A DNA stretch of 29,576 nt, from IMG/VR virus record IMGVR_UViG_3300025617_000079, positions 1 to 29,576 of that record; one strand, 5' to 3'. Origin of the DNA: a virus. The position numbers and the translations under genes were made by a program. Of this stretch, positions 1-29,576 are shown piece by piece (position 1 is the first letter of the stretch; the number at the start of each line of letters is the position of its first letter). The notes below the pieces were generated by a model. It saw only the letters and a program-made list of their open reading frames with translations, was not told the origin of the DNA and made no database searches.

Positions 1-1
1 A

Positions 2-2478
<2,477 letters not shown>

Positions 2479-2481
2479 TCC

Positions 2482-2510
2482 TTGACCAACTCCCTTTTCT
2501 CTGATACAAT
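2482..2510 (+). promoter_or_regulatory. Sigma70-type promoter for a leaderless endonuclease VII gene
   Basis: TTGACC (2482-2487), 17-nt spacer, TACAAT (2505-2510) with TGA just before it. The last -10 base is 6 nt before ATG 2517, so the expected transcription start is the A of the start codon; no Shine-Dalgarno site is present. Confidence 0.75.
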
Positions 2511-2516
2511 TATCCA

Positions 2517-2882
2517 ATGAAGAGATGTAATAAGTGCGGTGAGACCCTAGATCATTCTAGGTTTTCTCCATCTGGTGGAGGCAAATACCTTAGGCCTGAG
2601 TGCAAATCTTGTGCAGTAAGGCTTGGTAAAGAACGTGCATATCTTAGAAAAACTTACGGTCTTCCACCAGCTGGATACATATGTCCTATCTGCCTACGCA
2701 AAGAGGACGAGCTTCTAGGTACTGGTGGGAATGCGGGGGTATGGGTCGTAGATCACGATCACGACACCAACACGTTTAGAGGTCATCTTTGTCACAACTG
2801 CAACAGGGCAATTGGAAACTTTAACGATGACATCGAGAGGCTCGAAAGAGCAAAGCAGTACTTGATTAATTCGGGAGAATAG
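2517..2882 (+). CDS. Endonuclease VII-like HNH nuclease
   Basis: A 121-aa protein of the recombination endonuclease VII (T4 gp49-like) family, which in T4 resolves branched DNA before packaging. N-terminal zinc knuckle CNKCGE and CKSC, then CPIC near residue 57, the catalytic-type stretch VVDHDHDTNTFRGHLCHNCN near residues 82-101, and the typical GNFNDDIERLERAKQYL helix. The four CxxC pairs would bind zinc. It follows a promoter that leaves no room for a 5' UTR. Downstream, the next ATG follows the stop directly. A general HNH nicking role is the alternative. Confidence 0.88.
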   Translation: MKRCNKCGETLDHSRFSPSGGGKYLRPECKSCAVRLGKERAYLRKTYGLPPAGYICPICLRKEDELLGTGGNAGVWVVDHDHDTNTFRGHLCHNCNRAIGNFNDDIERLERAKQYLINSGE

Positions 2883-3017
2883 ATGAAAGAAGACAAGGAT
2901 CTAATTAGTTTTTTGGCAGATCCAGACAATGTCACAAAGTTTATTGGCGTAGCTATTACAGAATCTTTAGGTTACAGTTTGACAGAAGAGGGAGAGTGGG
3001 TTAGAATAGATACATGA
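2883..3017 (+). CDS. Small acidic hypothetical protein
   Basis: A 44-residue frame whose ATG directly follows the endonuclease VII stop and whose stop overlaps the next start (ATGA). The product is acidic, with a central IGVAITESLGYSLTEEG stretch. No domain is recognised. Support rests on the tight head-to-tail packing. Confidence 0.6.
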   Translation: MKEDKDLISFLADPDNVTKFIGVAITESLGYSLTEEGEWVRIDT

Positions 3018-3193
3018 ATGAAGAAAAGAGATTTGGGAAGTGGCTTACCCAAGGCATAGAAGAGGGATGGGTAACAGAACCGTTCTGTAATACCCACGAC
3101 ATCGATCCTGGCATGGGCGAAGAAGAACAAGAAGAGTGGGAAAAAGGTGGAGATCCCTGTCAGCATGTTCTTAGAATCATGTATCCTCAATAG
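3014..3193 (+). CDS. Conserved-type small phage protein with two cysteines
   Basis: A 59-aa protein starting in ATGA overlap with the previous gene and ending 5 nt before the tRNA cluster. The core GWVTEPFCNTHD ... EEWEKGGDPCQHVLRI resembles short proteins I recall from many actinobacterial phages, with conserved Cys and His that may bind metal. Function unknown. Confidence 0.75.
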   Translation: MNEEKRFGKWLTQGIEEGWVTEPFCNTHDIDPGMGEEEQEEWEKGGDPCQHVLRIMYPQ

Positions 3194-3198
3194 TTTGA

Positions 3199-3271
3199 TG
3201 GCCTATAGCTCAATTGGCAGAGCAGAGAGCTGTTAACTCTAAGGTTCCTGGTTCGAGTCCAGGTAGGCCAG
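3199..3271 (+). tRNA. tRNA-Asn (GTT)
   Basis: Cloverleaf with acceptor TGGCCTA/TAGGCCA, D-arm GCTC/GAGC, anticodon loop CTGTTAA and T-loop TTCGAGT. Discriminator G fits Asn. No encoded CCA. The outer anticodon-stem pair looks mismatched (G-A). First of five tandem tRNAs. Confidence 0.95.
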
Positions 3272-3288
3272 CTGATAATTTAATATTT

Positions 3289-3359
3289 GCGAATATAGTT
3301 TAATGGTAAAACTTAACCTTGCCAAGGTTATGACGCGGGTTCGATTCCCGCTATTCGCT
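3289..3359 (+). tRNA. tRNA-Gly (GCC)
   Basis: Acceptor GCGAATA/TATTCGC, anticodon loop TTGCCAA on a TAACC/GGTTA stem, T-loop TTCGATT, discriminator T. No encoded CCA. Confidence 0.95.
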
Positions 3360-3360
3360 C

Positions 3361-3434
3361 GGCCCTATAGCTCAGTTGGTTAGAGTGCCGCCCTGTCACG
3401 GCGGAGGTCGCCAGTTCAAGTCTGGTTAGGGTCG
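3361..3434 (+). tRNA. tRNA-Asp (GTC)
   Basis: Acceptor GGCCCTA/TAGGGTC, anticodon loop CTGTCAC on a CCGCC/GGCGG stem, T-loop TTCAAGT, discriminator G. It lies 1 nt after tRNA-Gly and 1 nt before tRNA-Thr, which implies one processed precursor. Confidence 0.95.
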
Positions 3435-3435
3435 C

Positions 3436-3509
3436 GCCTCCTTAGCTCAGTTGGCCAGAGCACCGCTCTTGTAAAGCGGGGGTCGTCAGTTCGAATCTGA
3501 CAGGAGGCC
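3436..3509 (+). tRNA. tRNA-Thr (TGT)
   Basis: Acceptor GCCTCCT/AGGAGGC, anticodon loop CTTGTAA on a CCGCT/AGCGG stem, T-loop TTCGAAT. The TGT anticodon reads ACA, a codon common in these AT-rich genes. No encoded CCA. Confidence 0.95.
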
Positions 3510-3512
3510 CGA

Positions 3513-3585
3513 GCCTCTGTAGCTCAGGGGACAGAGCATCGGACTTCTAATCCGTGTGTCGTAGGTTCGAATCCTACCAGGGGTA
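3513..3585 (+). tRNA. tRNA-Arg (TCT)
   Basis: Acceptor GCCTCTG/CAGGGGT (two G-U pairs), anticodon loop CTTCTAA giving TCT, T-stem GTAGG/CCTAC, discriminator A. It reads AGA, which is frequent in the phage genes here and usually rare in actinobacteria. Confidence 0.93.
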
Positions 3586-3603
3586 CAAATGAAAAGGAAA
3601 AAT

Positions 3604-4299
3604 ATGAGAGTAAATGTATTAGACAAAGGCTACGTAAGGCTAGTAGACCACATGGGTAGTGACCTATCTGTGGTTAATGCAGCCAGAGTATCGTACGACA
3701 AAGAAACAGAAGAGATCTCGGATCGTGATCGTAAATTAATTAATTTCTTAATCAGAGAGAAGCACACTTCGCCATTTAGACATGCCTCACTCACCTTTGA
3801 GGTTTATGCCCCACTTGTTATTGCAAGGCAGTGGTGGAAGTATGCCGTAGCGTCTTCGCACGTTGATGATCAGAATGGGTGGAACGAATCTTCTCGTAGA
3901 TACATTACAGAAGATGAAGAGTTTTACATTCCTACCGCCACACAGTGGCGTAGCAAGCCAGAAAATAGCAAGCAGGGTAGCGGAGAGCCAATCGACGAAA
4001 CGCTGGGGCAACGTTTTACAGACAGGCTTGAAGAGATTGTGAGGCTAGGAGAAGAGGCCTATGAGTCTGCAATGGATCGGGGGATTGCTCCAGAGCTTGC
4101 CAGACTATTCCTACCAGCATACGGAATGTACGTGCGTTGGCGTTGGACTACTTCTTTGCAAGGGGCCATGACATTTCTGGAACAACGACTTCCACATGAC
4201 GCTCAATCGGAAATCAGGGAGTATGCTGACGCTGTTCTTAATCTATCTAAAGAAATATTCCCAGAAACTTTTAAGTCCTATCTTGACTTAGACCACTAA
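3604..4299 (+). CDS. thyX: Flavin-dependent thymidylate synthase ThyX
   Basis: Makes dTMP from dUMP with FAD, NADPH and methylenetetrahydrofolate. At 231 aa it is the usual size. Recognisable are NAARVSYDKET, the FLIREKHTSPFRHASLTFEV block (phage and actinobacterial type) and the signature region, here RQWWKYA ... WNESSRRY rather than a textbook RHRxxSxNExSxRY. Later come LFLPAYGMYVRWRWTTSLQGAMTFLEQR and the C-terminal EIREYADAVL helix. Start: ATG 3604 has AAGGA at 3594-3598, whereas the in-frame ATG 3589 lies 3 nt after tRNA-Arg with no ribosome site. It pairs with the RNR genes in dNTP supply. Confidence 0.95.
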   Translation: MRVNVLDKGYVRLVDHMGSDLSVVNAARVSYDKETEEISDRDRKLINFLIREKHTSPFRHASLTFEVYAPLVIARQWWKYAVASSHVDDQNGWNESSRRYITEDEEFYIPTATQWRSKPENSKQGSGEPIDETLGQRFTDRLEEIVRLGEEAYESAMDRGIAPELARLFLPAYGMYVRWRWTTSLQGAMTFLEQRLPHDAQSEIREYADAVLNLSKEIFPETFKSYLDLDH

Positions 4300-4312
4300 A
4301 GATATGTATAAT
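4283..4312 (+). promoter_or_regulatory. Promoter for nrdH inside the end of thyX
   Basis: TTGACT (4283-4288), 18-nt spacer, TATAAT (4307-4312). Predicted start near 4319, leaving a leader of about 29 nt with an AAGGAG site before ATG 4348. This lets nrdH be expressed apart from thyX. Confidence 0.7.
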
Positions 4313-4347
4313 AGATACATTCACAATTAACCCAACAAGGAGAAACT

Positions 4348-4572
4348 ATGACAACTGTGTATACAAAGCCTCAGTGCGTACAATGCGACATGACCAAAAG
4401 ACTTATGGACAAGATTGGGGTAACGTATGACACAGTCGATATCGTTGACAATCCTGAAGAGATGCAAAAGCTAATTGAAATGGGCTACCGAGCCGCACCA
4501 GTAGTAATGACAGCAGACGGAGAATCCTGGGCGGGGTTCCAGCCAGAAAAAATTAATCAATTAGCTGCATAG
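4348..4572 (+). CDS. nrdH: NrdH-type glutaredoxin-like redoxin
   Basis: A 74-aa thioredoxin-fold electron donor for class Ib RNR. The redox motif is C-V-Q-C (residues 10-13) in KPQCVQCDMTKR, followed by the cis-proline region AAPVVM near residue 51 and the GES-W-GF segment typical of NrdH. It would reduce the C-terminal CVSC of NrdE. Start has AAGGAG 8 nt upstream and its own promoter. It is separated from nrdEF by the tRNA cluster and thyX. Confidence 0.93.
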   Translation: MTTVYTKPQCVQCDMTKRLMDKIGVTYDTVDIVDNPEEMQKLIEMGYRAAPVVMTADGESWAGFQPEKINQLAA

Positions 4573-4581
4573 TATTGTTTA

Positions 4582-4590
4582 TGCTATAAT
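4582..4590 (+). promoter_or_regulatory. Extended -10 promoter (TGC-TATAAT)
   Basis: Extended -10 with no clear -35, upstream of the tail protein gene at 4609. The leader contains GAAGGAG at 4596-4602, so this one is not leaderless. Confidence 0.6.
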
Positions 4591-4608
4591 TGTGACGAAG
4601 GAGTTATT

Positions 4609-4971
4609 ATGAAATACTGGGCAAAGCTCGATGAAGACGACATTGTCGTTGAAGTTATTAATGAAACTGGACTAGAGGATCTAGAAGCACCAGAGGGACA
4701 ACAGGCTTCTGTAGCCAGAAACACCCCCCTGGGATTAACCACTACTCAAAAGCAGGGTCTTGTGCGATGCTTCTCTCCTGGCGACGGGCCAGCAGGTTCT
4801 TACGCTGCACCAGGATTCAAGTATGACCGCGACCTTAGGGGGTTCGTCCCACCACAGCCTGAGCCTTCAGATGTTTTTGACAAGAAAAGTTTTGAATGGG
4901 TTCCGCCAAAGCCCGACGAAGAGAATGACTATGTCTGGGATAACGAATCGGGAGCCTGGGTCGGAGCCTAG
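4609..4971 (+). CDS. Trp-rich tail-associated protein, copy 1
   Basis: A 120-aa protein similar to the product of 7457-7963: same opening (YxxLDExxxVVxVI), same centre (GxxYDxxLxxFxxPQPxPS) and the same Trp motif (YVWDNESGAWV here, YNWDEEAGNWV there). Proteins of this make-up occur in phage tail-fibre or virion-accessory regions; the function is not established. It has one terminal Trp motif whereas the second copy has three. It is followed by an M23-like gene, as is copy 2, so it is half of a duplicated module. Confidence 0.75.
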   Translation: MKYWAKLDEDDIVVEVINETGLEDLEAPEGQQASVARNTPLGLTTTQKQGLVRCFSPGDGPAGSYAAPGFKYDRDLRGFVPPQPEPSDVFDKKSFEWVPPKPDEENDYVWDNESGAWVGA

Positions 4972-4995
4972 TTAACACATAAGAGAGAGAGTGTA

Positions 4996-5736
4996 ATGTT
5001 TATTTTTAGTCCTGTACCTACGTACGAATATCTGATTCCATTTGGTTATTACCGTGACGAAAAAACTGATGAACTTAAGTTCAGCAATGGTGTCGTATAT
5101 GATGGAATTCTAGATATTCTTTCACCTCAAGACTCTATTGTAGAAGAGTCTGGATTTAACTCAAAGTGGGGAGGGTACTTGTTGCTAAAACACGCAGATG
5201 ACTTGTATACTTTTTATGCCCACGGAAATGAGGCACCTCCTTTTCAGGTGGGGGATCGAGTAGACTATGGCCAGCACATCTTTAACTCTTCAGATCAGGG
5301 AGAGATCAATCGCCCACAGTTTTATTTTGAAGTAAGAACTCAAAGAGACGGTGGTCAGGTAGATCCAGGATCTTATATTTTTCCTGGAGGCGTAGTCCCT
5401 GGAATCCTGCCCCCACCTCAAGCAAAACTTGATGTTAACGGATTAATGGATAAAGAGACGTGGAAAGCTTTTCAGCTTGCACTAAAGTGTAACGCTACCT
5501 TTGCTTATATGGGTATAGTTGACGGAATCCCTGGACCACTGACTTGGAAATCTATTAAAGAATCTGTGGGGCTTTTGTTTAATGAAACTGGTGTTGGTAC
5601 AGAAGAAGAAGAAATCATTAAGGGAATTCAAAGAAAGTTGTATTCGCAGGATCAATACTTTGGTCTGGAGACTGGGGAGTTCGACAAAGAAACAGTATCG
5701 GCACTACAAAGAGTATTGAATTTAGGAAAGTACTAA
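4996..5736 (+). CDS. M23-like/peptidoglycan-binding protein, catalytically degenerate copy
   Basis: A 246-aa paralogue of the intact M23 protein at 8037-8792. The shared fold is visible in GGYLLLKHADDLYTFYAHGN, FYFEVRT and two C-terminal peptidoglycan-binding-like repeats (TWKAFQLALK ... GIVDGIPGPLTWKSI; FDKETVSALQRVLNLGKY). Zinc and catalytic residues are lost: the HxxxD site reads SNGVVYDG and the HxH site reads QFYFE. Only the YAH histidine remains. A cell-wall-binding or structural tail-tip role is inferred. Ribosome site GAGAGAG precedes ATG 4996. An unrecognised activity cannot be excluded. Confidence 0.8.
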   Translation: MFIFSPVPTYEYLIPFGYYRDEKTDELKFSNGVVYDGILDILSPQDSIVEESGFNSKWGGYLLLKHADDLYTFYAHGNEAPPFQVGDRVDYGQHIFNSSDQGEINRPQFYFEVRTQRDGGQVDPGSYIFPGGVVPGILPPPQAKLDVNGLMDKETWKAFQLALKCNATFAYMGIVDGIPGPLTWKSIKESVGLLFNETGVGTEEEEIIKGIQRKLYSQDQYFGLETGEFDKETVSALQRVLNLGKY

Positions 5737-5745
5737 GTTAAGTAA

Positions 5746-6213
5746 CTAGTTGTGTTCAACTTCGTAAGTGCCAGAGATATAGAAGCTGTCTGCAGCTGCT
5801 AGTCTTACAGGTTGATTGTCGCTATCTGAGAATGAAACATACTGTCCATTAGACCCAATAGAGTATAGGTTTAGCACATTTGAGCCACCATCAACTTTGC
5901 CAGAAATATTGTAGATGTTTCCAGTTGACGCATCGTATAGTGCACCATTAGAAATGATTGTAGTGTGCTCTGCATTGAATGGTAGTGTCATATAGAACTG
6001 ACCAGTTCCAAAGGTTTCAATGTTGTCCATGTCTACGTCAATGGCTACGTGGCATAGGTTTCCAGTGCGGGTATAGTGTCCAGAAAATAGTGGAGTTGTG
6101 CCAACTGTGAAGGTAGGTTGTGGATCACTTACAGTACCACCTTGAAGTGTCCAGCTGCCATCTTCAGATGTGCCAGTGCTGTAGAATCCAAGTGGGAAAT
6201 AAAATCTTGCCAT
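5746..6213 (-). CDS. Reverse-strand putative virion surface protein
   Basis: A 155-aa, beta-rich, Ser/Thr/Gly/Asn-rich protein with no signal peptide or membrane segment (MARFYFPLGFYSTGTS ... DSFYISGTYEVEHN). It resembles short appendage or fibre-tip proteins of aquatic phages but no family is assigned. It is the only reverse gene in an otherwise forward tail block and ends 9 nt from the convergent M23-like gene. Its -10 (TGT-TAAAAT) is 6 nt before the ATG, so it has its own, probably leaderless, transcript. Confidence 0.75.
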   Translation of the reverse strand: MARFYFPLGFYSTGTSEDGSWTLQGGTVSDPQPTFTVGTTPLFSGHYTRTGNLCHVAIDVDMDNIETFGTGQFYMTLPFNAEHTTIISNGALYDASTGNIYNISGKVDGGSNVLNLYSIGSNGQYVSFSDSDNQPVRLAAADSFYISGTYEVEHN

Positions 6214-6219
6214 GTACCT

Positions 6220-6228
6220 ATTTTAACA
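6220..6228 (-). promoter_or_regulatory. Extended -10 promoter for the reverse tail gene
   Basis: On the reverse strand TGT-TAAAAT, then 6 nt, then ATG (6213). The start codon coincides with the predicted transcription start. Back to back with the promoter at 6247-6255. Confidence 0.6.
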
Positions 6229-6246
6229 TATCATCTTTAAAATTAA

Positions 6247-6255
6247 TGCTATAAT
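6247..6255 (+). promoter_or_regulatory. Extended -10 promoter (TGC-TATAAT)
   Basis: TGCTATAAT ending 9 nt before ATG 6265, with no ribosome site in between. It shares a TTAATGCTATAAT-like context with the boxes at 7964 and 18200. Confidence 0.65.
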
Positions 6256-6264
6256 TAAACTACT

Positions 6265-6546
6265 ATGACTACACATGCACTTGTAACTTTAAGCAACACC
6301 GCCGACACACTAGTCACTACCCCTGGAATACACTCTGGTGCCGACGTAACAATCCAAAACGTCGATGACACAGCAGTTGTTTACATTGGTGGAGACGGTG
6401 TAACTTCTACCGATTATGGTTTTAAGCTCACACCAGGAGCAGCCTGGAGTGTCGAGTTAGCTTCTGAAGACCACATTTACGCTATCTCTGACACAGATGC
6501 AACTAAGGTTGCCGTTCTAGCGGTTGGCCTAGAAAGTAAAAACTAG
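6265..6546 (+). CDS. Small beta-rich virion-associated protein
   Basis: A 93-aa protein with alternating beta strands (ALVTLSNTADTLV ... DVTIQNVDDTAVVYIGGDGVTSTDYGFKLTPGAAWSVEL), resembling small phage structural or decoration proteins I have seen in aquatic phages. No catalytic motif. Its stop shares a base with the GTG of the next gene. Role inferred from position only. Confidence 0.75.
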   Translation: MTTHALVTLSNTADTLVTTPGIHSGADVTIQNVDDTAVVYIGGDGVTSTDYGFKLTPGAAWSVELASEDHIYAISDTDATKVAVLAVGLESKN

Positions 6547-7457
6547 TGGCTAGAATTTTTCCAGCACCCAGTAGCGGTGGTGGATCAGTGCAAACAAAAT
6601 TTACTGTCCACGCTATGGTTGTTGCTGGTGGCGGTAGCCCCGCTCGTAGCGGTTCGTGGTATTCGTCTGGCGGGGGTGCTGGTGGCTTCATTGAACAGTC
6701 TTTGTCCCTTGAAAGTGGAGAGTACACGGTGACGGTTGGTGCAGGTGGCGCGGCTGGTTCTGGCACTTATTCCAGTGGCAACGATGGAAGCGACTCTGTT
6801 TTTGCAACGCTTACCGCTAATGGTGGTGGGGCTAGCGGTTCGGCTGGCAACCCTGGCGGTCTTGGCAACACTGGCGGTTCGGCTGGTGGCTCTGGCTACA
6901 ATCAAGGTGGTGAACGCGCTTCTGATGGTACGGGGCAGGGCTGTAACGGTGGTCGAGGGTACAACGGTAGTGCTTTGACTGGCGGTGGCGGGGGTGCTAG
7001 CGAAGGTGGAAACGACAGAGATATCTCTTGGCACGGTGTAGGCGGTCACGGTATGCCTACAAGGATTGTTAGCACTTCTACGGCTACAAGCAAGTCCGTA
7101 GGCGAAGTCGCTACTTACGGCCCAATCGGGGTCAATCAGGTTTGGTTTGCTGGTGGTGGCGGTGGGACCATTGACAGTTCTTCCAGTGTTCGTCAGGGCG
7201 GTCTAGGCGGTGGCGGTAATGGTTCCCGTAGCGGAGGCACCCCAGGAAGCGGCGTGGCAAATACGGGCGGCGGCGGTGGTGGATGCTGGACTTACCAAGC
7301 AGGGATCACTGGCGGGTCTGGGATAGTTATTATTCGATTGTCTACGGATGTTTCCTTAACAGTTGGAGCGGGTTTGACCTATGAAACAGACACTTCTGAA
7401 ACTAATTCAATCGCTTATATATTTAAAGCAGGAACAGGGACGGTGACTTTAGGATAA
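6546..7457 (+). CDS. Glycine-rich tail/adhesin-like protein
   Basis: A 303-aa protein in which residues about 25-260 are dominated by Gly-rich runs (GGGGGAS, GGSAGGSG, GGGGGG) between short beta segments, ending GGSGIVIIRLSTD and a beta-rich tail. This matches the glycine-rich domain type found in phage receptor-binding adhesins, where Gly-rich strands pack as polyglycine II sheets (as in T2/S16 gp38). GTG start overlaps the previous stop; its stop overlaps the next ATG (TAATG). The GGY-rich codons raise the local GC above that of neighbours. Confidence 0.8.
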   Translation: MARIFPAPSSGGGSVQTKFTVHAMVVAGGGSPARSGSWYSSGGGAGGFIEQSLSLESGEYTVTVGAGGAAGSGTYSSGNDGSDSVFATLTANGGGASGSAGNPGGLGNTGGSAGGSGYNQGGERASDGTGQGCNGGRGYNGSALTGGGGGASEGGNDRDISWHGVGGHGMPTRIVSTSTATSKSVGEVATYGPIGVNQVWFAGGGGGTIDSSSSVRQGGLGGGGNGSRSGGTPGSGVANTGGGGGGCWTYQAGITGGSGIVIIRLSTDVSLTVGAGLTYETDTSETNSIAYIFKAGTGTVTLG

Positions 7458-7963
7458 TGGCACACTACGCTTTACTAGACGAAAACAATGTTGTCGTGCA
7501 GGTTATTGCTGGACGCAATGAAACTGAGTCCGTAGACGGCATCACAGACTGGGAAGCCCACTACGCAGAGGTCACTGGGATGAAATGCAAACGAACTTCT
7601 CGAAATACTGTGGACGGGGTTCACTTAGATGGTGGTGTTGCGTTCCGTGGGAATATGGCAGCTAAGGGTTACACTTACGATGAAAACTTAGACGCTTTCA
7701 TAGCCCCCCAGCCCTATCCTTCTTGGACACTTGACACCACGACTTTCACCTGGGAGCCACCTGTAGCCGAAATGCCTGGTCAATACAACTGGGATGAGGA
7801 AGCTGGCAACTGGGTTCAGGCACCAGCACCGTTCCCGTCTTGGGTTTGGAATGAAGAGACCGCTGAGTGGGAGGCACCGATTCCGTTTCCTCAAAACGCT
7901 ACTAGTCTAAAAGTTTGGGATGAGGACGCTGGTAGTTGGGTAGAAGCACAAGACAACTCTTAA
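7457..7963 (+). CDS. Trp-rich tail-associated protein, copy 2
   Basis: A 168-aa longer paralogue of the 4609 product. After the shared opening (MAHYALLDENNVVVQVIAG) and centre (GYTYDENLDAFIAPQPYPSW) it has three tandem Trp units: YNWDEEAGNWV, WVWNEETAEWE and VWDEDAGSWVE, separated by PFPSW-type linkers. This looks like an expanded C-terminal repeat. It overlaps the adhesin-like gene by one base and precedes the intact M23 gene, the same order as copy 1. Confidence 0.8.
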   Translation: MAHYALLDENNVVVQVIAGRNETESVDGITDWEAHYAEVTGMKCKRTSRNTVDGVHLDGGVAFRGNMAAKGYTYDENLDAFIAPQPYPSWTLDTTTFTWEPPVAEMPGQYNWDEEAGNWVQAPAPFPSWVWNEETAEWEAPIPFPQNATSLKVWDEDAGSWVEAQDNS

Positions 7964-7972
7964 TGCTATAAT
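7964..7972 (+). promoter_or_regulatory. Extended -10 promoter (TGC-TATAAT)
   Basis: TGCTATAAT overlapping the region just after the 7963 stop, with 6 nt to ATG 7979. It drives a leader peptide and the lysis genes. Confidence 0.65.
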
Positions 7973-7978
7973 AGTTCT

Positions 7979-8050
7979 ATGAAACATTATCTTAAATGGT
8001 TCATTAAAGAATTTAAATTAGCAATAAGGAGACATTTTGAAGCTTTATAA
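7979..8050 (+). CDS. Possible 23-aa leader peptide of the endolysin gene
   Basis: ATG exactly at the predicted transcription start, with a frame of 23 residues rich in Lys, Phe and Leu. It ends 14 nt inside the endolysin gene, covering its AAGGA site (8026-8030) and TTG start. Ribosomes finishing this peptide would clear or re-initiate at the lysis gene, a simple way to set its level. Coding status is inferred from geometry only. Confidence 0.45.
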   Translation: MKHYLKWFIKEFKLAIRRHFEAL

Positions 8051-8792
8051 TCCTGCCCCAGGACGCCCTATTACAAGTCCATACGGGCCTCGTACACACC
8101 CTATCACTGGACAAAAGGGTAAGATGCACCACGGAATTGATTATGGTGGTACCTTCAATGTGTTGGCAGCTGGCGATGGCATTGTTGTACATATTGGTTT
8201 TTCTGCTAAAGGTGGAGGGCATGTTGTTATTATTAAACACGCCTCTAATCTTTACACAGTCTATTATCACGGTGCCACAAGAACTCCCCTCAAGAAGGGC
8301 AATCGCGTAAAAGCTGGAGATTTTATATATCGTTCTGGATCCACTGGAGCTAGCACAGGGCCCCATCTCCATTTCGAGACCCGCACAAGTAGGCGTTGGG
8401 GGGCTACAAAAGATCCCCAAATTTATTTAACAGGCTCAAGGACAGACAATGACTCTAATGATCTTGAGGGGGAGGCTTATAAGGTTAAGCTTTCGGTGAG
8501 GGGAAGACTAAACAAGGCCACCTGGAAAGGTTGGCAGATGGCATTAAAGGCACGTCATGGCTACAGTGGGATCATTGATGGCGTTCCTGGAAAGTTGACA
8601 TGGTCTGCAGTGCAAAGATCTGCATCAAAATATTACAAGGGGCCAGTAGACGGTATCCCTGGACCAAACACACGTAAAGGAGTTCAGGGCTACCTAAAGG
8701 AGCTTGGATTCTATAGCGGTCGCATTGACGGCATTTGGGGTAAGGGAACAATTGGTGGCTTGCAAAGAGCACTTAATGAAGGGAAGTACTAA
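8037..8792 (+). CDS. M23 metallopeptidase with C-terminal peptidoglycan-binding repeats (endolysin or tail lysin)
   Basis: A 251-aa zinc peptidase that should cut cross-bridges in peptidoglycan. M23 motifs are complete: H31xxxD35 (MHHGIDYGG), H78 in the YYH position, and H110-L-H112-F-E. From about residue 145 come two to three peptidoglycan-binding-like repeats (GIIDGVPGKLTWSAVQ; GPVDGIPGPNTRKGVQ; GRIDGIWGKGTIGGLQ). The TTG start is supported by AAGGAGA 7-8 nt upstream and by the homology starting at once with a SPYGPRTHPITGQ domain. Two membrane proteins follow, which favours an endolysin. A virion-borne lysin is possible because the paralogue sits among tail genes. Confidence 0.9.
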   Translation: MKLYNPAPGRPITSPYGPRTHPITGQKGKMHHGIDYGGTFNVLAAGDGIVVHIGFSAKGGGHVVIIKHASNLYTVYYHGATRTPLKKGNRVKAGDFIYRSGSTGASTGPHLHFETRTSRRWGATKDPQIYLTGSRTDNDSNDLEGEAYKVKLSVRGRLNKATWKGWQMALKARHGYSGIIDGVPGKLTWSAVQRSASKYYKGPVDGIPGPNTRKGVQGYLKELGFYSGRIDGIWGKGTIGGLQRALNEGKY

Positions 8793-9172
8793 TGTTTGCT
8801 AATATATGGAAACTTACTCAGAATGCTTTTAACGAGTTTAAGTCTCGTAATCAGGTCGCCAAGAAACAGTCTGACGAAGCACTAGCTACTGGGCCATCAT
8901 GGAGGCACCGCCGTAGACTAATCTATGGTGCATATATTGTGGCAATGGCGATGATTATCTTTGGTGGGTTTAGCGTCCTTACTGATAGCCAGATTGGCGT
9001 TGAGATGGTGATTGGTGGGGTATCTTTGCTGGCAATTATTGTAACGGCATACACTACCTCTGCAACATATGAAGATGTTAGGCTATGGAATCATCAACCA
9101 CGTATTCGTTTTGGAGAATCTTCAGAAAATATTGAAGAAGAACTTGACACAGACAACCCTGATGGCCTATAA
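8792..9172 (+). CDS. Two-helix membrane protein, possible holin or lysis partner
   Basis: A 126-aa protein with a basic, cytosolic-type N-terminus (SWRHRRRLIYG), two hydrophobic helices at about residues 44-63 and 70-90, and an acidic tail. It overlaps the M23 gene stop (TAATG) and lies directly before the r1t-like holin. Two adjacent membrane proteins after a lysin often form a holin/antiholin set; that is inference here. Confidence 0.75.
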   Translation: MFANIWKLTQNAFNEFKSRNQVAKKQSDEALATGPSWRHRRRLIYGAYIVAMAMIIFGGFSVLTDSQIGVEMVIGGVSLLAIIVTAYTTSATYEDVRLWNHQPRIRFGESSENIEEELDTDNPDGL

Positions 9173-9197
9173 TAAATAAGTCATAACGAAAGGAAAT

Positions 9198-9488
9198 ATG
9201 CATATGATCATGACAAAAGCATTCTGGGCTTCTACAGGAGAAGCCGCTATCAAGGCCGCAGCAGCCGCTGCACTTGGTGTGATTGGAACCGCTGAGTTTC
9301 TTACCGTAACTGGTGTCGATTGGGCAACAGTCGGAGGAGTCGCAGTGCTTGCTGCAATTGTTTCTGTTCTTACTGCTGTGGTTGCACCTAACCCAGATAT
9401 TAGAGCAGCTCGTAGAGAGGCAGCAGCAAGAGCACAGGCAGCAGCAGAGGCAGCAAACGCTCCTCGCAGTCGCCGTGCAAAGAAGTAA
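9198..9488 (+). CDS. Holin, r1t-like
   Basis: A 96-aa protein of phage r1t holin type: an N-terminal KAFWASTGEAAIKAAAAAALGVIG helix, VDWATVGGVAVLAAIVSVLTAVVA as a second helix, then a charged Ala/Arg tail (RAARREAAARAQAAAEAANAPRSRRAKK). It would form membrane holes that free the endolysin. Three in-frame ATGs (9198, 9204, 9210) follow AAAGGA at 9189-9194, so the exact start is uncertain; multiple holin starts can give dual products. Confidence 0.85.
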   Translation: MHMIMTKAFWASTGEAAIKAAAAAALGVIGTAEFLTVTGVDWATVGGVAVLAAIVSVLTAVVAPNPDIRAARREAAARAQAAAEAANAPRSRRAKK

Positions 9489-9490
9489 GT

Positions 9491-9496
9491 TATAAT
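9491..9496 (+). promoter_or_regulatory. -10 box (TATAAT)
   Basis: TATAAT 5 nt before ATG 9502 and 3 nt after the holin stop. No Shine-Dalgarno site, so the zinc-ribbon gene is probably leaderless. Confidence 0.5.
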
Positions 9497-9501
9497 TAAA
9501 T

Positions 9502-9681
9502 ATGGCGTTGTACGATTATACCTGCGGGGTCTGCGATAAGTCTGTCACTGTGACAAGATCTATCTCAGACCCTGAGGGGTATTATGAGTGTGATGTGTGT
9601 AAAGAGCCCCTGAAGAGGGTGTATAACTCAAACATGGGTGTTCAGTTTAACGGCTCTGGATTTTATTCCACTGATAAATAA
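9502..9681 (+). CDS. FmdB-like zinc ribbon protein
   Basis: A 59-aa protein matching the small FmdB-type zinc ribbon: opening ALYDYTCGVCDKSV, second pair CDVCKEPLKRVY, closing VQFNGSGFYSTD. Both CxxC pairs are intact and should bind one zinc. Such proteins are common in actinobacteria and their phages; their role is unsettled. It is followed closely by another cysteine-containing gene with a strong AAGGAGG. Confidence 0.85.
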   Translation: MALYDYTCGVCDKSVTVTRSISDPEGYYECDVCKEPLKRVYNSNMGVQFNGSGFYSTDK

Positions 9682-9691
9682 GGAGGTCACT

Positions 9692-9931
9692 ATGACCAAA
9701 ACTAAAATTGATGTTGGCGAGACCAGAGATTTAGATGCAAATGATCGCTGTGATCAATGTCCCAGCCAAGCATATGTTAGAGTCGTTGGCATTACTGGTG
9801 AGCTATTCTTTTGCTCACACCACTTTACTATGATTGAAAGAAGCCCTGAAGCTTATCACAAGATTCAATCTTTTTCTTATGTCATTCAAGATGAAAGGGA
9901 CAAGCTCTCAACCCAGAGGGCAGGTCTGTAA
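9692..9931 (+). CDS. DUF7455-like zinc-binding small protein
   Basis: A 79-aa protein with LDANDRCDQCPSQAYVRVVGITGELFFCSHHF, closely like the widespread actinobacterial family with an RCDxCGAQAYVRV...LxFCxHH pattern (DUF7455 as I recall it). CxxC plus CxHH should bind zinc. ATG 9692 has AAGGAGG 6 nt upstream. An upstream in-frame ATG at 9638 lies inside the previous gene and is not used here. The stop overlaps the next start (TAATG). Function unknown. Confidence 0.82.
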   Translation: MTKTKIDVGETRDLDANDRCDQCPSQAYVRVVGITGELFFCSHHFTMIERSPEAYHKIQSFSYVIQDERDKLSTQRAGL

Positions 9932-10263
9932 TGATTGATCCAAACGAAATGATTGATGCTTTAATATTACAGGGTGCTTTGGAAATTGAGGGCATAGATC
10001 AAGACAGCGGTCAGATGATATTCTCTATGACCGATAAAATGGAAAAAATTGCTCCAGAGATTTACAAAGAATTTGAAGAACAACTGTACCGCACCGTAAT
10101 GTCTTTGTGGGAAAAGGGGTTGGTTCAGATGAACGTTATGGACACAGAGCCAACCGTTTCACCAACTGAATTTGCACTAGATCGTAGAACCTGGAAGGGC
10201 CTTTCTTCGGAAGAACTAAACGTAATGAAGACGATCATGATGCGTTTTGAGGGAGAAATCTAA
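9931..10263 (+). CDS. Hypothetical phage protein
   Basis: A 110-aa acidic soluble protein (MIDALILQGALEIEGIDQDSGQMIFSMTDKMEKIAPEIYKEFEE...). Resembles a small helical adaptor; no domain recognised. Overlaps the previous stop and is followed at once by a TTG-start gene. Confidence 0.75.
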   Translation: MIDPNEMIDALILQGALEIEGIDQDSGQMIFSMTDKMEKIAPEIYKEFEEQLYRTVMSLWEKGLVQMNVMDTEPTVSPTEFALDRRTWKGLSSEELNVMKTIMMRFEGEI

Positions 10264-10683
10264 TTGGAATATTTTGTTGGGGCAGCTATCACACTTGTTA
10301 CAATCTGGGTAGCTAATAAGTTTTTGGATAAAAAGATCGAGCCTGTTGAAAACTTGACGACCATCCAATACAGTCAAAGCCATGTGTATGAGCTAATGAG
10401 GCCTTGGCTACCAGACATGCCACCACCAGAAATTGGGCCTACCCAGTCTATGAACTTTTTAAAACAAACATATATGAAAATTATGGTCGTTAATAACAAG
10501 GCTTATTGGATTAAAGATAATGGAGTCTTTGTTGCTGATGTTGTAGACGGAGAAGTTAATAAAGAAAACGCTCGTAAAGTTGACACAATGACTATGAGTA
10601 AGGTAGAATTAGATGAAATACTTTTTATTATTGAAAAGTTGAGAGAGGACGAAGATGATAGTAGGGGTACAGGGAAGTCGTAA
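10264..10683 (+). CDS. Hypothetical protein with N-terminal membrane anchor
   Basis: A 139-aa protein starting with TTG immediately after the previous stop. Residues 3-18 (YFVGAAITLVTIWVAN) form one membrane helix; the rest is soluble and charged, with a possible small beta domain (YMKIMVVNNKAYWIKDNGVFVADV). The last 29 nt overlap the next gene in another frame. Function unknown. Confidence 0.72.
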   Translation: MEYFVGAAITLVTIWVANKFLDKKIEPVENLTTIQYSQSHVYELMRPWLPDMPPPEIGPTQSMNFLKQTYMKIMVVNNKAYWIKDNGVFVADVVDGEVNKENARKVDTMTMSKVELDEILFIIEKLREDEDDSRGTGKS

Positions 10684-11005
10684 CTTCGACGAGTACGCGA
10701 TCTTTTTACGTGCTATGGGTACAGCACTATCCATGATGGAAGAAGATGATAATGAGTTTATCATTTATTCTGTTGGACCCGCCAAGATTAATTCTATGGC
10801 CTTAGAGTTTGTAAATGTTACCGAGCGTAGCATGAGATCAAAAGGTATTAAGATTAAAACATTTAAGGTTCCTTTCTCTTGGGCTAAAGAAAACATTTTT
10901 GAACTAAACTATTTTGCTTATTTTGGTAAGCCAGGAGACAGACCTTCTGAGCTTGTCGATCTAGCAGACCGCAAGAGTGTTGAGGCGGGGGTGTATCGAT
11001 ACTAA
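10655..11005 (+). CDS. SLOG/YspA-like nucleotide-binding protein
   Basis: A 116-aa protein with an N-terminal Rossmann-type start MIVGVQGSRNFDEYAIFLRAM and IIYSVGPAKINSMALEF. The GSR-F motif is characteristic of the DUF2493/YspA group of SLOG proteins, thought to bind nucleotides or nucleotide derivatives. Overlaps both neighbours. A specific ligand cannot be read. Confidence 0.65.
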   Translation: MIVGVQGSRNFDEYAIFLRAMGTALSMMEEDDNEFIIYSVGPAKINSMALEFVNVTERSMRSKGIKIKTFKVPFSWAKENIFELNYFAYFGKPGDRPSELVDLADRKSVEAGVYRY

Positions 11006-11367
11006 TGCTTAGCAGGAGAGAAGCAGCATTTCTTTCCGTTGCAAGATACTTTGCAGCTAAGTCTAAATCGAGAAAGAAGCATGGTGCAGTGTTGGTAAGA
11101 TCTGGGAGAGTCGTTGGTACTGGGTACAACAGAGAACGTAACAGTCCTTTTGTTGTGTCACCAGAACACATCAAGCCCCACTGCTCACGTCATGCGGAAT
11201 TTTTAGCTATCAGAGAAGCTGGTAGCAACGCTAACGGTGCTATCTTGTACGTTGCGAGAGTCAACAAACAGGGTAAGGATCGAATTAGCAAACCTTGCAG
11301 ACTATGCCAGGTAGAAATAGATAAAAGCAACATAAAGAGAGTAATCTACACGAGGGATGAGCCATGA
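11005..11367 (+). CDS. Cytidine/deoxycytidylate deaminase-family protein
   Basis: A 120-aa zinc deaminase fold: H63-A-E65 supplies a zinc ligand and the proton shuttle, and P97-C98-R-L-C101 supplies the other two ligands. The GAVLVRSGRVVGTGYN strand-turn before it is typical. In dNTP supply it could convert dCMP or CMP to the uridylate that feeds ThyX. It is short for a classical dCMP deaminase and lacks an obvious allosteric segment, so tRNA or free-nucleoside substrates remain possible. Confidence 0.85.
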   Translation: MLSRREAAFLSVARYFAAKSKSRKKHGAVLVRSGRVVGTGYNRERNSPFVVSPEHIKPHCSRHAEFLAIREAGSNANGAILYVARVNKQGKDRISKPCRLCQVEIDKSNIKRVIYTRDEP

Positions 11368-11576
11368 TGATTAAATCGCTTGAAAAGATGGAAAAGCTTG
11401 TAGAAAAAGCAAAGTATTTGACGTGGGATGGCTGGACTGTAATTAGTTCTTACCCATCGAAGAAGGCTAGTACTTCTAAGTATGGTGCGTTTGTTGATGG
11501 TGTGTGGCACATTCAACGCAGGTTTGAACCAACGGAACAGGGGTGGGATATTCCTGAAAGGTTCCTGAAGGGTTAA
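11364..11576 (+). CDS. Hypothetical small protein
   Basis: A 70-aa basic protein, Trp-rich (LTWDGWTVISSYPSKKASTSKYGAFVDGVWHIQRRFEPTEQGWDIPERFL). Overlaps the deaminase gene (ATGA) and ends one base before WhiB. A small beta-rich fold is likely; function unknown. Confidence 0.72.
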   Translation: MMIKSLEKMEKLVEKAKYLTWDGWTVISSYPSKKASTSKYGAFVDGVWHIQRRFEPTEQGWDIPERFLKG

Positions 11577-11861
11577 ATGAATAAGCATGAATGGAAAGAC
11601 GAAGCAGATTGTAAGGGCTACGACACTAACCTATTCTTTGACAAATATGAGGACGATCTTTCTCTAAGAAAAGCTGTAGATAGTGTGTGTGCTGGATGCC
11701 CAGTTGCTAAGCAGTGCTTTGCTGTCGGAGTATCCCAAAAAGAATGGGGTGTCTGGGGCGGTATCTATCTAGAAAATGGCAAGATATCTAGAGAGTTTAA
11801 CAGACACAGAAGTAAGCCAGACTGGGCAGAGACTTGGCAATACTTAACGATGGATAAGTGA
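11577..11861 (+). CDS. whiB: WhiB-family iron-sulfur transcription factor
   Basis: A 94-aa member of the actinobacteria-specific WhiB family, which carries a [4Fe-4S] cluster and acts with the host sigma factor. The four ligands are C12, C38, C41 and C47 (C-X25-C-X2-C-X5-C), followed by the GVWGG turn (EWGVWGGIYLENG) and a basic tail (REFNRHRSKPDW). Phage WhiB proteins (for example TM4 WhiBTM4) can interfere with host WhiB regulators; that role is plausible here but not shown. Its presence is the best evidence for an actinobacterial host. Confidence 0.93.
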   Translation: MNKHEWKDEADCKGYDTNLFFDKYEDDLSLRKAVDSVCAGCPVAKQCFAVGVSQKEWGVWGGIYLENGKISREFNRHRSKPDWAETWQYLTMDK

Positions 11862-11865
11862 TAAT

Positions 11866-13398
11866 ATGAATAGTAATAAGTTTGTAATTGTAGGGGGAGG
11901 CACCGCTGGGTGGCTGACTGCACTTATTTTAAGAAAATCGTTCCCACTGGCCTCTATTGATCTAGTAGAAAGCTCTCAGATTGGAATCTTGGGAGCGGGA
12001 GAGGGCTCAACCCCACATTTCTTACAGGCTTTAGAGTATGCTGATATTAACTTAAAAGATCTAATCACTAACACTTCTTGTACCATCAAAAATGGTATTC
12101 TGTTTGATAATTGGAGCAAGAACAAAGAGCCATACATCCATGGCTTTGGGGTCAACGACGCTAGGTTTGGACAAGATGCTTTTAACAGCAAGTTTTCAGA
12201 GTTTGAGTTTACCCCTGCTCCGATCTTAGAATACTTGGCTGAGCGGAACGAGCTTTCTGAAAAAGATATTGGTTTTCTAACTAACCTTAGTTTAAAAAAT
12301 AAAACATTGTTTAGAAAAGAAAATGATCAGTACCATCAAAAAGGAATCTATGCCGTACACTTTGACGCTAGATCTTTGGCAGAGTACATGGCTAAGGTTG
12401 CCCGTGAGCGTGACGTTAAACGAATTGAGGGCAAGGTCCAAGACATTCATCGTAATGAAAGTGGTAACATTACCCATCTTGTTTTAGATAATGGCAGAGA
12501 GGTTCGCGGACAGTTCTTCTTTGACTGCACTGGATTTGCCAGACTTATTATTGGCAAACTCTTTGAGTCGGAGTGGGTAAGCTTTAAGGATAGCCTTCCA
12601 GCTAAAAGAGCTATGCCATTCTTCTTAGACCCAGACGAACACAGCGTTCAGCCATATACACATGCCAAAGCAATGGACCGTGGGTGGATCTGGAAAATTC
12701 CTCTGCAGCACAGATACGGATGCGGTTATGTATATGACCCAGATCAAATTTCTGACGATGAGGTAAAGCAAGAGATTGATGAGTTTGCTGGCAAAGGGGT
12801 TGAGATCCCAACCATGTTTAACTTTGACCCTGGTTACTACAAGAAGGTATGGATTAAAAACTGTCTAGCTCTTGGTCTGTCCAATGGCTTTGTGGAGCCA
12901 TTAGAAGCAACATCTCTGATGCAATTAATCTTTGCATTACAAACATTCTTATCTCAAAGGCACAAAGTCTTTAGCGATGATGATGTGTTTAAGGATAACT
13001 ACAACAGACAGATTGAAGAAGACCACAGAGACATTGAGGCCTTCATCTATCTTCACTACATGACTGATAAAGACAACAACGATTTCTGGTCTAACTTTAC
13101 CAGCAACTACAAAATGCCAGACAGGCTAGTATCAACTGTAGAAAGACTAAGGTATGGAATCCTAAACATGAGGGACAATACTGGAATTTTTGATATCAAT
13201 AGCCATCTTGTTGTTGGCAGGGGAAACGGACTCCTTCTTAAAGATAATGTAGAAGAAATCTATCAGGCCTCTATTAAAGATATGGGCATAGAGCCTTTTA
13301 TTCCAGAAATTATTAGAGATATAGACCATCAAACTGGCACCATGACGGATCATAAGCAGTTCTTAACTGACTTGGGAGGCACTGTTGGCAAAAGATAA
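11866..13398 (+). CDS. Flavin-dependent halogenase, tryptophan-halogenase family
   Basis: A 510-aa FAD enzyme. Motifs in order: dinucleotide-binding GGGTAGW (residues 10-16), AGEGSTPHF (44-52), the predicted catalytic lysine K75 in TIKNGILFDNW, substrate-side W274-I-W-K-I-P279 (the WxWxIP halogenase signature that blocks monooxygenase activity), and NGFVEPLEATSL (340-351) with the conserved glutamate. Reduced FAD, oxygen and halide would give a hypohalite held by K75. Relatives occur in marine cyanophages, including VirX1, reported to iodinate many substrates. No flavin reductase is seen in the window. Substrate unknown. The next gene overlaps its end. Confidence 0.92.
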   Translation: MNSNKFVIVGGGTAGWLTALILRKSFPLASIDLVESSQIGILGAGEGSTPHFLQALEYADINLKDLITNTSCTIKNGILFDNWSKNKEPYIHGFGVNDARFGQDAFNSKFSEFEFTPAPILEYLAERNELSEKDIGFLTNLSLKNKTLFRKENDQYHQKGIYAVHFDARSLAEYMAKVARERDVKRIEGKVQDIHRNESGNITHLVLDNGREVRGQFFFDCTGFARLIIGKLFESEWVSFKDSLPAKRAMPFFLDPDEHSVQPYTHAKAMDRGWIWKIPLQHRYGCGYVYDPDQISDDEVKQEIDEFAGKGVEIPTMFNFDPGYYKKVWIKNCLALGLSNGFVEPLEATSLMQLIFALQTFLSQRHKVFSDDDVFKDNYNRQIEEDHRDIEAFIYLHYMTDKDNNDFWSNFTSNYKMPDRLVSTVERLRYGILNMRDNTGIFDINSHLVVGRGNGLLLKDNVEEIYQASIKDMGIEPFIPEIIRDIDHQTGTMTDHKQFLTDLGGTVGKR

Positions 13399-13666
13399 CG
13401 AACAGCTCGAAGCTTTGTCCACAATGCTCCACAGGGAATATTGGGATAAGCCTAACACTATTGAGTTCTTTGCTTTTATGATTAAGCTAATAATCATTAT
13501 CCCTGGATTATTGTGGGGATACAATTGGTGGTGGCTTTATGCCTTGGCATTGGTGACCAGCGTAATGCTTATCTGGTCTTCCACAAAAAAGACGCTTCCC
13601 ACATTAATTATTTTTAACTTTGTGTGGATTTTTCTTTCAATCTTTGCTATTATTAAATACTACTAG
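13385..13666 (+). CDS. Three-helix membrane protein
   Basis: A 93-aa protein with TTG start overlapping the halogenase by 14 nt. After a charged N-terminus (AKDNEQLEALSTMLHREYWDKPNTIEF) come three close hydrophobic segments at about 30-43, 46-62 and 70-90. Translational coupling suggests co-expression with the halogenase; no family recognised. Confidence 0.72.
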   Translation: MAKDNEQLEALSTMLHREYWDKPNTIEFFAFMIKLIIIIPGLLWGYNWWWLYALALVTSVMLIWSSTKKTLPTLIIFNFVWIFLSIFAIIKYY

Positions 13667-13673
13667 GAGAAAT

Positions 13674-13916
13674 ATGTATACAAACGAAATGGCGAAAGCC
13701 TTTAGATCTTTAGACCACCACGCCCCTAAGGGCTTTAACGTGCAGCTCATTGACAACGAACACTTCTTGACCGTAAAAGCAGAAGAGTCCATGTTCATGA
13801 GGCTTGACGACTATGGCAAGAGAAAGGCTATAGAATATATGGTATTGGTTAAGAAGGCGTTGGAAGAGAATGGGGCCATAGTTCTTATAGTTAGAACTGG
13901 AGGGGAAGAGGTTTGA
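13674..13916 (+). CDS. Hypothetical small protein
   Basis: An 80-aa soluble protein (MYTNEMAKAFRSLDHHAPKGFNVQLIDNEHFLTVKAEE...). ATG 13674 follows AGGAG at 13665-13669, which sits on the previous stop. A longer in-frame reading from 13620 has no ribosome site. Overlaps the next gene. Function unknown. Confidence 0.75.
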   Translation: MYTNEMAKAFRSLDHHAPKGFNVQLIDNEHFLTVKAEESMFMRLDDYGKRKAIEYMVLVKKALEENGAIVLIVRTGGEEV

Positions 13917-14341
13917 TTAATACAATTTTTGAAATCAGCATCTTTGTAATCTTTATTGCAGCATTTGCACTAGTATTTGTAGACAATCTAAGAACTAGGG
14001 TAACTAACGCTAAGCTAAATAAAGATGTTACACAAGGACTTCTCGACCTAATGGCCTTAAAGAAAAAGCTAGATGAGTCCTACAATAATAATGATAGCAA
14101 GAAGCTGGAAGAAACCGAGGGCTTCTTAAAGTTTGTTTCTCAGTCTCGTGACTGGGCATTTCAGTATATCGAAAGAGTACAGATTACAATTAAAGAATTC
14201 CAGGATATATTTCATCCAGTTGCTGTACAATATTATAAAGATAAAAATAAGCCAATTGACCAAGAGACTTTTGGCAAACTGGTAGAGGCTTATAAAAAAC
14301 TTATCGATGAGCTTCCCGAGGAAGGAAAAAAAGATGTATAA
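13913..14341 (+). CDS. Membrane-anchored coiled-coil-like protein
   Basis: A 142-aa protein with TTG start in overlap with the previous stop. Residues 4-23 (TIFEISIFVIFIAAFALVFV) form one membrane helix. The rest is helical and charged (LNKDVTQGLLDLMALKKKLDESYNNNDSKKLEE), a likely coiled coil facing the cytoplasm. The last 8 nt overlap the nuclease gene. Function unknown. Confidence 0.75.
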   Translation: MINTIFEISIFVIFIAAFALVFVDNLRTRVTNAKLNKDVTQGLLDLMALKKKLDESYNNNDSKKLEETEGFLKFVSQSRDWAFQYIERVQITIKEFQDIFHPVAVQYYKDKNKPIDQETFGKLVEAYKKLIDELPEEGKKDV

Positions 14342-14720
14342 ATACGAAGCAAAGGTTACAAAGGTAATTGATGGCGACACGCTAGATCTGCATATTGATC
14401 TTGGTTTTAAAGTTAATTTTAATACTAGAATTAGAGTCATTGGTATTGACACCCCTGAGAAGTGGTATCCATACGGCAAGGTCGTAAAGGCATATCTTCA
14501 GCAGATCTTACAGGACAAGACGGTTCTGTTAGATGTAACTAAGAAAGACAAGTACGGCAGGTACCTTGGAGTTATTTATTTAAACAAGGATGATGAGCAG
14601 TCGGTAAACGATCACCTCATTGAGGTTAATATGGCTAAGGCTTACCACGGTGCGTCTCGTGCAGACCTGTGGACAGAAGAAGAACTTAACCAGACCTCGC
14701 ACCCCTTGTTGACAACCTGA
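14334..14720 (+). CDS. Staphylococcal (SNase/thermonuclease)-like nuclease
   Basis: A 128-aa calcium-dependent-type nuclease fold. KVIDGDTLDLHIDLGF gives the metal aspartates, TRIRVIGIDTPE gives the catalytic Arg and Glu, and DKYGRYLGVIYL gives the second catalytic Arg; the ending NMAKAYHGASR is also typical. ATG 14334 follows GAAGGA at 14321-14326. No signal peptide, so it would act in the cytoplasm or virion. Role in host DNA or RNA breakdown is inferred. Confidence 0.88.
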   Translation: MYKYEAKVTKVIDGDTLDLHIDLGFKVNFNTRIRVIGIDTPEKWYPYGKVVKAYLQQILQDKTVLLDVTKKDKYGRYLGVIYLNKDDEQSVNDHLIEVNMAKAYHGASRADLWTEEELNQTSHPLLTT

Positions 14721-14737
14721 GAATAACCTGGTAAACT
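14709..14737 (+). promoter_or_regulatory. Sigma70-type promoter
   Basis: TTGACA (14709-14714), 17-nt spacer, TAAACT (14732-14737) with TGG before it. Predicted start near 14744 and a short leader with GAGAGAG before ATG 14765. Confidence 0.75.
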
Positions 14738-14764
14738 TGTAATAAGCAAAGAGAGAGGCTTATA

Positions 14765-15253
14765 ATGCAGACTTTTCTGCCATACAAAGATTACCACCGC
14801 GTAGCAGAAGTACTTGATTCTAAGAGGCTTAACAAACAGATCTTAGAGTGCTACCAGATTCTAAATGTTCTATCTAATCCATCTCCCACTGCTGGTTGGC
14901 GAAACCATCCCGCTGTTAAAATGTGGAGAGGTCATGAGTTTGCACTCTGGGACTACGTCAACGCTATGATTATTGAAGCAAATGATCGTGGCATCAAGAC
15001 AGACAAGAATCACGAAAACCTACTTAGGCTACGCAGGTCTCACGGTCTTTCCTGGGGTATGGGAAAGCCAGTGTGGATGGATGTAAAGGGTGTTATCAAG
15101 CGTGTCACCACCACACACAAAGCTAACCTATTCAAGAAGCAGCCAGAAGCTTACCCACAGTTTATTAAAGCACTAAAGAGCAAGCATAATACACCATGTT
15201 GCGACAAATGTCAATACTTTTGGGTTACACATTTTGACGAAAGTCTGGTATAG
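14765..15253 (+). CDS. Pyrimidine dimer DNA glycosylase-like protein
   Basis: A 162-aa protein resembling the T4 DenV-like / Pyr_excise family seen in actinobacteria: start MQTFLPYKDYHRVAEVLDSKRLNKQ, then GWRNHPAVKMWRGHEFALWDYVNAMI and THKANLFKKQPEAYPQF. Such enzymes remove UV dimers, useful to phage in sunlit water. A C-terminal TPCCDKCQYFWV patch may bind zinc and is not typical of DenV. It has its own promoter. Family assigned from memory of motifs. Confidence 0.75.
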   Translation: MQTFLPYKDYHRVAEVLDSKRLNKQILECYQILNVLSNPSPTAGWRNHPAVKMWRGHEFALWDYVNAMIIEANDRGIKTDKNHENLLRLRRSHGLSWGMGKPVWMDVKGVIKRVTTTHKANLFKKQPEAYPQFIKALKSKHNTPCCDKCQYFWVTHFDESLV

Positions 15254-15339
15254 TTTTAATTACAAACGGAGGCAGACGCAAATTACAATTAAATAATAAA
15301 AAGACCTGGACATGTCTTAAAACTGTCTAAATATAATAG

Positions 15340-15345
15340 TATAAT
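15340..15345 (+). promoter_or_regulatory. -10 box (TATAAT)
   Basis: One of two TATAAT boxes (also 15332-15337). The downstream one ends 7 nt before ATG 15353 and there is no ribosome site, so the membrane gene is probably leaderless. The rest of 15254-15339 is AT-rich with a weak AAGAC/GTCTT inverted repeat. Confidence 0.5.
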
Positions 15346-15352
15346 TATATAT

Positions 15353-15730
15353 ATGGACACTATCTTCTTCCCCACTCAAATTGTCCCAAGATTAAAGATC
15401 TTTGCAGAACACATCATTTTGGCTACAATTGCTTGCTTAACGGCAATGGTCCAGGGTAAATATCTTGATCTCACTCTCGGTCATTGGCAAGTAGCCTTGA
15501 CAACTGGTACTGGTGCTGGTATACTTGCTATCATTTTTTCTATTGGTCTTTTAAAAAGATATAAAGAAACTAAATACTTTACAGCATTGTCTGTATTTGT
15601 AGCAACATTCTGTGCAGACATTTGGGTTCACCCAACTAACTTTGGCAGCCCATTTACAGAAGCACTTTACACAGCCGCTGGTGCTGCTGTAATTTCTATC
15701 CTTGTTTCTATCGTCAAAGGTAAAAAGTAG
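15353..15730 (+). CDS. Four-helix integral membrane protein
   Basis: A 125-aa hydrophobic protein with helices at about residues 20-37, 46-65, 76-92 and 104-121, Lys-rich ends (LLKRYKETKYF; VKGKK) and no recognised family. Holin-like in size and topology but far from the lysin. Leaderless by promoter spacing. Confidence 0.75.
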   Translation: MDTIFFPTQIVPRLKIFAEHIILATIACLTAMVQGKYLDLTLGHWQVALTTGTGAGILAIIFSIGLLKRYKETKYFTALSVFVATFCADIWVHPTNFGSPFTEALYTAAGAAVISILVSIVKGKK

Positions 15731-15732
15731 GA

Positions 15733-15825
15733 TATAATATAAGTGGTCCCCACAGGACCTTAGGATGATTAGTTACCATTTTACGGGCGGCCCATTCGTT
15801 GCCGAATTTCCCTGTGGGGGCCATT
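15733..15825 (+). ncRNA. Candidate structured leader or small RNA with alternative hairpins
   Basis: TATAAT at 15733-15738 predicts a transcript from about 15745. A 15-bp stem joins 15742-15756 with 15811-15825 (GGTCCCCACAGG against CCTGTGGGGGCC at its core, with G-U pairs). The same 5' arm can instead fold locally as GGTCC-CCACA-GGACC (15745-15759). A smaller CGGC/GCCG hairpin lies in the 54-nt loop. The right arm abuts the promoter of the methyltransferase gene. A short reading frame from ATG 15765 runs through the loop and on into the next gene out of frame. No known riboswitch is recognised. Confidence 0.5.
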
Positions 15826-15826
15826 A

Positions 15827-15835
15827 TGCTATACT
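15827..15835 (+). promoter_or_regulatory. Extended -10 promoter (TGC-TATACT)
   Basis: TGCTATACT ends 6 nt before ATG 15842, so transcription should begin on the start codon. It touches the right arm of the 15733-15825 structure. Confidence 0.65.
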
Positions 15836-15841
15836 GTTCTT

Positions 15842-16477
15842 ATGGATCAAAACATACAAAAAGCAATGTCTAAAGTCTATGAGAGCAACTACTGGAAAGA
15901 CAGCGAAAGCAGATCTGGAAGAGGATCTAATAAAACTAATACACAGTTTTTAGAAAAAGAATTTCCAGAGATAGTCAAACGCTTTAATATTAAGTCTATT
16001 CTAGATATCCCCTGTGGTGACTTTGCATGGATGCCAAGACTATTAAGTAATCTCCCTAATGATGTTACCTATCACGGTGCAGACATTGTGCCCAGGATGA
16101 TCTTAAACAATCACAAACACTCTAATGATCGTATATCGTTTTCATGCTTAGACATTACGTCAGATGATCTGCCGTACGCTGACGTGGCTTTTGTCCGTGA
16201 CTGTCTTAACCACTTACCGCTAGAAATGGTATTTAAGGCACTAAGAAACATTAAAAGGGCTGGGATCAAATATATCGCCATGACCCACTTTAACTGGAGA
16301 ACCGCAAGCAATCACGACATTGACAACTCAAAGAGGGTGCAGTGGAGGAAGCTCAACTTTACCCTTGAGCCGTTTAACTTTGGACAACCACTAGACTTTA
16401 TTGTGGAGGGTAGCTCAGAGCCATTGGGTAAAGACAAGATTAATGCTATCTGGAAGGTGTCTGACTTACCTATTTAA
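15842..16477 (+). CDS. SAM-dependent class I methyltransferase
   Basis: A 211-aa Rossmann-fold methyltransferase. Motif I is SILDIPCGDFAWM (near residues 51-63), followed by VTYHGADIVPRMI (motif II acid), FSCLDITSDDLPYADVAFVRDCLNHLP (motifs III-IV) and KYIAMTHFNWR. This CGDF-W type is often found beside glycosyltransferases. It lacks a DNA-methylase DPPY or NPPY motif, so small-molecule, sugar or protein substrates are more likely. Substrate not assignable. Confidence 0.82.
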   Translation: MDQNIQKAMSKVYESNYWKDSESRSGRGSNKTNTQFLEKEFPEIVKRFNIKSILDIPCGDFAWMPRLLSNLPNDVTYHGADIVPRMILNNHKHSNDRISFSCLDITSDDLPYADVAFVRDCLNHLPLEMVFKALRNIKRAGIKYIAMTHFNWRTASNHDIDNSKRVQWRKLNFTLEPFNFGQPLDFIVEGSSEPLGKDKINAIWKVSDLPI

Positions 16478-16482
16478 TTATA

Positions 16483-16491
16483 TGGTAAACT
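16483..16491 (+). promoter_or_regulatory. Extended -10 promoter (TGG-TAAACT)
   Basis: TAAACT ends 6 nt before ATG 16498; a weak CTGACT lies further upstream at 16461-16466 (19-nt spacing). Predicted start equals the start codon. Confidence 0.6.
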
Positions 16492-16497
16492 AGTATT

Positions 16498-17883
16498 ATG
16501 CCTTATAGTATTGGAGAACGCGGATCCTACGATTGTTCAGGATACCCCGTCGTAAAAGATGGAACAAGCGAAGTGATGGGCTGTCACGAGACACGTGAAG
16601 CAGCAGGTCGTCAGATCGCAGCGATTGAAGCTAGCGAAGCAGAGAAGACTGACGGGGCCATGGGCCAGCCACATCCAGCTTCCACTAAGCCATCATTATT
16701 TGAGAAGCCTAAGAAAAAGAAGAAGCGTAGCATTGGTGGTGTCGGGGGAGACTCTGCGGGTGCTGTAGCCACAACTGGAGGGGGTACAGGCATGGGCACT
16801 AAAGAATATGACGTAGAGACAGCCAACAACATTAGCGAAGAGGTTGGTAAAGAAGACATGAGAATTAAAGAAGGCGACTTCGTAATGGGGGAAACCACAG
16901 AGGGCATAGTCCACGGTGTTGTGGAACACATTATGTGGGAGGGTGGAACTTTGGGAACCCCTGGGTCGGACTACTCTCTGGAGTCTATGCCACCAGAGAA
17001 CCCAGCAATGTCTGTTAGATTATATGAACAAGACATGGAAGAGGCCTGGGTGCCCACAGCTTACAGTATCGGCATGATGTATGTAGATGCTACTGTTCAC
17101 GACATGGAAGATCATGAAATGGATGAAGACGACATGGTAGAGCTTGAGTACATGGCAAAGAAGTCTCCTTGCTGGAAAGGCTACAGGCAAGAAGGAATGA
17201 AGCCAGGTCGCAATGGATCAATGGTGCCAAACTGTGTACCAGTAAAGAAATGGCTTGAGGCTATGGAGAAAGCAGAAACTTACGCTCCCACCTCGGGCAT
17301 GAAGGCAGCTGCCCGTCGTGCTTTGAAGTGGAAAGAAGACGGAAAGTCTAAGGGGGCTGGTACCGCAGTTGGCTGGGGTAGAGCAAGCGACATCGTAGCA
17401 GGACGCTCAATGTCTCTTAGTGTAGTTAAAAGAATGTATTCTTTCTTCTCTCGTCATGAGGTAGACAAGAAGGGCAAAGGTTTCTATGATGGTCCAGACT
17501 TCCCATCCAAGGGTCGCGTAATGTGGGATGCTTGGGGAGGAGACGCAGGATATAGCTGGTCTCGCAAGATAGCTGAAAGAGAAAGTGATAAAGCATTGTT
17601 TGCAGATTTTGGAAAAGATTACACAAGAGCCGAAAGAATGACAGATGTCTTCAAGGCTGACAGCGTTCGCGTTGGGCAGATGGTTTCTTGGAATTCCTCT
17701 GGCGGCACCGCAAGAGGCAAGGTTAAAAGAATTATCACCAGTGGATCATACAAAGTTCCTGGAACAGATGTAACGGTCAACGGTACAAAAGAAGATCCAG
17801 CAGCCGTAATTACTCTATACCGTAATGGTGAGGCCACAGATACCGTCGTAGCACACCGTGTAAGCTCTCTGAGAGCCTCCTAG
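16498..17883 (+). CDS. Multidomain phage protein with C-terminal Tudor-like (Hva1) domain
   Basis: A 461-aa mosaic. Residues 1-47 (RGSYDCSGYPVVKDGTSEVMGCHETREAAGRQIAAIEA) match a short module often seen in or near phage protease and virion proteins. A Lys/Gly-rich linker follows. Residues about 115-190 (VGKEDMRIKEGDFVMGETTEGIVHGVVEHI) look like a small beta-barrel. Then comes SPCWKGYRQEGMKPGRNGSMVPNCVP, then an Ala/Lys helical stretch with GAGTAVGWGRASDIVAGRSMSLSVVKRMYSFFSRHEVD. Last, about 385-461 (VRVGQMVSWNSSGGTARGKVKRI) resembles the hypervirulence-associated Tudor domain. Catalysis not evident; a virion or DNA-associated structural role is inferred. Confidence 0.75.
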   Translation: MPYSIGERGSYDCSGYPVVKDGTSEVMGCHETREAAGRQIAAIEASEAEKTDGAMGQPHPASTKPSLFEKPKKKKKRSIGGVGGDSAGAVATTGGGTGMGTKEYDVETANNISEEVGKEDMRIKEGDFVMGETTEGIVHGVVEHIMWEGGTLGTPGSDYSLESMPPENPAMSVRLYEQDMEEAWVPTAYSIGMMYVDATVHDMEDHEMDEDDMVELEYMAKKSPCWKGYRQEGMKPGRNGSMVPNCVPVKKWLEAMEKAETYAPTSGMKAAARRALKWKEDGKSKGAGTAVGWGRASDIVAGRSMSLSVVKRMYSFFSRHEVDKKGKGFYDGPDFPSKGRVMWDAWGGDAGYSWSRKIAERESDKALFADFGKDYTRAERMTDVFKADSVRVGQMVSWNSSGGTARGKVKRIITSGSYKVPGTDVTVNGTKEDPAAVITLYRNGEATDTVVAHRVSSLRAS

Positions 17884-17901
17884 AGACCGTCTGACAGTTC
17901 T

Positions 17902-17923
17902 AGGGGTACTATCGTATACCCCT
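17902..17923. terminator. Hairpin between convergent gene and tmRNA
   Basis: Inverted repeat AGGGGTA / TACCCCT (7 bp, 8-nt loop) between the 17883 stop and the tmRNA 3' end. Neither strand has a clean T-run after it, so it may end transcription in both directions only weakly. Confidence 0.4.
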
Positions 17924-17934
17924 GAATTGCATTT

Positions 17935-18181
17935 AGTGGACGTGGCGGGAATCGAACCCGCGTCCAGACCTTTCTCCGATGAGCTTCTACATGTTTAGAT
18001 CAAAGATCGGGTATTGCGATACTGCTATATAGTTACGATATTGCTATTTTGTTATAAATTAAGCCGCTAGGGCAAATTGATTCTTGTTTGCATTTATTAG
18101 TTTGCCACCGATTAAGGCACGGTAGCCCTACCACATGCTTCCTCATCATTGATGCGACCTGTCGAAACCGATCACGCCCAC
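17935..18181 (-). ncRNA. ssrA: tmRNA (ssrA), compact phage form
   Basis: Reverse-strand RNA that rescues stalled ribosomes. The 5' part GTGGGCGTGATCGGTTTCGACAGG and the 3' part with T-arm GCGGGTTCGATTCCCGC and CGTCCAC form the tRNA-like domain (7-bp acceptor with one G-U). Helix P2 can pair GATGAG...GCATGT with ACATGT...CTCATC. The tag frame reads ANKNQFALAA then TAA, ending in the ALAA degron recognised by ClpXP. At about 247 nt it is much shorter than the usual 350-400 nt, with the pseudoknot region after the tag reduced to an AT-rich repeat-like stretch. No CCA is encoded. Upstream TGG-TATAAT gives a promoter. Confidence 0.92.
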
Positions 18182-18185
18182 ACTT

Positions 18186-18208
18186 ATTATACCACTTAAT
18201 GCTATACT
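18186..18208. promoter_or_regulatory. Divergent promoters for tmRNA (-) and GT2 gene (+)
   Basis: Reverse strand TGG-TATAAT (18186-18194) lies 4 nt before the tmRNA 5' end; forward TGC-TATACT (18200-18208) ends 7 nt before ATG 18216. Only 34 nt separate the two genes, so polymerases at the two -10 boxes should exclude each other. Confidence 0.65.
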
Positions 18209-18215
18209 TGTACAT

Positions 18216-18986
18216 ATGCGAGTTGTTATTATTTTATTAACTTGGCAACGCATACAGAATTTAAAAAATACTTTAAGATCTTTGAGATATCAAACCTATA
18301 AGAATTTTACTATTCATGTTAGTAATGCCAACGATGCGAAGGTTAAGGCTGTCAATCAGATAGTCAACTTCTACAATGACAATTCTGATTTAAACATTAA
18401 TGTAAGTCATGACGGCAATAGCAAGTTTGCCTGGAGAAGATTTGATTTGGGCAGGGAATACGCTCAAAAGGGATATGATGCAGTTTTATTTATTGACGAT
18501 GATGTAACATTTGATCATAATTATGTACATTCTTTAGTTGCATTCTTTGAGCCAAAGTGCTATGGTTCCAATTACACTTGGAGGTTTACTAAACACAATG
18601 CAAACTATTATACAGATAGAATCAGAGTTAGAGACAACTCGGAGCCGATCAAGTACTGCGGAACTGGGATGTCCATCATCGACGCCAAGGTATTTTTGGA
18701 AGACGGATTGTTTGATGCACCGAAAGATATGTACAAGATAGAAGATCTTTGGCTATCTTATTACTGTGACCATGTTCTTGGATGGAAGTTAAAATATATA
18801 GACATCGAGAACGTTGCCCTCGGTGGTGGAGATAGAGTTGCACTGTATCGAGAGATTAGTAGATCTAAGAAGTTTACTAAGGCAGATGCTTTAAATTATC
18901 TTACGAACCTTGGCTGGAATCTTCAAGTGATCTGTGGTGGGTGCGATGCTTGTGACAGTTCGCACAAACGACGTCGCATTTCTTAA
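18216..18986 (+). CDS. Glycosyltransferase family 2
   Basis: A 256-aa GT-A enzyme that moves a sugar from a nucleotide donor. VVIILLTWQRIQNLKNTLRSLRYQTYKNF is the donor-binding start, D94-D-D96 in LFIDDDVTF is the metal-binding DxD, and CGTGMSIIDAKVF and YKIEDLWLSYYC (ED catalytic-base region) follow. No membrane helix. Its last 86 nt overlap the convergent HNH gene, and its C-terminal CGGCDACDSSHKRRRIS looks unlike the rest of the family, suggesting the end was altered by that neighbour. Acceptor unknown. Confidence 0.85.
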   Translation: MRVVIILLTWQRIQNLKNTLRSLRYQTYKNFTIHVSNANDAKVKAVNQIVNFYNDNSDLNINVSHDGNSKFAWRRFDLGREYAQKGYDAVLFIDDDVTFDHNYVHSLVAFFEPKCYGSNYTWRFTKHNANYYTDRIRVRDNSEPIKYCGTGMSIIDAKVFLEDGLFDAPKDMYKIEDLWLSYYCDHVLGWKLKYIDIENVALGGGDRVALYREISRSKKFTKADALNYLTNLGWNLQVICGGCDACDSSHKRRRIS

Positions 18987-19167
18987 TCTCTTCCATGGCC
19001 TTTTCAAGACCATACTTCTTCAATACCCTGTAGACGTTGTCTAGCTTCTTATGCTCTGGTCTGTGATCAAACTCTAGCATGTAGTGGGGGTAACGATTGC
19101 GACAGTCAGCACAGCCTTTATCTTCTTTGTATTTCCTAATTCTAGGAAGGTGCTCAGATACTGTCAT
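18901..19167 (-). CDS. HNH endonuclease-like protein
   Basis: An 88-aa zinc-containing HNH fold: CADCRNRYPHYMLEFDHRPEHKKLDNV provides the first CxxC and the FDH catalytic turn, and CDVVCANCHKHRTHHR provides the second CxxC and terminal histidines. Could be a free-standing homing-type nuclease or a packaging-linked nicking enzyme. It converges on and overlaps the GT2 gene, as selfish HNH genes often do. Near-leaderless start. Confidence 0.85.
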   Translation of the reverse strand: MTVSEHLPRIRKYKEDKGCADCRNRYPHYMLEFDHRPEHKKLDNVYRVLKKYGLEKAMEEIKKCDVVCANCHKHRTHHRSLEDSSQGS

Positions 19168-19176
19168 CTTCTATTA

Positions 19177-19185
19177 ATTATACCA
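19177..19185 (-). promoter_or_regulatory. Extended -10 promoter (TGG-TATAAT)
   Basis: Reverse strand TGGTATAAT ends 9 nt before ATG 19167, leaving at most a 3-nt leader; an AGAAG before the ATG is too close to act as a normal ribosome site. Confidence 0.6.
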
Positions 19186-19189
19186 CCGT

Positions 19190-19822
19190 TTAATAAGCTC
19201 CCTCTGGACCAATGGAGGACGTTGTGGGAAGTTTTTGCAGGGTAGCCTTGGCGTTTATGCCATTCTGATAAAACAAAGGATGTCTATTAGCATACACATG
19301 GAAGAACTTCATTGTGTTTGCCCTGGCCATGTCCTGGTTCTTTTTAGCATAAATGCTAAACTTAATAGCTTCTGCTAGAAATGCTACATAATCTGGGTTT
19401 AAATAAAGAATTGCGTGTGCTGCTAGCATATTATATATTCTATAAAGATCTGTATCAACCTGCTCTAGGGATATCCTGTTGACACCTTTGCCGTGGTAGA
19501 GCCCAAACTTTGAGTTGCCAAGATAGTATGCATCCGCATCGATTGGGACAGCTAGATTCTCTATAAAGTTATGTGTCCTAATATCATCTTCAAAAACAAT
19601 AAACGGTTTCTTGTGACCTCTTAAATCATTCATTACCTTTTGATGAGACTTTGCGACACCGATCTTCTTTATCTTTTCCTCAAAGCCTTGGACTCTGTTA
19701 ACATTCTTAAAGCCAAGTCTTTCTAGCATCTCTTCTGTCGTTTTGCGTTTCTCTACATCTCTATCTAAATTAATATAAAAGACATCAAGTTCTAACAGAT
19801 TAATCTTTCTTTTGTGGATCAT
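19190..19822 (-). CDS. Glycosyltransferase family 25
   Basis: A 210-aa GT25-type enzyme (LPS-type galactosyl/glucosyl transferases). Family marks are VFYINLDRDVEKRKTTEEML (residues 14-33), GVAKSHQKVM (55-64) and the metal-binding E78-D-D80 in FIVFEDDI, with AAHAILYL later. ATG 19822 has GAGGAG upstream. Gram-positive hosts lack LPS, so cell-wall glycan, glycoprotein or phage parts are candidate acceptors. Together with GT2 and the methyltransferase it suggests surface glycan remodelling. Confidence 0.85.
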   Translation of the reverse strand: MIHKRKINLLELDVFYINLDRDVEKRKTTEEMLERLGFKNVNRVQGFEEKIKKIGVAKSHQKVMNDLRGHKKPFIVFEDDIRTHNFIENLAVPIDADAYYLGNSKFGLYHGKGVNRISLEQVDTDLYRIYNMLAAHAILYLNPDYVAFLAEAIKFSIYAKKNQDMARANTMKFFHVYANRHPLFYQNGINAKATLQKLPTTSSIGPEGAY

Positions 19823-19882
19823 TCGTCTCCTCTAGGCTCCCACCAAATTTCCAAAATTGTATAAGTGTAAAGAAATAATCTT

Positions 19883-20650
19883 TTAGCGACTGCAGCAGCC
19901 GTTTCCACAACATTCTTGCTGTGTCGCCAAAGCTTTTGGGTCTTGGTGTATTCCCCTCACGAGGGGCACACAGGCCTCTCCACCTTCGTTTACAAGTCTA
20001 TTTAGGTCTTCTACTGTCATTTCAGCAATACCATTAATTCCCCAGTCTAGTCCCCAAGAGTTTTGCAAAAATATAGTTTGCTTACCATTAAACTTGGATG
20101 ACGACGGGTTGTAGCCCACGGCAAGAATACAGTGGCCACCAACCTTGTTGCCAAAGATTTCCAGCTTTCCATCTGGGGCACGGTACATACCTTGGTACCA
20201 GTTAACACCAAGCACAACTGGACCATGCGACATAAGGGTACCGATGATGTCGTCTACCGAGAATGCCCAGCGGTATTCATGGAGGATTCCAACCTGCATC
20301 AAGACCTTTGCTCCAGCCAAAACAGATGTTCCAGAGTAAGCTTCTCCTGGCCACTGATCAATCTTCTGTGCGTTCTTATAAACGAAGTGTGCAAATTTAG
20401 TTGGATCGTGTGGCACATCAGCTGTTTTAATCTTTTTTAAATCTACTTGAACTGGTCCAGCAAGTGCCTCCGCTGTCCATCCAAAGCCAACACACGCCCC
20501 CTCGTTGCCCTGGTCAAGAATTGCACCAGTTTTCCACAGGGTATACTTCAACTCCTGCTCTAGTGGCAAGATAGCAGACACGGGGAACTGCTTAGATCTT
20601 TTATCAAAGACTGGCTTCCAGTCTAATACTCTTTCAAATGAATCGTCCAT
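19883..20650 (-). CDS. Papain-like (C1A) cysteine peptidase
   Basis: A 255-aa cysteine protease without a signal peptide or long pro-region. The active site is complete: Q47 (oxyanion hole) and C53 in DQGNEGACVGFGW, H173 in GGHCILAVGY, N197 in FLQNSWGLDWGINGIAEM. A Cys-rich tail (ECCGNGCCSR) follows the domain. ATG 20650 has AAAGGAG upstream; a TTG 24 nt earlier (20674) has none. Uncommon in phages; processing of virion proteins, superinfection or host-protein attack are possible roles. Confidence 0.9.
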   Translation of the reverse strand: MDDSFERVLDWKPVFDKRSKQFPVSAILPLEQELKYTLWKTGAILDQGNEGACVGFGWTAEALAGPVQVDLKKIKTADVPHDPTKFAHFVYKNAQKIDQWPGEAYSGTSVLAGAKVLMQVGILHEYRWAFSVDDIIGTLMSHGPVVLGVNWYQGMYRAPDGKLEIFGNKVGGHCILAVGYNPSSSKFNGKQTIFLQNSWGLDWGINGIAEMTVEDLNRLVNEGGEACVPLVRGIHQDPKALATQQECCGNGCCSR

Positions 20651-20673
20651 GTCACTCCTTTTTTGACTATTCA

Positions 20674-20679
20674 ATTATA
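20674..20679 (-). promoter_or_regulatory. -10 box for the cysteine peptidase gene
   Basis: TATAAT on the reverse strand, predicted start near 20667, leader of about 17 nt holding AAAGGAG before ATG 20650. Confidence 0.5.
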
Positions 20680-20694
20680 TACCCTATCTTAGAA

Positions 20695-20838
20695 TTAGTT
20701 AGGGTCTTCTTCAGCCTTTAGGTCCCACCAATCAATTCCTTCAAGCTCTAGGAGTGTTTCGTCGTCAAAGGCAGGGTGCCCAAGTTTATCCCAGACCGAT
20801 GGCTTGTATTCTTTAGGTGAGTTTTGAGATTGCATCAT
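20695..20838 (-). CDS. Small acidic hypothetical protein
   Basis: A 47-aa frame (alternative start 20835) reading SPKEYKPSVWDKLGHPAFDDETLLELEGIDWWDLKAEEDPN; acidic with paired Trp. It overlaps the end of the upstream gene and so appears co-translated. No family recognised. Confidence 0.6.
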   Translation of the reverse strand: MMQSQNSPKEYKPSVWDKLGHPAFDDETLLELEGIDWWDLKAEEDPN

Positions 20839-21091
20839 TAACCATCTTTTCTACTACTAGTAATCCAGGTAACAGCTCTCTATCAAGCAGACCACCGTTA
20901 TCAGAGCTAATCTTAATCTGATCTTTAATTAAAGAACGAAGACTGTAGAGTGATTCCAAGCTCCCAGCCCTGTGGCTAATTTTTACCATGTCTTTAAACA
21001 TTCTAATCTTTTGTCTGTTTGGAACAAAAGGATCAGCAATCCAACTATCTTCACCCTGGTGGTCGTAATAATCTTCCTCGTTGGGTAGCAT
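20813..21091 (-). CDS. Hypothetical protein
   Basis: A 92-aa soluble protein (MLPNEEDYYDHQGEDSWIADPFVPNRQKIRMFKDMV ... LLPGLLVVEKMVNDAI). ATG 21091 has GGAGAGAG upstream; an in-frame TTG at 21109 has no site. Mostly helical after residue 30. Function unknown. Confidence 0.75.
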   Translation of the reverse strand: MLPNEEDYYDHQGEDSWIADPFVPNRQKIRMFKDMVKISHRAGSLESLYSLRSLIKDQIKISSDNGGLLDRELLPGLLVVEKMVNDAISKLT

Positions 21092-21113
21092 TTTACTCTC
21101 TCCGTTCAATATT

Positions 21114-21509
21114 TTAATTAAAGTGTACTCTGCTTAGGCTGTGCTGCAAAGACCACATACTACGAACATCTGGCAAGTCATCTGGATCCACAGTAGGGAT
21201 TCCTAGGTCCATGTACTTATCTCTTGCCTTTTCGCTATTGTCGATGGCGAGGGTAACTACATTGCGAAGATCTCTTCCAACCTGATACTTAAAATCTTCA
21301 TCGCCATACTCTTTAGGGTTCATGTAAAGTCTTTCAAACTTTACCCCAGCAGACTGTAGTTCACGTATAACATCAAACCTATTAGACTCGTGGCGACCAG
21401 TAACAACGTAAACATCGTCTGGTACCGCATTTACATAACTAATAGTATTATCAACAAAAGAACCGTCCTTGTTAATAAGGGTTCCTGTGTAATCTACAAT
21501 AATAGCCAT
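21114..21509 (-). CDS. HAD-like phosphatase/nucleotidase, motif I altered
   Basis: A 131-aa HAD-fold protein. Motif I reads V-D-Y-T-G-T-L: the nucleophile Asp is present but the second Asp (+2, the usual acid/base in phosphatases) is Thr. Motif II is VVTGR, motif III lysine lies in NPKEYGDEDFKY, and motif IV is AIDNSEKARDKYMDLGI. It resembles phage nucleotidase- or kinase-phosphatase-type HAD proteins without a cap. Thr at +2 is known in some HAD ATPases and phosphonatase-type enzymes, so activity may be changed rather than lost. Leaderless by promoter spacing. Confidence 0.78.
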   Translation of the reverse strand: MAIIVDYTGTLINKDGSFVDNTISYVNAVPDDVYVVTGRHESNRFDVIRELQSAGVKFERLYMNPKEYGDEDFKYQVGRDLRNVVTLAIDNSEKARDKYMDLGIPTVDPDDLPDVRSMWSLQHSLSRVHFN

Positions 21510-21514
21510 GTTTA

Positions 21515-21523
21515 ATTATAGCA
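21515..21523 (-). promoter_or_regulatory. Extended -10 promoter (TGC-TATAAT)
   Basis: Reverse strand TGCTATAAT ends 5 nt before ATG 21509, with no ribosome site. Confidence 0.65.
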
Positions 21524-21526
21524 TTG

Positions 21527-21667
21527 TTATGGGCCAGTCTTGCGGATCTCGCCAATAAGCTTTTCACGGGCACTCTCATCATAAAAGATGGTCGCTGCCA
21601 TTTGATTAATTAGTTTAATGATACGCTCTTGTTCATAAAGAGCTGCCATTGTTTCTTTGTCTGCCAC
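21527..21667 (-). CDS. Small helical hypothetical protein
   Basis: A 46-aa frame with a GTG start overlapping the upstream stop (TAGTG) and GAGGAGA ahead of it. Reads ADKETMAALYEQERIIKLINQMAATIFYDESAREKLIGEIRKTGP. One long helix; no family recognised. Confidence 0.6.
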   Translation of the reverse strand: MADKETMAALYEQERIIKLINQMAATIFYDESAREKLIGEIRKTGP

Positions 21668-21936
21668 TACTCTGTCTCCTCTGCATTTAGTGTAACCTCG
21701 GCACGTTCTTCGTAACCTAGTTTAAGAACAATTCCCCCACCTTCGATTTCTCCAGCGGTAATGGTATTGTATTGCTGTGCACCGTCAAAATCTTCCTGGG
21801 TAAGTTGTGCTTCCCCACCCATCTTAGCAACAAGACCAAACATAATATTAGTTTGCTCCTGGATCTTTGCCTCATACATCTGAATTGCTTGTTCAATTGT
21901 TACTTGCTGTGTTTCTTCCTGATTTTCCTCAGTCAT
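21667..21936 (-). CDS. Hypothetical acidic protein
   Basis: An 89-aa, Glu/Gln-rich protein (TEENQEETQQVTIEQAIQMYEAKIQEQTNIMFGLVAKMGG...), helical first half and beta-like second half (GGGIVLKLGYEERAEVTL). ATG 21936 overlaps the upstream stop (TAATG) and has a GGTAGG site; the ATG 12 nt upstream has none. Function unknown. Confidence 0.72.
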   Translation of the reverse strand: MTEENQEETQQVTIEQAIQMYEAKIQEQTNIMFGLVAKMGGEAQLTQEDFDGAQQYNTITAGEIEGGGIVLKLGYEERAEVTLNAEETE

Positions 21937-22232
21937 TATCCTACCCATCTTTTGATTGTGTTTTGTGTTACATTAAAAATTTTACCAAGGTCTACCTTGC
22001 TAAAGCCAAGGGAGTGTGCCCTCATAGCCCTAGCCTGACATTCCATCTCAATCTTAAGAAGTTGCTCCTTAAGACTATCTCTCTCTGTAGCTACGCTTTG
22101 CATACTAGCAAGGGTAAGCTCCCTCATCCTGACCTCCTCGGCATGTTTTTCTATCTCCATAAGCTTATCTGTTGTAATGTCTTCTAGCTTTAGTGGTTCC
22201 TGCTTCATATTATCCCACATAAATTGTCTCAT
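21936..22232 (-). CDS. Coiled-coil protein with C-terminal helix-turn-helix
   Basis: A 98-aa protein: helical charged region (LKLEDITTDKLMEIEKHAEEVRMRELTLASMQSVATERDSLKEQLLKIEMECQARAMRAH) likely coiled coil, then a compact HTH (SLGFSKVDLGKIFNVTQNTIKRWVG). The HTH ends at the C-terminus, as in small DNA-binding regulators or terminase-small-subunit-like proteins. ATG 22232 is 1 nt after the upstream stop, with no clear ribosome site, so coupling is likely. Confidence 0.7.
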   Translation of the reverse strand: MRQFMWDNMKQEPLKLEDITTDKLMEIEKHAEEVRMRELTLASMQSVATERDSLKEQLLKIEMECQARAMRAHSLGFSKVDLGKIFNVTQNTIKRWVG

Positions 22233-22233
22233 G

Positions 22234-22452
22234 TCAATCAAGATCCACACCTTTCGTAATCTCATCAAAAACAATAATATCTAACATCGCCTGATAGTCC
22301 TCCAACTCCTTTGTAAGATTAACCATTCTAATAATAATTGCTAGAGAAGATGACGGGGAAAGAAGTTCCCCAATCTTAGCAAGGTCTGTTCGCATATCTA
22401 ATATCTTGTCTTCAATTTTTTTCATCTCTGCAGTAAGCTCAGACTTGTTCAT
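22234..22452 (-). CDS. Helical hypothetical protein
   Basis: A 72-aa helical protein (MNKSELTAEMKKIEDKILDMRTDLAKIGELLSPSSSLAIIIRMVNLTKELEDYQAML...). Starts 14 nt inside the upstream gene. Longer in-frame starts lie within that gene. Heptad-like pattern suggests oligomerisation. Confidence 0.7.
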   Translation of the reverse strand: MNKSELTAEMKKIEDKILDMRTDLAKIGELLSPSSSLAIIIRMVNLTKELEDYQAMLDIIVFDEITKGVDLD

Positions 22453-22690
22453 TAATAAACTCCATATTCTCTTCGTGATCTTCCCATAGTCTATCGTAAA
22501 CTTTTTGTGGGACAAAATCCTCATCCGCTTCATGTTTCTTTAAATGATCTACCATTTCTTGAGTGGTATAGGCATTAAAAGAGCCATGGCCATCATTTGG
22601 AAATTGACATCCGCAGCACTGAATGAATCCGCCTACATGCAAAAAGATATAGACATCTGATCCATCCCAACCAAATCTAGCGTAGCTCAT
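22439..22690 (-). CDS. Hypothetical protein with Cys pair
   Basis: An 83-aa protein (MSYARFGWDGSDVYIFLHVGGFIQCCGCQFPNDGHGSFNAYTTQEMVDHLKKHEADEDFVPQ). The CCGC ... H ... H pattern could bind zinc; the form SDVYIFxHVGGxIxCCxC resembles a small actinophage family I recall. ATG 22690 overlaps the upstream gene. Confidence 0.75.
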   Translation of the reverse strand: MSYARFGWDGSDVYIFLHVGGFIQCCGCQFPNDGHGSFNAYTTQEMVDHLKKHEADEDFVPQKVYDRLWEDHEENMEFINEQV

Positions 22691-22778
22691 CTTCCTCTTC
22701 ACCCTCTATGCTGTTTAAATAATCTATAAACTCCTGAGCAGTCATACCCTCTTTGTCTGCTCTATCTCCGTTTTCCAT
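22677..22778 (-). CDS. 33-aa acidic peptide
   Basis: Frame MENGDRADKEGMTAQEFIDYLNSIEGEEEDELR with GAAAGGAA 7 nt before the ATG; start and stop both overlap neighbours. Too short for a family call. Confidence 0.5.
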   Translation of the reverse strand: MENGDRADKEGMTAQEFIDYLNSIEGEEEDELR

Positions 22779-22984
22779 GGATCTATTCCTTTCGGGTACC
22801 AGTTTCTTATTAAAACAAAAGCAAATATATGTTTGCCAAAATAAATATCAAAGAGTCCTCGTTTGCGACCTATCAGCCACCCGTAGTTGATTTCCGAGTA
22901 GTCTGCGGGATGATAATGAACTGAGTGTAAGGTATAGTTACCAACAGTCAAAGACTTACTGGTTACTGTCTTTGGCTTCATCAT
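22742..22984 (-). CDS. Hypothetical small protein
   Basis: An 80-aa, aromatic- and basic-rich protein (TVTSKSLTVGNYTLHSVHYHPADYSEINYGWLIGRKRGLFDIYFGKHIFAFVLIRNWYPKG). Possibly one beta-rich domain with a hydrophobic FAFVLI strand. Start is two ATGs after a GGGGGA site. Overlaps the zinc-ribbon gene upstream. Confidence 0.7.
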   Translation of the reverse strand: MMKPKTVTSKSLTVGNYTLHSVHYHPADYSEINYGWLIGRKRGLFDIYFGKHIFAFVLIRNWYPKGIDPWKTEIEQTKRV

Positions 22985-23090
22985 TCCCCCACTTTACATC
23001 ACAGTCAGTGTTGCCACACCACCATTCGCTCATGCGACCAAAGATCTGTCCGTTGCCACATCCAGGGCATTCAGTAATAAATTTATTCAT
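22956..23090 (-). CDS. Small zinc-ribbon protein
   Basis: A 44-aa frame with CPGCGNGQIF ... WWCGNTDCDVKW: two Cys pairs of zinc-ribbon type. ATG overlaps the upstream stop (TGATG) and its end overlaps the next gene by 29 nt. Function unknown. Confidence 0.68.
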   Translation of the reverse strand: MNKFITECPGCGNGQIFGRMSEWWCGNTDCDVKWGNDEAKDSNQ

Positions 23091-23260
23091 CAGTAGGCAT
23101 CCTCACATACACAAGATAAACATTCTTTGTATATCTTATCATGCCCACGATGGGCATGGTCCCAGCTCATACCCTTCTGATGCGAAGTAAGTGAACGGGC
23201 CCATGGTCTGTCTGGCCAGGGTATGTAAACCTCTGGTCTAATATCTTCTAACTCTCTCAT
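23090..23260 (-). CDS. Hypothetical small protein
   Basis: A 56-aa protein (MRELEDIRPEVYIPWPDRPWARSLTSHQKGMSWDHAHRGHDKIYKECLSCVCEDAY) with several His and a CLSC pair, possibly zinc-binding. ATG 23260 lies exactly at the predicted transcription start of a near-consensus promoter; a TTG/ATG reading further upstream would sit inside that promoter. Confidence 0.7.
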   Translation of the reverse strand: MRELEDIRPEVYIPWPDRPWARSLTSHQKGMSWDHAHRGHDKIYKECLSCVCEDAY

Positions 23261-23266
23261 AAATAC

Positions 23267-23295
23267 ATTATGCCACACTGTCAGAGATGTGTCAA
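23267..23295 (-). promoter_or_regulatory. Near-consensus promoter for a leaderless gene
   Basis: Reverse strand TTGACA (23295-23290), 17-nt spacer, CATAAT (23272-23267) with TGG before it, then 6 nt to ATG 23260. It overlaps the end of the 23292-23429 gene. Confidence 0.75.
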
Positions 23296-23429
23296 GCAGC
23301 TACGTAATGTTTGTAGTAAGAATATTCTTGCTTCTTGGAGTGAAGAGCTTCCAGATACTCTTCCGCCTCTTCTTCTGTCTCAATGATAGTGATTAGATCG
23401 TGATAGTCGTCACGACGGATGTGCCACAT
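23292..23429 (-). CDS. Small hypothetical protein
   Basis: A 45-aa frame (MWHIRRDDYHDLITIIETEEEAEEYLEALHSKKQEYSYYKHYVAA) with AGGGGG before the ATG and a TATAAT box at 23456-23461 giving a leader of about 20 nt. Charged and helical; no family recognised. Confidence 0.62.
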   Translation of the reverse strand: MWHIRRDDYHDLITIIETEEEAEEYLEALHSKKQEYSYYKHYVAA

Positions 23430-23462
23430 AGAACCCCCTATATAGTTATGGTTCTATTATAC

Positions 23463-23642
23463 CTATCTTTTGGAGACTACGGCGAACGCCTTTCTAGTCT
23501 CTGGGGTATCTTGACTAATCGTAATCTTACCCATAACAACTATGGCAAAGTATTCTGCTAATAAGATAGCAAAGTATAAAGCAAAAATGCCAATACAAAC
23601 TAGGATGCCAAATAACAAACTTAATAATATAAAAGATATCAT
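23463..23642 (-). CDS. Small membrane protein
   Basis: A 59-aa protein whose first 38 residues are hydrophobic (ISFILLSLLFGILVCIGIFALYFAILLAEYFAIVVM), enough for one long or two short helices, followed by a charged tail (SQDTPETRKAFAVVSKR). ATGA overlap with the upstream membrane gene, so the pair may act together. Confidence 0.68.
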   Translation of the reverse strand: MISFILLSLLFGILVCIGIFALYFAILLAEYFAIVVMGKITISQDTPETRKAFAVVSKR

Positions 23643-24115
23643 TTAACTAGTCTTATCTTATCTGGAGAAACTCTGAAGTCATCAATTTTAATTACTGGAG
23701 TTAGCTCAGGTTCTGGCTCTTCAACAATCTCAGGTTCAGGCTCTTCAATAATCTTGTAAGTTTTTTCCACGACTTTGGCAATCATTGGCGGCTTCTGATA
23801 GATTGGCTCTTCCTGAATTACAAACAATGGCTGAGTGTCAGTATCATCATCTGAAAACGTCTTCTTTGGCAAACTGTTGGCATAGGCCTTGTTCACTTCT
23901 CTAATGGTTCGTTTCTTAGACTCTTCTAGATCTCTTTTAAACTTGAGAGCTACTGATCTTAAAAACATCAATAATAAAATAATTATAGGCAGACCAACAA
24001 ATGCAATGCTTACTACCATTGCAATGATCGCCTGTGCGATGTCTGGCTCCAGGGTAGAGAACATCGCCCCAGCCTCATCAATAAGCCCACTAATATCTTC
24101 TATCAATCTCTCCAT
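23639..24115 (-). CDS. Membrane-anchored protein with Pro/Glu-rich tail
   Basis: A 158-aa protein. Residues 28-52 (AIIAMVVSIAFVGLPIIILLLMFL) form one or a hairpin membrane segment, followed by a charged helix (KFKRDLEESKKRTIREVNKAY) and a low-complexity Pro/Glu tail with repeats IIEEPEPE and IVEEPEPE. The tail looks like a spacer or interaction region. No family recognised. Leaderless: -10 TAATAT ends 6 nt before the ATG. Confidence 0.75.
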   Translation of the reverse strand: MERLIEDISGLIDEAGAMFSTLEPDIAQAIIAMVVSIAFVGLPIIILLLMFLRSVALKFKRDLEESKKRTIREVNKAYANSLPKKTFSDDDTDTQPLFVIQEEPIYQKPPMIAKVVEKTYKIIEEPEPEIVEEPEPELTPVIKIDDFRVSPDKIRLVK

Positions 24116-24121
24116 ACAAAA

Positions 24122-24130
24122 ATATTACCA
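24122..24130 (-). promoter_or_regulatory. Extended -10 promoter (TGG-TAATAT)
   Basis: Reverse strand box whose predicted start is ATG 24115. Its upstream DNA is shared with the divergent forward promoter at 24139-24167. Confidence 0.6.
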
Positions 24131-24138
24131 CGATAGAG

Positions 24139-24167
24139 TTGACAACGCAAGTCTCATTAGGTACAAT
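24139..24167 (+). promoter_or_regulatory. Near-consensus promoter for a leaderless gene
   Basis: TTGACA (24139-24144), 17-nt spacer, TACAAT (24162-24167), 6 nt, ATG 24174. The -35 lies in the small palindrome GTTGACAAC. Confidence 0.78.
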
Positions 24168-24173
24168 ATATGT

Positions 24174-24470
24174 ATGGGAATGAAAAAGATTAAGAAACAG
24201 ATTAAAGAATACGCTCAACTGGAATGGGCTCGTGGCTACGGAGCTGGATGGGACGCTTGTGCCACCAGCGAAGGAGTTCGCAACGAGCTTTTTGAGGAAG
24301 GCGTCCGTGCAGAGCGTGAACGAGTTATTGCTCTGTTTAAAATGCTGTCTGACAGTGAGTTCGAGAACGGTAGCCCAAACAAGGCGAGAGCTTGGAAAGA
24401 TGCTGCTGACATTGTGAAGGTAGCTGATGAGTTAGAAGTCTATAATGAAGAAGGAGAATACCTTGGCTGA
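24174..24470 (+). CDS. Hypothetical charged protein
   Basis: A 98-aa protein (MGMKKIKKQIKEYAQLEWARGYGAGWDACATSEGVRNELFEEGVRAERERVIALFKML...). Start fixed by the promoter; a longer upstream frame would read through the promoter. The WARGYGAGWDA and EEGVRAERER stretches recur in small phage proteins with YxxGxxxG motifs. Unknown function. Confidence 0.75.
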   Translation: MGMKKIKKQIKEYAQLEWARGYGAGWDACATSEGVRNELFEEGVRAERERVIALFKMLSDSEFENGSPNKARAWKDAADIVKVADELEVYNEEGEYLG

Positions 24471-24714
24471 AAAAGTAAACCTAGAATGGTATGAGTATGA
24501 CGAGGCAGACGAGCAGATCGCGGTACTTCAGTCTAAAATTGATTTAGCAGTTGATGATTTAAAACAGTATGAGTTATCAGAGTTTAGTCGTAACGCTATC
24601 TTGAATGAGATACGACGACACACAATGTTCATTGACGACATTAAAGAAGCACAGGGCGAGCCAGTAGACACTGACCTTGTTAACGTAATACAGGACCAGG
24701 CAGATGGCTATTGA
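24463..24714 (+). CDS. Hypothetical acidic helical protein
   Basis: An 83-aa protein. TTG 24463 is chosen because AAGGAG (24450-24455) lies 7 nt upstream, while in-frame ATG 24445 precedes that site. Sequence ADEQIAVLQSKIDLAVDDLKQYELSEFSRNAILNEIRRHTMFIDDIKEAQ is helical. Overlaps both neighbours. Confidence 0.7.
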   Translation: MAEKVNLEWYEYDEADEQIAVLQSKIDLAVDDLKQYELSEFSRNAILNEIRRHTMFIDDIKEAQGEPVDTDLVNVIQDQADGY

Positions 24715-24952
24715 TTACGAAAGCGATCCTCGCTACAACTATGTAGAGGATAACGTTTACTTTGACACACAAACAAACGAGACTGTCTTTGTTTTAGATG
24801 AAGAGACTTCAGATGCTATCCGTGACTTGATGGCTCTTGACGACACAATCTTCGAGGTAAAAGAGGAAGACCAAGAATACAAACTAACAGACGAGGGGGC
24901 CAAAAAGCTCCTCGGTGAAATGCTTCAGTCTGATCTAACTGAATTAGATTAG
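24704..24952 (+). CDS. Hypothetical acidic protein
   Basis: An 82-aa strongly acidic protein (MAIDYESDPRYNYVEDNVYFDTQTNETVFVLDEETSDAIRDLM...). Overlaps the previous gene by 11 nt; its last bases overlap a convergent tiny gene. No domain recognised; acidic mimicry-type proteins are one possibility. Confidence 0.7.
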   Translation: MAIDYESDPRYNYVEDNVYFDTQTNETVFVLDEETSDAIRDLMALDDTIFEVKEEDQEYKLTDEGAKKLLGEMLQSDLTELD

Positions 24953-25030
24953 GATAGATGCAAGGCCTAGTGCCATCACCAAGTTGATGACGCCGAGGGC
25001 AATAATAAGTGTTACGTCGGTTTTATTCAT
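24944..25030 (-). CDS. 28-aa single-pass membrane peptide
   Basis: Frame MNKTDVTLIIALGVINLVMALGLASILI, one membrane helix after a short polar start. Supported by a reverse -10 (TGC-TAAAAT) ending exactly 6 nt before the ATG. Convergent with the 24704 gene. Confidence 0.55.
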   Translation of the reverse strand: MNKTDVTLIIALGVINLVMALGLASILI

Positions 25031-25036
25031 AATATT

Positions 25037-25045
25037 ATTTTAGCA
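25037..25045 (-). promoter_or_regulatory. Extended -10 promoter (TGC-TAAAAT)
   Basis: Places the transcription start on ATG 25030 of the 28-aa membrane peptide. Confidence 0.55.
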
Positions 25046-25062
25046 CAGAAAAGGAGAATCGC

Positions 25063-25143
25063 ATGTGTATTTATGGAGTAGCAATGCTAATGGCCTTGCT
25101 TGTGTTCGGTCCATTCAGTCAGTTCATTTTTAAAATTAATTAA
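25063..25143 (+). CDS. 26-aa membrane peptide
   Basis: Frame MCIYGVAMLMALLVFGPFSQFIFKIN with AAAGGAG at 25050-25056. One hydrophobic helix. The ribosome site is good but the frame is too short to be sure. Confidence 0.45.
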   Translation: MCIYGVAMLMALLVFGPFSQFIFKIN

Positions 25144-25191
25144 AGTCGGCGCGAATTAGAGATTTGAAGTTCGGCGGTAAATAGAATTACA

Positions 25192-25206
25192 CGCTCCAAA
25201 GGAGCG
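25192..25206. repeat. Short inverted repeat, possible operator
   Basis: CGCTCC-AAA-GGAGCG, a perfect 6-bp stem with a 3-nt loop, 28 nt before the ATG at 25234. No T-run follows, so an operator or RNA leader hairpin is more likely than a terminator. Confidence 0.4.
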
Positions 25207-25233
25207 AATATCTATAGTATGCGAAAGGTAATA

Positions 25234-25446
25234 ATGAAGAAGTATTTTGAACGTAGAAAGAAGCATAGCTTTAATGAGCTATGGCACATGATCTATGGCT
25301 TCGAAGAGTATCCAGGTGGATTGCTGTTTCGATATGAAGATGCTATGGAGAGAGTAGAATCCTTGAAGACGACGAGAGAGATTCTTAATAATAGAATCCA
25401 GAAGCTTGAAAAGGATATCCTAAAACTTTCGGGGAACAAGAGTTGA
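25234..25446 (+). CDS. Hypothetical basic protein
   Basis: A 70-aa basic helical protein (MKKYFERRKKHSFNELWHMIYGFEEYPGGLLFRYEDAMERVESLKTTREILNNRIQKLEKDIL). ATG 25234 follows GAAAGG; in-frame ATG 25219 has no site. C-terminal half is probably coiled coil. Confidence 0.7.
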   Translation: MKKYFERRKKHSFNELWHMIYGFEEYPGGLLFRYEDAMERVESLKTTREILNNRIQKLEKDILKLSGNKS

Positions 25447-25471
25447 CACACAACACAAATCTTGCTAGTAT
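25443..25471 (+). promoter_or_regulatory. Sigma70-type promoter
   Basis: TTGACA (25443-25448), 17-nt spacer, TAGTAT (25466-25471), overlapping the previous stop. Predicted start near 25478; leader carries AAGGAGAG before ATG 25499. Confidence 0.75.
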
Positions 25472-25498
25472 AGAATAACACAAACAAAGGAGAGAGAT

Positions 25499-25711
25499 AT
25501 GAATAAGAGAGAGTCATTCCAAGAAGCACAGGCTAGCATTCAGCACAGCAGCGGAGAGCCAATGGGCACTGCTGGTGAAGTTGCTTGGGAGTATGCTTAT
25601 GCTGACGGTCTTCGTAAGGGGTATGAACTTGCTATGGATGCTTTTAGTTTTGGCATCACCAAGTTCGGACTTGACTACAATGAAGCACAGCAAGAGCGAG
25701 CACCGTTCTAG
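25499..25711 (+). CDS. Hypothetical small protein
   Basis: A 70-aa protein (MNKRESFQEAQASIQHSSGEPMGTAGEVAWEYAYADGLRKGYELAMDAFSFGITKFGLDYNEAQQERAPF). The WEYAYADGLRKGYE pattern resembles that in the 24174 product and other small phage proteins. Last forward gene before the non-coding region. Confidence 0.75.
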   Translation: MNKRESFQEAQASIQHSSGEPMGTAGEVAWEYAYADGLRKGYELAMDAFSFGITKFGLDYNEAQQERAPF

Positions 25712-25729
25712 AATAGCTACATAAAAAAT

Positions 25730-25755
25730 GGGGGGTATCTGAAAAGGTATCCCCC
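25730..25755 (-). terminator. Intrinsic terminator for leftward transcripts
   Basis: A 10-bp stem (GGGGGGTATC with GGTATCCCCC, two G-U pairs, 6-nt loop). On the reverse strand it is followed by CA and then six T residues, the form of a rho-independent terminator for the right-arm reverse genes. On the forward strand the T-run is poor, so it may only partly stop the 25499 transcript. The stretch 25712-26197 has no convincing protein gene. Confidence 0.75.
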
Positions 25756-25783
25756 ATTACCTATATAACAATAACCCCTATAA

Positions 25784-25863
25784 GGATATGATCGGATAGC
25801 CCAGATATCCCCATATGATCAGAAAGAACTGTGTCTTCGACACAAGGCTATCGCCTGATATCC
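25784..25863. other. Long imperfect hairpin beside the putative origin
   Basis: GGATAT (25784-25789) pairs with ATATCC (25858-25863) and GATAGCC (25795-25801) with GGCTATC (25846-25852), split by a 5x5 internal loop. The top holds TGTGTC-TTC-GACACA (25830-25844) and a small ATAT-CCCC-ATAT hairpin. A TATAAC box at 25764-25769 could start an RNA here. Either a structured RNA or an origin element. Confidence 0.5.
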
Positions 25864-25894
25864 GACCTATCAAGGAGAACTAATACCCCCAAAG

Positions 25895-25980
25895 TTATCC
25901 ACAGACTTATACACAATTGTGGATAAACATCTTACTGATATATACACTTGATGTGGAGAGAAGTGGAGTAAAGTGGATAA
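25895..25980. other. Putative replication origin: DnaA-box cluster and phased GTGGA repeats
   Basis: Two forward DnaA boxes, TTATCCACA (25895-25903) and TTATACACA (25907-25915), and one inverted, TGTGGATAA (25918-25926), all matching the TTATNCACA consensus within 32 bp. Then three 10-bp blocks each carrying GTGGA (25951-25960, 25961-25970, 25971-25980), the last ending as a near DnaA box (AGTGGATAA). AT-rich DNA lies between and after them. The site is at the meeting point of forward and reverse gene blocks. Confidence 0.65.
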
Positions 25981-26021
25981 TGGGTATTGGAACACCCTTT
26001 AATAACTATCTTAATAAACAT

Positions 26022-26047
26022 TCACGATTTTTCCCAGTCCTTCGTAA
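26022..26047. repeat. Spaced dyad repeat, copy A
   Basis: TCACGAT-N13-TCGTAA. Six intergenic copies share CCACGAT-N13-TCKTAA with a variable centre; half-sites are imperfect inverted repeats (CCACGA against TTACGA). Likely protein-binding site. Confidence 0.6.
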
Positions 26048-26094
26048 TACCTTATCCTTTACATTTGTGTTTGTATGTATACTATAGGGGGGAA

Positions 26095-26169
26095 ATGTGC
26101 TATTTGATCAAGAAATATACCCCTGAAAAATATCTAAATATCTATATAAAATTAAATAAATATAAATAA
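26095..26169 (+). CDS. Possible 24-aa basic peptide
   Basis: ATG after a GGGGGGAA stretch, following a possible promoter (TTTACA 26058-26063, TACTAT 26080-26085). Frame MCYLIKKYTPEKYLNIYIKLNKYK in very AT-rich DNA, where short open frames arise by chance. Weak call. Confidence 0.25.
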   Translation: MCYLIKKYTPEKYLNIYIKLNKYK

Positions 26170-26197
26170 ATCAGGGAAAATAAATCAAAAAGATCTA

Positions 26198-26275
26198 TTA
26201 TGGTTTAATAGCAAATACAGCCATAAAGAAGACTACAAAAGCTAGTGTTAGTATACTAGGGATAATGTCTATCAT
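26198..26275 (-). CDS. 25-aa single-pass membrane peptide
   Basis: Frame MIDIIPSILTLAFVVFFMAVFAIKP. A reverse TACAAT box (26283-26288) ends 7 nt before the ATG, giving a leaderless start. One membrane helix. Confidence 0.5.
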   Translation of the reverse strand: MIDIIPSILTLAFVVFFMAVFAIKP

Positions 26276-26291
26276 GGTATCTATTGTATAC

Positions 26292-26317
26292 CCACGATAT
26301 TTCTGATGTGTTCTTAA
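26292..26317. repeat. Spaced dyad repeat, copy B
   Basis: CCACGAT-N13-TCTTAA, starting exactly 50 bp before copy C and next to the promoter of the 26275 peptide. Confidence 0.55.
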
Positions 26318-26341
26318 TCTATTACAGACATGTAAAACTTC

Positions 26342-26367
26342 CCACGATTTTTGGAAGTCCTTCGTAA
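26342..26367. repeat. Spaced dyad repeat, copy C
   Basis: CCACGAT-N13-TCGTAA; its N13 nearly matches that of copy A. Confidence 0.6.
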
Positions 26368-26374
26368 TGTCTTT

Positions 26375-26443
26375 TTAGTCATATGACTTGATCGCAAACC
26401 ACCATGCTATTAATATGATTGATGATACTATTAACCATTCCAT
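26375..26443 (-). CDS. 22-aa single-pass membrane peptide
   Basis: Frame MEWLIVSSIILIAWWFAIKSYD with AAGGAG 7 nt upstream, overlapping the end of the next upstream gene. One membrane helix with Trp at its borders. Confidence 0.5.
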   Translation of the reverse strand: MEWLIVSSIILIAWWFAIKSYD

Positions 26444-26634
26444 TGCTGCTCCTTTTTTTCGGGGAATGCATTCAAAGCTCTAAAATAACCTATAGTAGCA
26501 AACACTATAGTGAAGAAACATCCTGATAGGAAGTATAGACTAGAGGGCTCTATTGTCCCATAGTTATTATAATCTGTCAATAGGGTATATAGCTCTATTG
26601 ATGTAGTTGTTATCTCTGCTATGATTTGATCCAC
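26431..26634 (-). CDS. Small protein with one membrane helix
   Basis: A 67-aa protein with GTG start (only candidate): polar N-terminus, then a helix at about residues 34-51 (LYFLSGCFFTIVFATIGYF) and a charged tail. The GTG lies within dyad copy D, so whatever binds there would sit on the start codon. Function unknown. Confidence 0.6.
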   Translation of the reverse strand: MDQIIAEITTTSIELYTLLTDYNNYGTIEPSSLYFLSGCFFTIVFATIGYFRALNAFPEKKEQQWNG

Positions 26635-26656
26635 GATTTTCTCATACCCTTCGTAA
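26631..26656. repeat. Spaced dyad repeat, copy D
   Basis: CCACGAT-N13-TCGTAA overlapping the GTG start of the 26634 gene; copy E begins 29 bp after its start. Confidence 0.6.
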
Positions 26657-26659
26657 TGC

Positions 26660-26685
26660 CCACGATTTTTTACCTATCTTCTTAA
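26660..26685. repeat. Spaced dyad repeat, copy E
   Basis: CCACGAT-N13-TCTTAA, directly upstream of the 26634 gene and downstream of the 26720 gene end. Confidence 0.55.
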
Positions 26686-26719
26686 AGATGTTACATTGTA
26701 GTAACGATCGCCGGTGGCC

Positions 26720-26995
26720 CTACTCTCCACCCTCGATTAAAATTTCTTCAAGGTCCTCGAACCCTGTGTCCTCTGGTATGCCCAATGCTCCAAGCAGCAG
26801 ATCGAATGTCTCATTGATTAATTGTTTACCCATATCCGATGGCTTCGCAATCTTCTCTGATGTGATAAAGCTAAGGGGTAGCCCAATGTCATTGTATGAT
26901 ACAAAATCTTCAAACTTTGGGTCAGACCTATAGGACAGCCATAGGTCCGTTAGGATGTTGCACTTGTCTTCAAACTTTGTTCCTTGATTGCTCAT
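26720..26995 (-). CDS. Hypothetical protein, paralogue of the upstream gene
   Basis: A 91-aa protein (MSNQGTKFEDKCNILTDLWLSYRSDPKFEDFVSYNDIGLPLSFITSEKIA ... FDLLLGALGIPEDTGFEDL). The order C-xIL, FVSYNDIGLPLSF and LLLGALGIPEDTGFEDL parallels CEIIRS, FAWYNDFSIPLAY and LVLLNHLGLKEPEHGFRSF in the 26992 product, so the two look like a tandem duplication. ATG overlaps the upstream stop. Confidence 0.72.
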   Translation of the reverse strand: MSNQGTKFEDKCNILTDLWLSYRSDPKFEDFVSYNDIGLPLSFITSEKIAKPSDMGKQLINETFDLLLGALGIPEDTGFEDLEEILIEGGE

Positions 26996-27309
26996 TCGAA
27001 CTTCGCCTTCATTGCTTCGTGGAATTGGTCAAAACTTCTGAACCCGTGCTCTGGCTCTTTGAGTCCCAAGTGATTTAGCAGAACCAAGTAGAACTCCTGG
27101 ACAATGTCCTCATACTCTGGTGTGATTCCGTCTACAGTCACAATCTCTGAGTCAAAGGCATACGCCAATGGAATTGAGAAATCATTGTACCAGGCAAACA
27201 CGGGTTGCATTGTGGGGTATTCGTCTGTGTTGTACAAATCATTCATACTACGAATAATCTCACATTGTGCCTCTAGTGTAGCAACTGTTTCGGTGATTTC
27301 CTTAGTCAT
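26992..27309 (-). CDS. Hypothetical protein, paralogue of the downstream gene
   Basis: A 105-aa acidic protein (MTKEITETVATLEAQCEIIRSMNDLYNTDEYPTMQPVFAWYNDFSIPLAYAFDSEIVTV...). ATG 27309 follows GGAGG; in-frame upstream ATG 27384 lies inside the previous gene. Longer than its copy at 26720 by an insertion near the middle. Confidence 0.74.
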   Translation of the reverse strand: MTKEITETVATLEAQCEIIRSMNDLYNTDEYPTMQPVFAWYNDFSIPLAYAFDSEIVTVDGITPEYEDIVQEFYLVLLNHLGLKEPEHGFRSFDQFHEAMKAKFE

Positions 27310-27532
27310 CTCCCAGCCTCCTAATCTTTTCCTTGTGCCATTCCTCTGAATACATAAACTCCTTGTGATATTTGGCTGAATCAAATACCTCGAACAACCT
27401 ATTATACAGCACGGCAGATGTTAGGTCAGCAAGGTAAATGCCTACTAGTTCTAAATCTAATGTAAGGTCATTTACTGCTTCGGCAAACTTCTGTGCTGTC
27501 TTGCCTTCTTTGGTGAACTTTGTTTTACTCAT
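27302..27532 (-). CDS. Hypothetical small protein
   Basis: A 76-aa basic/helical protein (MSKTKFTKEGKTAQKFAEAVNDLTLDLELVGIYLADLTSAVLYNRLFEVFDSAKYHKEF). A reverse TATAAT (27541-27546) ends 8 nt before the ATG while AGGAG lies in the same gap, so it could be read either leaderless or with a minimal leader. Confidence 0.72.
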   Translation of the reverse strand: MSKTKFTKEGKTAQKFAEAVNDLTLDLELVGIYLADLTSAVLYNRLFEVFDSAKYHKEFMYSEEWHKEKIRRLGDD

Positions 27533-27540
27533 ACGCTCCT

Positions 27541-27546
27541 ATTATA
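27541..27546 (-). promoter_or_regulatory. -10 box (TATAAT)
   Basis: Reverse-strand TATAAT preceded by GGG, 8 nt before ATG 27532; predicted leader of 2 nt or none. Confidence 0.5.
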
Positions 27547-27548
27547 CC

Positions 27549-27944
27549 CTATCCCGACTCTTCTGTAAAGTGCTCCCAGAGTTCGATCGATTGCTCATAG
27601 GCTGGTAGGGCCCACAATAGATTTGCTACCCGCTCAGGGATGTCTGTGTAGGTCTCAAAGAATGAATCTTTATCTAACCAGAAATCACTATCAGGTGTGT
27701 AGTCACCACCCAGGTCTTCACCCCAACCAAGGGTCAACCTCTTCGCTTCCGTCGGGGTAAGGGTAATGGTCCTATCCTCGAGCATGGTACCACTACCGTA
27801 CGGAGACCCTACAGCTGGATACTGATAAACGTTGATTACCCAACCTTCTTTTTCATACTCAGTCTCATAGCCCTCTCTATCCCAGATATTGAGGTCATAG
27901 TTTTCTGTCATCACAGTGTTTCTTAGATTTATTACATCAGACAT
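27549..27944 (-). CDS. Hypothetical protein
   Basis: A 131-aa acidic, Trp/Tyr-rich soluble protein (MSDVINLRNTVMTENYDLNIWDREGYETEYEKEGWVINVYQYPAVGSPYGSGTMLEDRTITLTPTEAKRLTLGWGEDLGG). Overlaps the upstream gene by 8 nt. An internal Met12 could be an alternative start. Unknown function. Confidence 0.73.
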   Translation of the reverse strand: MSDVINLRNTVMTENYDLNIWDREGYETEYEKEGWVINVYQYPAVGSPYGSGTMLEDRTITLTPTEAKRLTLGWGEDLGGDYTPDSDFWLDKDSFFETYTDIPERVANLLWALPAYEQSIELWEHFTEESG

Positions 27945-28335
27945 TTACGTTTGCCCCCATTCCAAACTCGGCAAGGTACATGTCTCTAGGATACACGATA
28001 TCGGTGTGTTTCACAAATCCCCCTGCGTGGTCCCATCTTTCTTCCATGATGTCAATCTCTTTAGTTTTATAATTATATACGGGAACATCGTATCCATCAC
28101 CAGTAGCGGGTAGCTTGTTGATAGAGAAACCAACCCCCGTCTCCTTATCCCAATCGGTGTCAATCACTCTTGAGATAAAGATACGTGTAAAGTATGATTC
28201 GTCTCCTTCGCGTGGCATTGCATGTGCTAATGCATTCGCTACAATCCCATGCCTATCTTCACCACCCCAATGCAGATACAAGAACACGGTGTTACCATCA
28301 CTACCCTTGATTCCTACGTTTGCTCTGTCACCCAT
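27937..28335 (-). CDS. Conserved phage protein of MGDRANV type
   Basis: A 132-aa protein opening MGDRANVGIKGSDGNTVFLYLHWGGEDRHGIVANALAHAM. This MGDRANVxxK...LYxHWxG pattern is widespread in phage genomes, including those of actinobacteria, with no known function. AAAGG precedes the ATG. Dyad copy F lies 12 nt upstream of the start. Confidence 0.8.
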   Translation of the reverse strand: MGDRANVGIKGSDGNTVFLYLHWGGEDRHGIVANALAHAMPREGDESYFTRIFISRVIDTDWDKETGVGFSINKLPATGDGYDVPVYNYKTKEIDIMEERWDHAGGFVKHTDIVYPRDMYLAEFGMGANVNV

Positions 28336-28347
28336 TGTTTTACCTTT

Positions 28348-28373
28348 CCACGATTTCTTTCATTCTATCGTAA
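28348..28373. repeat. Spaced dyad repeat, copy F
   Basis: CCACGAT-N13-TCGTAA in the gap before the 28335 gene, far from the other copies; its centre differs completely while both ends and spacing are kept. Confidence 0.6.
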
Positions 28374-28392
28374 GCCACTGACACGGACGGAT

Positions 28393-28584
28393 CTACGCCT
28401 CTTCTGTCTCAAACAGATAGTCGATTGCTTCTTGTGCCATGTTTGTATCCATAGCATCTTCAATACCTAATTCATCTTTGAAATACTGACATGTGTCAAA
28501 GACGCCTCTCCAGTACTGCATGATTTCGTCTTCGCCATTGAATTCCCACCCATTGAACTTTTCTTTTTCTTTAGCTTGCGACAC
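28393..28584 (-). CDS. Hypothetical small protein
   Basis: A 63-aa protein with GTG 28584 start supported by AGGAGA 7 nt upstream (SQAKEKEKFNGWEFNGEDEIMQYWRGVFDTCQYFKDELGIEDAMDTNMAQEAIDYLFETEEA). A longer frame upstream lies inside the previous gene. Acidic and helical. Confidence 0.65.
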   Translation of the reverse strand: MSQAKEKEKFNGWEFNGEDEIMQYWRGVFDTCQYFKDELGIEDAMDTNMAQEAIDYLFETEEA

Positions 28585-28663
28585 GATATATCTCCTGCTC
28601 TCCTTCACAGATATTACAAAACGGGGTACAGTCAAACGCACCTTCGTGATTAGGACATTCCAT
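28571..28663 (-). CDS. 30-aa Cys/His-rich peptide
   Basis: Frame MECPNHEGAFDCTPFCNICEGEQEIYRVAS. Its C-x2-H, C and CNIC pattern suggests zinc binding. Overlaps the next gene start and lies 2 nt from the previous gene stop. Confidence 0.55.
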   Translation of the reverse strand: MECPNHEGAFDCTPFCNICEGEQEIYRVAS

Positions 28664-28665
28664 TG

Positions 28666-28752
28666 CTACCACTTCCTCATCTTAGTAAAGATAAAATAAA
28701 TAACTAGGATACCAATGCCTATAGGATATCCACTTGCTAAGAAACTATCCAT
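28666..28752 (-). CDS. 28-aa single-pass membrane peptide
   Basis: Frame MDSFLASGYPIGIGILVIYFIFTKMRKW with one membrane helix and a basic tail. ATG lies in overlap with the stop of the 28745 gene. Confidence 0.5.
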   Translation of the reverse strand: MDSFLASGYPIGIGILVIYFIFTKMRKW

Positions 28753-28972
28753 TGCCTTCTCCTTCTGTTCCTTCTAGTGTAGCGATAACCACCGACAAGG
28801 CAAAAGATGCTGGCATTTTATCTATCTCAGGCTGTGCCTTAACATTCTTAAGTATCTTAACACATTCACTGATTCCATCGAAATAACCGCCATCATATAA
28901 TGCAGAGTCATCTCCATCCTTCCACTCGTCGAATTCTTTACTTATCTCTTCATAAACAGATTCATAACTCAT
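28745..28972 (-). CDS. Hypothetical small protein
   Basis: A 75-aa acidic protein (MSYESVYEEISKEFDEWKDGDDSALYDGGYFDGISECVKILKNVKAQPEIDKMPASFALSVVIATLEGTEG). GGAG-type site before the ATG. The GYFDGISECVKIL helix resembles other small phage proteins. Unknown function. Confidence 0.7.
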   Translation of the reverse strand: MSYESVYEEISKEFDEWKDGDDSALYDGGYFDGISECVKILKNVKAQPEIDKMPASFALSVVIATLEGTEGEGNG

Positions 28973-28974
28973 TG

Positions 28975-29247
28975 TTACTCCTTATAGGATGGGTCGTTGC
29001 TTACAGTGATAGTCTCATCTTCCCAGGGGATTTCGGTAACATAGAATCCTAACCTATTAAATATTCTATGGCCAGGAATAACGTCAAGGTAAACACTATT
29101 AGGATTATTATCTACAACTGTCCACAAATAATAACCAGACTTTATACTATCTCTAATGTCATCATAGAAATCAAACATAGTATCAGTAGTGGGCTTGTAT
29201 GTTTCTTCCCATTCTTTCCACGATATTACGGGGGCTGACGTAATCAT
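28975..29247 (-). CDS. Hypothetical small protein
   Basis: A 90-aa protein (MITSAPVISWKEWEETYKPTTDTMFDFYDDIRDSIKSGYYLWTVVDNNPNSVYLDVIPGHRIFNRLGFYVTEIPWEDETITVS) resembling an actinophage family I recall (NxLWTVVD...GxHxVNRxGYxVTxxPW). ATGA overlap with the upstream gene. Beta-rich C-terminal half. Function unknown. Confidence 0.74.
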   Translation of the reverse strand: MITSAPVISWKEWEETYKPTTDTMFDFYDDIRDSIKSGYYLWTVVDNNPNSVYLDVIPGHRIFNRLGFYVTEIPWEDETITVSNDPSYKE

Positions 29248-29405
29248 TTTCCACCTTCCAACTTATGTTGTTCCACCAACTCTTTAGCATACCGCAAAAC
29301 ATTAGATTTGTCAAGTCTTTCGACCTTACCAGAACCAACAAGGCCCATCATTGCAGCAACTCCTCTAAGGAATCCACGATCGTATTCGCTTTCTCTACCT
29401 GGCAT
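29244..29405 (-). CDS. Hypothetical small protein
   Basis: A 53-aa basic protein (MPGRESEYDRGFLRGVAAMMGLVGSGKVERLDKSNVLRYAKELVEQHKLEGGK) with GGAGG before the ATG; overlaps both neighbours. A TTGACA-N17-TATGCT promoter-like string lies within it on the reverse strand. Confidence 0.62.
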   Translation of the reverse strand: MPGRESEYDRGFLRGVAAMMGLVGSGKVERLDKSNVLRYAKELVEQHKLEGGK

Positions 29406-29576
29406 ATTTCCTCCATGGGTTTTCAGGGGTTGAATCTAACAAGACACCGCAGTCGTCACACAACTCATCATGTGCCATACCACGGTCATAGCCCGTAAGC
29501 TCTTCACAGTTCTCACAGACAAAGGAACATTTGAAACACGCTGTCTGAAAGTGCTCAAAGACAGGACGTTCGTCAC
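29395..29576 (-). CDS. Cys-rich hypothetical protein (5' end beyond window)
   Basis: Reverse frame open to the right edge, 59 complete codons visible before the stop. Reads FQTACFKCSFVCENCEELTGYDRGMAHDELCDDCGVLLDSTPENPW with CxxC, CxxC and CDDC groups of zinc-ribbon type. Only the C-terminal part is in the window. Confidence 0.6.
   Translation of the reverse strand, partial: DERPVFEHFQTACFKCSFVCENCEELTGYDRGMAHDELCDDCGVLLDSTPENPWRKYAR

Follow-up and report, generated by a model that had tools for sequence, protein, structure and literature searches.

What does a halogenase do for a phage, and on what does it act? Halogenases of cyanophages came to light more than ten years ago, yet to our knowledge neither their native substrate nor any advantage to the phage has been established. 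We analysed a linear IMG/VR virus record of 29,576 bases, probably a fragment (the window), in which a flavin-dependent halogenase (FDH) gene occupies positions 11866–13398 of the plus strand. The FDH itself belongs to a known kind of enzyme, which puts chlorine, bromine or iodine on aromatic molecules. What is new is the two-gene module that it forms with a small membrane protein, which is undescribed in the literature and databases we searched.

Gene content supports an actinophage origin for the window. WhiB is a marker of actinophages (PMC6802176, PMC10202952). The window's WhiB-like transcription factor (11577–11861, plus strand; PF02467, 1.3e-13), encoded directly before the halogenase, retains the four conserved Fe-S cysteines, C12, C38, C41 and C47. 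Among IMG/VR phage records with FDH relatives, 28 of 40 and 7 of 40 also carry WhiB, as do 33 of the 50 records that hold the membrane protein (one match below the family cut-off). The actinophage context proposed in a preliminary description of the locus agrees with this conserved WhiB and its presence in FDH-bearing relatives, the host being read from gene content alone. The window also encodes five tRNAs (3199–3586) and a phage tmRNA (17936–18179, minus strand) with the predicted tag ANKNQFALAA.

Residues and fold both indicate a catalytically intact member of the tryptophan-halogenase superfamily. The 510-residue product, read from an ATG, matches Pfam Trp_halogenase (PF04820) at 1.2e-101 over residues 5–457, with 341 bits against a cut-off of 21, PHROG 2928 'tryptophan halogenase' at 1.6e-102, and FDHs in the PDB down to 5.9e-65. 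It carries the flavin motif GGGTAGW at 10–16, the putative catalytic lysine K75 and WIWKIP at 274–279, and alignment to SttH, AbeH and Th-Hal places the catalytic glutamate at E347, the second Glu of EPLEATS. Across an alignment of 52 relatives, G10, G12, G15, K75, W274, W276, P279, E344 and P345 are kept by all 52 and E347 by 51. The preliminary description had reported these signature residues as intact, naming loss of K75 or of the flavin site in an alignment as what would speak against a halogenase; every relative keeps both.

The predicted structure leads to the same family. An AlphaFold2 (AF2) model (mean pLDDT 93.5) superposes over residues 1–504 on PyrH and Xcc4156 (both Z 43.5), and on BrvH, PrnA, RebH, MibH (40.0) and VirX1 (37.1), with tryptophan-halogenase matches of Z 40–43.5 over about 480 residues. 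PyrH, Xcc4156, BrvH and RebH/PrnA share this fold and the catalytic Lys and Glu, but they are cellular enzymes, only 26–29% identical to the window FDH, and we know of no membrane partner for any of them. The peptide-Trp halogenases MibH and SrpI have the same fold too (MibH is 23% identical). The gene and its viral relatives are under purifying selection, with a median dN/dS of 0.087 over 101 pairs of close relatives. Because the signature residues are conserved, the fold is confident and dN/dS is low, an active halogenase is a sound expectation for this gene.

The window FDH belongs to a large viral clade. A viral scan with the single FDH sequence gave no match, and an eight-sequence alignment was too divergent as a query; an FDH alignment including Pelagibacter phage HTVC008M found 294 candidate IMG/VR stretches encoding FDH relatives, the best 80 of the 294 at 36–45% identity. 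The nearest kin among the matches listed are 43–45% identical. In a quick maximum-likelihood tree with SH-aLRT support only, the window FDH groups with FDHs of uncultured aquatic phages in one large viral clade, VirX1 with its kin in a second, and the cellular FDHs, mainly proteobacterial, in a third. Close kinship with VirX1 (PDB 6QGM; Cyanophage Syn10 CPUG_00131), which the preliminary description named as a viral relative, did not hold: although VirX1 is a viral FDH of solved structure, it is 29% identical to the window FDH and lies in a separate, well-supported clade (starred, 12 rows) across branches with 100* support.

Named phages contain similar enzymes in other settings. The best GenBank-phage match is HTVC008M; most others are cyanophages, and one is the lake actinophage DSL-LC01. 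The HTVC008M 'tryptophan halogenase' (KC465899, AGE60413) is 38.5–42% identical with motifs in common, but this phage is a marine pelagiphage whose FDH lies between a 2OG oxygenase and a terminase gene, without a membrane partner. Actinomycetia phage DSL-LC01, a freshwater actinophage, encodes an FDH (ORF137, OQ999401) two genes from whiB, but that FDH is 24% identical to ours and is followed by a glycosyltransferase, with no membrane partner. The halogenase and WhiB genes of DSL-LC01 were published without functional analysis (PMC10611076), in the only paper found in a literature search combining halogenase, whiB and phage. An FDH beside whiB in an actinophage is therefore already known from DSL-LC01 and not new.

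The FDH and membrane-protein genes together form a clean insertion. It spans 11862–13673 on the plus strand, from the whiB stop to the ATG of the next gene, and whiB is its left flank. Its right flank is g2, a small conserved protein (13674–13916, plus strand) that likely starts at ATG 13674 rather than TTG 13620. We found the nearest phage relatives by a scan with this lineage's WhiB. In FDH-less relatives g2 directly follows whiB, with 66–70% identity in the closest, and empty sites were found in four loci (L248, L252, L257, L299). L248 (WhiB 86%, ThyX 81%, C1 peptidase 80% identical to the window) and L252 (NrdA and NrdB 92%) keep the gene order of the window, run straight from whiB into the 13674 gene, and are missing exactly the FDH and the membrane protein. 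Backbone relatives thus stand at 80–90%, yet the FDH finds no kin that close among the matches listed. The window WhiB is up to 86% identical to those of FDH-less relatives versus 67–69% for FDH-bearing ones.

The pair is an accessory cassette, its two genes moving together. Among 80 WhiB loci of this lineage, 78 have neither gene, two have both and none has one alone; FDH occurs in two of the 49 whole records of this set. Those two (L300, L323) carry the pair at another site, between g16 and the nuclease gene. In L038 the partner lies between FDH and a glycosyltransferase, the gene that directly follows FDH in DSL-LC01 and L039. The clean empty site, joint presence and absence, the other sites and the L038 placement together lead to this conclusion.

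The association extends well beyond the window. An alignment search of IMG/VR with the membrane protein gave at least 580 coding matches, of which the best 80 were read, covering 79 new loci. The search seeds came from FDH loci, and the loci were found by the membrane protein alone; 67 of the 79 have an FDH no more than 400 bp away. Among the other 12, one has an FDH further off, two offer too little DNA and nine have none nearby; the three longest contigs of those nine (34–108 kb) carry an FDH elsewhere. All 78 full-length pairs are on one strand, 72 with FDH first, and about 73 overlap stop to start. Most lie in one broad group of related phages: by single linkage, 73 of 78 merge at two shared neighbours, and nine groups form at three. 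The partner occurs with two FDH lineages about 26–30% identical across starred branches, one of them the VirX1 clade, in which some uncultured phage FDHs carry it. The earlier statement that the halogenase is coupled to a three-helix membrane protein, made from adjacency in one genome, is thus borne out by these loci and by joint presence and absence in the phage lineage, and widens to a conserved, mobile two-gene unit.

The partner is not universal. On the tree, 43 of 80 viral FDHs have no partner nearby, so an FDH of this superfamily needs none in general. None of the best 80 cellular matches, the top ones proteobacterial at 30–36% identity, has the membrane protein nearby, and hence no cellular donor was found. 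Separately, in pairs such as L175 and L182 synonymous divergence is about 1.1 in FDH and about 0.1 in the adjoining membrane-protein gene, as if the partner gene (or the right flank) recombined separately from FDH.

The partner is a small protein built of predicted membrane helices. Its gene (13385–13666, plus strand; 93 aa) starts at TTG and overlaps the FDH stop by 14 bp. The AF2 model (pLDDT 80.7) has a short N-terminal helix (3–13) and three long hydrophobic helices (22–44, 49–69, 72–92). The window protein has no significant match in Pfam, PHROGs or NCBIfam, the best family match among 52 members is SdpI at 0.0077, in two of them, and a search of GenBank phages gave none at E up to 1. In fold searches it matched nothing beyond generic helical bundles (Z 8.4 at most), from which no function follows.

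Conservation points to a specific role. Nineteen positions are invariant in the 52 members, including Y19, W20, N24, E27, K34, W49, S59, S66, K69, N78 and W81, and W50 and W64 are kept in 51. Invariance of the polar residues E27, K34, S59, S66, K69 and N78 together with W20, W49 and W81 argues for a specific function rather than generic hydrophobic filler. The median dN/dS is 0.107. The partner-gene tree is too short to resolve whether VirX1-type partners form one clade.

We favour, with modest confidence, a mobile module in which an intact FDH is fed by a host reductase and docked at the host membrane by its dedicated partner. No flavin reductase appeared among the Pfam-scanned genes of the 29.6-kb linear record, which is probably a fragment, and PF01613 was absent from all 37 FDH-bearing phage records searched, whereas the same search was positive in 13 of 14 control genomes. 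This matches the preliminary description, in which no phage flavin reductase was seen. FADH2 would accordingly come from a host flavin reductase. FDHs as a family form a flavin hydroperoxide that oxidises halide to HOX, which a lysine passes on. The phage enzyme would do the same, K75 (with E347) handing HOX to an aromatic carbon of the substrate.

The membrane part of this reading would follow from the gene pair. Because the genes are paired, the enzyme and the membrane protein, translated from overlapping genes, would act together, and we infer docking on the cytoplasmic face of the host membrane from this pairing, as we do the partner's role, the activity and the substrate. The docking surface may be the invariant juxtamembrane patch Y19-W20-x3-N24-x2-E27. 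A docked enzyme, with the partner as its tether, would therefore be expected to act on a membrane-associated target or a ribosomally made protein rather than on free tryptophan.

Alternatively, the FDH could be a stand-alone auxiliary metabolic enzyme that halogenates a free small aromatic such as tryptophan, indole or a host secondary metabolite, with the membrane protein serving an unrelated purpose such as product export or cell protection. Its fold and core are closest to the free-substrate FDHs PyrH, Xcc4156 and BrvH, and many viral FDHs have no membrane partner nearby. Such independence sits poorly with a pair that is gained and lost jointly and with a partner shared by two distant FDH lineages. 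The C-terminal part of known tryptophan halogenases helps hold the amino acid, yet HMMER alignments to PrnA, RebH and SttH end near residue 432, before this part, while the fold itself extends to 504. We consider this reading unlikely.

Related phages provide a candidate class of ribosomal substrate. In marine and lake phages whose FDHs belong to the window FDH's clade (L066, L071, L076, L078, L084–L088), the FDH is part of a fixed RiPP-like cassette: a 2OG oxygenase, a Cys/Asn-rich protein, a radical-SAM/SPASM enzyme, an unknown protein, the FDH and another 2OG oxygenase. Examples lie at L066:1564-7527, L078:2629-8758 and L084:2791-8177, and also in L071, L076, L088 and L328–L371. The Cys/Asn-rich protein begins MTLPxSGxIS, a start that also opens a glycine-rich tail-like protein (L047 4545-5492), and the radical-SAM/SPASM enzyme resembles peptide maturases (PapB model, 1.3e-24, below its cut-off). 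A search with this enzyme led to 43 loci where both the peptide and the presence or absence of FDH could be determined. Where FDH is present, 27 of 31 peptides have Trp as their last residue; where it is absent, none of 12 does (Fisher 1e-7). Counting distinct peptide tails only, the figures are 20 of 23 and 0 of 10. On the radical-SAM tree, FDH and terminal Trp show two concordant and no discordant independent changes (p 0.5), and since only two such changes bear on the link, shared ancestry could explain it.

Known peptide halogenases make this a concrete idea. MibH and SrpI act on ribosomal peptides encoded beside them, and the brominase SrpI modifies the C-terminal Trp of its peptide (PMC10858898); by analogy, FDHs of the related phages may halogenate the cassette peptides. 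The partner of MibH or SrpI is a precursor peptide, whereas that of the window FDH is a three-helix membrane protein. A rather improbable wider version would make the phage FDHs of this clade dedicated halogenases of ribosomal proteins. Those of actinophages would act on the partner membrane protein or on a membrane complex that it forms, and those of the related marine and lake phages on a Cys-rich peptide that has a virion-type leader and is processed by the radical-SAM enzyme, at its C-terminal Trp. If true, viruses would make halogenated proteins of their own.

A narrower alternative takes the membrane protein as the substrate, with FDH halogenating its invariant cytoplasm-facing Y19-W20 as peptide halogenases do their precursor peptide. 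In its favour are a small partner encoded next to the FDH, roughly 8 Trp per 94 residues in that partner (W20, W49 and W81 in 52 of 52), the Trp-ending Cys-rich peptides beside sister viral FDHs and the fold match to MibH (Z 40). But interfacial Trp is usual in membrane proteins, another kind of Trp-rich small membrane protein also occurs in these phages, and this Trp-richness is matched by 9% of 180 other small multi-helix ORFs; those we looked at form one family that may resemble PnuC. At about 60%, the partner is also better conserved than the enzyme at about 40%, which is unusual for a precursor peptide, and the link between FDH and terminal Trp comes down to the two changes above. This makes partner halogenation a distinctly long shot.

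A role for the membrane protein as carrier or channel, supplying halide to the FDH in low-halide freshwater hosts, is very improbable: Lys34 and Glu27 are invariant within the first long helix, as are Ser59 and Asn78 in others, but the protein has no similarity to known channel or transporter families, and the FDHs we know of work without a dedicated halide carrier. Loss of halogenation, in a flavin monooxygenase or a decayed gene, is scarcely credible. In its favour, A348 and S350 stand where the classical chloride/flavin loop, E-S-T-G, has Ser and Gly. Against it, A-T-S is the form usually found among the viral enzymes of this clade, the solved FDH 9luq has E-S-T-S, K75 and WxWxIP are kept in 52 of 52, dN/dS is low as given above, and the next fold families are other FDHs (CndH and Bmp2, Z about 25).

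The favoured reading, a membrane-docked halogenase, would give phage halogenation a place in the cell. Pairing in the window and in dozens of related viruses suggests that the FDH works at the cell membrane, and a partner gained and lost with FDH, and shared by two distant FDH lineages, offers a way to find the enzyme's site of action and its target. The two proteins form a system suited to expression and assay, and the cassette peptides, which mostly end in Trp when an FDH gene is present, offer a specific substrate prediction for the related phage FDHs. Since freshwater actinobacteria rank with the most abundant bacteria of lakes, the module may be common.

Other genes of the window drew attention as well. 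Between 4609 and 7963 lie genes for two Trp-rich repeat proteins (phrog_7759), for a glycine-rich tail-like protein and for a second peptidase of the M23 type; the equivalent stretch of L248, L252 and L257, the closest relatives without FDH, showed none of them. A phrog_7759 protein is directly upstream of FDH in L047 and L083. The phrog_7759 Trp-rich tail protein (4609–4971, 7457–7963) was considered as a substrate of the halogenase and rejected as a general partner, with three of 32 FDH-less records carrying it versus three of 33 FDH-bearing ones.

Phage FDH loci show further recurrent features. A family related to DUF6065 (phrog_7084) is a repeated neighbour of phage FDHs, for example at L042:4569-5285, L005:4577-5365, L074:3314-4839 and L235:4308-5066, among others; two of its eight members match PF19541, the better one at 7e-35. 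The family lies directly downstream of VirX1 in Cyanophage Syn10 and also occurs in FDH loci that have no membrane protein. In seven loci (L057, L063, L068, L070, L077, L082, L083) at least two FDH genes lie near one another with 2OG oxygenases between them, and one locus may combine FDHs about 30–35% identical to the window's with others at about 40%. Finally, a 'DNA endonuclease V' near the FDH of Synechococcus phage S-H38 (MW117965; L004:2395-3027) is likely misannotated, as it weakly matches 2OG-Fe(II) oxygenase/DUF6445 profiles and not endonuclease V.

Follow-up and report, generated by a model that had tools for sequence, protein, structure and literature searches.

An MraZ-operator-like array beside oriC-like DnaA boxes: a candidate replication origin in environmental actinophages

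Where the gene blocks of this viral DNA converge, DnaA boxes stand next to three phased GTGGA repeats, which raises the question of which host proteins would read the two halves of the site and whether the whole could serve the virus as a start point for replication. The window, that is, the entire stretch analysed, is a 29.6-kb fragment (29,576 bp). An earlier note on the same sequence had proposed a phage origin that uses, or titrates, host DnaA. It had described the GTGGA repeats correctly as present and phased but gave them no explanation, and their likeness to an MraZ operator was missed.

The element and its distribution among viruses

Three exact TTATNCACA boxes, two direct and one inverted, occupy 32 bp at 25895-25926 as had been reported, and a count over all 29,576 bp returned no further exact match. 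Three matches anywhere in the window are unremarkable (1.3 expected); their confinement to 32 bp was not reproduced in any of 400 first-order Markov simulations, which bears out the earlier view that the cluster is improbable by chance. The GTGGA cores start at 25953, 25963 and 25973, in exact 10-bp steps (blocks spanning 25953-25977), and three GTGGA at this spacing were likewise obtained in 0/400 first-order Markov simulations. The AT-rich DNA that had been claimed is present between the boxes and the array (Table 1), with a peak of up to 85% AT at 26000-26019. Since forward open reading frames stop by 25711 and reverse ones lie past 26431, the intergenic gap is convergent, in keeping with the placement of the site at a junction of forward and reverse gene blocks. 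Box 3 occupies a place that spans only 5 nt in the common form of the element.

Table 1. Features of the site, in coordinates of the window
Feature	Position	Strand	Basis or remark
DnaA box 1, TTATCCACA	25895-25903	+	exact match; tandem boxes kept in relatives
DnaA box 2, TTATACACA	25907-25915	+	exact match
DnaA box 3, inverted TTATCCACA	25918-25926	-	exact match; 20-bp palindrome with box 2
DnaA-trio-like block, ATC TTA CTG ATA	25929-25940	+	four NTN, i.e., 3'-NAN-5' trios; 13 nt past box 2; BUS rule (PMC8287927)
Candidate unwinding stretch, boxes to operator	25929-25952		AT content (65-75% AT)
MraZ-operator-like array, three GTGG boxes at 10-bp period (ATGTGGAGAGAAGTGGAGTAAAGTGGA)	25951-25977	+	host-operator matrix and reciprocal test
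Whole element	25882-25988		edges AATACCC (25882-25888) and GGGTATT (25982-25988)

The edges of the element form a flanking inverted repeat, which is similar in the related locus L006 and weaker in L004 and L005. A separate motif, ATTACGAAGG(N8-10)AAAATCGT, is present in three copies on the reverse strand (26048-26024, 26368-26344 and 26657-26633), upstream of or inside the reverse gene block, and may form a hairpin with a loop resembling a ribosome-binding site.

A search with a neighbouring protein led to three relatives in which a recognisable element has the same position and the same flanking gene blocks. A gapped pattern permitting any spacing from 25 to 55 bp had matches in more than 119 viral contigs; the spacings peaked sharply at 48-51 bp, and true elements amounted to about 98 viral loci with 82 distinct sequences (compared as 110-mers). 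Neighbouring gene families are common to most of these loci, which therefore belong to a single broad lineage of phages, with flanks that vary greatly. Against a sequence model built from 32 elements, leaving out the window and L004-L006, the window scored 47 bits (E 5e-14). Of 20 whole records, 19 gave a single near-full-length copy with this model, and the L004 record gave only a partial one. Further DnaA-box pairs do exist elsewhere in the relatives, but the full element is single per record. Three narrower searches gave no match, namely an exact 32-bp motif scan of viral contigs, a BLAST search of the region against cultured phages and a BLAST search of the array alone against phages, the last with a filter that may mask simple repeats. 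A perfect copy of the phage element was also seen in a contig filed under a Chitinophagaceae metagenome-assembled genome (CANGYR010000020.1, L128), probably misbinned phage DNA.

By portal protein, the closest cultured relatives are Streptomyces phages. The window encodes a WhiB-like regulator at 11577-11858 (PF02467, E 1e-13); whiB serves as an actinophage marker (PMC6802176, PMC10914622), and from WhiB the host is presumed to be an actinobacterium. Host assignment from the tmRNA matched only the conserved 3' end and was uninformative. The tmRNA gene itself lies at 17934-18179 on the reverse strand of the window (tag ANKNQFALAA), five tRNAs are found at 3199-3586 and a tryptophan-halogenase-like gene at 11866-13395.

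Resemblance to host DnaA and MraZ sites

In the bacterial origin-unwinding system (BUS), a DnaA box is followed by a short spacer and then by at least three trinucleotides with a central A on the 3'-5' strand (PMC8287927). The phage site has tandem boxes, conserved in related phages, then a spacer within about 16 bp (13 nt in the window and 5 nt in almost every relative) and a sufficient run of trios, four of them in the window. In 93 of 97 elements, 5 nt separate the proximal box from the block ATSTTACTGAT that follows it. At this fixed 5-nt offset at least three trios occur in 95% of 77 distinct elements, which are not independent tests because the sequences are related; the mean run is 5.65, compared with 2.24 in shuffles, and other registers seldom satisfy the rule.

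Bacterial oriC BUS cores (PMC6669920, PMC8287927) share with the phage site the tandem TTATCCACA, the short spacer, the central-A trios (three or more) and the AT-rich DNA next to them. The phage site differs in being viral, in lying away from dnaA-dnaN, the context of a chromosomal oriC, and in having an MraZ operator at its far end, and the window has an additional inverted box. In a 2.6-Mb Yaniella genome, the model has its top match in the dnaA-dnaN region, where it aligns over its full length, and several two-box matches from other actinobacteria also fall in that region; among 20 further actinobacterial oriC regions, no clear resemblance to the whole element was detected besides Yaniella. 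DnaA (domain IV) was found in none of 20 phage records, and a long relative (G009) carries genes for a DnaB-like helicase, a DnaG-like primase, a Pol III alpha subunit and RecA. Boxes, trio-like block and phage replisome genes in records with no DnaA match fit an origin opened by host DnaA. The conserved boxes, the fixed spacing of the trio-like block, the DnaA-free phage records, the phage-encoded helicase, primase and polymerase of the long relative, and the full-length model alignment to one actinobacterial dnaA-dnaN region together make DnaA a well supported likely ligand, and to this extent the earlier proposal stood; its further step to a phage origin is one that we infer, with skew unsupportive and the boxes lost in some relatives.

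GC skew, which the earlier note had suggested as a check, gave the origin no support. The cumulative skew has a local maximum at the site, opposite in sign to a leading-strand origin, and it tracks gene direction; in long relatives it follows the coding strand too, without singling out the element. A skew minimum would be general support for an origin, outside the BUS sequence definition. Skew was dropped as evidence on origins because it is confounded by gene direction.

The second half of the element resembles a different kind of host site. MraZ represses the division cluster (PMC8475190), and its published site in Mollicutes is (AAAGTGKN3)3 (PMC5282649). The phage array conforms to this consensus in having three direct GTGG-type repeats at a 10-bp period. 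In host genomes, those matches of the element model that cover only the array lie just upstream of mraZ. An exact pattern from the array matched six of 138 whole genomes, and in four of the six the match precedes mraZ by 33-80 bp on the same strand; in two of these cases the distance presupposes the usual domain order, only one MraZ domain being listed there. When a matrix derived from the phages was run over 40 actinobacterial mraZ loci, taking the single best match per 3.1 kb on both strands, that match preceded mraZ by 58-143 bp on the sense strand in 40/40 (about 4 expected). The reciprocal matrix, from 40 host mraZ operators picked by GTGG phasing alone, gave the phage element as its best site in the window (33.1 bits, with 14.8 for the next site outside it) and in three long relatives, one of which (G007) has another site scoring nearly as high. 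The phased GTGGA blocks thus match, by sequence, the operator of host MraZ, the regulator of the division and cell-wall (dcw) cluster, with an identity to actinobacterial mraZ operators beyond chance.

Compared with the MraZ operator of the dcw cluster, known from the E. coli and Mollicutes literature (PMC8475190, PMC5282649) and from actinobacterial promoters, the phage array shares three direct repeats, the 10-bp period and the (A)AGTGG core, and it is near-identical to some actinobacterial operators. It differs in having no mraZ gene and no conserved -35, and in lying in a convergent gap beside DnaA boxes, away from any mraZ or dcw promoter. No match to MraZ was found in the phage records; because of this and of the convergent gap, the array is labelled an MraZ-operator-like site and not a dcw promoter. 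Beside the 40 host mraZ operators there were no DnaA boxes except one loose match 333 bp upstream. MraZ-like arrays in 20 actinobacterial oriC regions were mostly non-significant, and the idea of such an array as a general oriC feature of actinobacteria was rejected on that account.

Plasmid and phage origins such as P1 oriR have DnaA boxes beside initiator iterons. The phage element is alike in placing its boxes next to phased direct repeats, but here the repeats match the operator of a host transcription regulator and not iterons of a phage initiator, and no initiator gene was recognised. Faust-group Streptomyces phages (Stanwilliamsviridae) and T5-like Salmonella phages have near-identical CTGTGGATAAACCTGTGGATAACT in gene-free DNA. 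In Faust the tandem boxes are kept in a gene-free gap, but the MraZ array was not detected; many Streptomyces-sized genomes have no mraZ, which is suggestive only as regards this absence in the Faust group. An ATTACGA-like motif adjoins the DnaA boxes of Streptomyces phage Faust, and ATTACGA is about 3.6-fold enriched in the related phage loci (820, with 228 expected). In the T5-like Salmonella phages, for example Stitch and Sw2, near-identical tandem DnaA boxes lie inside annotated terminal repeats.

How far the two halves belong together was judged from searches with each alone. The DnaA core by itself recovered 106 distinct cores, with three upstream period-10 CCAC in 74 and two in 13, a share biased upward because some loci came from an earlier pattern that required the array; in the remainder the array is degenerate or lost, or the core arose by chance. 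The array by itself recovered 58 arrays of the first family, 50 of them with DnaA boxes. Eight have no nearby boxes and retain AGTAAGAT, which makes it less certain that this block is a run of trios. These are L285, L287, L289, L326, L291, L304, L290 and L318, and in several an ORF starts soon after. In a second layout the same gap holds both parts, with the tandem boxes about 365-405 bp away from the array (L312, L308, L301, L298, L288 and others), and in a third a row of boxes is directly beside the array on its other side (L293, L306). Tandem boxes were present within 700 bp of 11 of the 19 scanned arrays of this type. The two parts therefore tend to remain associated even where their arrangement has changed.

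Readings of the combined site

We incline, with confidence barely better than even, to a BUS-type, oriC-like phage origin dependent on host DnaA, in which the MraZ operator would modulate initiation or titrate MraZ. Host DnaA would first assemble at the tandem boxes, then spread onto the adjacent trio-like block and open the AT-rich stretch, where the DnaB-like helicase of the phage would be loaded. From the order of the parts (boxes, trios, AT-rich stretch, operator), MraZ would be positioned at the distal end of the stretch that opens. Once bound, it may gate or assist opening, and phage initiation would then be tied to the division state of the host, while rising phage copies could titrate MraZ off the dcw promoter. 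Gating of helicase loading in cis and titration in trans would not be mutually exclusive. A more specific version, in which MraZ occupancy beside the DnaA core switches the origin and copy number strips MraZ from the dcw promoter, both via one 100-bp site, is put forward tentatively and is rather doubtful. That the two proteins bind, that the origin fires and that MraZ has a part in it are all points that we infer. Against an origin stand the skew, which shows no proper switch, the relatives that have no boxes or a degenerate or missing array, and the other box pairs in relatives.

Part of this evidence would also suit a decoy, that is, a sponge and not an origin, titrating DnaA so that host initiation is blocked and MraZ so that the dcw genes are derepressed. 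Both halves match sites of host regulators, neither cognate protein was found in the phages, titration would tolerate the differing spacing of the two box/array layouts, and the convergent gap contains no promoter target in the window. A sponge, however, needs neither the fixed 5-nt trio spacing nor a strict order of parts, and many arrays would titrate better than the single operator present per genome; this explanation is unlikely, though it carries appreciable weight. Control of a phage promoter by MraZ and DnaA, in the manner of MraZ at mraZ, is improbable. Many host mraZ promoters do have the array between a TTGAC -35 and a TANNNT -10, and the window retains TTGATG adjoining the array, but the -35 is unconserved in the common form and a scan yields only a 9/12 site at 25954, no better than background. 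Because genes converge on the site, both in the window and in the second family, the transcript of such a promoter would be antisense.

It is also conceivable that the GTGGA blocks belong to one extended DnaA array as low-affinity boxes, their likeness to MraZ sites being incidental, given that TCCAC is common to both motifs and that the Yaniella oriC shows TCCAC at period 10. Base preference points the other way, as the unit is CTCCACTT, with C before and T after TCCAC at 88-98%, whereas the DnaA box is ATCCACA; the matrix, moreover, finds mraZ operators in 40/40 loci and is non-significant in most oriC regions. On these two grounds this reading was rejected, and we give it very little credence. 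A packaging or attachment site is the least probable of all. Tandem boxes do occur in gene-free DNA of cultured relatives and of T5-like phages, in some of the latter within annotated terminal repeats, but the element is internal in three long records in which end repeats were not found, and an unsystematic look through the ORFs of the window noticed no integrase.

Significance for MraZ and for phage replication

MraZ heads the division and cell-wall cluster in many bacteria, and why cells need it is poorly understood. In the open-access papers searched, no report was found of an MraZ operator in a virus or of a link between MraZ, phage and DnaA. The joining of a viral operator to a DnaA core in about 100 environmental actinophages offers an external view of MraZ, and with it a connection, open to testing, between phage replication and the control of host division. 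For these viruses, whose replication has gone unstudied, the element also provides a compact candidate origin. It suggests that the viruses engage two central regulators of the host together, either to start replication or to titrate both.
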